A stretch of 64,000 bases of DNA, from contig JAINUG010000197.1 of assembly GCA_029706075.1 (NCBI GenBank), forward strand, positions 1,093,009 to 1,157,008. The letters run 5' to 3'. Positions 1-64,000 of the stretch are shown here, in pieces. The position numbers and the translations under genes are program-made. The stretch's first letter is position 1, and each line of letters starts with the position of its first letter. The stretch comes from Aldrovandia affinis (Eukaryota > Chordata > Actinopteri > Notacanthiformes > Halosauridae). Under the pieces are notes generated by a model that was not told the DNA's origin, did not search any database, and worked only from the letters and a program-made list of their open reading frames with translations.

Positions 1-427
1 AGACAGGCCCGGGCTAAGTAAAGATGTTGTGACTTGGCAAACAATTGGACCTCTGGTCATGTATGGGGGTATCCTACATTTTGTATTGAATGCAGTAAGT
101 CAAGATGCATGGGTAGTACAAACAACAATCCAGACACCTGGCTTGTTGGCTAGGCTTGTTGGCCAGCCATAGGTCTAGGCATATCATACACTCATGGCTA
201 TCCCCGGTGGGGGCCAATTTTGTAGAGAACATTAGCTGGCTAGACAGACATTCTGACGTTGAATCAAACTCGCATAACAGTTTTTACAATAAGTATACAG
301 AAACATGAGTTTTCACATGTTAAACATCAGATTTAAGCGATAACGCACTGCGGTGGAATTGACCCATTAACATCTGTCTACAACTCTGAAGATGCAAACA
401 GCTGGTTCTCCACACTATTATTGAAAC

Positions 428-1515
428 GCATACACAATGTTTAATCAATTCACACAACAACAAGCTCCAACAACTGTTCATTCACAAGCCAAATCATAGA
501 TTAGTTACCACAGAAAACATCTTCTGTGCATATGTCGCGGGAGTGACTAAAACCTGTGAAGAAATCAGTTGTCTTGTGTTGTGATTCGTTTTCTTCTTCT
601 TTTGGGTTGCTTGGGGTTGCTCTTTTGTATGGTGTGATTTTTGGACCATTATTTAGATTTTTTCCCCTTGCTTATTGTCCACCATTTCATGTGATTTTAT
701 TTTGATTTGGTCAATTGGTTTTTACTCACTCTTTGCTGTGTTTGTGCAGAGGTACAGTTTTTAATTATTCACTGGTATGTCATGTTAACCTTGTGTGTAT
801 GTGTGGTGTCACCACCACCGCCACCAACTGTTGATTGCATATAGACTTTGTGGCTGGAAATAGCCATAAAACTGTGGACTTGTGTGTTGCTGCAGTGAGT
901 CCTGAAAGAGGCGTGGAGGATCCAGCAGTGGCTCCGGGTATAGTGGATTCGGGTCCAGCAGTGTTCTGGGGGTTTTTGGTCCCTTTGGCAGGTCCCTGCA
1001 AGAGAGAAGAATTGAGTGAGAGCAGAGGAAGGCCGGGACGAGTAGTTTTCTGGTGATTTGCCATCTTAACCTGTGAAAGGTATTGGGGAGGACTAGTTTT
1101 AAACTGTCTTTTAATAGACACTATAATAATATTACTGTTTTAATAGTGGTGTCCCTCAGGACTGTTCGCCAAGATGTTTTACTGTGGAGGGTGTTTATTT
1201 TTTTAAAGGGGTTTTGTTGGCCATATTTTTTTTTGTTGGGGTGTGTCATGTGTAATTTTTTAATGGATTGTCTTTTTATAATTGTAAAATAAATGATATT
1301 TTTAAAAACATCTCTGGTTGTGCTGTGGAGTGGGAGGAATGATCTTGTGGGGCGGTGTCATGGTGGGTGGGTTCCGCTAGTGTGACATGTATACAAATAC
1401 ACAATATTCAGCTTGTTCAGACAGTGACAAGCTCCATAAAGAGAACATTCAGTTGCAAACCAAATCACAGAATAGCTACGGAAGACATCACCTGTTTGCA
1501 CATTACCAACACTGA
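428..1515. repeat. Diverged direct repeat pair flanking a T-rich insert
   Basis: The stretch around 428-540 and the stretch around 1397-1508 align as diverged direct copies. Shared blocks in the same order are ACAAGCTCCA, AACCAAATCA-like, an ATAG-TTAC/CTAC block and GAAGACATC-like. They look like an old duplication or two members of one repeat, separated by the T-rich segment described next. Family not recognised. Confidence 0.4.
546..1370 (+). mobile_element. Possible degraded LTR-like segment
   Basis: This segment is T/G-rich on the plus strand and has a polyadenylation signal AATAAA at 1288-1293 followed by a GT-rich stretch, as in the R-U5 part of an LTR. No clean TG...CA ends or target duplication could be identified and no coding sequence is recognisable, so this may simply be T-rich intergenic sequence. 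Confidence 0.22.
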
Positions 1516-2520
1516 GTTGCTCCTTCAGACACAACAATGATTGCCACAATATTTAACAGATCACATAAAGGCTATAGGAAGTTTTGTATGCTGGAAAGAA
1601 CTGATTGGCAAAAAAGGTGTATGCTAAACTATATTACATTTTTATACCAAAGAATTCCTGGAGGTGCTTTGGGGGAGCTGAGCCTTTTCTTAGGGGGAGC
1701 TTCAATGCCCCCTAGCCCCTCCACCCTGGCTCGCAGGAAGCCAACATCTATTTTAACCCTGTCCTTGTCATAAATCCATCTTTTCCTGTCTCATATGGTC
1801 TCATTTTTTTATTGTATACTTATATAGCACTTTGGAGATGTCTTTGTTATTGTTTGTGTAAAAACCTGACACAAGCAGCACAACCTTTCTCTGCCAACCT
1901 GCAGGGTGAGAGCAGTGGGGGGTAAGGAACCCCTTTGTTGAGCAAAATATACCCAGGTAGCCCCCAGGAATGTCAACACCTCTATCTCCAACCTCTAACT
2001 GCTCAGTTACCACCTCGTGTCAACCATATTACCAACTGATTGATAAGTATCTTAATTGTTTTGACAGTATATAACAGCAGACCCCATCATCTAATTCGTT
2101 TTTTGAACATTTAACTAAATTGAAAGAATGTGACCACAAGGAGCTGATTCTTATGGGTGATATTAATTTGAACAAGTCTGACAAGTCAAAAAATAAAAAG
2201 TTGAAGGTTATCAGACAAATATGACCTTGATCAATTAGTCATTGGGTCAAAAAGAATAATAAAATCCTCAAAGACACAATAGGTAGTTTACAGATGATGT
2301 CACGTACCAAAGGTTATTCTTCATAAAGGGAAAAATGTAAAATAAATTACAAAAAACACCAGGAGATATGACTGGCAAACCTGCACCTTTCCTCTGGAAA
2401 GTATTAAACTTTCCTTTATTCTGTAACATTAGCAGTTTTTTGTTGTAGCTTTGTTTCCCTGGAACTGAACAACAGTATGAAATGCCAGTGATGAGTTGAC
2501 ATGTTATGGTGTTAGTTGTT
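1516..2520. other. Unassigned AT-rich intergenic sequence
   Basis: No recognisable gene, RNA or repeat. Open frames here are short and lack any familiar motif. Confidence 0.5.
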
Positions 2521-2526
2521 GCTAAC

Positions 2527-3228
2527 GGTCAGGAACAGTGTTGGAAAACCAAGCGCGGACCCAAGAATGCAATAATGTTCTTTATTGCAAAAACAACAGG
2601 CAAAGTTCATACGGGAGCAATCAGGGCAATACAGAAATCCAGAGAGTAGTCGGGGACAGGCAAAGTTCAAGCAGGGGCAAACCAAGCAATTGGGAAATCC
2701 AGAGAGTAGTCGGGGACAGGCAAAGTTTGTTTCCAGGTTCAACTGTGTCGCAGGCAGGCAAGACGTGGTCAATGGGCAGGCGAAGGTTGGTATCAGGAAA
2801 ACAGTCTGGGGAACACAGAGAGGAGCGGGGCTGGAACCACGAGGAGCATGAACAGGTGGATCGGGAACGAGACTGGGATACAAACAAACATGGAAGCACA
2901 AACACAAACACAAACACGATGGAACAAGACTCGGGTAAACAAAGAAACCGCTGGAAAGTAGTGAACGCATAAGCCAAGCACAAGACAATCTGGCAACGAA
3001 CATGGGAAAACGCACAGTTTATATACATCAGACATAACGAGAAACAATCAGGAATTAACACGAATGCAGCTAACTGCAATCTGACACATGAGGAACAGGT
3101 GAAAACGATAATGCAATGTCGAGACTGGAAACAGGTAAGCAAAAACTAAAACACGGACCGGACAACCAGGAAAACATGGAAAAAACTAAAACACCTAATT
3201 ACGGGGAACAGGAACACGAGACGTGACA
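2527..3228 (-). mobile_element. Solo LTR-like element, copy 1, with 6-bp target duplication
   Basis: On the minus strand the element begins TGTCACGTCTCGTG and ends near GTTCCTGAC(C/A). It is flanked by the direct repeat GCTAAC at 2521-2526 and 3229-3234. On the minus strand it has a TATA-like TATATAAA box (near 3018-3025) and AATAAA at 2581-2586, close to the 3' end, as expected for U3-R-U5 of an LTR. A ~60-bp internal tandem duplication is visible (blocks at about 2637-2666 and 2697-2727). A second copy lies inverted at 9468-10224. No internal retroelement genes flank it, so it is probably a solo LTR; a non-autonomous element is the alternative. Confidence 0.75.
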
Positions 3229-3234
3229 GCTAAC

Positions 3235-4190
3235 ATTAGTTGCTAGTTGTTGCTATGTTAGCTAGTTGTTGATATGCTCAAAGACGTTGCTATTTTACTA
3301 ATCTCACAAAGCATTTTGTGATCCCAATGGCTAAATGCGTTTTCATTTACTCTCTTGATAGATTATTTATTTTTCTTTCTATGTAAGCAATGTTGTATTG
3401 TTTCATTTGCTTTTCAGCAAGACTTGTTGCTTTTTAAGGCATTACCCTGTGATACTCACATTAATAACTTAAACTGAACATATATATGTGGTACCACATG
3501 GCCTTCATATTACAACTGCTCACAATTTGTATTGAACTTAAATCAATGTTACCTTAATTTCACAAATCCTAGTTCCGTGACAGTTGTAAGTGACAACTTG
3601 CAGCTGTCACGGTGAGGCTCCCATGTATGGCCACTTTAGGGTTTGGATCCGTAACTGTAATCAATATGTAACATAAACAGAGAACAAATAGTTAGCTATA
3701 TCCACAGACTCGACAGCAGGCACATGTTTAATTTGTTGTGTGAAATAATTTATTTTCATACAATACGGATCTCTTCCATCACATTTTTCGATCTTTAGTT
3801 TATATCTCTCTCGAACATTGTAAACTGTTTACATAAACCGAGTACTGCTCATTGCCTCCTTCCATGATTTCACTTCTTGACCACCAACTGAGGGAGCGTG
3901 TGTCAGCACAATCACGTGACTGTAAACATCCTATTCAAATAAACCAGAGTGAATTACTAAAACATATCATTTCATAACTAGGATCTCAGACCAATTGAAT
4001 GTTATTTGCAAGAAAACTTAATAAACACAAATTCAAGCTCAATATTCCAGGAAAGCAAAACAAATATTTTTACTGTATACTGTATATAAGAAAGATTGAA
4101 TTAATTTAGAAAAAAAATGATATTAAATTAAACTAGGCGTAGATTCTTGCTGATATTATCAGTAGTTCTTAAGAGACCAATTGCTATTTT
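3235..4190. other. Unassigned sequence with one small inverted repeat
   Basis: No gene recognised. A hairpin with 9-bp perfect arms (CCGTGACAG at 3575-3583 and CTGTCACGG at 3604-3612) is the only structured feature; the loop can form a competing GTTGT/ACAAC stem. Confidence 0.45.
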
Positions 4191-4194
4191 TGTA

Positions 4195-4525
4195 TTTAAA
4201 AAAAGAGAAGCTTTTTCCCCTTTTTCTACCAGTTTGGAATGCCCAATCATATTCTAAGCTGCATTCACTGCAAGATCCAGTGTCAATGCAGGAGAGTGTA
4301 GACAAGCACATGCTCTCCTCCGAAACGTGATGTCAGCCACCGTTTCTTGCTTGCACAGACACGAGTCAGTGGAAGACACTTTGTGTACAACCCGACCAAA
4401 TTAAACCCTTCGTCCCTGGATGACACTACCGCCAATTATCCATCGCCCTGTGGAGCTGCTGGCCACAGTTAGCCCCAATTGCTTTTTACCTCTATTTGAA
4501 TACAGCAATAGTTGTTTTTAAAAAT
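4195..4525 (+). repeat. Diverged SINE-like dispersed repeat, copy A
   Basis: This segment shares layout and several blocks with 26975-27310: a T-rich 'TTTTTCCC...' opening, a CTCCTCCGA(A/G)ACG block in the middle, and a GCCAATT(A/G)...C-rich block near the end. The pair look like old members of one teleost repeat family. I cannot name the family with certainty. Confidence 0.4.
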
Positions 4526-6610
4526 AAACTTTTATACTTGGTGATCAAATTTTTATTTTGCAAATGCGAGGGGGAAGGGGGTAAAAGAAAAGAGGGGAGG
4601 AGGTTAAACAAGAGAACACAGACACTAACAGCACAGTGCAATAAAACGATCATACAAGGGGAAAACTGACAGAAGTGTATTAAGTAGAGAGATACATAAA
4701 GATTTTGGGTATAAAAATGAATATAAATAAAAGTTAATAAATTTTAGAGCAAATACTCGTCACATTGGTAGCAGCTTAATAATGCTATAATGAGAGTCAT
4801 TTATGAAATTATAATTTTAATTAATTTTATATAATAAAATTACTGGTATCAATAACAATAATTATGCAATAATGACAACAATAATAACTTTATAATATAT
4901 AATTCTATAATTATAAGGGTTAAACATAAATATGCAATTAATAAACAAATAAATAAATAAAATAACTACAGTATCTAAAATGTAGCTTATCAGTTATTCA
5001 GGGTTTCCATAGTCCATCCTTGAAGCGTCACTGAAAAGTCATGAAAAATATAAACCTGATTTGAGTGGGAGCCATGGTTATTACATTTTAAATTCACACA
5101 CAGGGTCTTGTGGACTTCTTATCTTAACTTTAAAATTAAAATGTATTTTCAAAAGAAAGGTAAAACTTGAAAAGTAGGTTATGGACCATTACCAGTTTAA
5201 ACCATTTGTATTACATTTCTTAAAAATATATTTAGCAAAAGGGGACCTGGTGTGTTCGGTTTCATCTTTGGCTTGGACTTGGACATGTGGGTTCGTGCCA
5301 AGCTACATAGACAATGTTTTCAGTCCCTCAAAAGAATATTATGAAAGCATGTTTTTATTCCAGAGTTTAGTTTCTTTTGGTTTTATTTTGCTTTATTCAG
5401 TTTCGGGATGTATTCATAACTGTCGAATGCTTGAGTGACATTTAATTTGTATAGATTCTATAAATAGTTGTCCTTAACCTTGACTTAAAGATAAATGTAA
5501 GTGTTTGTTTTTTCCTTTACAAACGAGTCCATTTTGGTGATTGCTGAACTTACCAAAATGTGACAGTGAAAACTAAAACTTGCATTTAATTGCTAGTCAA
5601 ATGACAAATCTTTATTGGACCCAGGCCTATGTCTAGACACCAAAGACCTTGTTCTCTTGTGAGACTTCCTTCCCTGTTTTACTTTCTTGATATTTGCAAG
5701 ATTTTACATTCCGCAAGTCAATATCTACAAAATGTTGTTTCAAACATGCATTAATAGTGATATGTTTCCTCTGATGCTCGATACATGCTATAAGGAAGCC
5801 AATGCCATTATCATGTATTTCAAATTCTATTTACTAAATTGGAACAAAGCCCATTTTCAATCTGGTTTCAAATGACAGAAGAGGATATAAAAGCCATTGC
5901 TACTCTGTTTGTGTCGAAAAGAGTGTAACTTTTTTGGTGTCACATAAAGGCTACTACCTTTAAAAATCTGTGCTATAAGTGTATGCACGAAATATTTCAC
6001 ACATGTTTAATATGTGTGTTTTAGTGTTGATAGGACAGTATGACAAGTATGAACAGCCATAGTAAGTGGGCATTGGCAGAATTGCTGTATAGGGGGGTAC
6101 AAAGGTCACCACATGCTTAGCCATGTTTCCAGCAAGGAAAATATGGCACAAGTTAAACAAGAGAGAATGAATAGTCCTCATTAAAAATGCTTGGCTGCCA
6201 TAGGTGAGTGATGTTAGTCTACACGTTGGTTTCACACACAGACTGCCAATCACCACCGACTCAATTAATTCTAATGAAAAATGGCCAGACATACCTTCTC
6301 AGCCCTGAGACAGGGGAGGCTTGAAATATTGATGCAAAATATTTAGGAGCTCATCATTTTAGTTTCACTTGAAGTAAAGGTAAAATGCTGAATTATTGCA
6401 CATTTGAATTATGAACAAAGACTAATACAAAGATCACTTTTTATTTCTAAATACTTTCAAATCAGTTGTCAAATCACGGTGTGACAGGTGACAGTTTTCA
6501 CCATATGCTAAATTAAGGCAGCTAAGAAAGTCTTAAGATTACTGCACTACATTCATACATTTGATTGAAAAACATTTGATTATTTAGATTAAATTCATAA
6601 ATTTCCCTGC
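4526..6610. other. Unassigned AT-rich sequence
   Basis: Low-complexity TA-rich stretches (4780-4990) with no convincing gene. A minus-strand open frame at 5960-6292 (110 residues) has no motif I recognise and is probably chance or a decayed repeat. Confidence 0.45.
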
Positions 6611-6616
6611 CTCTCA

Positions 6617-6722
6617 TTGGTGTCGTGAAGGGCCACACCCCATTCTCATTAGTGCTGTAGAAGGGCCACACCCCACTCTTATTAGTGCTGTGAAGGATGA
6701 CACTCCTCTTGCATTAGTGCTA
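6617..6722 (+). repeat. Short tandem repeat, about 3 copies of ~33 bp
   Basis: Three imperfect units share TAGTGCTGT(A)GAAGG followed by (G)CCACACCCC and a (T/C)TCAT/CTTAT end. The third copy is the most diverged. Confidence 0.7.
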
Positions 6723-8100
6723 TATTATAGAAAGTGTGGGAATAATGTGTGCTATTGTATGTAAAGTGAATACCTAAATCTAAACACAGAACTGTGCTAA
6801 CTCCCTCACACTTTATGATTTTTTCCCCTCACTATGCAAAGAGAGGAATGAAGGAGAAAGTGATCTCAGAGGCTATAACGGTGAGGTCACTGCCAGGAGG
6901 TCAGCTGGAAGAGCGTCCAGATTACCCAGATTACCCACGCGGCAGGTGCCGGATGTGGGTGGAGAAGGGTGGGGGATGGGGCTGTGGGGGGGGGGGAGGA
7001 GGTTAAGGGGGATGGTGGGGGAGAATGCCAAGTGCCAGATGTGGTGATTGTTCACAGTAACCAAGAGCTAACGTCTCTGTATAGGATATAAGTGGGGGCT
7101 ACTTTTGAGGGGGGCATGGATGAATTTACAGACGTGTGACAGGCGATTTGGCAGGGGTACACAAACAGGAAGGAGGCACCCCCCCCACCTTCTCCGGCAC
7201 CCCCACACCCCCCAAAAAACGTTCTCCACTGCGCTCCTTCACTTAGTCCGGCTCTCAGGAAGTCAGGGCTGAATGGGGGCTATTGACTGTGCCCGGCTGG
7301 GTCTCTCCAGCTCAGCAACTGTTGTCCGGGAGAGGGGCACAGGCAGTGTGCGACGGCCCTCTCCCCACTACAGCCTTTCACAGCCCGTGGAGATCACTGA
7401 AGCCTTCAGCAAGCACCCATACACGCCTGAGTTACAGCCCTAGGAGATCTGGACCGGCAGTGAATGCACAATGAGAGACTTCTGCTTGGTTTGGCGCAGC
7501 TGGGACTACGTGTCAGGAAACCCTCGCCGGATTGTAATTTAGCTATTTGTTTTGCTTGTTTAGATGGGGCAGATGAAACAAGTGGGCCTCTCAGGCCCTA
7601 AGAGGCAGAAGCCTTCCCCAGCCCATTCGACCCATTACTCTCTCTCCGACAGCACATCCATCAAGTCTCACACCTCTACAGTCCGCACGAGTGCGTGAGA
7701 GTTTGCACAACCGGCGTGTGAGATAAATGTGTTTATTCCTTTTCAGTATTTGTATACTCAACATCTCACTGAACCTGAATATATCACGGATTTGTGAGTA
7801 TATAAAGCACAGTTTTTCAGGACAGATTTGATACTAAATCTAAAGGAGTAAGGGCGATTTGAACTTCTTTCAGTATTTGATTAACATGATTACCAGAACT
7901 GTATGTTGGCTGATATCATTAGAATGAGCCCGTTCATGTGCCTCTGTTACTTGGCTACTTAATTATTCATTAAGAGTCTTAGTGGAGATCCTGATTTACG
8001 GCTGTGTGGTGTCCGTGCTGGTGCCCTGGGAATGGGTGGGGTTTAAAGAGTTAATGTGATAACAAGGGGGATTAGCGAGTACTTAAGCACACCTGTTCCT
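6723..8100. other. Unassigned sequence with G-rich and C-rich tracts
   Basis: A G-rich run at about 6960-7024 has many G3+ tracts on the plus strand. A C-rich run at 7176-7215 has the same property on the minus strand. The 7250-7480 stretch is locally GC-richer but no exon or protein family was recognised. Confidence 0.4.
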
Positions 8101-8115
8101 CTATCCCTGTGAGAA

Positions 8116-8320
8116 TGTGTGTGTGTGTGTGTGTGCATGTCTGTGAGTTTATGAGAATGTGAATGTTTGTGTGTGTGTGTGTGAGTGTGTGTATACATGT
8201 GTGTGAGTTTGTGTGATTGTGAGCATGAGCATATGTATGTGTGTATCAGCCTATGATTGAGTGTACATGTGTGTACAGGTGTGTGTGTACAAGTGTGTGT
8301 GTGTGTGTTTGTGATTGCTT
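8116..8320 (+). repeat. Imperfect (GT)n microsatellite
   Basis: Blocks of GT repeats are interrupted by GAGT, ATGT and AGGT variants over about 200 bp. Open frames across it are repeat artefacts. Confidence 0.9.
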
Positions 8321-9461
8321 GTGTCAGCAGTAGAGGAAGAGCGGGACAGTCTGGAGCATTAGGCAGGGGCTTTGTGAGCATTGAACAGAAAAGGAAGTTG
8401 GTGATGATATGAGTATAATATTTATCGAGGGGGGTGAAATATAGGCACAATCAGGCATGAGCTTACACATGAAATTACACTACAGAAACTCTATCCACTG
8501 TCAGGAATAGACCACAGCGCAAAAATATATAAGTTGGACTTGAATAAAAATAAGGCCTATTCATGGCACAGTCCTATGCCTCTCAATCCTGTTTTATAGG
8601 CTACTTACATAATTAGTTTAATTTCCCTTGGCTAGGCTATTTGTCCTTTTACATTGTTCATTAATAAAAATGAAAAGAACGCCTGTTGTCCATTGTCATC
8701 TGGGAGAAGAGGCACTTCTTTGACTGTACAAGATTTAAGTTTGACTCCAAAACTTTGTAGCCCCAATAAATTGCAGCTTCTGCTTCAAAGCAAATGACAA
8801 TTACATGTCAACAAGTTCCATTCATAGCAGACCCCTTTTGAGTGACGTAATCACCTCCTTTGCTTTTGTTGAGAATTCTCCCACTGTATCAACAGTGAAC
8901 AGGTCTTGGACAAAGTGCATGACTTCTGTGGGAAGAGTGAAGACTTTTTTAGCTTTTTCAAAAACTGTCATCACAGGAGTAATTTGTGCTGATGATGCCG
9001 TGATGAATGTGCACAGGTTTTGGAGCATTTTGTCACAGATTTTGTTGGTTTTTAGTGGAGGACAAGGCAGGGCTCCAGACTGCAACCAAATATATCTGTG
9101 CGACCCTGATTAATTTCCTTCCGGCTCTATGCAGTGCCTGCACAAACCTAATGTCCATGGACAAACCACAAAGAGATCAGGATTTCAACATTCCTATGGC
9201 TCTACCTTCAGTCTGAAAACTAGCAACTGACCTCGTTTACCCCATTTGATAAACACAAGCATACTGTACATGCCTACATTAGCTAGCAAGGTGGTCAAAT
9301 CATATGTAATCCAGTTTACAAGCTAGCTAACTTATCCAACTAGATTTAAAGACTGTAGCAAGCCAGTAATGAAAGAGCTAGCTAGCAAGATTTGCTACAG
9401 ATTGCTGATTACTGGCCCCTGAATTCACTACAATATACCATATAAATTGCTATATAGGCTA
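8321..9461. other. Unassigned sequence
   Basis: No gene recognised. An 87-residue minus-strand frame (8822-9085), starting MQSGALPCPP, has no familiar domain. It could be a fragment of a decayed element. Confidence 0.4.
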
Positions 9462-9467
9462 CACTAT

Positions 9468-10224
9468 TGTCACGTCTCGTGTTCGTGTTCCCCGTAATTA
9501 GGTGTTTTCATTTATTCCATGTTTTCCTGGCTGTCTGGTCCGTGTTTTCACTTTCACTTACCTGTTCCCAGTCTTGTCATTGTATTATCGTTTTCACCTG
9601 TTCCTCATGTGTCTGATTGCAGTTAGCTGCATTCCTGTTAATTCCTGATTGTTTCTCGTTATGTCTGATGTAGTTAGCTGTTCGTTTCCCATGTTCATTT
9701 CCTGATTGTCTCGTTATTGTATTATCGTTTTCACTTAATTCCTCATGTGTCTGATTGCAGTCAGCTGCATTCATGTTTATTCCTGATTGCTTCTCGTTAT
9801 GTCTAAATGTATTTAAGCTGTGTGTTTTCCCATGTTCGTTGCCAGATTGTCTTGTGCTTTGCGTATGCTTACACTACTCTCCAGTGTTTTCTCTGTTTCC
9901 CTGCGTTTTGTTTCATCGTGTTTGTGCTTGTGCTTGTGCTTGTGCTCGTGCTCCAGTGTTCGTCTTGATCTCAGTCTCGTTCCCGCTCCTCCCTGTGTTC
10001 CCTGGACTGCTTTCACGTTTTCGACCTTCGCCTGCCCCCTGACTACGCCTTGCCTGCCCCTGATACCCCTGAAGCCCGGAACGAACTCTGCCTGTCCCCG
10101 ACCATTCTTTGGATCCCTGCATTGCCCTGTTTGCCCCTGTTTGACCATCGCCTGTTGTTTATGCAATAAAATATATTTTTGCATTTCTGGGTCCGCGCCT
10201 GGTTTTCCGACACCGTTCCTGACA
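9468..10224 (+). mobile_element. Solo LTR-like element, copy 2, with 6-bp target duplication
   Basis: The element runs from TGTCACGTCTCGTG to CCGTTCCTGACA and is flanked by the direct repeat CACTAT at 9462-9467 and 10225-10230. The ends form a 5-bp inverted TGTCA/TGACA. A TATTTAAG box lies at about 9807-9815 and AATAAA at about 10163-10170, followed by a T-rich stretch. The U3 part carries a ~140-bp imperfect tandem duplication (about 9575-9712 and 9713-9812) absent from copy 1. Orientation is opposite to copy 1 at 2527-3228. Confidence 0.78.
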
Positions 10225-10539
10225 CACTATGATGCTTAAATCTTGTAGTAGGGTCTCTGTTGTAGCTTCTGTAGCTGGCTAGCATGACTGTTTCTGGCTA
10301 AAAAGTCAAGCTACCTTCCACTTTAACTGTAAGCTACAGTTTATTGATCAGGTTAAACTTCATTAGCTGGATGAAAAGGCATACCGAAGGTATTGGCGTT
10401 ATGTCTAGGTCCTTGGAGTTGATCAGAGTCACTAATAGCCTATGGTAAGTGATGAGTCTGTAAGACTCAAGGCCACACATATACTGGTAGAAATGCTCTG
10501 CAAGGCCCTGTTTACCTAAGGGTATTGCTTTTCGCCATC

Positions 10540-11300
10540 TGTTAAGGTTCGCAAAATGAATGCCACTGGCTTCAATAAAACATTGTGGTTTTGCAGAAGC
10601 ACACCACCTAGGCCGTAGCTGCTAAAAAGGTACTTCCTGATACCCTTCCCTTCTTCTTAAGTTTGCGCATATTCTGATTTCCCCCATTCTTTTTTACCAC
10701 AGTTATCACAGGTTTTCTGTATTTTCAATTATGCCCATTGCTTCCATCCATTTAAGTTCCTCCATCTTGGGGAGTAAAGGGAAGGGAATGCATCATGGTG
10801 TGGCTACACCGTGATGTTGTGCTCCCTCTTTCAGAACTATTTTGGGTAAAGGATCCCCTTTCAATATCCTAACCTCACCAAACACGCTGATTTCCTCTAT
10901 GCACTTAATCAGGCCTAACTTGGTAACTACTGTTCGGCTGAGTACGTTTTCTCCATTTGATTTAACCACCACAACTGCCTTCTGGTGGACACTATCCCAC
11001 GTTGACTTTGCAGAGTATTCTTAACTGGCTTGAGCTGAGGCTTTCTGACTAAGCAATCATAAGTAGCTTCAGACATCACTGATGTGTCTGCTCTTGAATT
11101 TTGAAAGATATTATCACATCCACATTTATAGCATTTTCCTTTGCTTTTTTGTTTGGTGGTCTAATTGCTGCTGCCACTCTCATATATTCTATCCACCTGA
11201 ATGATTTCAGCTCCTCCACATGTCCTGCAGTGGTAGCTAAGTCTGGGTCAGATTTACTGAGGAAATACTTACAGCACAACGGCAGTCGCTATATTGTGAC
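10540..11300 (-). pseudogene. Decayed Ty3/gypsy-like gag-pol remnant
   Basis: Read on the minus strand, fragments of a retroelement polyprotein appear in order. Near 11000-11130 is a zinc-knuckle/aspartic-protease-like piece with a degraded 'ADTSVMSEATY' motif. Near 10650-10720 is a 'VKKNG...IRICA' piece of the reverse transcriptase. At about 10548-10625 is an RNase H opening, 'YGLGGVLLQ...KPVAF'. All are separated by stops, frameshifts and large deletions, so no active protein can be made. Assignment rests on these short motifs and their correct order. Confidence 0.55.
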
Positions 11301-11639
11301 TTTTTTGCGGTCACAGATACCGACACATAAACGACCAAGACTGGTTCTAATTACGCAGTTAAAGAAATGAAACGCCCTCATTAGCAATTTCACGGTAGAA
11401 GACACCCATAAAAAAACGTCAGAAACAATATGGCACACTTATACATCCAGATCACCATACGCCAAGAAATGGATACAGAGCACAAGGAGCGAGAGAACCA
11501 CGAGGTACAGTAGGTACAGTAATTCCTGAAAATGTAGGTGTTGTGACATGAACCGGGGTACTTTGCAACAACATTTGCGATTATTTGTTTTGCATCATTG
11601 ACCCATATTTGACCCATAGCGACCGTTTAGTAAATCCAA

Positions 11640-12140
11640 CAAAGATATTGCAACCCCATTGCAAATCCCAATCAGGAGAAGCATGAGGAATGCGAGGAAT
11701 CTATCCAGGTCATTACCGATGGCTGGAAACAATTAACCGAGAGAACATTTAAACTAGTTGATTCTCTTTGTTTTTCGCTTGGACATTATTCTAGCTGTGA
11801 TTCTTTGTACCCACTGTTGCCTATTGTTTCTCGCTCGTTGGAAATAGTATTTGTTCGTGTTCGTGTTTCTTATTTGTTTATTAGTATTCCAGTGTTTAGT
11901 TTATTTCCGTGTTTTTAGTACACGTTTTGGATTTTCCGTTTCGCTAGTTTTGTTTGTTTCTTCTCGTTGTTGCTTTTGGTTTGGTTATTAGTATTATTAC
12001 GTGTCTTGTTCAGACACCGTTTTGTTTTCATTCCTGTCTAGCGTTTAAGCATTAAAATATTCTTAAACGCGTCACTGCTTCCGGATCTCTCTCTCTCTCG
12101 CCCGCAATTGGTTTCGCATCTGCATCAACCGGTCCTGACA
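11640..12140 (+). mobile_element. LTR-like segment
   Basis: T-rich U3/R-like sequence with ATTAAA at about 12051-12056 and a terminal GGTCCTGACA. It lies beside the decayed gypsy remnant and may be its LTR or an unrelated solo LTR. The 5' boundary and target duplication were not found. Confidence 0.35.
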
Positions 12141-12149
12141 CCCAAAATC

Positions 12150-12240
12150 AACCAACAAATTGTTAAATGACCAAAAATGTACTGTTTTGCAATGGTTGTG
12201 TCAGTCTTCAGACTTGAACCTAATCATAACTGAAAACAGA
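12150..12240 (+). mobile_element. Short Tc1-like transposase C-terminal fragment
   Basis: The plus strand resembles the Tc1 segment coding for the 'QSPDLNP' region (CAGTCTTCAGACTTGAACC), heavily degraded. Orientation is opposite to the larger Tc1 copy that follows. Confidence 0.35.
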
Positions 12241-12523
12241 GGTGTGTATAATTGTGACATGTAACATGAGTCATGTGTTTTTTTCACCAAAATGATGAAG
12301 TAAACTATTTAAATATTGCCTTGATGTAAACCCCACTATTTCACTCGGGAGGTTTAATGGAATATGGGAACATCTTGAGGAAACAATGTTTGCACCCTCA
12401 GATGCCCCTGGTTGCCAAAAATGGCTTCATATTCCTTGCTCATAATTCTACCATGCAGACTAATAATCCGACCCAGTAACTCCCACAAGATGGATGCACA
12501 TACCATAATAGATCCACCAGCAT

Positions 12524-14478
12524 GACTTCTCATCCTTCTGATGACTTCTCATCCTTCTTTCACGAGAAGGTTGAGGTCAGTCGCAACTCCTTCCCCCCAA
12601 CCTTTCCCTCTCCCATCCCGCTACCTAAACCTCCCCTCCTCTGTCCTCCTTCTCACCCCTCCCTGACTCGGACATCCTTCAACTAGTTCTCTCCCACCGT
12701 CCCACCACCTGCCCTCTTGATCCCATTCCTTCCCCCCTCTTCCAGTCCATTGCTATGGACATCCTCCCCTTTGTCTCCAATGTCATTAACTCCTCTCTGT
12801 CCTCTGGCTCTGTCCCCTCCTCCCTCAAATGCGCTCAGGTTGTCCCCCTCCTCAAAAAACCCTCTCTGAGTCCTGCTGTCATCTCTAACTACCGACCTGT
12901 CTCTCTCCTCCCATTCCTCTCCAAAACGTTAGAGCGGGCTGTCTATAATCAACTGTCTGCTCATCTCTCACAGAACGACCTGCTTGATCCTAACCAATCT
13001 GGGTTCAGAGCAGGCCACTCCACAGAGACTGCTCTCCTTGCGGTCACTGAGGCTCTTCACGTCGCGAAGTCCCGATCCCTTAGCTCCGTCCTCCTCCTCC
13101 TCGACCTGTCGGCGGCATTCGACACCGTGGACCACCGGATCCTGCTCTCATCTCTCGTCGAGATGGGAATCTCTGGATCTGCATTGACATGGTTCGAGTC
13201 CTACCTGGCTGACCGGTCCTACCAGGTGGCCTGGAGAGGATCCCTCTCCTCTCCCCGCACCCTCTCTACCGGTGTCCCGCAGGGTTCGGTGCTAGGCCCT
13301 GTCCTATTTTCTCTGTACACCAAGTCACTTGGCTCTGTTATTTCTGCTCATGGTTTTTCCTATCACTGTTATGCTGATGACACTCAACTCTTTCTCTCCT
13401 ACCCTCCATCTGATACCCAGGTCCCGGCACGGATCTCTGCATGCCTGGCTGACATCTCCGCATGGATGTCCACCCACCACCTGAAGCTGAACCTGCGGAA
13501 GACAGAGCTGCTCTTCTTCCCAGCGAAGGGCTCCCCGATGATTGATGCGTCAATCACCGTGGAAGGCTCCATAGTGTCTCCGTCCCAGTCTGCCAGGAGT
13601 CTTGGGGTAACCCTGGACAACCAGCTGTGCTTCTCGAGCCATATTGCAGCGATCACTCGGACCTGCCGTTTCTCCCTCCATAACATCCGAAGGATCCGAC
13701 CGTTCCTCACCCAAGAGGCCACTCAACTCCTGGTCCAGGCCCTGGTGATCTCACGTCTGGACTACTGCAATTCCTTGCTGGTAGGCCTTCCGGCCTGTGC
13801 CATCAAGCCACTGCAACTAGTCCAGAACGCTGCTGCTCGCCTGGTGTTCAACCAGCCGAAGTTCACCCACGTCACCCCTCTACTCTCCTCTCTGCACTGG
13901 CTCCCCATCGCAGCACGCATCAGATTCAAGTCACTGGTGCTTGCTTTTCAAGCGGCCAGAGGTACTGCTCCCCCATACCTCCAGTCACTCATCATGCCCT
14001 ACACCCCGTCCAGACCCCTCCGCTCCGCCTCCGCTGGCAGACTGACTGCCCCATCCCTCCGGGCGGCTGGCAGCCGCTCCTCGCGGTCTCGCCTCTTCTC
14101 TGTCCTGGTCCCTCATTGGTGGAATGACCTCCCGCAATCGGTCAGGACTGCGGAATCACTTCCAATCCTCCGCAAGAGACTCAAAACCCACCTCTTCAGA
14201 CTCCACTACCACTGAACACTGTCCATCTAGTCAATCTGTCGTCACCACTGTTTACTTGTTCTACTCAAAAAAAAGAAAAAAAAAAAAGAAAGACCCACTA
14301 ACCTTTTCTTTCCCAATGTTACAGGTATGATATGCAGACACCTGCAATGATGTCTACTGCCGCTTTACTGCACTGATCTTGTGCGCTAACTGATTGTTCT
14401 TACCTTGTATTAATGCACATCTTGTAAGTCGCTCTGGATAAGAGTGTCTGCTAAATGCTTAAAATGTAAAATGTAAAA
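12524..14478 (+). mobile_element. L2-clade LINE, 5' truncated
   Basis: This copy contains the reverse-transcriptase region, a short 3'UTR with an A-rich patch (14269-14290) and the fish L2-type tail with GTCGCTCTGGATAAGAG..., ending in TAAAATG repeats at about 14400-14478. The endonuclease half is missing, as expected for 5' truncation. The segment before the main ORF (12545-12750) also reads as LINE-like ('SDDFSSFFHEKVE') in another frame, so at least one frameshift exists. It lies inside a minus-strand Tc1 element. Confidence 0.85.
12755..14215 (+). pseudogene. L2-type LINE reverse transcriptase (truncated ORF2)
   Basis: This 486-residue open frame is the C-terminal part of a non-LTR retrotransposon ORF2. 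Reverse-transcriptase blocks are in order: 'SNYRPVSLLPFLSKTLER' (about residues 44-61), 'GFRAGHSTETALL', block A 'LLLLDLSAAFDTVDHRIL' with the first catalytic Asp, block B 'TGVPQGSVLGPVLFSLY', and block C 'CYADDTQLF' with the YADD catalytic pair. A C-terminal 'LLSSLHWLPIAARIRFK' and 'PPYL' region typical of L2/CR1-type elements follows. The usual N-terminal apurinic endonuclease is absent and the ATG at 12755 is internal, so this is a dead-on-arrival copy despite its long intact frame. In life the protein would copy LINE RNA into DNA at a nicked target. Confidence 0.88.
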
Positions 14479-14747
14479 ATGGAACAGGCAATGTGGGTTG
14501 AAGGCTTACATTGGTTTTCTCCAAACATAAACCTATCCAGATGTAGGAACAAGAGTAAAAGACAACTCATCAGACCATATTACTTTCTTCCACTGCTTAG
14601 AAGTCAAGGTTTTGTGCTCATTACCCCAGGTTATGCATGGTTGTGCATTGGCCTAGGTTACAAACAGTTTCCGAATGGCAGCCCTACCATAAATATCAGC
14701 TTTGTGAAGCTCATGACATACAGACTTTGTCGAGACTAGGTCACGAG

Positions 14748-15731
14748 CAGAGATGGCCAGTATTTCTGTTACTTGTATTTGAAATACGTATTTCAATTAC
14801 TTTTGAGTATTTCGGAATTTGTATTTGACAGGACTGAAAAAAATCAAATGTCATTTGTAACAAGATACTTTAGGGTGGAGTAATTTTGTATTTTCAAAAT
14901 ACTCAAAATACTTTATCCATGATTCAAAGAACATAAAAAAAGAACAACAGTACACTTAGACACACTCACACAGTGATTTTTAGACCCACTCTCTGTCGGT
15001 TGGACAAGGCAGTGAATGCATGCACACGTGGATGCATGCATGTATCTGGTCGCAGGCAGCTATTGAGAATTTGGCGCTTGTTTTCACACAAGCCTACTCA
15101 CAGTATTCTAAGTGGCGTTTTGAGAAATCGTGACGTGACGTGGAAAGTTAGAAAAGACGATTTCTCAAAACGCCACTTAGAATACTGTGAGTAGGCTTGT
15201 GTGAAAACAAGCGCCGAATTCTCAATAGCTGCCTGCGACCAGATACATGCATGCATCCATGTGACTCCAGAAACACTAGCTAGCATGTACAATTCATGCT
15301 GATTTGTTTGTAAGTTTGTACTGTACTATTTTCAGTATTTTTCTTTTATATACAAATAGCATCAAAGATAAGAAATTGGTTGTCAATAGCCCAAACAACC
15401 AAAATGGAGGGAGTAATGTGGGCAAACTAATTAGGAGATGCTAAAGATGTGATTGTGCCTCTAACACTTAACACACGGAGATAGCCTATGTGATTTTGCC
15501 TTTTTGCTCATATTCATAGAGAAAGGCAGCCACCTATTCATATGTTGGCCTACGATAGCCAATTGGAGACAAGTTTTTTTTTCTCCTGTATTTTGAAAAT
15601 ACAAAATACATGTATTTTATCTTATACATTTTCTGGCACCATTATTTTGTATTTTGATCTGATACATTTATTTGAGGGGTATTTTGTATTTTGTAACAAG
15701 ATACATTTTGATGTATCTTTGCCCATCTCTG
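14748..15731. mobile_element. Non-autonomous hAT-like DNA transposon with 8-bp target duplication
   Basis: Ends are inverted: CAGAGATGGCCA at 14748 and, on the other strand, CAGAGATGGGCA ending at 15731. Both are flanked by the direct repeat GTCACGAG (14740-14747 and 15732-15739), the 8-bp duplication typical of hAT insertions. Sub-terminal sequence is rich in TATTTGAAATAC-like motifs. No transposase is encoded. The interior holds a long inverted repeat (15025-15263). It interrupts the Tc1 transposase sequence, which resumes on both sides. Confidence 0.85.
15025..15263. repeat. Near-perfect long inverted repeat, 107-bp arms
   Basis: The left arm 15025-15131 and right arm 15157-15263 are reverse complements over 107 bp with about two mismatches by eye. 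They are separated by a 25-bp spacer (15132-15156). It lies inside the hAT-like element. Confidence 0.92.
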
Positions 15732-15960
15732 GTCACGAGGTGTATATTCAGTTCTGTGGTCATTTTTGAGGCCATGTTAATTGTCCATCTATCCCTGTTG
15801 GTGAGCTTTGACTTACGACTACTGTTACTCTTTCCAGATACATTTATTTTTTGTTCGTCGAATGACACTGTTCCCCTTGACACATTAAATAATTTCGCCG
15901 TTTCTGTGACTGACGCACCTGCAATTCAGGCACCAACTGTTTGACCTCTTATGAGGACAT

Positions 15961-18030
15961 AATGAGAAACATGTTTAAGAATGTTCAGTACATTAATGAT
16001 TGTTTGGTCATACACTCGCTATCAAGGAATCTGTGTTGGCAATGGTTGACCTGTCATAGGGAGAAGCCTGGTTGGTGTGGTGGCTTGTTCTTTCTAAATT
16101 GAATAATGGGTAATTAAACCCACATGGAGAACACTAAGTAGTGTGTAGCATAAATGCAGGTCATAGCAAGGTTCCCTAAACTTCACGGTTGAAGGGGGAG
16201 CTGAAGCTTGTCAGGTACCAAAGTGAAAATCTGAAAAAACGGATGAGTTAAGCAATACGGAAAAATGTTCCAGTGTTTTCTCTCTTCTTTATCAGTAAAG
16301 GTCTATGGTACATTAATAGGGTGAGTGCTCTCCTGCTCCATTGAAGCTGAAAGCCCAATGTCTGGGCTTAGCATGCCACCAGTCTCCAGTTTGGAGTTCC
16401 AGGTCCAGGTTATAGCATACAGTACTCAAGTTAACGGGGCTTAAGAAGAGGGTACCATACAGTACAGTACAGTAAAAAACATATCACAGAGACCCAAGAT
16501 TTTAGCCTTCAGAGTCTGGCAAGTCTGCAATGTTTGAGAAAGAAAGTTGTACAATAAACATTGCACGAGTTGTGTAATTGAGTTGTGTAATGGAGCAGGG
16601 TGCTTATAATATTCTGCTGATTTACTACCTTTCATCATTTCAAATTATAAGCAGGGTTAGGGTCAAATTAATTTAAATTTAAATATCAGTCAATTAAAAT
16701 TTCACATAATGTTCTATGAGGGATTTTTAATTAATTTAATTGACTCAAACCCTGGTTACAAAATACAGTACTTTTGACTTAATCTTTTGAATAAATCTAA
16801 AACTGTTTGGGTTTACTCTGAATGACATTGGGTGTAAACATTCAATTTAAGTCAGTTTAATTTCAGTATAAATGTTGAGCAGCATCAATAGTATCAGGTC
16901 TCTCCTGTCCTTGCGTGCTTTCAGCACAGAGCAGGTCCTGCTCAGCGTCCAACCCAGAGATGGTGTCATGGCAATGTCCAACCTGCACACCTCACCAAGG
17001 CTCTGCCCAGGCATACAGTAGTTCACATTTTTAAAATTAAAGTTTTAAAAGTTTAAAAGTTCAAATTAAAGTTTTCATACCTGTCACCTTAAAAACATTA
17101 AGAAAAAATATGGAGAATTATGCAATCACATACAATATGGGCACCAAAAATACTCCAGCAACTGCTCACAACTGACTGCAAGGCCTTCCCACACATATGG
17201 GATCAGCCACATGCTACAGAAACATAACCTAAACACTCAGGTACACATGGAGCTTTCAAGATGACATGACCCCACTCCCTACCTAAAATATTTCACTGCA
17301 CAGTCCCATAAACCAATCACTGTCCCTCTAGCAGAAACACAGGTGAATGAACGTATACAGTAGGCTTACAGTGCAGAACCCTCTCAATTTATCCAAAAGA
17401 CACAAGAAACTCAATCGTACACAAATCAAACATGTTGGAATGACATAACATAGCCAATGTTTTGACTGAAAATAGTCTGACTGATCTACTTTTTTGTTGA
17501 AGACATTCGACATTCACTGTGACATATGTTTGTCTTTAGGATTTAAATGCATAGCATCTTAAACAGACTAAATAAAGAAGGTACAAAATACGAAAATACT
17601 GAAACACATGGCTTCCACACCAATGGGGCTTAGCCTCTTCCTGTCAGTCCCCTAGTGGTATGGCACCAGTGCTATGAGATTTATAATAATTCACAATTCA
17701 TAAATATCATTAATTGTAATTATTACTGACATTTTGTTTCTTGGTGCCATTCCCTTGTAAATTGTTATGAGTCTGGGAAACTCATCATACCAATCCTTAA
17801 TTTATGACTGATTATGATCATAAAATTGTGGGGCATTTCCCCATTACACCGAAATGCAAACACTAAACTTGGGGGGGGGGTTACAACTCTCCCATCAATA
17901 AAAGTCGTAAATCTTTGCTTTCTTTGTTCAATTTCAGCTAAAAGAAAATTGCATTCTCTGGGATGTGTACAATAATTCATATAAGTTTTTGTCATTCTCA
18001 AGTTCAACTCATGTCCTCCTTGTCTGTCTC
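15961..18030. other. Unassigned intergenic sequence
   Basis: No gene or clear mobile element apart from the small inverted-repeat element at 16652-16754. A G run at 17872-17880 and scattered AT-rich stretches are the only low-complexity features. Confidence 0.45.
16652..16754. mobile_element. Small inverted-repeat (MITE-like) element
   Basis: The left end CAGGGTTAGGGTCAAATTAA and the right end, read in reverse complement as CCAGGGTTTGAGTCAATTAA, form imperfect terminal inverted repeats about 25 bp long. The element is about 103 bp. No clear target duplication was seen, so the family is unknown. Confidence 0.5.
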
Positions 18031-18041
18031 TGTGTGTGCCC

Positions 18042-18113
18042 GCATTCTCCACCATATATAGCAAGATGGCAGGGGTGGCCAGCATGCCAGGTGGTGAGTG
18101 GATGAAAGACCAA
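18042..18113 (+). repeat. 72-bp dispersed direct repeat, copy 1
   Basis: Closely matches 23782-23853 in the same orientation, both opening with GCATTCTCCAC and sharing GGCAGGGGTGGCCA and GGTGGTGAGTGGATGAAAG. Sequence outside the block does not match, so it is a fragment of an unidentified repeat. Confidence 0.75.
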
Positions 18114-18737
18114 ACCAAAAAGTGGAGTTCCAATAGGCTAACGGCCAATTTATTATCTTTCTACAATGAAAATAAAAAACAGGAAGATACAGCAGTTAAA
18201 TCAAAACTATGCAATAGAGGGGAAACAGCAACCAAAAACCAGCACTTCTGCCTCCATGCCCCAAAACTCTACAATCAGGCTGTTTATAATGGCTTTTATA
18301 ATGGCTTAATGAAGGCAATGGCTCACAGCTGAGTTGATTGCTCATTAGCCTAAGGTGAGTCTGCCTGTAAGTGAGGCCGCTGCTGTCCAAGGTCCTGTAG
18401 TCCTCTCCAGGTTGTGGGAGGGAACAGGAACACCTGACAGCAGCTAAAAGGGAGGGGCAGCCCTCTCTACTCCTCCCTCCACCTCGCTCAGTGTCACCTA
18501 CCCTCCTGCTCAGCTCTGACTAAGGTGGAAATCTCCAGAAACTGGGGCCCCCAGAGAGACTGGGGATAGCAGGCGACATCGACAGGTGAGGCGATAGCCA
18601 GGCAGTGGTGGAGCCAGCACACCAGGTCACAGCATGCAATGTCCACCAGGGCTCGAGGCTGACTCCAAATTGACCCCAGCCGCTATACACAGCAGTTCTC
18701 CCTGCATCTGCATCTCTGTGTGTGTTTTCTTTTTCTG

Positions 18738-19600
18738 CTGATAATTTCAAAGTCATTCCTCCAAAAGTCATCATTGCCAGGGTTGGTGAGGATGTGGTCT
18801 TGCTAGCCCAACTGGCCCCTAAAAGTGATGCTTTGGGAATGGCCGTGAAGTGGAGAAAATCAAACAGTACAATTAACAAATATGATAAACTGACAGAGAA
18901 CACTGAGAATGTGCTTGCGGCATACAGGGGCAAGACAAGCCTGTTCAAAGATGAACTGGAGAATGGGAATGTCTCTCTGAGGCTGATTAATGTCCAAGTC
19001 TCAGATATTGATAATTACAGTTGTTCTGTCACTTCCCTGGCATGGACTACGGAATCGGAGCTTACTAATTAAGTTTCACGTCATTGGTAAGTTAAATGTG
19101 GTTAGACCAATCAATCAATCAAAAATGTATTCATTGCAGCACAGTTTTACGATTAAATTGTCACAAAGTTCCGCAAAAAATGCTTTTCGGGGAATTGAAA
19201 AACCAGTAAACGCATAAAACCCAGAGCCAATTGGAAAAAAAACAGGAAGATTATTCTCTGACCCTGGGAAAAGATGCATTATCCTTTCAAAATAATGAAA
19301 AGATCATTTGAACAATGGACTTGTTTAATGGGGCTTTTAATTTAGGCCTGATTTAAATACTAGCACTCTCATTTAAAATCTGGACCAATCAAGCAGGACT
19401 TCTGGGGAAAAAATGAGAGCCTTGGCCTTGGCTTGGTCTTGTTTCCTGACTCATTACTTTCATTTCATGCTTTTATTGACAGGTGTTGGAAACCCACCAC
19501 TCGTCTCCTTGGCTGCACCCAATGATGGCATCAGATTCACGTGCTTCTCCAGTGGCTGGTGCCCATTTCTTCTGTCCATCTGAGCAGAGGGCGAGGATAG
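18738..19600 (+). pseudogene. Butyrophilin/B7-like immunoglobulin gene fragment
   Basis: Two exon-like blocks resemble the V-set and C-set domains of butyrophilin/MOG/B7-type immune receptors. Block 1 (about 18741-19086) reads 'FKVIPPKVIIARVGEDVVLL', then 'GMAVKWRKS', 'YRGKTSLFKDELENGNVSLR', and 'VSDIDNYSCSV'. The core Trp and second Cys are present, but the usual first Cys is replaced (LLAQL). One extra base near 19066 causes a stop just before the expected 'KFHVIG' end and a good donor, gtaagt, at 19087. Block 2 starts after an acceptor AG at 19481-19482 with 'VGNPPLVSLAAPNDGIRFTC' then 'FSSGW', the opening of a butyrophilin C-type domain, and soon hits a stop. No clean acceptor precedes block 1. 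Most likely a pseudogene; a highly diverged gene with a sequencing error is possible. Confidence 0.7.
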
Positions 19601-19697
19601 ATCTGACCACCAAAGCCCAGACTGTGGTGATTAGACCTGGGAGGAGCAAAGAAGGAAAGAGAGCAAACGGAAAAGAAAATAATGGCCAAAGGCCGTA

Positions 19698-19771
19698 ACA
19701 CACACACACACATGCATACACACACACATGCACACATATGCATGCACATACACACACTCACACACACACAC
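19698..19771 (+). repeat. (CA)n microsatellite
   Basis: CA dinucleotide blocks interrupted by CATGCA and CATATG. Confidence 0.9.
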
Positions 19772-19901
19772 TACGGGCTGTTCTATAACCGGTCAATGTT
19801 TGGGGCTGGATGGGTTCCTCTCTCAGGTCTGGACAGGTCTCACTGAAGCCTCTGTACAGGAGAGGGGGAGAGGGGAATCATGTGTTTGGGCTTACCCCAC
19901 C

Positions 19902-19928
19902 CTCTCTCTCTCTCTCTCTCTCTCTCTT
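19902..19928 (+). repeat. (TC)n microsatellite
   Basis: A run of about 13 TC dinucleotides. Confidence 0.9.
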
Positions 19929-19984
19929 TGTGCATGCTGGGAGTTCTGGGTGGGAGGTGTTGTTGGCAGTAGGTGAGAGCATAG

Positions 19985-21190
19985 GGCATGATAATATGTG
20001 TTATGCTTCACACATGAATAAAGCGGTGGTGGTGTTCATGAAGGAAGAGAAATGCGTAAATCGGTTGATTGAGAATGGTGTGATTGTTCGTGATCTTTAC
20101 GTACAGGTTTCACCTTTAGCAGTCTACAAATATTACAGTTTCAGGAGTTCCAGCTTTTATCCCAAATGAGCTATTAGGGCACGAACTCCAAAGGTTTGGA
20201 AAGTTTGCGAGTGCTTTTAAAACTATGAGTCTCGGGTGTAAAGATTCAGATTCAGATTCAGATTCAGATTTCTTTATTGTTACATCTGTGATACTACGTA
20301 CACCAGAGTAAAAATCTTGGGCCAGGCCCCTCAACATCGCAGCATCAGAATACACACAGAATATCACACTTTGTAAACAAAATAGAAATAGAATAGATAA
20401 ATAATATATAAAATATAAGGTAACAAAATAATTTTAAGTAGGATCCGAAGATCAAACATATGTAGTCTCTGAGAAGACAGGCATACATGTTTCTGGATTC
20501 ACAAACACAGTCTTTAGATGTGTCTTTCAGGGTTAAACACGGGGATGGACATTATATGGTCTATGCCAGTTCTGGCAGTATGAAGTGCTTTGAGTGTGGT
20601 GACATGGGTCATAAACGCTTTGCATGTCCACATAGGCAGCGAGCGCAGTGCTGCGACTGATAATACCTTGTCCTCTGGGAACAACAGTGGGGAAGGGATT
20701 GTGGAGCAGGCTGTCAAAGTTCCGTCACAGCCAGAGGAGACGCAAACTCCTCCGGTTGTAGGGGGGAAATGTGCCTCTCCGTCATCAGTGCCATTGATAA
20801 AGACGGGAGGTGCGGGTAATACTGCGTCCTCTGGGAACAACAGTGGGGAAGGGATCGTGTAGCAGGCTGTCAAAGTTCCGTCACAGCCAGAGGAGTCGCA
20901 AACTCCTCCGGTTGTAGGGGGGAAATGCGCCTCTCCGTCATCAGTTTTAAAGACGAGCGGTGCGCAGTGTGAAATCGGGGCTGTACCTGGGGCTAATGAT
21001 GCGGTGGCATCCAATAGTTCTGCAGGTCTAGGGGGGCCTGTGCCCGCTAACAGTGTAGCAGGTAGCAAAGGAAGTGCTGTGGCTGAGCCAGTCGTTCCTA
21101 GCAGCCAGGCTGATGTTGAGGAAATGGACTATGATTCAGAGGCAGAGAGTGTATCTTTGTTTGATATTGGTAAGAATGGCGATGTGTAGT
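19985..21190 (+). pseudogene. Tx1-type LINE ORF1 remnant (CCHC zinc knuckle)
   Basis: ORF1 of this LINE class encodes a nucleic-acid-binding protein. Visible pieces are 'HMNKAVVVFMKEEKCVNRLI' followed by 'VQVSPLAV' (about 20005-20130), and a further piece up to 20235 reading like 'ELQRFGKFASAFK' in another frame. After an insertion, 'DVSFRVKHGDGHYMVYASSG' follows, then a CCHC knuckle 'CFECGDMGHKRFACPH' at about 20585-20635. A low-complexity Ser/Gly/Pro tail follows, carrying a ~147-bp tandem duplication (20677-20790 and 20824-20943). Stops and frameshifts make it non-functional. Confidence 0.72.
20240..20452 (-). mobile_element. 5'-truncated LINE 3' fragment with (TCTGAA)n tail
   Basis: On the minus strand the fragment ends in ...CAATAAAGAAA followed by TCTGAA repeats (20245-20272 on plus as GATTCA units). 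It splits the ORF1 sequence of the host LINE, which resumes at about 20453. The LINE family is not certain. Confidence 0.65.
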
Positions 21191-21423
21191 CATTAGAGGA
21201 AATAAATGATTTTTTGGATGAGACTTTTGGCAAGTCATTAAAGGTGACAGATTGTTTTCAGGTTGCTGATATTTTTTTAGATCCGTCAGCATTCTGCAAA
21301 AACTTGTTGGATTTGATGTGTTGGATGAAAAGAAAAGATTCTGTCTAAAAAAGCACGTCACTGTATTGAGGAAGAAAAGGTGAAGAAGACCAAGTAGTAA
21401 TCTTAGCAATGATAATGATCATG

Positions 21424-21593
21424 TGTAACCGGTCTTGGTTGTGCCCTGCAGCGAGTTTCGAACCGAGGGGGATCTCCGACGTGACAAGAGAGCGATTAAG
21501 CTCGCGGAGCTAAAGACTCAAGTCCCCAACTCCGGGAACTAATCGTACTCTTAATCGCAGCGGGCGCTCACGTACCAGAGCTCACCCGCTACA
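21424..21593 (-). repeat. TRIM 3' LTR (minus orientation)
   Basis: 170-bp terminal repeat. On the minus strand it starts TGTAGCGGGTGAGC and carries GGTTCGAAACTCG, which resembles a Pol III B box, about 50 nt after a weak A-box-like TAGCTCCGCGAG. Confidence 0.8.
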
Positions 21594-21674
21594 TTCTCCC
21601 CCCCGAAACTTCTGCGGCAGCAACCACGGCCCGACTGATTGACATCAGTCGTGGCATCCGAGTCACGGCACCAA

Positions 21675-21847
21675 TGTGACGGTGTTGGTTCTGCCTGCAG
21701 CGAGTTTCGAACCGAGGGGATCTCCAACGCGACAAGAGAGCGATTAAGCTCGCCGAGCTAAAGACTCAAGTCTCTAACTCCGGGAACTAATCGTACTCTT
21801 ATCCACGTCACTCCGCAGCGGGTGCTCACCAGAGCCCATCCGCTACA
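21675..21847 (-). repeat. TRIM 5' LTR (minus orientation)
   Basis: 173-bp terminal repeat, about 90% identical to its partner with small indels. It contains the same B-box-like GGTTCGAAAC. Confidence 0.8.
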
Positions 21848-21914
21848 CATGCACCACAAGGTGTACTCTTTCTACCTGTTTTCATTGTTTTATTCTTTCT
21901 TCTTCTCTATTCAC

Positions 21915-22875
21915 AACCTAATGCAAGGGCTAAGAGTTGGTTCTTTAAATATAAATGGTGGGAGAGATAGACTGAAAAGAGCTCTAGTTAAAGAGGTTGC
22001 TAAAAAAACCTGAAAAAGTTGGATGTAATTTTACTCCAGGAAACACATAGTGACCAAGACAACAAAATAGATTGGGGCTTATGGTGGGAGGGTTCGACAT
22101 CCTAAGCCATGGAACTAACTTAAGTGGGGGGGGTAGCTATACTCTTTGCTGCTGGCTTGGATGTAAATATACATTCTACTACCGAGCTAGTGAGGGGGCG
22201 GGCGTTGCTGGTAAGAGTAGAGATAGAGGGTTTTGACTTTTCCTTTATTAATGTATATGCTCCCAATCAGGGCTCTGATAGATTATTATTTTTTAGGAAA
22301 TGAAGGGAGGAGTTGGTGCAGTTTAACATAGACTATACAGTAATGGGTGGGGATTGGAACTGTACGCTCTAGTTTACCCTTTCCATGGCACTTTCAAAGA
22401 GACTAAGAGACTATCTGGAACTATTGGTGCACATGGACCAGACTTACTGTGTTCCAGGAAGGACTATCATGGACAATCTTTTTCTTGTTAGAGATATTTT
22501 AGATATATGTGAATTTGATGATATGGACCTTGGAATTTTATCTCTTGATCAAGAAAAGGCATTTGTGGACCATGGCTATTTATTCTCTGTTCTTAAGGCT
22601 TTTGGTTTTGGGGAAGGGTTCACAGGGTACAGGCTTTGGTGGATAGTCTTGGGATTTATGAAAAGGCCTTGACTGCTAAGGTAAACTGGCCTTACAGGTG
22701 GGGCTGTATGAAGCGGATCTTACTGGACTTACCCCATTTTATAGTTCTGGTCTGCAGGCATGGCAGGTCCTGAAGGCTACCAGAGACCATAATGCACCAT
22801 CTGGATTGTGTCTGTTTGAGGAGCCACTATTTTACAACAGTTTCATTGAAACACAGACTCTGTCTTTTGTCTGGT
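21915..22875 (+). pseudogene. Tx1/L1-type LINE ORF2 remnant (endonuclease and RT pieces)
   Basis: The segment opens with the endonuclease start 'GLRVGSLNINGGRDRLKRAL', followed by degraded endonuclease sequence to about 22370. A deletion joins this to reverse-transcriptase sequence at about 22425-22600: 'DQTYCVPGRTIMDNLFLVRD' and 'GILSLDQEKAF', the palm block with its first Asp, then 'LFSVLKAFGFGEGF'. Downstream 'GLQAWQVLKATRDH' and 'LFEEPLFYNSFI' are further ORF2 pieces after another deletion. Several stops and frameshifts make it non-functional. The 'DQTYCVPGRTI...DQEKAF' signature is typical of Tx1-like L1 elements of fish and frogs. Confidence 0.72.
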
Positions 22876-23514
22876 ATTTAACCAGCCAAAGTTCACCCAC
22901 GTCACCCCTCTACTCTCCTCTCTGCACTGGCTCCCCATCGCAGCACGCATCAGATTCAAATCACTGGTGCTTGCTTTTCAAGCGGCCAGAGGTACTGCTC
23001 CCCCATACCTCCAGTCACTCATCACTCCCTACACCCCTCCCAGACCCCTCCGCTCCGCCTCCTCTGGTAAACTGACTGTCCCTTCCCTCCGGGCGCCTGG
23101 CAGCCGGTCCTCGCATTTCGCCTCTTCTCTGTCCTGATCCCTTGATGATGGAACGACCTTCCGCGTTTCGGTCAGGACCGCGGAATCACTTGCGATCTTC
23201 TGCAAGAGACTCAAAACCCACCTCTTCAGACTCCACTACCACTGAACTCTGTCCATCTAGCTAAATTGTCTTCACCACTGTTTACTTGTTCAACACTATA
23301 CTCCAAAAAATAATAATAATAATAATTACACTAACCTTTTCCTTCCCGGTGTTACAGGTATGGTACGCAGATGCCTGCAATGATGTCTATTGCTGTATTA
23401 CTGCACTGATCTTGTGCGCTAACTATGATTGTTCCTACCATGTATTAATGCACATCTTGTAAGTCACTCTGGATAAGAGCGTCTGCTAAATGCTTAAAAT
23501 GTAAAATGTAAAAT
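22876..23514 (+). mobile_element. L2-clade LINE fragment, 5' truncated
   Basis: Starts inside the RT C-terminal part, matching 13846 onward of the longer L2 copy ('...CCAAAGTTCACCCACGTCAC'), and continues through the stop region and 3'UTR to the GTCACTCTGGATAAGAG tail and TAAAATG repeats. A deletion and frameshift near 23115-23160 break the reading frame. Confidence 0.88.
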
Positions 23515-23617
23515 GAGCAGGCTTCCAGGTCCTCCCAGCAGATAATCAAGGGTTCCTGGGGTCCCCTAGGCATAGGGACTGCCTGCCTCTTTGCCGTGCC
23601 GTGTTTTTTCCTTGACA

Positions 23618-23705
23618 TTTTTAGGAGGGGAAAAAAACTATGAATATGTCCACATAAAAAAATAATTTTTAGGAGGGGAAATAAACTATGAATATGTCCA
23701 CAAAA
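23618..23705 (+). repeat. Two-copy tandem duplication (~48 bp)
   Basis: The block TTTTTAGGAGGGGAAA..AAACTATGAATATGTCCACA occurs twice in succession. Confidence 0.8.
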
Positions 23706-23781
23706 AAAAGATTATTTTTTTTTGTTGAGGAAAGGCCCGATCCACTCAAACCACCTGGGACAAAACTTGCCACCTGGGCCT

Positions 23782-23853
23782 GCATTCTCCACTATATGTA
23801 GCAAGGTGGCAGGGGTGGCCACCAAGCCAGGTGGTGAGTGGATGAAAGACCAA
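23782..23853 (+). repeat. 72-bp dispersed direct repeat, copy 2
   Basis: Partner of 18042-18113, with only a few substitutions. Confidence 0.75.
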
Positions 23854-24775
23854 CCATGTCTGTGCAAGGTGTACTTTTGGAGATTGGTGTAGTAGTAGTG
23901 AAAATCAGGTGTAAATAGACATTTTTAGGCCTTGACAGGAAGGGGTTCAAAACAAGTACAGTTGTATTCCATTATAGTCTATGTTTTTACATCACACCAC
24001 CTTTGCTGCCACACTGTCTTCTGTTCAATTTCTCAGCTTGTGGTGATTTCTGCTTTGTCTTGTGGTTATTTTGACCCTGCCAAGAAAGATATTTGTTCAG
24101 TTTTGTGAATGAACCCTTCGCAGATGTGTAAAAACCATTTAGGTCTCTAAAAACATCCCCAGGTCTATTTCTGATGGTTATCAGGGTTGGAGGAGATAAG
24201 CTTGTGGTGGACATTAAGAACTGCTTTATTTTTCAGCACCTGTTAAGAAGCTTCACTTTACCCCTGTGTCTGTTCTGGGGGTACACTGAGCAAATCACCG
24301 ATTTGGCACAGTAACAGCGACAACATTCCAGTCTCCAGTTACAGGAACTCGCCCCTCCACAAACCCACTGGCTCACCCACCCTCTCCAACCCCAGGACAT
24401 TCCTCTGCCGTGGGCCCCAATCAATTCCGCATTACCATGCTGCTTCCCCACGGATCAACATTCACCAAACATGCATTTCTCCACTTCCGGGTGGGATAGG
24501 TTTACCCCAAAGCCTCCAAATGACAAGGACAAAGCCAAGATAATAGTCTAACCAGCTTTTAGTGGGACATTACTAATTTGTTTGTTTATGAACCCATTAG
24601 CCTACTTGGACTATACTTCCTGGCTTCATAATACACAGGCACAACACATAAACAGAAATTTGGACCACAAATTAATGCATTGCATTACATACAGTACATC
24701 AAATGGACAAAAATTATGGAAAAGTAGAATACAATTACAATAAAAATGTAAATAAAAACTATTGGTCATATCAGT
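23854..24775. other. Unassigned sequence
   Basis: No gene, RNA or repeat recognised. Confidence 0.4.
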
Positions 24776-24779
24776 ACAT

Positions 24780-24975
24780 CAGGTGGCCATGTGGCAGAAT
24801 GTTAAGGGAAGAGGTCCCGAGACCAGAAGGTCGAACCCCAGGTGAGCCACTATCATACCCTGGACAAAGGTCCTTTACCTGAGCAGCTTGGGTAAACACC
24901 CAGCTGTAAAAATGGATCATGTGTAAAAATGTGAGCTATGCAGGACACCCTGGACAGCTAAGCTAATAATGTCAT
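24780..24975 (+). mobile_element. tRNA-derived SINE, diverged
   Basis: A tRNA-like head carries a GTGGC...GTTAAGGG A-box-like region and AAGGTCGAACCCC, close to a B box. A body follows with GACAAAGGTCC(T)TTACC(T)GAGC...CCCAGCTGTAAAAATGG, a core common in fish SINEs. The tail at about 24945-24975 (CACCCTGGACAGCTAAGC...) is a diverged relative of the L2 tail CGCTCTGGATAAGAGCGTCT. Confidence 0.6.
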
Positions 24976-25870
24976 GGAGGAACACTGCATATTTGCACAT
25001 TGTGTGGAAGAATGTGGAAGTTAAATACAAACAGGTTTTTGTCTAAATATTCCACAAGTACAGCCATACAAAAAAGCTAAGAACTCAAGATGTGCATCTA
25101 ACACTTAAGGGAAGAAATTACTTCACGACACAATTGCAACTATTCCTCTCCAACGTAAATATACATATTTAAATTTACGATGAATAAAATAACAGTGTAA
25201 TGACTTGTTTTCTAGTTTCTTCATAATGATTTGTGGAAATCTAATGAACATGCTTCTTTCTTTGGTAATATCCAGAGTGACCTACAGTACAAGGCCATCA
25301 GGAAAATATGTGTTAAATACATGCAGTATTGAAGGAGCAACAAGAACACATGCATCAGCACAGTGAATACATTTTTAGGAAAAGTGGGGAATTTTCCTCC
25401 AAATATTGGGGCTTTGAACAATCCAAGGGGTAAATTATGAAGGACAAATCTACTGGAGTCAATGGTAGATGGGAGATTTTAAAATGAGGTACATAACAAA
25501 ATATTATGACCCTACTGAAGATGACAGCTTTTGAGAAGTGTTTTGGGGAGAATTCCAAAGATTCTAGCACACTGTCAGTCCTTTGCTTGTCTTTTAGGGA
25601 ACTGCTTTCATTTGTTTGGAGTTTATTTTACTGACGATGATATTTATCTTCTTTTTTGTCCAAGTACTTTGTTATTTTGTTTTTCAAACTCTGTACATGG
25701 TCCAAAAAAAGTATGTTTTATTAATAAGTCAATGAACATTCATTTTTGTGTGTAGTTTTCTGTTACTGCGAAAGCCACTCCCATAAACTAAATCTGAATT
25801 AAAATGAAATATTTGGAATAGTTAAATATAAATCATCCTCATGAATTTCTAAATGTCACTCACGCTCACC
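24976..25870. other. Unassigned AT-rich sequence
   Basis: Nothing recognisable on either strand. Confidence 0.4.
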
Positions 25871-25878
25871 TGACTGGG

Positions 25879-26011
25879 GTTAAAGGTCAGTTTGGGTTGT
25901 GTGACACCAGGTGGCCCCTTCTACCAATGGGGAGTCATTGAGGTTAAAGCTGAGTTTGGGATATGTGACAGCAGGTAGCTCATTCCACCAATGGGGGGCC
26001 ATTGAGGTTAA
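25879..26011 (+). repeat. 64-bp tandem repeat, 2 copies plus a partial third
   Basis: Units start at about 25879, 25943 and 26007. They share GGTTAAAG..(A/C)AGTTTGGG(T/A)T..GTGACA and CACCAATGGGG. Confidence 0.8.
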
Positions 26012-26970
26012 AAGTTACAGGTGTTTGCATGGAGGGAGGAGCAGCCAGGTGACTGAAGGTTGCTGAGTTGAGAGCTTATGCAGGTATGTAAGGTACAATG
26101 ATTGACTGCAGATAGGATGCAGCCCTTAACTACTCAGTGGATGATTGTTTTACCAGGGTCTTCAGTTTGGTATGAAACACAGGGAAGACGGGGCCATATT
26201 TTGGGAAGTTGAAGACCAGCTGAGTAGCAGCTTTGTGAATAAGTTGAAACTGCACAGATGTGCTGTAGTCTCTGTGGGACAGTTCAAGGGCTTGAACCAG
26301 GAGGCTGGGGGAGTAAGTGATAGGATTACTCTAATATTGTTGTGGAAAAACAGGAGAGAGTGTTCACTGGAGTGAAGGGGTTAAATAAGATTTGAAACAG
26401 AGCAACAGCTGTTCAACTCCAGAACAGCAACAGCAGCCCTCAATCTGCTCAGAAACCATTTGACTTAGCGGCCCTTACAATTTGCCCAGGCAATTTGTTC
26501 CAGGTAATTGGAGTTGGATTTTCACCAGTGGATGAATGCATCCTCAAAACCATTAAAGTGGGCTGACCTGGATGCCATATCAAAGCCTGTTTACACCTCG
26601 ATCTCTAACACATTTCATAGATGCATATTCCAAACACACAAAGCAAGGCACAAGATTGGCATCTCAGATGAATTTCCAGCTTCCCTGCCTCAGAGAGGGA
26701 ACAGAATAATTCTGGCCCACTGAATGTATGCAGATCCTTTTGTGGAAGCATTATAGCATTCTCCTAATTCTACTTCAAGACAAAGAAATAAACCATGTAC
26801 CATTCAATCCCTTAATACAAAAACAAACATTTGCCAATAAATAGATAGAATAAATACTCTTGTGAATTCCATTTCAATCTGTTGCCAGCACAGCTTTTAA
26901 TTTTATGAATAACCCATGCTGCACATCTGCCTCTTAATTGCACATTCCTAAACAGGTATTTATTTACATT
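26012..26970. other. Unassigned sequence
   Basis: No coding gene recognised. A stretch at 26150-26330 resembles dispersed fish repeats but could not be assigned to a family. Confidence 0.35.
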
Positions 26971-26974
26971 TTTG

Positions 26975-27310
26975 TATAATTTTTCTCCCATTTTCTCCCA
27001 ATTTAGTAGTCAATTACACCCTCTATTTGTCATGTCAATCCCACCCTCGTATTGTGAGTTTGCTGCCGTAGCCCTGTGATCGGCAGTGACAAAGGCAAAG
27101 TATTGTCTCCTCCGAGACGGCACTCGCCAAGCCGTCGACCGTAACTCTGGTACTCCAGAGCCACTCCTATACGCAGCAAACTCATGTCGGCTTCCCTCCC
27201 CCCTCCCTGGGGCAGACAGCCAATTGCCGCCCCCTAGTGGCACTCCTGACCAGAGCCGACTTAGGCACGACCGGTGGAATCTAACTCCGTCACAGTGGCC
27301 TTTTAAATGC
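26975..27310 (+). repeat. Diverged SINE-like dispersed repeat, copy B
   Basis: Shares order of blocks with 4195-4525: T-rich start with TTTCTCCCAATTTAGTAG, CTCCTCCGAGACG in the middle, and GCCAATTGCCGCCCCCTAGT near the end. Locally GC-rich compared with its surroundings. Confidence 0.45.
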
Positions 27311-27319
27311 AAGCACTGA

Positions 27320-28390
27320 TAACTGCCTGTACACTATTTTGATTGCAGACTACCAGAATTCAGCCCTGTTTTATCATTTTTCCCTTCTACCCCATATGCT
27401 CAGGAAGGGTATTATTTTATTCATTCAAGGCATCAGACAGGCTGTCCTCTTTGATTCCTGCTTGGGCAGCAGTGAAGAAAAGTTAGTCTCCTCTGTTGAT
27501 TGTCCATGAATATGAAATCACTGGAAATGCTGTGCTGAACCAGCCCTGATTGCTTTTCACCAGAAAAAAAGGCTGCCAGCCAACTGAATGTAAAGCAGGG
27601 TCTGAAGGTGTGATTTCCCTCAGATAGATTTGCACTTCAAAATGGGACCCAATCTTTGTCTGAAAACATGGGTGACTGTAGAATCAAACAGGATGGAGGT
27701 TTACACATTTCGATGGGAGTCATCGTTTTGCTGGAAGTGCCAATTGCCAGATGGTAGTCAGTGATGGTAGCCATCCCTCTGGTAAATCGTGGGCACCTGA
27801 TTTACTTATTCAATTCCATAGATTTTCTAATAAATGCAAATACAATTTGCTGTGCTTTTTGTAAATGATTGGGGTTGCCCAATTGTCTTAAAATTGTTTT
27901 AATAAAAAATATAACAATGTATACAAAAAATGTTATTGGATGTGGAATCCTCCATATGGTTATTCATCTATGCTCAAAAACCATAATAGATACTCCCTCT
28001 CTGAGCTATTATATTTAAGTATAATTTCAATTTCAATTCAATTCAATTTAATGAAAAAAACTGTTGAGGAGTACAGTCAGAAATAAATAAATATGCATAA
28101 ATAAATATGAAATAAATATGCTAATCTTTCCTCTTGTAACTTATATGACTGCATTGAGTTTAATATTAACAAATGTATTCAAATCAATGAATAACAATGT
28201 AAAGATGATTTATTGATCAATTGGAAAGACAACGGAAACAAATGAGATTGTTTGAGTTATAGGATTAAACATTCTATTCATTCTTGTGTGCAATTTTATT
28301 TGGGGGTTACATTTTTTCCATAAACTACTATATATGAACAATACGTTTAAAAATAAACAACACAGTCCAAAATATTCGTGAGTCTGCTAT
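27320..28390. other. Unassigned AT-rich sequence
   Basis: No gene recognised. AAATAAATATG-type low complexity at about 28080-28115. Confidence 0.4.
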
Positions 28391-28398
28391 CGCTAAGT

Positions 28399-28462
28399 CA
28401 ATTATTATTATTATTATTATTATTAATAATAATAATAATAATATATATATATAATATAATAA
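28399..28462. repeat. (ATT)n/(AAT)n palindromic microsatellite with (TA)n
   Basis: ATT repeats switch to AAT repeats at about 28424, forming a self-complementary tract followed by TA repeats. Confidence 0.88.
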
Positions 28463-28937
28463 ATGCATTTTATATAGTAAGTACTTTTCTCATACCTAAA
28501 CCAAATACGGAGTACAATAAACACAAATTTACAAGTAATAATGCCCAATGCCCAGTCCATTTCCTCCAAACCAATGGACTGAATCCATTGCTGAATGAGT
28601 AAGAGATTATTTTGTAAAATAATGAAAACATACCTGATTGTGGTGGCTGAGCAGGTGAAGACATTTGTGTGACATGACAGCAGTCATATTTTAACATACC
28701 TGAAAGACACATGGAGCTTTCTAGTGTGAGGGTTGTTTTAGCTCATTATGAATGATCTGGTCTAAGTCACACTTCACTTCTACCCTAGTTTTTTTGCGGT
28801 AAATAGACTGGCAGTTCAATGCTATTTTTTGTGTTGGGAAAGATGGTGTTTAATTTGGTCCCTGCTACCTAAACACATAGAAAATGACTAACTGTATTTT
28901 TGACAGGTGTCAAGGTCTCCTTTCTGGATGTTGCACT

Positions 28938-30279
28938 CAGGGCCGCGTTAAGCCTCCCCGGGGCCCAGGGCTAACACACCTCCCGGGGCCCTATGTCCAC
29001 GATTTTCAACTGGAAAAGAAAAAGTTACCAGGCCTGGCAACGATAAAGACATGCCGCAAATTCAACATATAGGCCTATGACAAAGGATATCAGAAGTAGA
29101 TAGTGAATATGTTACAGAATGAGACCTCCAATTGAAAACTTTGAACGTTGTAATGTATTAAAAGCCGTCAAAGAGTACCGACTCTTATATTACAGTGCTC
29201 TCAAAATATTCACATCTGTTACCCGAACGCATGAGTTCAAGTTAAAGTCATGACCAACCTTGCCCAGCATAGCAGGATAATATGAAAGGGAGTAGTAGCC
29301 TAGTGTACAAAGTAAGCCTACAAACCAGAAATTTTACCACAAATGGCAATGCACAAAACAATACACTTCCCGTTCAACCACTAGCACCAACAAAACAAGC
29401 ATTGATATAAATTATTTAATGTTACTCACCTATAGGACAAAGTATCATACTTTGTGTAAGGTAATTGAGCTACCGTTTTAATTTCAACACGTAGCATTAA
29501 CACCTGCATGTATACAGCAAATTACAGGCCAACTTGCTAGAGAACATTAGGCTATTAAATTGCGTTGTTGTTGTTGTTCAGCTAGCTAACGTTACTTACT
29601 TAGCAACACAACTAAGCTATTCGGTCATGCAAAATTAGCCCACTTCGTTTTATTCAGTCAAATTCAAATTAAGATGAATTTATCTGAAATAGTTTGTTGA
29701 CAGCTATAAAATGGTGGTTGCTTGTTTTTTTTGCAGCGAAACCCGTTATAAATAGTAATTTATTACTTTCTGGTTGGACATCTCAGGTTATAGCTCTGGC
29801 TAAGTGCATTTCTCTCACCAATTTCAGCAACTAAAGTATCAAAATGTTATCGCACGTGAAATTGGCATAGGTCATTTTCTAATTTCACTAAAGCAGAACG
29901 ACAGCGCGCATACATGTAGCGACGTGATTGCGCCGCGCGACAGGTTTACCTCTGCTCGTGATGCTACAGCAACAGATGAAAGTCCTCCGACACACCGAGT
30001 TGGACCGATGGCGATTTCCACTTATAGAATCGAGCTCCCGAGACAAAGCCGTCCTTACGCAAAATGGAACAGACTATACAAACACACTCTCACTGACACT
30101 GATTGTTGCGACAGGACAATGTGGACTACTACAGGTGAGAAAGTGAACCAAAATGTACAGTAACAGTCAAAACACCATAAACCCGCATTCAAAAAATCTA
30201 CGTAGGCCTAAAGTAATCTGCTATTCCCAGGGCCCCATTGGCTGCAGCCCATGTTGCCCAATAGGTTAACGCGGGCCAG
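28938..30279. mobile_element. hAT-like non-autonomous element with 8-bp target duplication
   Basis: The left end CAGGGCCGCGTTAAGCC and the right end, in reverse complement CTGGCCCGCGTTAACC, are imperfect inverted repeats. They are flanked by the direct repeat GTTGCACT at 28930-28937 and 30280-30287. GGGGCCC blocks occur just inside the left end (about 28970) and near the right end (about 30230). No transposase is recognised in the 1.34-kb interior. Confidence 0.72.
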
Positions 30280-30287
30280 GTTGCACT

Positions 30288-31485
30288 TCAGGGTAGCATC
30301 TTTTTAAATCTAAATACAAATACCCATTCATAAAGGAACCAAAATAAGCAATGATTACCACTTTGGGCAAGCCTTTCAAAAGAAAAAAAAATCTGAATGA
30401 TTCACCATACAGAATGTATTTTCTCCTAGCTTAGTCTGTTACAGGTTCAATGTCTATGACTGTAAGAGCCATCCAGCTAGCCAGGCTATGTTGATTAGCT
30501 TGCGTCACATAGTGACCCATGAGGCAATTTAAAGTGCATGCCGAAAACATTTTTGTTATAAAACAAAAAAATAACATATATCCTTACCAGAGTCAAGTTA
30601 CTTGACAAATTGACTTCTTTCAATCAAGATAGAGGGGTAATGAAAAATAATGAAATTTCGACCTTTTCATGATGCATGCATGCATCAATTTAATTTACCG
30701 CTAGGTGTTCCAGATGACGTGCTGTAATTTCCCTGAAAGGATGCTATACAAGCCACACCAAAAAAGATTGGCTCAAATCTCTATGCCCTCTAGTGGTGAA
30801 GAAAGAAATATCTTACACATGAAGACAAAAGAATGTTATTAGTTCAACGAAACGCCAGCATGGACACGTGCCGTGCTCTCTCAACATTATCAGACTAAAA
30901 TCTGAGGCCATCATTTTCCTTCTGGGCTTCTGTTGATCTTGTGTCTGATTGGCTGTCATTATCAAACAGGTAGGGATTTCCTAGGATTTTCACTGCAAGC
31001 TGAAAAGTATAGGGTCCTTTTGTGTTTGGCTGTGTTTTGGCAGATTTTCTTTTGGTGCTTAACCCACAACAAATATGAGTGCTTTGTGGCCCTAAATAGA
31101 AATGTATTATGAAAAGGAAAGTATATAATAAATATGTATGTTATGTTTATATGTAAATATATATGTTTACTGAAAATGACACAACCTACTTGTAACTCAA
31201 TTGTGATCAAAAGTATGAATTATATTATACATAACAAATTATATTAAACATTATTTTATCAATATATAGTGAGCGTTCTCTAATGTCTGAATTCTTATAT
31301 TGTTGACAGTGTTATATATTTTATTATGTTTATTAATAGTAAATCCTGTCTTCTTTTAACCTGCATGCCTTTGATATTTGAACAATTCTGAATGTATTTT
31401 GCAATAAACAAAGAATTAAGCTGCTGCCTTTACTTGACTCATGGTCAACAGCCTGCCTACATTTAATTGGCTTGCATTTAATTAA
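30288..31485. other. Unassigned AT-rich sequence
   Basis: Contains an ATGCATGCATGCAT patch at 30672-30685 and TA-rich tracts. No gene recognised. Confidence 0.4.
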
Positions 31486-31488
31486 TGC

Positions 31489-32270
31489 TTAACCCCTTAA
31501 CTGTCACCCCCTATTTTTGACATTCTGGCCTATTTAGACATATCGAAATATAACTCAATATATAGCTCAAGAACTGTGATGGCCACATGCGTAAATTTTG
31601 TATTATTTGAAAGGAAGCACTTTGTAGTTTATGAGGGTGTCAAATAGCATATGAACACAACACAGCCTGAAGGACCAAATATCAAATATGCAACAAAATC
31701 AGCATTGTATAATTGTATTGTGGAGAAACTAACTCAACCTCAATAAAGGTGTCACATTTCATGATAGACCTGTGGATATGGATTTTTGTGCATGCCTTGT
31801 ACACTAACTACAAATAAACAGACATCTAGACACAAGGGCTCATGAACTAGAGGCCTTTTAGTGAGTCATGTCACCAGTAAAAAAAAACAGCAACAGCTGT
31901 CAACATTAGCAAAGTAAATAAAATATATCAAAATATTGCACCAATATAAATCATATATAAATGACAAATATTTTTTAGCCAAGACAAAATTGCACTGCAA
32001 ATTGTCTGCCCTCATTGCACAAGACTATTTACAGTGTCTGTTAGTGTTCTTTAGTCAGGTAACACAGGAAAAGCCATAGGTTATTCTGTTTGTGCCAACC
32101 ATTGAAGCAGTCCCCCTTTGCTACAAAGCACAAGGGCACATCACAGGACATGACCTTGACAGACGTCTTCTGGCAAAGCCGGCATTTCCGCCTACCAGCT
32201 GACCAGTAACTACTCATTGCTCGTAAACAGGATCCTGGGTGTAGAACCGGGTCTTCTTTGGGGCTTAATT
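31489..32270 (-). mobile_element. piggyBac-like transposon remnant
   Basis: A TTAA (31489-31492) is followed by CCCCTTAACTGTCACCCC, the kind of TTAA/CCC end seen in piggyBac elements. The transposase C-terminal Cys-rich domain lies inside on the minus strand (32041-32217). The other end was not found, so the element is truncated. Confidence 0.55.
32041..32217 (-). pseudogene. piggyBac-like transposase C-terminal Cys-rich domain
   Basis: The 58-codon stretch reads 'MSSYWSAGRRKCRLCQKT', then 'VMSCDVPLCF' and 'CFNGWHKQ' before a stop at 32041-32043. The spacing C-x2-C ... C-x4-C ... C-x3-WH fits the cross-brace zinc-binding tail that piggyBac transposases use to recognise their inverted repeats. 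The catalytic core is missing upstream. The assignment rests on motif spacing and the adjacent TTAA end. Confidence 0.55.
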
Positions 32271-32639
32271 AATTAATCCAAATAAATTAAGAAAAAAATA
32301 TAAAGTGTGTGCATTTCAGTACGATCCACACAAAGTTCATTCATGATAGTAAATACAAGCCAAAGGAAACCTTATATCATTGTAAAAGATATCCATGTGG
32401 CTAGAACCCTAGACCAATTTCCGCATATAAGGAGGTATCAAGTAGTATCAAGTATCAAGTATCAAGTAGCTTCAATTATGCCACTGGATCATGCCACACT
32501 ATCATATTAGTGGTAGCGCTGGTTGGACATTCAGGGGGGCTGTTTGGAGATATTTATTGGAGAATGATGGAAGTGGGCTTATTTTGTAGCAAAGCTACCA
32601 CAAGGATACAAAACTTTCCTATGTGAAACATACATGCAT

Positions 32640-33060
32640 ATTGTGACATTGTGGAAGGTGTCAAACAGGGAAATCAGGGCGATTACCGGCCACGCCTACT
32701 AGCAGAGCAGCCAGGGCACACACCTGTTGTAACATTTCCTAATTATACCTGTGTGCATAAAAACTGCTCTCTTAGCATTAGGTGCCTGGGAGTCGGGAGA
32801 TGAACAAGGCCAGACATAGGAAACATGAAAACTGGACGCCGAGAAAGAAATACTGAAAAGTAGTACTCTATGTTAATAGTAATAGTTTTGCTAAAAGGTG
32901 GTTGTTTTTATTTTAATTTCTTATTTTAGTTTATTGCTTTTTTCTGGAACCCGTGAGGGGGAAGGCTGAAGACCTTTTGTTTATTTTGTTATTAACGGCG
33001 TTCTCTCTCCCTGTGGGGGATAATAATAAAATACGATCTGCTGGATTGACAATGTGCTGT
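32640..33060 (+). mobile_element. LTR-like segment
   Basis: A GC-mixed U3-like portion has a TATA-like GCATAAAAAC at about 32757-32766. Downstream AATAATAAAAT at about 33021-33031 could be the polyadenylation signal, followed by GATTGACA. No target duplication found, so this remains tentative. Confidence 0.3.
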
Positions 33061-36000
33061 TCTGTTCTGATCTGGGTTGTGTCGCATGGCGTGCGACAGA
33101 CATATTTGCAGTTTTTTTGCGATGCGAAGCACATAGTAAGCATTGGAACTCTCTTTGGCTTGCTCTTGTGATAAAACAAGGTCATTCATTTTGTTCATTA
33201 GACCCTTGGTGATCAGGATGCCCACATTATCAACAATCTGTCATAATTTGGGACTTTTACACTTCACCGAAGGTAAGGAGCAGCTATTCTTCGAGAGTGC
33301 CCTGCCTTGATTTGGGACAGAATTGTTTGCAACATCCCAGTTAACGTGAATTGGCCTCCACTGCTGAAAAGATGAGGTTCCACCCAATATGTGAATATAA
33401 TACATGTCAATATTTTTGGTACATTTAACCATGATATTTAAAGAAGAGCGTGCTATATGATAAGGACGGCCTGCCAGTGGTCCGGTGACAGTTAATTAGT
33501 ATTCAGACCAGAAAATAAATAAAAATTCTATTAAAGGCCCACAATAACTCAAATACGTATCACAGTGGCATATTTGCCATTGCTGGAAGATCTAGCAGAC
33601 CGTGCTTTGAGAAGAGAGCACATTTTTAAAGATAGGCAAGACATGTTTGCAGAAAATGAAGAATGGCTTATTGCCCAGAGAAGTTCATCTTCTTTATAGT
33701 ACCTTTTGGCAGCATGTTTGAGTTTTTCCATTTTGCTTTGCTGTTGAGTCTAGGCAATGCGACTGTGAAAGAATCTGCAGTGGTGGGACACCATAGGCTT
33801 TGTCCCACCAGGAGTAGGACAGGTTTAAAGCAGTCAGGGTTCCTCAAGTTACTACTGCCTCAGTGTCCCCATAGCTACTTGCCGAGTAAATGTTATGACA
33901 GAGTGTCATAACATGGAGGTAAAGGCATTCATGTAGCAGGTGCCAACATAAATGCTTTTACCTCCTTAGTATCTTTTTCGATGTACATTTGTATGGGAGA
34001 TTTTCATGGCCCCTATAGAGAGCAATGTCTCACAGCACTCACACCACTACCACAGTAAACAACTGACAGAATTTCCTGACCAGAAAAATAAGCCATAAAC
34101 AGACCAAAATGGAGATCCCAAAAGGTAACTAGTTGTTGTCAGTGAGAGATACTGTGTGCCTCTCCTCCGATCGGCACTAGCTCTCCAGCAGTACTGTATG
34201 GCTTTTAGTGTGGAAAATAGTCACACACTTTTTCTTCGTGCGGGTGTGTCAGAGGAGTGTACGTAATTCAGCATGACAGCATTAGGTGAGGCGAGGGTAC
34301 AGCAAGAGGGTCCTCAAGTGGCAATTCAAAAACAAAATGGGGGGAACATTTTTAAGAAATCAGTCACCTGATTTTTCACCATGGTCACATGATTTGGTCC
34401 ATCAACATCAACAGGACAACATGTTGATGTACCAAATATCTTTCTGTACTCGCACAAGCTGTACTCTCCCAAACTGGGTTGAGGCCGACAGACCAAAGGC
34501 TTGAAGGGTCCTTTTTTACCAGTGTGCAGTGAACTTCCACAACAGACTGTCAGTAAACAAGTCTAGCCTCCTCGTACTCTGCGACGAGGGTTTACAGTTT
34601 TCCGCTTCACATTCTCATAACATAATATTTTTACATTATTGCATTTCGCAATATAAGACTACAGCCCCTCTCTTCTTTTTTACATCAACCAGATTGAAGC
34701 TATTAATTATTTTGAGTTCTTCCAAATTTAGACGTTTTTGTAAACACACAGAACCAACGCAGCTTTGGTGGTTTTGAGTGAAGCAGGAACAGTGAAACCC
34801 CAGCTTGGCAAGGCTTGAAGCGGCCTCCCCACTGCCCGCCACAGCCATTAAAGCAGCCGTGCTTTCAGCACTAGGGTGAGGTCGCCCCGTTCAGGAGCAT
34901 CTGGAGGCAGGAGACCAGTGCTCTGGACCTCCATTTTTGGTCTGTTTACAACCTTCTTTTTGTGGTCAGGAAATTCTTTCACTTGTTTACTGAGGGGAAT
35001 ATAGAATGTATCCAGCTCTTTTTAGCTCTACTTGGGCACACTGTGCACACAAGTTAACAGATGTTTCTACTATGTGGAAGTGATGAGTTTTGTAGAGAGG
35101 GGCAAGGGTGGTAAATTAAACAAACATATACTGTGAGGTGTTAAAAACACAACATTATTCACACTCTTTTTTGAACTAAGCAACAATACAGGGATATCAT
35201 TTTATTAGCCAACAAAATAAATGCTACTTCACAAAATGATGGGGTACTCGTGGGTGTCCGTTTTTCATTGAATTTGTTTATTATCTCATTGGTTCTCCCT
35301 TTGCTAATAGTAGTGCTTGTATCTGATGTGGTATTGACATTACAAGAGTGTTCATTTCACTCTGGGAAATCATATTCCACTCAGTGAGAAGTGCTTTAGG
35401 GTGATTTAGTCTTTAGGGTGTGTTTTGCCTTTTTTTTTTTTTGTGGTGGTGCTTCTGCCATATCTGTAACCTAACAGCAAATAGTTATCAAACAGTCATC
35501 AACAATTTAGTTTTTTAAATAAAAGTAACAATGAATGTCTCAATAGGGGTGATAGGCCTTAGGGGCTGAGTGTTTTCTGATTCATTAACATTGTTTTTTA
35601 AATGTAAAACTGCTAACTAGTGATGGAAGAGTTCGGTTTCATGAACCCCACAACAGGCGGAGTTACAATAAACTGTCAAGCACTGAATTTTTTCTGAGTT
35701 GTGTGAACAAATCAAAAGGTGTTGCTCTCCACTGCAAAACACTTTGATTGGTTCAAATCAGTGAGTCACTGATAGCAAGGAAAGCTCTGCCCATGATTAT
35801 ATGAGGCATCATTCTCCGTCACAGCTGCTAACATTAGAGCTTTTTTTAATCACTCCAGTGACACACAGTGTAGTGAAAATAATGGGTGTGAATAATCGTG
35901 ACATCTTTTTTGGTGAAAAAATGACTTGTTAAACAAAATACATTCTCTGAGCAATTGCATTAGTTTGACATAATATAATTGTACCAGTTTTTGAGCATAC

Positions 36001-36200
36001 AATATAGCTATTTCCTATATTGTTTATTTTATACAGAACATTTTTCACTCATCAAGGGTGTGAATAATTTTGGAGTTGACTGTATATTGACATATATTTC
36101 AGGTATAATCTGTTATCCACCTGGTCACATGGTCTAACACCCAACAATAAGTAATTACTTGAAAATTAGTCAACACTAACTCAGTGAGGACATGCACACA
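33061..36200. other. Unassigned sequence with a small hairpin and a Tc1-type end
   Basis: No coding gene recognised. A 20-bp-stem hairpin lies at 33915-33965. The stretch 36053-36083 (GGTGTGAATAATTTTGGAG then TTGACTGTA) resembles the terminal inverted repeat of Tc1-type elements. Confidence 0.4.
33915..33965. repeat. Compact inverted repeat (hairpin)
   Basis: GGAGGTAAAGGCATTCATGT pairs with ACATAAATGCTTTTACCTCC across an 11-nt loop: 20 positions with one wobble and one mismatch. Confidence 0.8.
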
Positions 36201-36204
36201 GTGA

Positions 36205-36345
36205 AGACTTTATGTTTGGTCACGGTTTGTCCACTTGGTGGGGTGTGCTACCTTTACATCTGGTCTTGGTTTGTAAAATTGGTGGAGTGCAGCACCTTTA
36301 TATTTGGTCACGGTTTGTCCACTTGGTGGAGTGTTGTACCTGCTC
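36205..36345 (+). repeat. Tandem repeat, about 3 copies of ~53 bp
   Basis: Units share TTTGGTC(A/T)(C/T)GGTTTGT followed by CCACTTGGTGG(G/A)GTG and TACCT or CACCTTTA. Confidence 0.75.
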
Positions 36346-36929
36346 TCTTGCATAATGATCGGAACAGGGTGGGGTGGGGGTGGTGGTAGTGGGGGTGCTG
36401 TGGCTCCGTAAACACCTCGAGAGAAGCGGCCATTTAAGACTGAAACAAGCCCTCCTCACATGACCCTGTGAATGGACCACTTCAGTGGGCACAGGAAGCT
36501 ACACTGGGAGGCAGGATGTTCCAGTCAGGACACACTTCAGACAGGACTGGGGCCAAGTCCCGAAAGCACACAGGCCTTCACTGTCCCACAGCCTGCAGCC
36601 ACTGGGGCAACCTTGCTCCCGGCTCCACTGTGCGCTACGCAAACAGGAAACCATCCTGCAATTTACCTGCAGTTAGAGAAATGCATTTATCTACCCTGGG
36701 GAAAGGCTGGAAATATATAAACACATTTGGAGGTATGGCTACACACAGTATAGTGCATGTGTGAAACTTTTTTCACCAGGATACATTTTTTACTTATTTT
36801 TTGCAGTTGCACTTTAATTTTGCTCCATGTGCTCCAACTATTTTAAAATGTTGAATCAAATCTTAATATAATTTATGCATAAGTGTATTTTTATACATAC
36901 ATACATACATATACATACATACATACATA

Positions 36930-37889
36930 CAGTTCTGACCAATGTTATTGACACCCTTGCATTTTATGTATGTAATGTACAATATTTTTTGAAATAATTG
37001 GAAATTCAATCAACTTTTGGCCATCATAAGATTTTTATTAGATTTTATTAGAATGATATATATATTTTTTTTTTTACTGAAGAAACAGAAAGAATGGTCT
37101 TGACAACATTATTGGCACCCTTCTCTAATATGTAGTTGCATAGCCTTTGGCAATGATGACTGCTTACAAATGTTTCTGGTAACCATCAGTAAGCTTCTTG
37201 TACCTTTCTGCTGGCAGTTTCTCCCACTCTTCAATTGCAACTCATTCCAGTTCTTCAATGTTTTAAGGATTCCTTTGATCAACTGCAGATTTCAGGTCTC
37301 GCCATAGGTTCTCAATGAGATTACGATCAGGACCCATCATTGGCCACCCCAGAAAAGTCAAAAAAATTATCTTTTCTCTTTAAAAGCTGAATTTTGTCAT
37401 ATGTAAACAAAGCACTGATCTGCATTGCCAAATAACTCTCATTTCGTTTCATCGGTCCACACAACATTTTCCCAAAGGCATGTTTGATGATAGTAGATTT
37501 TCTGACAGCTCTTATTTATTCACAGAGGAACAGGGTAGTAGAATGGACAGTTTTCTCACTTTAAAATAGATAATTGGTTAATTTATACCATGTGGGCACC
37601 TGCAACCTGTCACAGGTGAGTTGAATTACAATGCAAACGAGAATATATTTCCTCCAATCAAATTGATTTAAATTGTTCTAAAGGGTGCCAATAATTGCGT
37701 CATGGCCACTTTTCAATTTTGAAACCGTAAAAGATTTATTTTTATTTGTATTATTATTGTTTGATCGTGTGCTGTTGTAAATAAAAAATGTGTGAAGACC
37801 GAAAGTTGTTTCAATTTTCAACTATTTCAGAAGATATTGTACATCATCTACATAAAATACAAGGGTACCAATAACGTTGGCCAGAACTG
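36930..37889 (-). mobile_element. Tc1-like transposon, non-autonomous, TA-flanked
   Basis: Inverted ends CAGTTCTGACCAATGTTATT and, from the right, CAGTTCTGGCCAACGTTATT are each bounded by TA. The (ATAC)n microsatellite at 36888-36930 abuts the left end. On the minus strand the interior keeps degraded transposase C-terminal sequence at about 37140-37350 ('NLIENLWRDLKSAVDQ', then 'EEWEKLPAERYKKL'). Most of the transposase is gone. A separate partial Tc1 end (GAATTATTGGCACCCTTGGT) sits just outside at about 37907-37930. Confidence 0.82.
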
Positions 37890-38011
37890 TATGTTTACAG
37901 TATATACAGAATTATTGGCACCCTTGGTAAAGATGAGCAAAAAAGGCTATGAAAAAATGTTTCAGGTGAACTTAAAAAAAGAAATATATATATATACTGT
38001 ATATATATATT

Positions 38012-40289
38012 TGTCACGGTTGTTCCCCTGAACCACCACCAGATGGCGGTGTTGCGCCTTCTTTGGAGGCGGGTCAGCTGGTTCCTATTACTAATCACCT
38101 TCCTATAAATACTCGCACCTGGATTCGTTCTTTGCGAAATCGTAAGCCATTTTTACGATTTAGCCGGTAAGGTATGTAGCGTCTTTTTAAAGATACTACT
38201 CAAAGACTTACTTTAGGAACAAAGAAACTCCTTAGCTAATTTAGGACTTCTTTATGAAACCTTATTTAGGAGACCTTTCTACCGTTAGGTATTCTGTTGG
38301 TTTCTTTCAAACAGTCAAACAAGACTGTGTTTTGGGTTTTCATTTTCGTTGTTTATTTGGCTCTCCTAGCCGTTTATTATTTTGTCCAGACACCCGGTGT
38401 CGGTGGTTTATTTATTCGTTTGTTTGTGTCTTTGTGGCACTTAGTCACCCGTTGGGTGATATTTTCTGTTTTCCCCTTTTTGTTATTATTTTTCCTATTC
38501 TCTGTCATTCAGAGCTTGTGGTTAGGCTGTAGGCTTACAGTCTAACTTATCGATATCCCCGGGGTTCTGCGATTGATTCCAATCACTTAACCCACCCTTA
38601 CAGTACGATTTCGCCTAATCATGCTCCCTCATCCGTACACTCCAATGAGACGGAGAAAGAACTCGAATGGGATCCTCAGTGTGATTGGGGAGTCCCACTG
38701 GAGGAGTCCACGGCCGAGGAGATTAGTGACCTGGAATCCTTATCTTTTGATTCTTTAGAGGCAGACATGCCGTCTACGGACGATGAGCCCAATTTGTCAC
38801 GAGTTCCTAAAAGATCGGTTAGCTACTCCAGTTCCGATTCCCATAAAAAATTCGACCTGACACCATTGAGCACGAGTTTCCAAAAGATCAGGAGGGAATG
38901 GAACTCATGAGTGCGGAATGTTACTCGCTACCTCCCGGCATTCCAAAGACTTATTCAGATCTTAGCGAGGTGTTTAGTAAGCAAAGGGCTACTAAGCTAC
39001 CTCCGCACCGGCCTTATGATTGCGCTATTGAGCTTCACCCAGGCACAGTTCCCCCACGTGGATCCCTATATTCACTATCTGTACCTGAGAGTGCGGCTAT
39101 GAAGAGATACATTTCGGAATCTCTAACTAATGGTTTTATCAGGCCATCCACGTCTCCTGCTGGGGCGGGGTTCTTTTTTGTCGGAAAAAAGGATGGGGGA
39201 TTACGACCGTGTATCGATTATAGAGGGTTAAATAATATTACCATAAAGAATCGTTATCCTCTTCCACTTATGAACTCCGCGTTTGAACGTCTCCAAGGAG
39301 CGTCTATTTTTTCCAAGTTGGACCTTCGCAACGCATATAATTTGGTTCGCATCCGTCAGGGTGATGAGTGGAAAACAGCATTTAATACGCACAATGGTCA
39401 TTACGAATACCTGGTTATGCCATTCGGCCTCACGTGCGCGCCGGCTGTCTTCCAGGCGTTTGTTAATGACGTACTCAGAGAGATGTTGGAGAAATCGGTG
39501 TTCGTTTATCTTGACGACATTTTGATTTTCTCCAATTCTCTCTCTGAGCACGTGAAACACGTCAGACAGGTATTAAAATGCTTGTTAGAAGCCCAATTAT
39601 TTGTTAAAGCAGAGAAATGTGTGTTTCACGTACCTTCAGTTTCCTTTCTAGGATTCATTGTCGCAGAGGGCAGGATCCAAATGGACCCCAATAAAGTGAC
39701 TGCGGTCAAGGATTGGCCTGCTCCGGTCTCTGTAAAACAGGTGCAGCGTTTTTGGGGTTTGCAAATTTTTATAGACGGTTTATCCGCAATTTTAGTTCAG
39801 TGGTCGCGCCCATCACGGCGCTTACAAAAAGACTGTTTCTTCTCGGTTCCAATGGTCCCCTAAAGCGGAGGCAGCCTTCGCTGAACTAAAAGAAGATTCT
39901 GTTCTGAACCCATTTTAATTTCTCCCAATCCTTCATTACCTTTCATTGTAGAGGTTGACGCCTCTGAGCTAGGGGTAGGGGCTATACTGTCCCAGCGGTC
40001 GGCCATGGACCAAAAGGTTCATCCATGCGCGTATTTTCTCGGAGCCTTTCGCCTGCCGAGAGGAATTACAATGTAGGAGATCAGGAGTTATTAGCGGTTA
40101 AGATGGCGCTGGAGGAATGGCGTCATTGGCTAGGAGGGGGCGGAACATCCCTTTACGGTCTGGACGGATCATAAAAATTTAGAATACATCCAGGGGGCTC
40201 AACGTCGTAATTCGCGGCAAGCTCGATGGGCATTATTTTTTACTAGGTTTAATTTTTTGTTGACTTACCGTCCTGGTTTGATGATTGAT
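38012..40289 (+). mobile_element. Ty3/gypsy-like retrotransposon, truncated
   Basis: Begins TGTCACGGTTGTTCCCC, an LTR-type start. A TATA-like CTATAAATACT lies at about 38104-38114, within LTR-like sequence running to about 38610. A short gag-like open stretch (about 38620-38885, 'SNETEKELEWDPQCDWG') is followed directly by pol sequence, so most of gag and the protease are deleted. The 3' part of pol decays after 39740 and is cut at about 40289, where an L2 tail begins. No 3' LTR is seen. Confidence 0.8.
38898..39863 (+). pseudogene. Ty3/gypsy-like reverse transcriptase
   Basis: A 321-codon open frame covers the pre-RT and RT region. In order: '[16 protein letters not shown]', '[16 protein letters not shown]', '[20 protein letters not shown]' then '[11 protein letters not shown]', block A '[14 protein letters not shown]', '[16 protein letters not shown]', catalytic '[12 protein letters not shown]', and '[17 protein letters not shown]'. 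The frame leaves the family alignment after 'VQRFWGL', where the usual '[12 protein letters not shown]' follows in another frame. RNase H-like pieces continue to about 40280 with several frameshifts and stops. The catalytic YLDD is intact but the polyprotein is broken. The ATG used here is only the first Met in an internal segment. Confidence 0.85.
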
Positions 40290-40374
40290 CTTACCATATA
40301 TTAATGCACATCTTGTAAGTCACTCTGGATAAGAGTGTCTGCTAAATGCCAAATGTAAATGTAAATGCAAGCTG
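40290..40374 (+). mobile_element. L2 LINE 3' tail fragment
   Basis: Consists of TTAATGCACATCTTGTAAGT, then CACTCTGGATAAGAGTGTCT and AAATGTAAATG repeats. It matches the ends of the L2 copies at 12.5, 22.9 and 42.0 kb. Confidence 0.85.
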
Positions 40375-41110
40375 GATGATTAAGCAAGGAGATTGATCAA
40401 AGAGGCCAATGGCAACTATGAAGGAGCTACAGGATTTTATGTCAAAGAGTGGTCAATGGGTGCATGTGTCAACAATACAGAACACTCTCCACAATTCTGG
40501 TCTGTATGGTAGGGTGGCAAGAAAAAAGCCACTACTCAAACTCAAAATCCACATTCAGTCCCATTTGAGGTATGCAAAAAAACTATCTGAAGATTCTGAA
40601 TCCATGTGGCTAAAGGTGTTGTGGTCAGATGAAACCAAGACTGAAACCAAGAAAACCAAAATGTTTGGCTTAAATGCAAAAAATTACGTTTGGCAAAAAC
40701 CCAATACAGCACATTACCCAAAGAACACCATCCATACTGTAAAGCATGGTGGTGGCAGCATTCTGTTATGGGGGTGTTTCTCATTAGCAGGGACTGGGGC
40801 ACTTGTCAAGATAGAAGGTAAAATGGATGGAGCAAAATACAGAAGAATTATTGAGGAAAACCTGCTGCCCTATGCAAGGAAGTTCACCTTTTAGCATGAC
40901 AATGACCCAAAGCACACAGCTAAAGCAACAGTGGCGTGGCTAAAAAACAAAAAGGTGAATGTCGTTGAGTGGCCTAGTCAGAGCCCTAACCTAAATACTA
41001 TTTAAAACCTGTGGAAGGTGGACATTTTTTAAATTTCAGACTGTAAGGCAACTAAAGGTGACATTTTTGACATGGGGTGTAGACTATAAAGAGGCACTGC
41101 ATATACAGTA
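40375..41110 (+). pseudogene. Tc1-like transposase remnant
   Basis: A frame from about 40409 to 40894 (161 codons) and its in-frame continuation to about 41035 encode the catalytic half of a Tc1-like transposase. Visible are '[14 protein letters not shown]', 'VLWSDETK' with the first catalytic Asp, '[14 protein letters not shown]', '[20 protein letters not shown]', a stop, '[16 protein letters not shown]' with the second Asp, then '[14 protein letters not shown]'. The third catalytic Glu of the usual 'IENLW' is replaced by a stop codon. The N-terminal DNA-binding domain and the inverted repeats are not seen. Confidence 0.82.
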
Positions 41111-41114
41111 TATA

Positions 41115-42024
41115 CACTCAGTGGCCACTTCATTAGGTATACCTGTACACCCGCTCGTTAATGCAATTATCTAATCAGCTAATCATGTGGCAGCAACTCA
41201 ATGCATAAAAGCATGCGAACATGGTCAAGAGGTTCAGTTGTTGCTCAGACCAAAAATCTGAATGGGGAAGAAATGTGATCTAAGTGACTTTGACCGTGGA
41301 ATGATTGTTAGTGCCAGACGGGGTGGTGTGAATCTCCACCGGGTTCCACACCTGTCAGCTAAGAACAGGAAAGTGAGTCTACAGCGGGCACAGGCTCACC
41401 AAAACTGGACAGTTGAGGATTGGAAAAACGTTGGTCTGGTCTGACAAATCTCGATTTCTGCTGCAACATGCAGATGGTAGGGGCAGAATTTGACGTAAAC
41501 AACATGAATCCATGCATCCATCCTGCCTTGTGTCAACGGTTCAGGCTGATGGTAGTGTAATGGTGTGGGGAATGTTTTCTTGCACACATTAGGCCCCTTA
41601 ATACCAATTGAGCATCGTTTAAATGCCACAGCCTACCTGAGTCTTGTTGCTGACCATGTGCATCCCTTTATGGCCACAGTCTACCCATCTTCTAATGGCT
41701 ACTTCCAGCAGGATAATGCGCCATGTCACAAAGCACACGTCATCTCAAAATGGTTCCACGAACATGGCAATGAGTTCAGTGTACTCCAATGGCCTCCACA
41801 GTCACCAGATCTCAGTCCAATAGAGCACCTTTGGGATGTGGTGGAATGGGAGATTTGTGACATGAATGTGCAGCCGCCAAATCTGCAGCAACTGCGTGAT
41901 GCCATCATGTCAACATGGACCAGAATCTCTGAGGAATTAATCCGTGCCACAAATAATTCAGGCTGTTCTGGGGACAAAGGGGGGTCCTACCCAGTACTAG
42001 AAAGGTGTACCTAATAAAGTGCCC
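41115..42024 (+). mobile_element. Second Tc1-like transposon, near full length but inactive
   Basis: The 5' end CACTCAGTGGCCACTTCATT is TA-flanked. The 3' end ...GGTGTACCTAATAAAGTGCCC is the partial complement of it. The transposase reads as 'CDLSDFDRGMIVSARRGG' at 41275, 'WTVEDWKNV' then a frameshift near 41430 across the first catalytic Asp, and 'GYFQQDNAPCHKAHVISKWF' and 'QSPDLSPIEHLWD' with the second Asp and Glu. The final bases of the right inverted repeat are replaced by an L2 fragment beginning CCACCTCTTC. Confidence 0.82.
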
Positions 42025-42315
42025 ACCTCTTCAGACTCCACTACCACTGAACTCTGTCCATCTAGCTAAATTGTCTTCACCACTGTTTACTTGTTCAACA
42101 CTATACTCCAAAAAAAGAAAACTAACACTAACCTTTTCCTTCCCGGTGTTACAGGTATGGTACGCAGATGCCTGCAATGATGTCTATTGCTGTATTACTG
42201 CACTGATCTCGTGCACTAACTATGATTGATCCTACCATGTATTAATGCACATCTTGTAAGTCGCTCTGGATAAGAGCGTCTGCTAAATGCTTAAAATGTA
42301 AAAATGTAAATGTAA
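42024..42315 (+). mobile_element. L2 LINE 3' fragment
   Basis: Matches the L2 copy at 12.5 kb from its terminal coding sequence (CCACCTCTTCAGACTCCACT) through the 3'UTR and GTCGCTCTGGATAAGAGCG tail. Confidence 0.88.
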
Positions 42316-43106
42316 TGCCCAGAGTGTATATATATATGTATATACAGTACATATATTAGGGCTGTGCCGTATGACATGTTCACAGTATGATAATCGTATT
42401 ACTCAATATCACAGTTTTTGGTATATCAAGGTATCAGTTTTTAAGCAAAAAAAAGTATCACACAAAGTTTAAAACTCGATCTGTTTATTGTATCGCTCTT
42501 TGCAGATTTCTATAGGCTACCATTGTAATTGAAACATAAAACTAAAAATGCAACTGAGTATAGTTCACTCCTTGTAATTGTATGTTTAAATCAATTTAAA
42601 TCATGCGAATTAAGAAGCATTTTGCTTCATTGCGTTATCACCTTATCGGATGTAGTAGGGTGATATCAGCTAAATTGGGCCACTTTTTGGTTAATCGCTT
42701 GGGAAACTAAGAAAAAAGCAATGTATGACATTGAATTGTGTTTTTATGGTTAATAAGGACTGTTTTTAATATTTTTGTGTTGAAATGATGTAATAAAATA
42801 TAATTGTTCAGGCCCTACAGCTTTTGAAAACATCAGCTGTCACATTTTTTTAGATGAGCAGTGTTCAGGTAAAATGGGCCGGCTGATCAGCTAAAATGAG
42901 CCACTCAAACTGTAAAGCGAAACAGAGTCATTTCTCATAAAATAATCGAATCATCTTTAATCTCAACACACTAAAACATTGCATTTAAATAACATTAAAT
43001 GAACTCATGAAGAATAACATTAAAGCATTAAGAATTCATAAATAATAACATTAAAATTAATTCATGAAGTACCAATTACTTTAGAAACTCATTTTGGAAC
43101 ATGAAT

Positions 43107-43314
43107 GTGTCTGTGCATGTGTGTGTGTGCGCGTGTGTGTGTGTGGTGTGTGTGTGCCTAACTATGCAGGCTTACACATGCATATCTGGAATTAAAAATA
43201 CTCTCGGAACAACTGTAAAGAAAGTCATATTAAAACGGGAGACAAGGCTACTCTTTTAGACTGATGCTTCAGTAAATCACTCATTCATCACAGTGTGTGT
43301 GTGTGTGTGTGTGT
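43107..43314 (+). repeat. Two (GT)n microsatellite tracts
   Basis: GT tracts at about 43119-43156 (interrupted) and 43292-43314, inside the TA-flanked element. Confidence 0.85.
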
Positions 43315-43526
43315 GACAGAGCGCTAGATAGTGAGAGCTAGCTCACGATGCGCCCTGGACCAGAGCTAACACACACATACATAATTAGAAGGGAAAATGT
43401 GAAAAGAGGCATGTAATATAATAATATAATATAATAATATATTAATAGCCTACTTTTAATAAGAGGAACCATCAAAATATCCGCTAAAACTCAATTCAGA
43501 AGGTGGCTCATTTTGGCTGAAACGCA

Positions 43527-43566
43527 TGGCTCAATTTACCTTAACACATTAAGGTAAATTGAGCCA
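43527..43566. repeat. Perfect palindrome with 18-bp arms
   Basis: Arms 43527-43544 and 43549-43566 are exact reverse complements around CACA. The left arm starts TGGCTCAATTTACC. Part of the TA-flanked element. Confidence 0.95.
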
Positions 43567-44195
43567 CTAACAAAAAATGTTTTTTTATAAATAAATAAGT
43601 TTATTAACAAACTATCAGCATTATATCTGATGGAGGCCATCAGAGCATGTAGTATACATAATCATTTATAGATGTACATTTGTTTTTTATTGATTTATCA
43701 ACCTTATTATCGGCAAGTACATTTTCCTATGTCAGGCCACTCAACTTGAGGTTCTCTCAGCAGTCTCGATGTGAGGCATTGCCCCGACCACCATAGCAAC
43801 CATAGACCAATCAAGTCAATTGTTACATGTTAAACTTACAGTTGTGGCAACAGTTTAATATCATTTGCAGTCATTGTCTGTTAAAATTTTAAGAGCTGAG
43901 ACGCTCAAACCTTAAATGGCTCATTTTACCTGATGGCCCAATTTAGCTGATATCACCCTACTATATTCATCTACCACCTTTTTCCATAACGTGGCATTTG
44001 TTCCATTTGTGGAATAACGTGAAGGGTGTTGACGCAGGTGTAATGCAAAGTTTAAGTGGTCCCATCTCTGGCCCACATTCTCTACTTAAGGGAGATTCGT
44101 TCTCAATAACAACACCGTTTTTTTCTGAATCCAAAGTGAGTCCACAGGGATGAACGAGTTCGTTTTTTGGTGGGTTATAATTCGTCATTACAGAC

Positions 44196-45207
44196 TAGGG
44201 GTGGGCGATACGACAAAATTTGGTTTCGATCCGAAACCAAGTAATACCAGGACCAGAATCACCAATACCAATAACGAAACCATTTTTATTATTAAAAGCG
44301 GCTAATGTAGGCTACTTTCGTTTAGTGTCATGATTTATGAGATGAATCATGAATGAGGCATCATTAATAGGCTACTTCTGAATACATTTTCATTACCGCC
44401 AAATTATTTGCCAAACATTAAGCATTTCTTTTTAGGTTCTTTTCAGGTTTGAGGTAATTTAGATTTCAATCGGCTATTATTTGGATGTCTGAATATAGTC
44501 TGCTACAGTAACAGCTAATGGTGACCAATTACAGTTTGAAAATGTAACATTAACTAACGCTGAAGATCCAATTTGACTCAATTATAAATTTCACTACTAT
44601 ATAGCTGGATATTCCTTGCCTCTGAACTCTGTCTGTCTCGCGGGTCCGGCTGCTGGGGCATTTCCCCCTCCTCCTCCTCCCTTCTTTTCTGTTTTAGCTC
44701 CAATTTCTCTTGCTCCTGACTTTTTCTAATGTGCTTAAACAAAATGGTCGTGTTGCCACAATAGTGAACAGCCTTCCTACATACATCGCTGTTCGCGACG
44801 TTTTCATTTACAGCTGTGAAATAACTTCAAATGATGCTCCTCTTTCGTTCAGCCATCAGTGCAGCTATGTGTCTTCTCTGAACTAAAGAGTCTAGGTGAG
44901 CGCTGCGCGCATGTTGTTTGATAGTGAGTGCACCACAACAGCAGCAGAGAAGCAAAGAGTGCACGTAAGAAGTGTGTTCACGTGCCCAGAACTGATCTAA
45001 CGTTACACTATTGTTAGAAGATGACAACGGAACATTCTTTGCAGAGACAGTTTTTCTACTCTTTGAAGAAATAAAAATGGGTACAACATAGAAGAGAGAG
45101 ACTGATCCGTTTTTTTGTATCGATCCTATTGACGCTAGTATCGATACTCAAAACTAGACTTAGTATTGGTAGTATCGATACTTTTGGTATCGATCCGCCC
45201 ACCCCTA
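44196..45207 (-). mobile_element. hAT-like element with BED-finger remnant and 8-bp target duplication
   Basis: Perfect 12-bp inverted ends TAGGGGTGGGCG are flanked by the direct repeat TTACAGAC at 44188-44195 and 45208-45215. Sub-terminal ATCGAT/GTATCGATAC motifs repeat near the right end. On the minus strand at about 44690-44850 a BED zinc-finger-like sequence is visible: 'SYFTAVNENVANSDVC', then 'VHYCGNTTILFKHIRK'. The expected Trp codon is a TGA stop. The rest of the transposase is deleted. Confidence 0.85.
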
Positions 45208-45723
45208 TTACAGACCGCCTCGGAATTGGAATCCGCGTTGGACATTGCAAGTTGTATAAGGCACTGAAAACTGAGATTTATGCTGTATAGCTAGCTAGCC
45301 AATAACAGCTACGTACCATTTCATTCATTTTAATTTATTTGACAGGGACAGTGCACATTGATAACATTTCTGTAAATGTGCCAGAGTTAGCCAAGGAGGC
45401 AAATTTTCATCTGTAGTCCCTGGGCAGGCAGATACCAGATTTGGGGAATGCTTGGGAGCTGTCTGCCCATGTGCAATCGCGTTGTAAACAAAACAAAACG
45501 CAAGAACAGTCAAATAGGTGGTGGGGTGAAATTACATTAGCAGACACCGCAGGTCCAGTATTATATCATTTAATATGGGTTATTTAGACATTTTAGTAGG
45601 GTAACGGTTGAAATATTTTCGGTTGAAAATACCTTTTGCCACTTGATCTACTATCACGGTATTATGTTAAGCTTATGATACTACTACTGCTACTGTCATA
45701 CTGGTACACCGCCACACCCCTTA

Positions 45724-46660
45724 TATATAGGCTACATATATTTAAAAATAAGATATGATTGGCATATTTAAGAAAGTGAGCATGATATATTACATAGGAA
45801 AAGTTTACCAGAAATATATTTGATCTGTAAAAAAAAGTGTGCTGACAATAACATTAGTGGCATTTTAAAATGAAAAACAATGAGTGATTTGTCCTTCTGT
45901 AGTTCCAGTTCATTGGCAGAAGTGAAATATAACTGTAGGAAGTTTACTAAAGTAATGAGACACCTGGCTGAAGTTAATCAACATTTGGAATTGACTGACT
46001 CACAATATGCACCTGTATTTAACTGAACATACAGTGAAGGACTTGGACTTGATTATGCATCGCTAGCTTTTGCTAGCTAGCCATCTATTGATAATAGCAC
46101 TTGCTTAGTGACATAAGAATGCTAGCAATAATACATTTTAGATTGCTAGCTAATGTTCGTATTGCATGGTAGCATGGCAATTCATTAATGGAATAGTCTT
46201 TGTAGTTCACATTCTAACACTTTGCTGAATATCTATTCAGTGTAAAGGGAGATGGTCTGTGATGTGTATCGTTTGGCCATATGACCAAACATAAAAACAT
46301 AAAATGAAAGGCTTTGAAACACTACAGCCTACACATATTTCTCTTGCCATTCTTATTCACTAGATATATTCACCATATTGGATTTACCACCATTTTGAAA
46401 ACATTTAATATTAGCAAAAATTGCATCTCCCAAAGCCCCACTCAGATGTGTATGCTGTATAGATTACTGTCTGGCTGATTAGTAACTGATGGTCAACAAT
46501 TTCATTTCCACTGATGATAAACTGCACCAGAACATTGTGCAGTGATAGGGACACTGTACTGTAGGAGACTTTCAGTGTTTCGGATGATACATGAAACTAA
46601 TGCCCTGATTCACTGTGGTAATATAAAATCCCTTGCACTTTAAAAAATATTAGGGATGTT
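45724..46660. other. Unassigned AT-rich sequence
   Basis: GCTAGCTAGC-type patches at 46065-46150. No gene recognised. Confidence 0.4.
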
Positions 46661-46669
46661 AATCTTGGT

Positions 46670-47611
46670 GTCCTGGTGAAATTCCCACTAAAACTGTGTT
46701 ATGTTTTGAGACGTTTGTTTTTGTATTTTATTATTTTTCTCATCACTCATCATTCACGTTCTGTTCCCCGTCTGTCTGTGTTCCTTGTTGTTCGAGTTCC
46801 ACTCCTCGTCTTTGTTATTGCACTATTCGGGAGATTTAGACTTTACGGGTTTTCAGTTTTTCTATCTCGTTTACTTCCTTCTTTCTTTCTAAACACTCTG
46901 TATATATTAGTTAGATGTAGCCTATATAGTACTAACCTACTAATCTACTAACATTAGGGATTTAGATTAAGTTACTAACATTACTAATTACTAATTATCT
47001 CACGCTTCTACCTATCGCTATCATTCTCTCTCTCGTTGTCCTATCCCTGTACGCTTCTCTCTTTATCGCTTTATCTGCACGCATTTTCTTTATATGCGTT
47101 CCTCCCCTTCGAACTGTGCACGTGTCTGCCTGCTCTTCCAGGTCGTGTATTTTTAGTGTGTCTATGTGCTTCCCAGTCCATGTCTTTCGTTTCCCCTCGT
47201 TATTGTATTAGTGATCCTTAATCATTCTAACCTGTGTTTTTGCCATTTTCCCCTCCCAGTCACACCTGATTCCTATTGTGTCACTTTCCCTGTTTGTATT
47301 TAAGTTCCTTGTTTGCTTTCAGTCTTTGTCTGAACGATGATCCTCATTCACTGTGCCGATTAGTTGTAAACCAGAGTTTGTTGCATTATTCCGAGACACC
47401 CCTTCTGTTTTACTTCGAGTTTGCCTGCTGATTTTGTTTGTTTGCCTTCTCTGATTATTTGGTTTTAGATTTTTGGACTGTTTTTGACTACTCTTTTGGA
47501 TTTCGATTTTGTGTCTTTGCTAACTCTGACTATCGGCTTTTGAATCTTGCTTGAATTAAACGTTCCTCTCTGCCTGATCCTGGTCTGCGTCTGGGTCCTT
47601 GTCCCGTCATC
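46670..47611 (+). mobile_element. LTR-like segment
   Basis: T/C-rich U3-like sequence with TATTTAAG at about 47297-47304, and ATTAAA at about 47555-47560 followed by a stretch ending TCCCGTCATCACA. This resembles the R-U5 end of a gypsy-type LTR. The 5' boundary and target duplication are unresolved. Confidence 0.4.
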
Positions 47612-48279
47612 ACAAACTGGTTCTCTAAATCTGGCCACCAAATTATTCTCCTACATCTTATTGGCATCACAACCCTTAGAATCCTTGTGGACCTCAGTGG
47701 TTCTGCTGAGTGGAAAGGAAGTTGGTATGTGTAAGCCTTGTACAAAGTTGTTTTGAAATTGCAAAGGAATCATTCTATTCTACCAGCAATATTGGACTAT
47801 ATAATTTAAATCATGACACTAACAACATGTTTTACACTTCACACCATGACCATTCACACATATTATATTCAATAATTATTTTAAAGATATTTTAAAGTTA
47901 TTACAGATATAAAACACATTTCCCTATTACATTGGACATGTGGGACACCCTGTATTACACCCGTTTAAGGTGAGAGTTTAATTCTATGTTACCTTTTCCC
48001 CCCTTATTTTCTCATTCATATATTCCTTTCTTTCTTTTTCCCATCTAGAGACGGGTAAAGTAAATAAATTAGAGCAAGCTCGAAACACTATGGTACAACA
48101 AATACGACAACTGGGAATGTAATACATCAATGTGCATTTGTATCAGTCACTAGAAAATAATGCATAAATACAAATTAAATAGCTTTAAGACATTTATGTC
48201 TAAAATTCAGAAATGAAGAGTATTAAAAAAACAACACCAAGCAAAAAAAAAGAACAACCACTCCCACAAAATAATAAAC
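47612..48279. other. Unassigned sequence downstream of fgfr3
   Basis: No gene recognised. Just left of the proposed fgfr3 transcript end. Confidence 0.4.
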
Positions 48280-48301
48280 AGCAAGTGTGGTTTGTTATGT
48301 G

Positions 48302-48307
48302 TTTATT
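48302..48307 (-). terminator. fgfr3: Candidate polyadenylation signal AATAAA
   Basis: AATAAA in minus-strand sense, followed within 30-90 bases by a GT-rich, T-rich stretch. It is the strongest candidate cleavage site for the fgfr3 transcript in this window. Confidence 0.5.
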
Positions 48308-51020
48308 GAAAAAAACTTTCAACAGCATAGTTTTGTCAGGCACAGCGACTGATATGAAAATAACAAAAGTTTTCCCCGTCTGGGGTGGTGGTGCCCAGGG
48401 TGACGTGTAGCGGAATGTACCAGAACACTGCGTCCAGAGGCGCCAAACGCAGCGGAGAACCATTAGGAAAACTACAAAAAGTTCTACATATCAAATGATT
48501 AGTCAGCCTTCCTACATTTTTGTTACAAAAGAAAAAGAATATTGAGGAAAAAAATAAATTATATAGATATCTAGTTTTAATTCTTTTGAAAATTTGCTCA
48601 CATATGCAATTTCATCTTTAACCGTCGGGAAAAGGTAGCTGGAATGCACATACTTTAATGACTTTTGTTAAGAAAATACTGTAAAGAAAAACTTTTTCCT
48701 TTCTATAATTTTACAAAAACAAATCACACAGCTATATAAAATCTACTCAATGTACAACAATCACTTATGTAATTTCCAACTATAAATTATTTTTTTCTTC
48801 TAGTAAGAGCTTCATAGCACTATCAAAATACTAAAAAGAGAAAATAAAGTTAACTGGAAGAGGGGTGGTTAGACCAGTATTGCTAAGCATTCCAACCTAA
48901 GAGAAGAAAAAATGTGGGGTACTGTAAGAGTTTAACTGGCACTTTTTTGGGGTTCCCCCGCTGATAAGCAACTTGCTGTACCTCGGAATGCTGACTCAAT
49001 CCGTCTTAAATTCTGCTTTTTCTACCAAGGTGGAAACGTGATGGATGTGGCACCACAGTTCCCTCTTTATAAAACAGAGTTATTATAAATACATTACAAT
49101 AAATAACAACGTGTAAGGTGGATCTTCATTCTGATCGGAGTAGATAAACCACCATCTCTGCTTTGTTACTTAAGAAACATACTGGGTGACCATCAGTAGT
49201 AGAAAACACTAGAAAGGGCACCCCTTTGTCAGCCAGGGAAGGGTCAAACCAGGCTGAGCCAGGAGATAGCAGAAGTCCTTATTACCCGCAATGGAACGAC
49301 AAGCTCCATAAAGACTACACAAACTGGACTACACTACACAATGCATGTCTGTGTGACCTTACAGCTGGCTCTTTGTAAGGAAAACACAGAAAGAACAAAA
49401 AAATACTCTCACCATAGGGAAAGCTTTTACCCAGCTTGGAAGAACAAATTAAAATACATCAACATCCAATCCAAATTATACTGCAGAAGTGCCTTGTTTC
49501 TGATTCCTAAAAATCAGGCCTTCTAAGACCCCCTTGTTTGGCAACCATAGACATTTGATACATTCAAATGAAATACAGGTTAAATTAACAACATTCCCCT
49601 CCCTTTATTTTTTAATGAGTTCCAGGCACTTTAGAGACACAAAATGGGCCAATTAAATGATGAGAGGAAGTATAAAGTAAATTAAAATAACTACATGCAA
49701 CGCTGAATTTGCAGTTATCTGGATTTTAGCAGCAAGACCAATCTGAATGTTACACGCTACTTGGAAATCCTACACCATTCCCTTTTGAAATTGTCACTAA
49801 TTATAGAGCCCATTAACATTTTAAACCTTTGCCTCTTGTGTCAACTGAGGAGACAGCTGTGGAGAGGGTGTGGAATATTTGGCCAGAATTCCCCCACGCA
49901 CTTGTGCGAAGGGACAACTATGGGACAGTGCATTATCTGGATCTGAGATTTAAAAAAATACAAAATAAAAAAGACAGAAACTCTATACACCCACATTTGT
50001 GGTGCACTGGCATTTTAGAACCATTCATTAAGACAATGTATACAAATCTACGGAAAAACATACATTAAAAAAATCACAATTCAGAGTCTTTTTTTTTTTT
50101 TGCTTTGTGGAATTCGCTTTCAGGAAAGTGTAACCACAATGCATGCCTTCATATCAAGGAGAAATACTACAGGGTAGCAGCTAGATCTTTAAACATGGGG
50201 GGAGGGGGTCATTTCATTGGAAGTTTTTGTTAAAGGTCAACCCCCTTGTTTCTGAGTTATCGCTAACTGTCTTTTGCCTATTTAGCAGCTGCTGTAATGC
50301 TGCTAAATTCACCACTGCAATCCAGGAATAAATGTCTGTACATTTTTATGTTTTTTCTTGTAGTTTTACATATATCCGTGTTTAAACTAGTGTACACATT
50401 TTCAGAAACTACACTCTTAAAAGCATCTTCCCATTTTTTGTCATACATTCTTTCAACTGTAAACAAAAATAAAAATCAATCAAAACTGGACTTGTCCAGT
50501 CTGAAGGTTGAGAAAATATCTGTCTCATTTCTGTTGTTAATAAGTTATAAAATTAAAATCTGAAAAAAATCAAGTCGTTTACAGTACCAAATATCCTACA
50601 CTAGCTTTTTTTAAACCTTTTGAACAGATATGTTAAGTCTATAAATAAATTACAAATATACATGTTAATTACTCAAATAAACTTCAAGAAGATTAAATGG
50701 TATGATCACAACAGTATATCCTAGATTGCAAAGTTTGGATTTTCAAAATGACATTTTCAAAGATGTATATTTCTTTTAAGTACACTCCTGCTTAAAGCAT
50801 TATGATACATATTTGTATTTATATATTTACAATATAAACTTTCTTTTCAGATAATACACAAAAACAAAAATTTGTTTACTTTTGCTTTAAAGCCTCCCAA
50901 TGTGATGTTGACGTGTCTGTTGGTGAGAGCAGCGACGGTGCCTCCCATTAAGGATTTTTAAAAATGTTGTTTCTCTTGTTAGTGACACGGTAAGACTGCA
51001 GCAACATCGGCTGCATATTT

Positions 51021-51163
51021 ACTGAGTGACCAGATAATCACACTGTGTTAAGTGAGTAACCAGCCAATCATGTTGCATTTAATAAGTGACCAGTCAATCA
51101 CATTGTGTTTAATGAGTGACTAGTCATTCACATTGTGTTTGCTGAGTGACCAGTCAATCACGT
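51021..51163 (-). repeat. ~30-bp tandem repeat, about 5 copies, in the proposed 3'UTR
   Basis: Units follow the pattern GAGTGACCAGTCAATCACAT plus TGTGTTTAAT. Two copies contain, on the minus strand, ATTAAA. Confidence 0.85.
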
Positions 51164-51790
51164 CAGGGTCCAGGTGACAAAATGGCATTTGGAAAGTCCC
51201 ACTCCAGTGCTCCAGGTCCTTCATTGGCCGATAATTGGGAGAAAAGCCATGAGAGGAAGGTGGGACTCCTGGCCATGACACTGGGCTCCTGATATTGCAT
51301 ATCACCAAATGGAGGGCATTCAGCTCAGAGGGAGACCTTTTCGGTCCAAACGACTGGGCTTGGCCAGAATGAAACCGGCCTGTGTGCTCTTTCAGAAGCC
51401 ACAGGGGGGTCAAATATTATCCAATGGGAACAGTGTCCACTCTCCTCCTCCCAACAGACATCCACTCTGTCCCTTATGTTTGATAGGCACGGAACGGTGT
51501 CGGCGTGACCAATCATGAGCGTCCAAAAAAACGCCAGAGAGAACAGAAAGAAAGAAATTCTTGTTCGGGTGGAAACAAGGCTTGGAAGAAGAACCCAACT
51601 TCACACAGTAAAAAAACACACCCAACAAAACCAAACAAAACCTGGACCACGGAACGTAAAGCCAGACAAGCTGCAGATTGTTGTAGAGTACAGCGTTTGT
51701 CCAGGCTTTTTTGTAACAGGAGAAGAAGAGAAGGGGTGTAGAGGGTTGGGCAGGGGAGGTCTGTGGGGTGTGCAGTGTGCCCCTCGAGGT

Positions 51791-51955
51791 CTATGTCCTG
51801 AGAACCCCATTGCTCTGGTGCTGTTTGGGGAGACAGGGCTCGTCTGGCAGGGGGTCGTGGGCGAAGACTGAGTCGTCACCGGAGGAGCAGGTGCTGTTGG
51901 AGTCTTGGCAGGTGGGGGAATACTGCTCAAATGGCACAGACAGGTCCAGATACTC
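51791..51955 (-). CDS. fgfr3: FGF receptor 3, last coding exon (C-terminal tail)
   Basis: Encodes the cytoplasmic tail: '[14 protein letters not shown]', then '[19 protein letters not shown]' and a stop TAG at 51791-51793. The YLDL tyrosine corresponds to the phospholipase C-gamma docking site of FGF receptors. The '(S/V)PFEQYSP...[11 protein letters not shown]' wording favours FGFR3 over FGFR1/2/4. The acceptor CAG ends at 51956 and the exon opens in phase 0 with GAG. The tail is longer than the human FGFR3 end and closes with 'NGVLRT', a more FGFR2-like finish. Confidence 0.95.
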
Positions 51956-52367
51956 CTGTTGGAAACACCACAACACATCACAGCCAGTTCCTCACTGGTA
52001 GGACTACTGCAGTGTGTCATATTGAGGGGAATGGAGTGAATTCTTGACTTATTAAATTATGTATAACATAATCATAATCATAAAACCCACCAGGCTAGAA
52101 TAATATAGTAAGACCTTTGGTTTAGGGATAGAGAAGGATAAAATATGCATTATGGAGCATTGGAGAGCGAACACACAGCATTTACACTTACCGTTGTTCT
52201 CAGTTACAAATATAATGCAACATGGGAAAGGGCTTACATGCAAAGCCTAGATTAAAATACAAAGGCTGGGTGAGCAGGAGACCTTGAGCAGTTGTGGGGT
52301 TGAAGAGCAGGAGAGGACCCTGAGCAGGTGTGTGGGGTGGAGGAGCAGCATGAGCAGGTTAACTTAC

Positions 52368-52473
52368 ATCAGTGGAGGTCATGGAGAGAACGCGGTCGTG
52401 GTCCTCCACCAGCTGACGGAAGGTGGGTCTCTGGGATGGCACAGCGTGCCAGCATTCCCGCATGATCATGTAC
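52368..52473 (-). CDS. fgfr3: FGF receptor 3, kinase C-lobe exon
   Basis: 106 bp, the same length as the mammalian exon. It encodes the end of the kinase C-lobe, '[20 protein letters not shown]' then '[15 protein letters not shown]'. The invariant 'CW...RPTF' of tyrosine kinase subdomain XI is present. An unusual His stands where FGF receptors have Leu in 'EDLDR'. Acceptor tgcag/G and donor GAT/gtaagt are canonical. The first base completes a Leu codon split with the preceding exon. Confidence 0.95.
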
Positions 52474-52606
52474 CTGCAATAGAAACATTATAATTTACAG
52501 AATGAAGAGGAGCAGCGTTGACCATTCCCATATGTGGTTAGTGTTTGGTGTTGCAGATTTGTGTGGCGGATGTGTGTTGGTGCTTGGCAGGCTGTCTATG
52601 AGTCAC

Positions 52607-52749
52607 TTACTGCAAGTCTGAGTCAAGTCTAAAGTCAGCACAAGTCTAATTCGAGTCTCAAGTTGAGTCTGGTGTTACGAGCAGTATAGTCAGAGTGAGG
52701 TTGCAAGTCACCTTTTTTGCAACTCAAGTTAGACTTGAGTCCCCATCTA
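52607..52749. repeat. Small palindrome-rich repeat with AAGTCTGAGTC motifs
   Basis: Reiterated (C)AAGTC(T)/GAGTC(T) motifs, opening with GCAAGTCTGAGTCAAGTC and closing with GACTTGAGTCCCC. A short MITE-type fish repeat in an fgfr3 intron. Confidence 0.55.
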
Positions 52750-52850
52750 TGATGCAAATAGTTGGTGCTTGGTTTTGCAGATGTGTATGCTGGATGTGTG
52801 TGTTGGTGCTTGCTGTTGAAGACACACATCCATGTGTAACGGGGCACTTA

Positions 52851-53024
<174 letters not shown>

Positions 53025-53460
53025 TCATCACTAAAGAACAAATCAAATATAGCTAGCTTTGCACTTTACATCAAAGGATCTGCAATCATGATGCTGTCTA
53101 TTTTCAGGAAAGTACTTGTGATTTCAAAAATGGTGCCCCCTCTCGCTAATATGTTTTATAACACCAAACTGTTCCACTGGAATGTGAGTTTTTGGAACTG
53201 AGTTAAGTTCAAGAGAAGTAACTGGCAATAAGAGGAAAGAGATAAAGTTGTTAAAACCACCATGTGTTATTGACTTGCATTTGCACTCTCCATATCCCAC
53301 AATCTATTGTGCCAGAAAACCCAAAAGTTTACAGGAAGGTTATGCACTCACATTGTAGTGGTATCTATATTGTAGCTGTCATCTATTCACTTATTGTAAA
53401 TGTGTTGGTTGTTATCAGGAAGTAACTGTATTCCAAATGCCTAATTAGATAGTGGACAAA

Positions 53461-54220
53461 ATACTCTATAATCTAAAATAAAAAAACAACACTTTTGAAC
53501 AAAGGTTTTTCTGAAATAATTACAAATAAAACCCACCAATAAACATGGTGGCGGGACCGTAATACTATGGGGATACTTCCCTGCTTCAGGGACTGAAAAA
53601 CTTTTCAAAATAGGGAGCAAAATGGATGGAGCAAAATATAAACAAATCTTGGAAGAAAATATGCTGCAATCTGCAAGAGACCTCAGACTTGTTAGAAGGA
53701 CAATGACCCAAGGCACACCCAAGGTATACCCAAGGCACCAGCCAAGGTTCTGTGTGGCTCAGTAGGTAGAGCATGGCGCTGCCAACGCTGAGGTTGTTGG
53801 TTCGTAACCTAATTCCCATTGGGACCACATATACTAAAAAATATATGCATTCACTATTGTAAAACGTTTGGATGAAAGTGTCTGCTAAATAGCTTATGTT
53901 ATGTTATACATACAGCAAAGGTCACGTTGGAGTGGTTTAAAAACAAAAAAACTATTCTGGAGTGTTCTGGAGTGGCCCAGCCAAAGCCCAGACCTCGATC
54001 CCATTGAGAATCAGTGGAATCAGTTGAGAATTGAGTAAATTTGTAAAGAAGAATGAGTGAAAATTGCAGTGATAGTAAAAAGCTTTAGAGTTGTTTTTGA
54101 GTATTTTATGCTGATTAGTGGCAAGAAATCCCAATTAAATCCATGTTGATTCCATGAAATAAGAAAATAAAATATGAAAAATGCCAAAGGGGATGAATAC
54201 TTTTTGTACCCACTGTATTT
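53461..54220 (+). mobile_element. Tc1-like transposon remnant, split by a SINE
   Basis: Degraded transposase reads 'GGGTVILWGYFPASGTEKLF'-like and 'KMDGAKYKQILEENMLQSAR' before the SINE, then '[12 protein letters not shown]'-like and 'PIENQW' after it. The right end is GATGAATACTTTTTGTACCC then ACTGTA. The left inverted repeat is missing. Sits in the long fgfr3 intron, antisense to the gene. Confidence 0.75.
53750..53900 (+). mobile_element. tRNA-derived SINE with L2-type tail
   Basis: The head TGTGTGGCTCAGTAGGTAGA is a good Pol III A box, and GTTGTTGGTTCGTAACC is a near B box about 35 bases on. The tail ATTCACTATTGTAAAACGTT...GTCTGCTAAAT is a diverged L2 tail. Inserted into the Tc1 transposase sequence. 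Confidence 0.78.
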
Positions 54221-54397
54221 TTACAAATTATTACGAAACATCAGATCAGCTGTTTCAGTAAGTCTTGTAAGGGGAAAAGGCCTCAGTGAATCTAACATCT
54301 CTTTGAGATGTGTGACACCATAGAACTACATCACGCAGATTCTTGAAATACACACACTCCTGTCACGTGCTCAACACACATTTCACACAACATCTAT

Positions 54398-54521
54398 TTC
54401 AGTTTAACCTTCCAAGGTGCAGCAGACAATCTCTGACTAGTCCCAGCTCAAAAGTAGGCTGTAATCACAGGGGTGACAGTCTGTATATTACACTAGGGCA
54501 GATTGTTAGCCCAAACTCACA
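54398..54521 (+). repeat. Dispersed repeat in fgfr3 intron, copy 1
   Basis: Shares TTCAGTTTAACCTTCCAAGG, GGCTGTAATCA, GGGGTGACA and GGGCAGATTGTTAGCCCAAA with 58168-58284 in the same order and orientation. Confidence 0.8.
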
Positions 54522-55597
54522 CCTCCGCACCCGTTGGCCAAAACTCCCACTGCGCCGCAGAGCGCAGTTAATCAAATTATCCACGCCTGGCTTCAGTGAG
54601 AGCCACTGCGGAAGCCCAGCCTCTGAGCCGTGTCCATTCATGCCAAACCGCTGAGCCACCAGGCACCACAGCCCCACAGTCTAGGAGCTATCTGAACGGA
54701 ATTATCATGCCCCATCGTATCAGTAGCCGCTCATTGTCACGGTGCCTCAAACCCAAACCGTGTGGGTCGCCAGGTCAGGGCCTGCTCACGCTCTTGATTC
54801 TGCTACAGGGGGTCACAACTGGCAACCGCAAACACAAAACCCACAGAACAGCATCACGAATCAGACTTAGACTGACGAGAGGATCAAATTACACAGCTGC
54901 CATTTGTGCTTCTGTATGTATGTTTGCTCTACGGTTAGGCAACAACAACAGGTTATAACATTAAAAAAGGTTCTGCAATTTAGGATCAGATGAATGCAGT
55001 GTAAAAAAATAGACTAAAAAATGTAGTTTTTGAATATAAAAAGCAATGAAAGACATAAAGAACCCTGTAAAAAAGTCTGTCTTTTTGTCAGAAATACATA
55101 TTTAGTGGCGTTAGATATTCTCTACACATTCCAGGATTCAAGTGTCAGGTGTTCAAGTGTCAGCTGATGAAAATTACCTTTATTGTCTTGACAAGACAGA
55201 AAATGAAAACAGCCATGTAAATATTGTTATATAAATATAAATTTGAATGTTAATTGAGCAAAAAATCTAAGTATTTATGATGGTGAATGCACAATACTAC
55301 ATATTTGCCCAGCGTGCTGAAAAGATAATACAGTACAGCTGAAACATTTGGAACAGGTATTTCAGTGTCCCAGAGAAATTGATAACATATGTGAAGCTAC
55401 CTTTAAACAAACAGACTTACACTGGCCTGCTGTTTCCTGCCATTGAGAATAATGTGAATAATATGAGCTGGGCTATTTAAACTGTTCTGAAGGAAATAAA
55501 AAGCTTAAAAAGCTTAGTTACCTGCTTTGGCCAGTCTGTATAGAGAATAAACAAGTCTGACAAGTATTTCTCAAGACAGACCTCCCCACCAGTAAAC

Positions 55598-55602
55598 AGC
55601 AT

Positions 55603-55637
<35 letters not shown>

Positions 55638-55664
55638 CACACACACACACACACACACACACAC
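55598..55664 (+). repeat. (AC)n microsatellite
   Basis: AC repeats with one ATGCAC interruption, in an fgfr3 intron. Confidence 0.92.
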
Positions 55665-56464
55665 CACATATATATACACACATACAGTATAAATAGTACA
55701 GCTATTCTGTAAATGGAGCATACAGTGTGTGTATATATATCCCCAGCTTCCCCTATAATTATTTTCTCAGTGATGTGATAGTGACTTATTAAAATCTCTA
55801 CTCAAGCACTGTAAAAATATGTTAATGCACAGCTGCTGTGATAACAGACCCAGGATCCCCAGTCTCTGCTGTGCTGCTGTGCATTCAAACACTAAAGCCA
55901 TGCAAACAGGAGCACAGTGCAGTGTGCTCTGAGCTCTGAGCATGCTTTTCTCTGGCTCATGTTGGTGGGAAAACCCAGCACACACCTTGAGTATGGCAAT
56001 CACTGTGCATGTATGCCTCGTGGTAAGGTTCAGACGATAAACACGTCAAAGATCAAATGAAAGTCTTCTGCTGTGTGTCAGGGATGTTCACCGTGAACAT
56101 CAGCTTCAGTTGTACTTTCATTCTGCCCTCATAATCAAAGTCTCAGAATTGAAGTTGAATACCAATAATGATAAAGGGCTTGTAAAGGACATCAAATTTG
56201 AATATGTAAAATGACTATCTGTGCTACACACTATACACACAGTAATGAGAAAATGTGTGAAAGTGCAATGTGCAGATGGTTTTCCAACTCCTTTTATATG
56301 TTCTGTATGCTCAGTATTTCTGTAAAGCTGAACATCACAAGGGAGATTGTTGGAGTGGGCAGGGACTGATAGCGAGAGGGAGAGAGACCCAGTTACATCA
56401 GAATGATGAATGAGAGCGAGGGAGACTAATATCAGTTCTGTTTTAAAATGAAAAATCTCTCTGT

Positions 56465-56465
<1 letters not shown>

Positions 56466-56530
<65 letters not shown>

Positions 56531-56740
56531 GCAAACACACACTGTAACAAACATATACACAGAGACACACACATACACAAATGTACACACATAAGCAAAC
56601 ACACACTGTAACAGACCTATATACACACAAACACAGACAGACATACAGACAGACACACACATAAACACACAAACACATAGACACACACATACACACACAA
56701 ACGCAGACACACACAAAAGCAGACACACACACAAAAAAAG
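56466..56740 (+). repeat. Long compound (AC)n minisatellite-like tract
   Basis: A pure AC run to about 56528 is followed by interrupted AC-rich units including two copies of AAGCAAACACACACTGTAAC. It lies just 3' of the exon at 56803-56873 in genic orientation. Confidence 0.92.
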
Positions 56741-56801
56741 CTACTATATTCATACCATCCCTCCCTCTAATCAGTGCATTATACCAATGAGTCCAAACTT
56801 A

Positions 56802-56906
<105 letters not shown>

Positions 56907-57723
56907 TCAGCAACATAGCTTCGGGTCAGAGTGGCACCAACTCAATCCCCTCTAAACTCCCCAGGGCCCCAGGCAAGCCAGCACTCCCTACTGAGCATGC
57001 TCAGATAGAGAGGAACGCTGAGCACAGCGTGTTCAGTCAAATGGCAAAGCCCACCAGCTAAAATGGGCTCTGCTGGAAAGACAATGGGAACAGTGGTGCA
57101 GAAAAAAACCAACAACCCGAACTCAAACGTTGTGTTAGCCATTACCCTTTTCAACCACACTGATCACACGGACCCAGCCCCAGACCAATCCCACTGCAGT
57201 TTAACACACATTCCCACATCCTGCATCCCCATCAGCACGTTTGAGAGCTCTAACATTTGTCTTAGTCGCACTGCAGGTTATTAAAAAAAGTTTGATGCAT
57301 GGGTGGATACATGGTGATTGTTTGTTTAGGCTGTTGTCTACAAAGCATAAATCCATATTAATAACTGCTGTGGTAGAGGGGCCTGATATCGACATTTAAC
57401 TGCCCTTCCACATGCTGCTGAGCTCCTGCTTTCCCCCTCTCCTTCAAGGTGCATTTCTGTAGAGTGTGGTGTCAGACCCGCACACAGACTAATACAGGCA
57501 CTATAAAAGCAGAGCAGACCCCTGTATTGGACCTCCAGCCATTCCCCACACTTTTCCACTCTTTCCACATTGCCTTGTTCATGGGACTGTAAAACTGGAG
57601 TCGTTGCGAGAAATACGTTAAATTTTAGGGGCTAAAAGGAAAGCTATCCAGGGAGCCTTTCCATGATGTGCAAGGGTAAATTAATGGGTAGCACATGAAT
57701 CATTTTTCATATTTAAATAATCA

Positions 57724-57924
<201 letters not shown>

Positions 57925-58167
57925 TTATATAATCAATCAACTTCAAAGCCGATACACTATATATCCAATTACATTCAGAGCTGATGTTCCATGCAGTATG
58001 AAGAAAGGAATGTCCTCACATTCTCTACAGATCATAGTTTTGTTCCATCATTCATTTATTTGTATATACTTCTATCCAAGACCCCATTAACAAGTCTGAA
58101 TTTTTAACATACAGTCATTGGGTGAAACTCAAAAGGCCAACTTAACATTTGTTTTGTGACCGTAGGG

Positions 58168-58284
58168 TTCAGTTTAACCTTCCAAGGAGAGCAGATGATC
58201 TCTGCCTAGCTGCAAAGCAGGCTGTAATCAGAGGGGTGACATGCCCGTATATTATACCAGGGCAGATTGTTAGCCCAAACTCAC
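58168..58284 (+). repeat. Dispersed repeat in fgfr3 intron, copy 2
   Basis: Partner of 54398-54521, differing by scattered substitutions and small indels. Confidence 0.8.
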
Positions 58285-58505
58285 CCAGCCCTCTGGTTAC
58301 AAAACTCAATCCAGAGCCCGAAACCTCTGGCATGTGCAAATCTGTGAGCCGATACGGCTAAATTGAGCTATTCTTCTCTGAATTCCTGGGTTTTAAAATA
58401 TATTTTTTCATTCCCTCTGGAAAATGTCCATTGTGAAGGGCTGTGTGAAACCTGTTTGTAAATGTTGCTGTACAAAATTATGGATCGATTGATTGATTGA
58501 CTAAC

Positions 58506-58696
58506 CTTCTGAGAGGCCAGGTACTCCATGCCTCTGGCCACCTGGTAGGCACAGGAGACCAGGTCCTTGAAGGTGAGCTGCTCATCTGGGATCTTGCAAG
58601 TGTCAAAGGAGTAGTCCATGCCAGGGGGTCTCCGGGCTCGCAGGTACTCCCGTAGGTTCCCCTTGGAGGCATACTCCACCAGCACATACAGGGGCC
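58506..58696 (-). CDS. fgfr3: FGF receptor 3, hinge and kinase insert exon
   Basis: 191 bp, matching the mammalian exon. It encodes '[20 protein letters not shown]' (hinge and helix D), then the kinase insert '[20 protein letters not shown]', then '[20 protein letters not shown]'. 'SFDTCK' and 'CAYQVARGM' are FGFR3-type wording; FGFR2 has other residues there. Acceptor accag/G, donor AAG/gttag. Confidence 0.96.
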
Positions 58697-59668
58697 CTGG
58701 TGACGGACAGCTGGAGCTCAATACACGTCATCCATCCAACAAACCAACAGTCCCGTAGACCTCTGCACGGTCAACTGAATACTCTCTCAATCCTAAAGCA
58801 GAACATTGTCTTTGTACTCTTTAAAGGTTTGTTAATGAACAATAACTAAGTTTACATGATGAATATTTCAGCAATCGGAATAAATTAATACTGAATGAGC
58901 AACCCGAATGAACTCTTTACATGTCTGGCAGTTAGATGAGCTATCGAGGTATATGTTTATGTTACATTACATATACATAATTTACGTTACTCTGAATTAC
59001 GCAGTATCTCTTGAGTAGCTTCAACACTGCAACAACTTGTAAAAATGCATTGTTTGCTTTGCATACTTCTTCTGTTGTTATGCTATAGAATTAGACAGGC
59101 ACAGCCAGATATGATCATACTTCAAGTGCTTAACTGTAGACAGCAGGAAGAAGAGGCTTTCGTAACAAGGATTTATACAATTCCTCCTTAAAAACTTTAC
59201 AACCATTGAGGTGTTTGATTATGTCTAATTTTCAAGCAGAAAATGTTCATTCCATCTAATGGCAGAATATTAGGCTGCATGTAAATGCAGTAATTGTCAT
59301 CCTTTAGCATCTGGTCTGACAATTCTGATTAGTTCCAGTGCATTAAAAATCTGAGCTTGATCTATGTGTCATCATCCACAAGGAAGAGGAGGAACAGAAA
59401 CATTAAGAGTAATATATCCCTCTACCACACAAGAGTAGCGGTTGTATGCATCCTAAAGCTGGGTATCAAATCAGAGATTATTTCAAATCTTTGTCTACAT
59501 ATTAAAAACATGAGATTTCAGTTTAGTTTATCAGTTTAAGTTTATCAACGGCAGGGAGGGAATTGCAACCAAAAGGGCAACTGTATATACATTATTATGG
59601 CAGTTCTAAGGAGGCATTATTGTATTTGCACTGTTGTGAATGTACTATTAACTGTATATACATGATTA

Positions 59669-59905
<237 letters not shown>

Positions 59906-60131
59906 CTAGAGCAAACTATAAGGTGGTTTATTTTATGCTGGAATTCGTTCTTACATGTTTTCATCCTTACATGTTTATCTTTTTTTGCCATGGCTTTGAC
60001 CATGTATTTTAGACAATTAATTATTTGGTAAATAAGAGATCTCGCTCCACCTCTGAAGCTATCCAACCACTTATATAGGTTGGTCATTACAAGAATCAGT
60101 TTGTTATTTTTGTTTTTCTACTCACACAGAC

Positions 60132-60253
60132 CTTTCAGCATTTTGACGGCAACTGTAAGAGGCTTGTTGGGTTTCTCCTTGTCTATCCCAATTGCCTCTG
60201 CCATGACCACCTGCCCGAAGCAGCCCTCTCCCAATGGCTTTCCCAGCGTCAGC
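60132..60253 (-). CDS. fgfr3: FGF receptor 3, glycine-rich loop and catalytic Lys exon
   Basis: 122 bp, matching the mammalian exon when the first donor is used. It encodes '[20 protein letters not shown]', then '[20 protein letters not shown]', with the G-x-G-x-x-G nucleotide loop and the VAVK catalytic Lys. The donor at 60131-60130 is a weak gtctgt. Six bases on, a much stronger gtgagt (60125-60120) would extend the exon in frame. The lengths and phase support the first site as the family-typical end. Confidence 0.95.
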
Positions 60254-60452
60254 CTGCACAACACAGCATACAACATTAACCTAACACAGCACACAACATG
60301 ACAGAGCCACTAATCTTTTCTATTTTAACCTTCAACCTTTCAACCTCACAAGCCTGTACGAAGACTAGGCTTCCTGTTTCTAGATTTGATTTTAAAATAG
60401 AAATCATTAGTTTTTTTAATTTTGTGATCAGAGTTGCCAGTTGGAGCCTCAC

Positions 60453-60598
60453 CTGGTCCGGGGAAACTCCCATTTTGGGTCTGCTGGGAGCTCCAGCTCC
60501 GACACATTGGCCAGCATTGGTCCATCACTCGATGACAGACGGGCAATCCTGACCAATGGGGTGTTGGAATTCATGGACGAGTTGGACTCCAAAGACAC
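60453..60598 (-). CDS. fgfr3: FGF receptor 3, juxtamembrane exon
   Basis: 146 bp, matching the mammalian exon. It encodes '[20 protein letters not shown]' then '[20 protein letters not shown]' and 'PKWEFPRTR', the juxtamembrane region that precedes the kinase and in FGF receptors binds the FRS2 adaptor together with the preceding residues. It starts with VS, as in FGFR3, rather than VT. Acceptor ctgcag-type cag/G, donor CCAG/gtgagg. Confidence 0.96.
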
Positions 60599-61289
60599 CT
60601 GCTTGAGTGCAAAACAAAACAAAAAGTGTTATAGACTCTGAATGAGGGGACATACACTTAGCCCAGAGGCATATAGGAGATGGTGGTGGGCGGGTTCAAG
60701 GGCTGCGTCATGCTACGTACACTTTACACACCTGACTAGATGATCTCTGTGAGAATGGTGGCATTACTTGATGCCCACATTCTGATATCATTTGGCAATG
60801 TCTGTGAAAATGGTGGCTTTACTTGATGGCTCTGCTCTGATGGGGATGCTTTGCTCAACTTGCTCATACCTGCAAGCAGCTCATAGCTAGAGGTGGGAAA
60901 CATGGTCACAAAAGGCAGAGACGGAGGCAGGGACGTCTCTGCAGCAGGTGTTGAGGGGCCTTAAACTATCAATGTTGGCCATTTTGAGGCCAGTCCCCAG
61001 GGGTCTTACTCCTTCTGTTCTTCTCTTCCTCCTCCTCTATTTGTCTTTCTGCTTACCCTGTTAGATAACCTCTGCACCTTCTTTACCATTGCACCTTCTT
61101 GCTTATTGCTTACTCATCTCTTACTGCTGGGATTCTTACACAAACCTGTCCACTTACCACAGCTCCTCACTTCACACAGGGAGGGTGCGATGACTGGATA
61201 ACCTAGCACAGTCAACAATATCTACAATATTCACCAATAGCCCCCACCCACCATCCATAAACACACCATAGAGACATGCGTACAGATAC

Positions 61290-61420
<131 letters not shown>

Positions 61421-61854
61421 TAAACCCTGCTTCATCAACCCTGTGATTTTATACAGAATTTCAACATATTGTTTTACAGAAAAATGTCATTCTAATTGAA
61501 GAATGGTCATCAGGTTGACTCCAGTGCTTCTGATAACAGTCAGATATGTAGTGTTTTAAGTACATACTGCATGGGAGAAAATGTAGAGATTGGAGAGGGC
61601 ATTAGGTCTGATTACTGATTATTAGAAGCCAATTTATAGGTGAAGTACAGTGTCCTACAATGTGATTGCTTCGAGTGAAAATTAATTCATGATCCTTTTA
61701 GAGTACGTGGGTGCAGAACCTTTATAATATGTGATTTCAACAAAATCAAATAGGGAGAGAGGAAAAGAATAATGTCTGCAGGAACAAGGGAGGTAGAGAG
61801 GGACAGAAAAGGTCATCTCTCATCTGAAGGAATCTTGTATCTACTTTCTGTTAC

Positions 61855-62033
61855 CTGTCTCTTCAGGGGAAACTTAGAGAGTTTCTGCACAGGTGGAGTG
61901 GGCAGGGTCTTTTGGCTGGACATCCGCATGCGGCAGAGGATGATGATGACCACCGTGAGGATGAAGAGCACGCATCCCGTCACGTAGATCAGGATGTCAG
62001 CGTAGTCGTCCTCCTTGTCACTGCCGTCAATGG
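61855..62033 (-). CDS. fgfr3: FGF receptor 3, transmembrane exon
   Basis: 179 bp. It encodes an acidic stalk 'AIDGSDKEDDYAD', a single membrane-spanning helix 'ILIYVTGCVLFILTVVIIIL', the stop-transfer 'CRMRM', then 'QKLSKFPLKRQ'. The 'FPLKRQ' ending matches FGFR3. Positions equivalent to the two human glycines mutated in skeletal dysplasia are Asp and Val here by my alignment. Acceptor gctag/C, donor CAG/gtaaca. Confidence 0.95.
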
Positions 62034-63406
62034 CTAGCGAGGGGTAAAAGGTGAACGGGGACAATCTGGTTAACGTTGTGAAAAACCCCCAAAACAACAA
62101 CAAGACTAGACATTTAACATATTTAAGCATTTTATTTGTTTAATAGTTTGTTTGGGAAAACTTGGCATTTTCAAACAAAGGGAAATAGCTGTGATTCCTA
62201 TTTGATTATACGGAAGAGGAATTTTCCATGATAACTCAAAACCATCTATTTACTTAGAAGCTTATATCTAAAAGACTATTTGATTACTGATTTTATCGAT
62301 CAAGCATTTCCCATAATTCCCATAATCCCTCATGATTATCAATTTTTACTGTGCCTGTCTTAGATCTGTCCTTGCCAATGCTACACATTCGTGGTGGATG
62401 TGACCCCCATCCTTTCATTGTAAAGTGTTCTGAGATTGTGAAAGGCGCTATATACACACAATCCATTATTATTCGTATTAATAGTGAAATCTAACTGTGC
62501 TCAGTCTGTGTGGCACATTTAGAGATGTTTGCTGAGCTGGAGACGTGATGTCACTGTAGTCCACAGCTGCACAGACTTAGCTAATAATCCCAGCTGTGGT
62601 TATAATATGTCTTTCCTTGCAGAACGTCTCAACAGTCTGGCAATGCTGAAACAACAAAACTCCTCTCACACGTCGCCAAAACTGCTGCACAGGGAACAAT
62701 ACAGAGGACAGGCGACAGTGCTATTTTTATATATGTTTAAAATACATCTGTCATCAGGTACATCTGCCAAAAATATTGAATGTGGTTAATAAAAGGTAGC
62801 TTTGAGCAGATAAAAGATGGACAGAACAAAGTGTGTAAGTGATATGTCCTTGAATTTCTACACATTTCTGTAAAAAGAACCAGGGCATTATTGAGACAAG
62901 AACTCTGGCTCAGTTTAGAGTCACATTCTGATTGAGAACACATTTGTCACAGAGACAGCGAAGCTAGACCTCTCCTGATGCAGCTCACAGGCTTTAAGCT
63001 TGGCTACCGAGTGAAACGATGGTACAGCACATATTCCCCCTGTTTGAAAATGACTTTACCCTCTATTCATTTGTTCTCAAATCCACTCACTGTGGCTCAC
63101 ATGTCAGGTACATGCGTGGTGCCAGAATAAGTTAGCTTCAGATGGGCTATTGATTTTACACATCCACCTTGCCCTGACTGTCGGTCATGAGAAAACATGA
63201 CCGCTGGGGCTTTGATTTACTTTAACCAGTATTATTCACATGCGATGTTATCTCAGGAATGACTTTGATTTACTGTTTCAACCATTCACATGCACTGTTT
63301 CATCATCACATCAAAACAACAGCAAAAACAGTATAAAAGTGACAGGCAGTGACCCAACACACAGAAGAAGGACCCGAGGAGAGTGGTTTAGAGAGAGGGA
63401 CAGTAC

Positions 63407-63551
63407 CTGGCAGCACAGTCAGCCATGCTGAGTGGTAAGCATAACCAATAGAGTTCCCAGCTAGGCAGGTGTACTCCCCAGCATCCTCAAAAGACACGTT
63501 TGTCAAGAACAGAATCTCTAGCTCCTTATCCGTGGTATTTATGCCTGCCGT
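63407..63551 (-). CDS. fgfr3: FGF receptor 3, Ig domain 3 exon IIIc
   Basis: 145 bp, the length of the mammalian IIIc exon. It encodes '[20 protein letters not shown]' then '[20 protein letters not shown]' and 'SAWLTVLP', the second half of Ig3 in the mesenchymal isoform that sets FGF ligand preference. The 'NTTDKE' and 'CLAGNSIG' wording identifies IIIc rather than IIIb. Acceptor ccag/A, donor CCAG/gtactg. The IIIb and IIIa exons are not present up to the right edge of the window. Confidence 0.96.
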
Positions 63552-64000
63552 CTGGGACACAGGGAAAATGAGGGGACAGGGAGGGAGAGGAATGATAGAG
63601 AGCAGGAGAGAGAGAGAGAGGGGAGGATAGGATATTTCATAAGCCTTGAATCCCAAGAGGAAATGCACAAAACACAAAAGGAGCACCCGGGAAAAGTACA
63701 AATCCACCGACGAGGGGAAAAAAAGGGCAGTGATGAAGTTGAGATTCCCGCCACACAGTGTAGCCCCCTACGAAGTCACCCGCTCCCCATTGTCATGGAA
63801 ATAATCTCAGATCCCCAGGAGCTGGCAGCAAAGCAGTGAACGCCCCCTTCCACCAGGACTGTGCTGTGCGTGCTCACGACTCTTTGTGCAGTTGGTGTTG
63901 TTTAAAGGGTAGTGTGTGGACCAATGGCCAGCTATGAACGTGGTCTTAAAAAGTCCCAATGAAAGGAGAACCAGTGACAGGATGAGATAAAGGGATGGTG
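63552..64000. other. fgfr3 intron sequence to window edge
   Basis: Contains a GA-rich patch (63590-63625). No IIIb exon motif was seen on the minus strand. Confidence 0.6.

Follow-up and report, generated by a model that had tools for sequence, protein, structure and literature searches.

Relation to described elements

Helenus (TRIMp3), with families such as LTR-11_DR of zebrafish and LTR1_LCh/LTR2_LCh of coelacanth, consists of short non-coding LTR elements with tRNA-like LTRs and 4-bp target-site duplications. In the sections of Kojima 2024 (PMC10886601) on which we draw, Helenus TRIMs are reported from coelacanth, sturgeon, paddlefish and Ostariophysi, those of vertebrates being primed by tRNA-His, -Leu or -Lys, and Gypsy is proposed as the helper of the animal families. 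Given this publication from fish and coelacanth, vertebrate TRIMs are not new, and the initial annotation of the locus analyzed here, which held them to be seldom described in vertebrates, was out of date in this respect. According to the same sections, the Cassandra TRIMs of plants are also non-coding and carry a small-RNA-gene promoter in their LTRs, but this promoter comes from 5S rRNA. PbTRIM of the red harvester ant, in the part of PMC3532108 considered here, is a non-autonomous animal TRIM but represents an insect family. Bipartite primer-binding sites are known in Ty1 and Ty3; in the portion of PMC5371799 that covers them, two separate stretches of element RNA form the primer site for one tRNA, with a small internal loop between them in Ty1. 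Ty3 differs from the element described below in using initiator Met tRNA and in having the second part of the site ~4,800 nt away, whereas here the second site is known from sequence only and common descent is not claimed.

The element under study lies in a window of 64,000 bp (C1079:1093009-1157008) of a 1.22-Gb host genome which, judging from its content, looks like that of a ray-finned fish. Its tRNA-like LTR sequence, tRNA-His priming and 4-bp duplications appear to match Helenus, as judged from described features. The duplications, of the length found in the animal families, are present in the window element and in 25 of 39 fetched relatives, and the tRNA-His primer is identified by complementarity; tRNA-derived LTR sequence with boxes A and B is recognized by similarity and not by the Rfam tRNA model, with box A weak by itself. 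The kind of element is thus already known. New relative to those sections of PMC10886601, where we have not seen them described for Helenus, are a helper candidate in the host genome, a second tRNA site, copies with an extended primer-site complement and a mosaic copy. Taken together, the locus is probably a Helenus-type TRIM copy with a Gypsy-helped, tRNA-His-primed cycle, and a mosaic born from two co-packaged RNAs.

Structure of the element

The element is well below ~1 kb, has direct LTRs and no coding sequence, and its interior is bounded by a primer site on one side and a polypurine tract on the other (Table 1). In the sense direction, it reads CATG; the 5' LTR, TGTAGCGG...CCGTCACA; one T; the primer site; the hairpin; GGTTGCTGC; the polypurine tract; the 3' LTR, TGTAGCGG...GGTTACA; and CATG. 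The boundaries and CATG flanks placed by the initial annotation proved exact, and the interior, the primer site one base from the 5' LTR, the polypurine tract, the duplication and the hairpin that it described are all present. Its direct repeats of ~170 bp were likewise recovered, but they are not near-identical (152 of 163 ungapped columns identical, seven gap events) because two sub-families supply them. The primer site had been called an exact complement of tRNA-His; this holds for the letters that we take to be the human tRNA-His 3' end (18/18), but against the two host tRNA-His genes scored the complementarity is 17/18. At up to three mismatches, the primer site is unique in the window, and none of 100 shuffles contains one. 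This shuffle test, together with a large genome-wide family, rules out a chance repeat. No further copy of the element was found within the window, and no tRNA gene was found there by ARAGORN with default settings; relaxing its thresholds produced inconsistent predictions, which were disregarded.

Table 1. Features of the Helenus-type element (window coordinates)
Feature	Position	Strand	Basis
Whole TRIM (Helenus-type), 424 bp, without coding capacity	21424..21847	-	structure; family of similar-length copies
Target-site duplication CATG, one side	21420..21423	.	uninterrupted empty site in 17/18 LINE stretches
Target-site duplication CATG, other side	21848..21851	.	the same 17/18 empty-site LINE stretches
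5' LTR, 173 bp, sub-family B, ends GTCACA	21675..21847	-	type B at 8/8 diagnostic sites
3' LTR, 170 bp, sub-family A, ends GTTACA	21424..21593	-	type A at 7/7 diagnostic sites
Interior, 81 bp, sub-family A	21594..21674	-	type A at 4/4 diagnostic sites
Primer-binding site, 18 nt, complementary to tRNA-His 3' end	21656..21673	-	complementarity
Polypurine tract GGGGGGGAGAA, 11 nt, abuts 3' LTR	21594..21604	-	sequence; G-rich tract likewise placed in 39 fetched copies
Interior hairpin, 8-bp stem, 4-nt loop	21632..21651	-	folding; pairing across family interiors
Second tRNA-His-complementary site CCGTGGTTGCTGC, 12/13	21617..21629	-	sequence; copies with extended tRNA complement
Exact core GGTTGCTGC of second tRNA-His-complementary site	21617-21625	-	sequence
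Box-B-like GGTTCGAAAC, 5' LTR	21704..21713	-	sequence
Box-A-like sequence, 5' LTR, 47 nt before box B	21749..21760	-	weak by itself
Box-B-like GGTTCGAAAC, 3' LTR	21455..21464	-	sequence

A dispersed family in the host genome

A search of the host genome for full-length copies, proposed with the initial annotation, revealed a large family of this short structure, with 4-bp duplications. Comparison of the element with the genome gave 43 scored matches from 3,410 first-look candidates, the other copies matching at 84-93%. A 17-nt LTR core occurs in 1,314 exact copies and the 18-nt primer site in 431, compared with none for either reversed pattern; the excess of LTR cores over primer sites suggests many solo LTRs. 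The 39 fetched relatives, selected by their match to the whole short element, are 423-452 bp long, and all 39 have short interiors of 63-83 bp (81 bp in 33). TG...CA ends and perfect 4-bp duplications were found in 25 of them, the duplications having been sought within eight bases of each end, such that a small number may be fortuitous. Among the remaining 14 are tandem units, truncated copies and copies with diverged ends. Over 26 sites (these 25 copies and the window), the target is palindromic, with TG-CATG-CA as the best letters; the first base of the duplicated tetramer is C or T in 24 sites and the last is A or G in 25. We read this palindrome as an integrase signature.

The possibility that copies of the element always extend into a coding interior was looked for, and such extension was absent among the copies examined. 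Origin of the window element as a local deletion derivative was rejected because many copies share its structure. Outside the host, searches by LTR pattern revealed no relatives among viral contigs or among the genomes of bacteria and archaea, and blastn against plasmids and phages was likewise negative. The one primer-site match in a viral contig (L001) is not accompanied by a tRNA gene and was taken for chance.

Tandem arrays are reported for LTR-11_DR in the portion of PMC10886601 used here, and tandem units were also seen in the host family: three loci (L025, L035, L048) contain tandem Helenus units with shared LTRs, recognized from overlapping matches. At C1202:946940-949447, ten primer sites in the C form (see below) stand in a row, mostly ~251 bp apart; on these coordinates, the row is probably a tandem array of Helenus units.

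Insertion into a LINE-like repeat

The repeat that received the insertion is LINE-like, as recognized by eye in the frames on either side. When the flanks are joined at one CATG, they have 25 matches in the host genome, two of which are the window itself. Seventeen of the 18 other loci read at the junction run through uninterrupted; in one of the 17, the C of CATG is replaced by T, and small indels occur in other places in several. The sole exception (L093) has a 7-base gap at the junction. The empty sites thus define the element boundaries as 21424 and 21847; a shift of the empty-site boundaries away from these positions was specifically looked for, and all 17 fit. With a dispersed family, 4-bp duplications and empty sites, the element is therefore a real TRIM.

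tRNA-like sequence in the LTRs

Both window LTRs contain the box-B-like GGTTCGAAAC, which is otherwise absent from the window and follows a box-A-like sequence at a distance of 47-48 nt. With what we take to be the letters of human tRNA-Val-CAC as the query, the window LTRs score 31 and 30, values reached by 2 and 3 of 1,454 background windows, respectively. In 54 of 60 5' LTRs, the tRNA-Val similarity exceeds the 99th percentile of these background windows. An antisense outlier was also observed: the 3' LTR scores 33 against tRNA-His, above the sense scores, and 2 of 500 shuffles do so.

The usual stop of pol III is TTTT. An ordinary pol II TRIM, lacking a pol III promoter, would account for the near absence of this stop (2 of 60 5' LTRs, and absent from the window element), for box A being not specially conserved (73rd among 163 windows, in an analysis of conservation and TTTT that left out 6 of 65 rows), for the joint score of boxes A and B being matched by 66 and 63 of 1,000 shuffles, which is not significant alone, and for the lack of Rfam tRNA model matches in the window element and in those of 40 further loci (six of these elements being partial); the sole match in these 40 loci, L057:420-477, lies outside the element. 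We nevertheless judge this explanation unlikely, given that box B ranks 10th of the 163 windows in conservation and that the tRNA-Val similarity belongs to the sense strand, whose median score is 33 compared with 19 for the antisense strand; furthermore, tRNA-Val-CAC is also the yardstick for fish Helenus in a figure legend of PMC10886601, in the part of that paper considered here. We take the tRNA-like LTR sequence as real but degraded, and its use by pol III as putative: box A and box B in the LTR would drive the synthesis of a short RNA.

A candidate Gypsy helper

The primer-site census covered 69 sites at 68 loci, from 100 listed of the 431 counted, each assigned by a score rule and reading by eye. 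Sixty sites belong to Helenus, five to a repeat carrying a Helenus piece and two to Gypsy; one is joined to an RT-like piece, and one is unexplained. Three more listed sites (C588, C680, C691) lie ~1.1 kb downstream of a Gypsy LTR start, the spacing expected for the helper-candidate Gypsy.

The initial annotation had suggested looking for an autonomous, tRNA-His-primed Gypsy with similar LTR ends, and one was found on contig C58. Its LTRs, of 1,072 and 1,076 bp, are 99.5% identical; it starts with TGTAACGG, ends with CCGTCACA, and has the T spacer, the identical 18-nt primer site and the duplication TAAG. A G-rich tract stands four bases ahead of its 3' LTR. Its frames, in pieces, encode a reverse transcriptase (RVT_1, 4e-33), RNase H, an integrase zinc-binding domain and rve; a match to aspartyl protease is below the Pfam cut-off, and the gag piece has no Pfam match. 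The 193-bp start of the Gypsy LTR has 40 scored matches in the host genome. Five further copies, chosen for having two LTRs at the right spacing (C588 has three LTR starts), are flanked by TAAG, TATA, TTTA, CTCG and CACA, of which TATA and CACA are in simple repeats and prove less. Thus, 4-bp duplications are present in all six Gypsy copies examined, each with a pyrimidine first and a purine last.

Could the Helenus family be an internal deletion derivative of one autonomous Gypsy with common LTRs, as in many plant TRIMs? The Gypsy and Helenus have the same primer site, the same T spacer and 4-bp duplications, and their LTR ends are similar, all of which is compatible with such an origin, but the LTR bodies (1,072 vs 173 bp) show no likeness beyond that of shuffles, 140 and 103 of 200 of which reach the score, and the interiors are no more alike than shuffles either. 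Moreover, the short interiors found throughout the 39 copies (chosen, as noted, by whole-element match) and the fact that the 69 primer sites read did not include any autonomous element whose coding interior is enclosed by Helenus LTRs both argue against it, and we consider this origin very improbable. With signals alone shared, the dissimilarity of LTRs and interiors fits the argument, made in the part of PMC10886601 cited here, that extensive LTR sequence in common between such TRIMs and a pol II helper is not to be expected. The second tRNA-His site is absent from the Gypsy leader.

Mobilization by some other tRNA-His-primed element, either retrovirus-like or a different Gypsy, deserves consideration given that 69 of 431 primer sites were read and that one of these (L135) is joined, by eye, to an RT-like coding piece. 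We think it improbable, however, as the Gypsy found is recent and multi-copy and matches Helenus in ends, spacer, primer site, duplication length and Y..R target pattern. This recent Gypsy, sharing the primer site, LTR ends, 4-bp duplications and target pattern, is likely the helper of the Helenus family. The earlier proposal of a non-coding TRIM mobilized in trans is supported by the dispersed short family, the 4-bp duplications, the empty sites and the tRNA-His-primed Gypsy with matching ends. A single genome thus provides a concrete candidate, defined by primer site, LTR ends, duplication length and target pattern, for the helper of vertebrate Helenus, which had hitherto only been proposed. 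Under the proposed cycle, Helenus RNA would be packaged in particles made by the Gypsy, whose reverse transcriptase would copy this RNA from an annealed tRNA-His, with the polypurine tract priming the plus strand; the Gypsy integrase would then insert the DNA at TG-CATG-CA-like sites with 4-bp duplications.

Five loci of the census (L067, L106, L107, L125, L130) were considered as possible autonomous relatives and rejected. They appear instead to be a repeat with inverted ends TACCGTATTGACCCGAATATAAGAC (seen in L067) that carries the Helenus primer site and part of the interior, and resembles a DNA transposon with a captured piece of Helenus; in 4 kb at one such repeat (L143), no reverse transcriptase was found in the ORFs by eye. 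Another locus, L128 (C347:1715327-1715644), has an exact primer site followed by its own partial inverted copy, outside any recognized element. A diverged Helenus-like stretch (L100:4596-5066) lies within a copy of the candidate helper Gypsy family (on C136), with CATG at one edge and the Gypsy frame ending inside.

Interior hairpin, second tRNA-His site and primer-site variants

Conservation of the interior was analyzed over 63 distinct sequences; 10 loci had been set aside beforehand as non-Helenus or duplicates, 23 of 97 loci were dropped as identical, and 12 of 75 distinct interiors were left out with lengths outside 78-83. Across these interiors, 97.2% of the cells of the hairpin are paired. 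For a two-hairpin structure, there are 26 two-sided cells, as many as in none of 500 shuffles; 24 of the 26 represent one G-C to A-U exchange separating the sub-families, and the number of pairs with a two-sided change, two, is reached by 164 of 500 shuffles. The covariation therefore reflects few independent events. When folded as a single sequence, the interior is unremarkable (z -0.95).

Past the primer site, CCGTGGTTGCTGC agrees at 12 of 13 positions with the complement of host tRNA-His sequence that lies beyond the last 18 nt at the 3' end of the tRNA. The match includes an exact 9-nt run, which 6 of 1,000 shuffles reach, and GGTTGCTGC is present in 56 of the 63 interiors. During priming, tRNA-His would anneal to the 18-nt primer site and probably also to this second site ~30 nt downstream, brought close by the conserved hairpin.

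A search with tRNA-His identified two Helenus copies, L154 (C2056:4292500-4292680) and L155 (C2200:495840-496000), in which the 18-nt primer site is replaced by a 39-nt complement of tRNA-His (CCA and 36 nt), with one mismatch in L155. Both rejoin the interior three bases after GGTTGCTGC, and this shared junction may reflect one event. In the T-stem, the C and G of the six host tRNA-His genes read (L141, L142, L156, L157, L159, L160) are replaced by T and A in the two copies; given this difference, they may derive from an older tRNA. The modified A58 is the usual stop for reverse transcriptase in a tRNA primer. The likeliest reading of the two copies is that plus-strand DNA was copied past the A58 stop and caught by the second site. 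If so, they would be natural snapshots of reverse transcriptase proceeding beyond its normal stop in the tRNA primer.

The primer site itself has two forms. That of the window is the T form (431 exact copies), which differs at one of 18 positions from the two host tRNA-His genes scored; the C form, fully complementary to those two genes (18/18), has 125 exact copies, with none in the control, and by eye occurs in 13 of the 39 fetched copies. The two forms would be snapshots of primer sites following changes in host tRNA genes.

We tentatively suggest that, within its 81 bases, the interior offers tRNA-His a compact docking platform with two sites, made up of the primer site, the hairpin and the second site, the last of which may also catch run-on plus-strand DNA; L154 and L155 would then be fossils of an older primer tRNA, and the window LTRs a record of transfer between RNAs.

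A mosaic of two sub-families

The window copy is a mosaic of two sub-families. Its 5' LTR is nearest to copies ending in GTCACA (97.1%) and its 3' LTR to copies ending in GTTACA (98.3%). At sites that distinguish 13 pure A from 15 pure B copies (28 of the 39 copies used), the window is of type B at all eight in the 5' LTR and of type A at all 11 thereafter, that is, four in the interior and seven in the 3' LTR. The switch lies between element positions 170 and 236, and probably before position 193, given the A-type bases seen by eye after the primer site. The two LTRs of the window copy diverge by K of 0.071, compared with a median of 0.023 in the 39 copies. End types of the two LTRs match in 32 of these copies, and the remaining seven have other pairs, mostly one-base variants; a GTCACA 5' LTR with a GTTACA 3' LTR was found in none of the 39 and in none of 20 more that were scored (20 of 26).

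The empty sites show that the flanks belong together, making exchange between loci unlikely. The mosaic could also have arisen after insertion, by gene conversion of the 5' LTR of an otherwise ordinary type-A copy, the donor being a type-B LTR (such as a solo LTR) located elsewhere. Conversion would also stop at the LTR edge, as homology ends there, and the many solo LTRs suggested by the excess of LTR cores would offer donors; against it, the tract must span the whole LTR, all eight diagnostic sites from position 25 to 170 being of type B, and the window's combination of ends is missing from the 39 copies, seven of which have other end pairs, and from the 20. We therefore regard conversion as possible but somewhat doubtful.

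The mosaic is most likely explained by plus-strand DNA having passed from one cDNA to another at the primer site, a transfer that predicts the observed pattern. The window copy would most likely have been born in a particle with two different Helenus RNAs, where, at the primer site, a plus-strand strong-stop DNA of the B type switched to a minus strand of the A type, yielding unlike LTRs. The mosaic may thus record two parasite RNAs packaged in one particle, and warns that LTR-LTR divergence can overstate the age of a copy.

Other features of the window

Apart from the element, the window contains exons of a receptor tyrosine kinase with an Ig domain (58371-63767, minus strand; Pfam kinase 2.5e-11, I-set 1.8e-5), FGFR-like by eye. 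A reverse transcriptase fragment that appears Gypsy-like by eye is encoded at 38847-39860 on the plus strand (RVT_1, 4e-37). LINE copies, showing 3' ends of the UnaL2 type and an RT frame (RVT_1, 6e-38), are located at 12629-14464, 40303-40355 and 42244-42296, and a piece of a Tc1-like transposase at 40397-40891.
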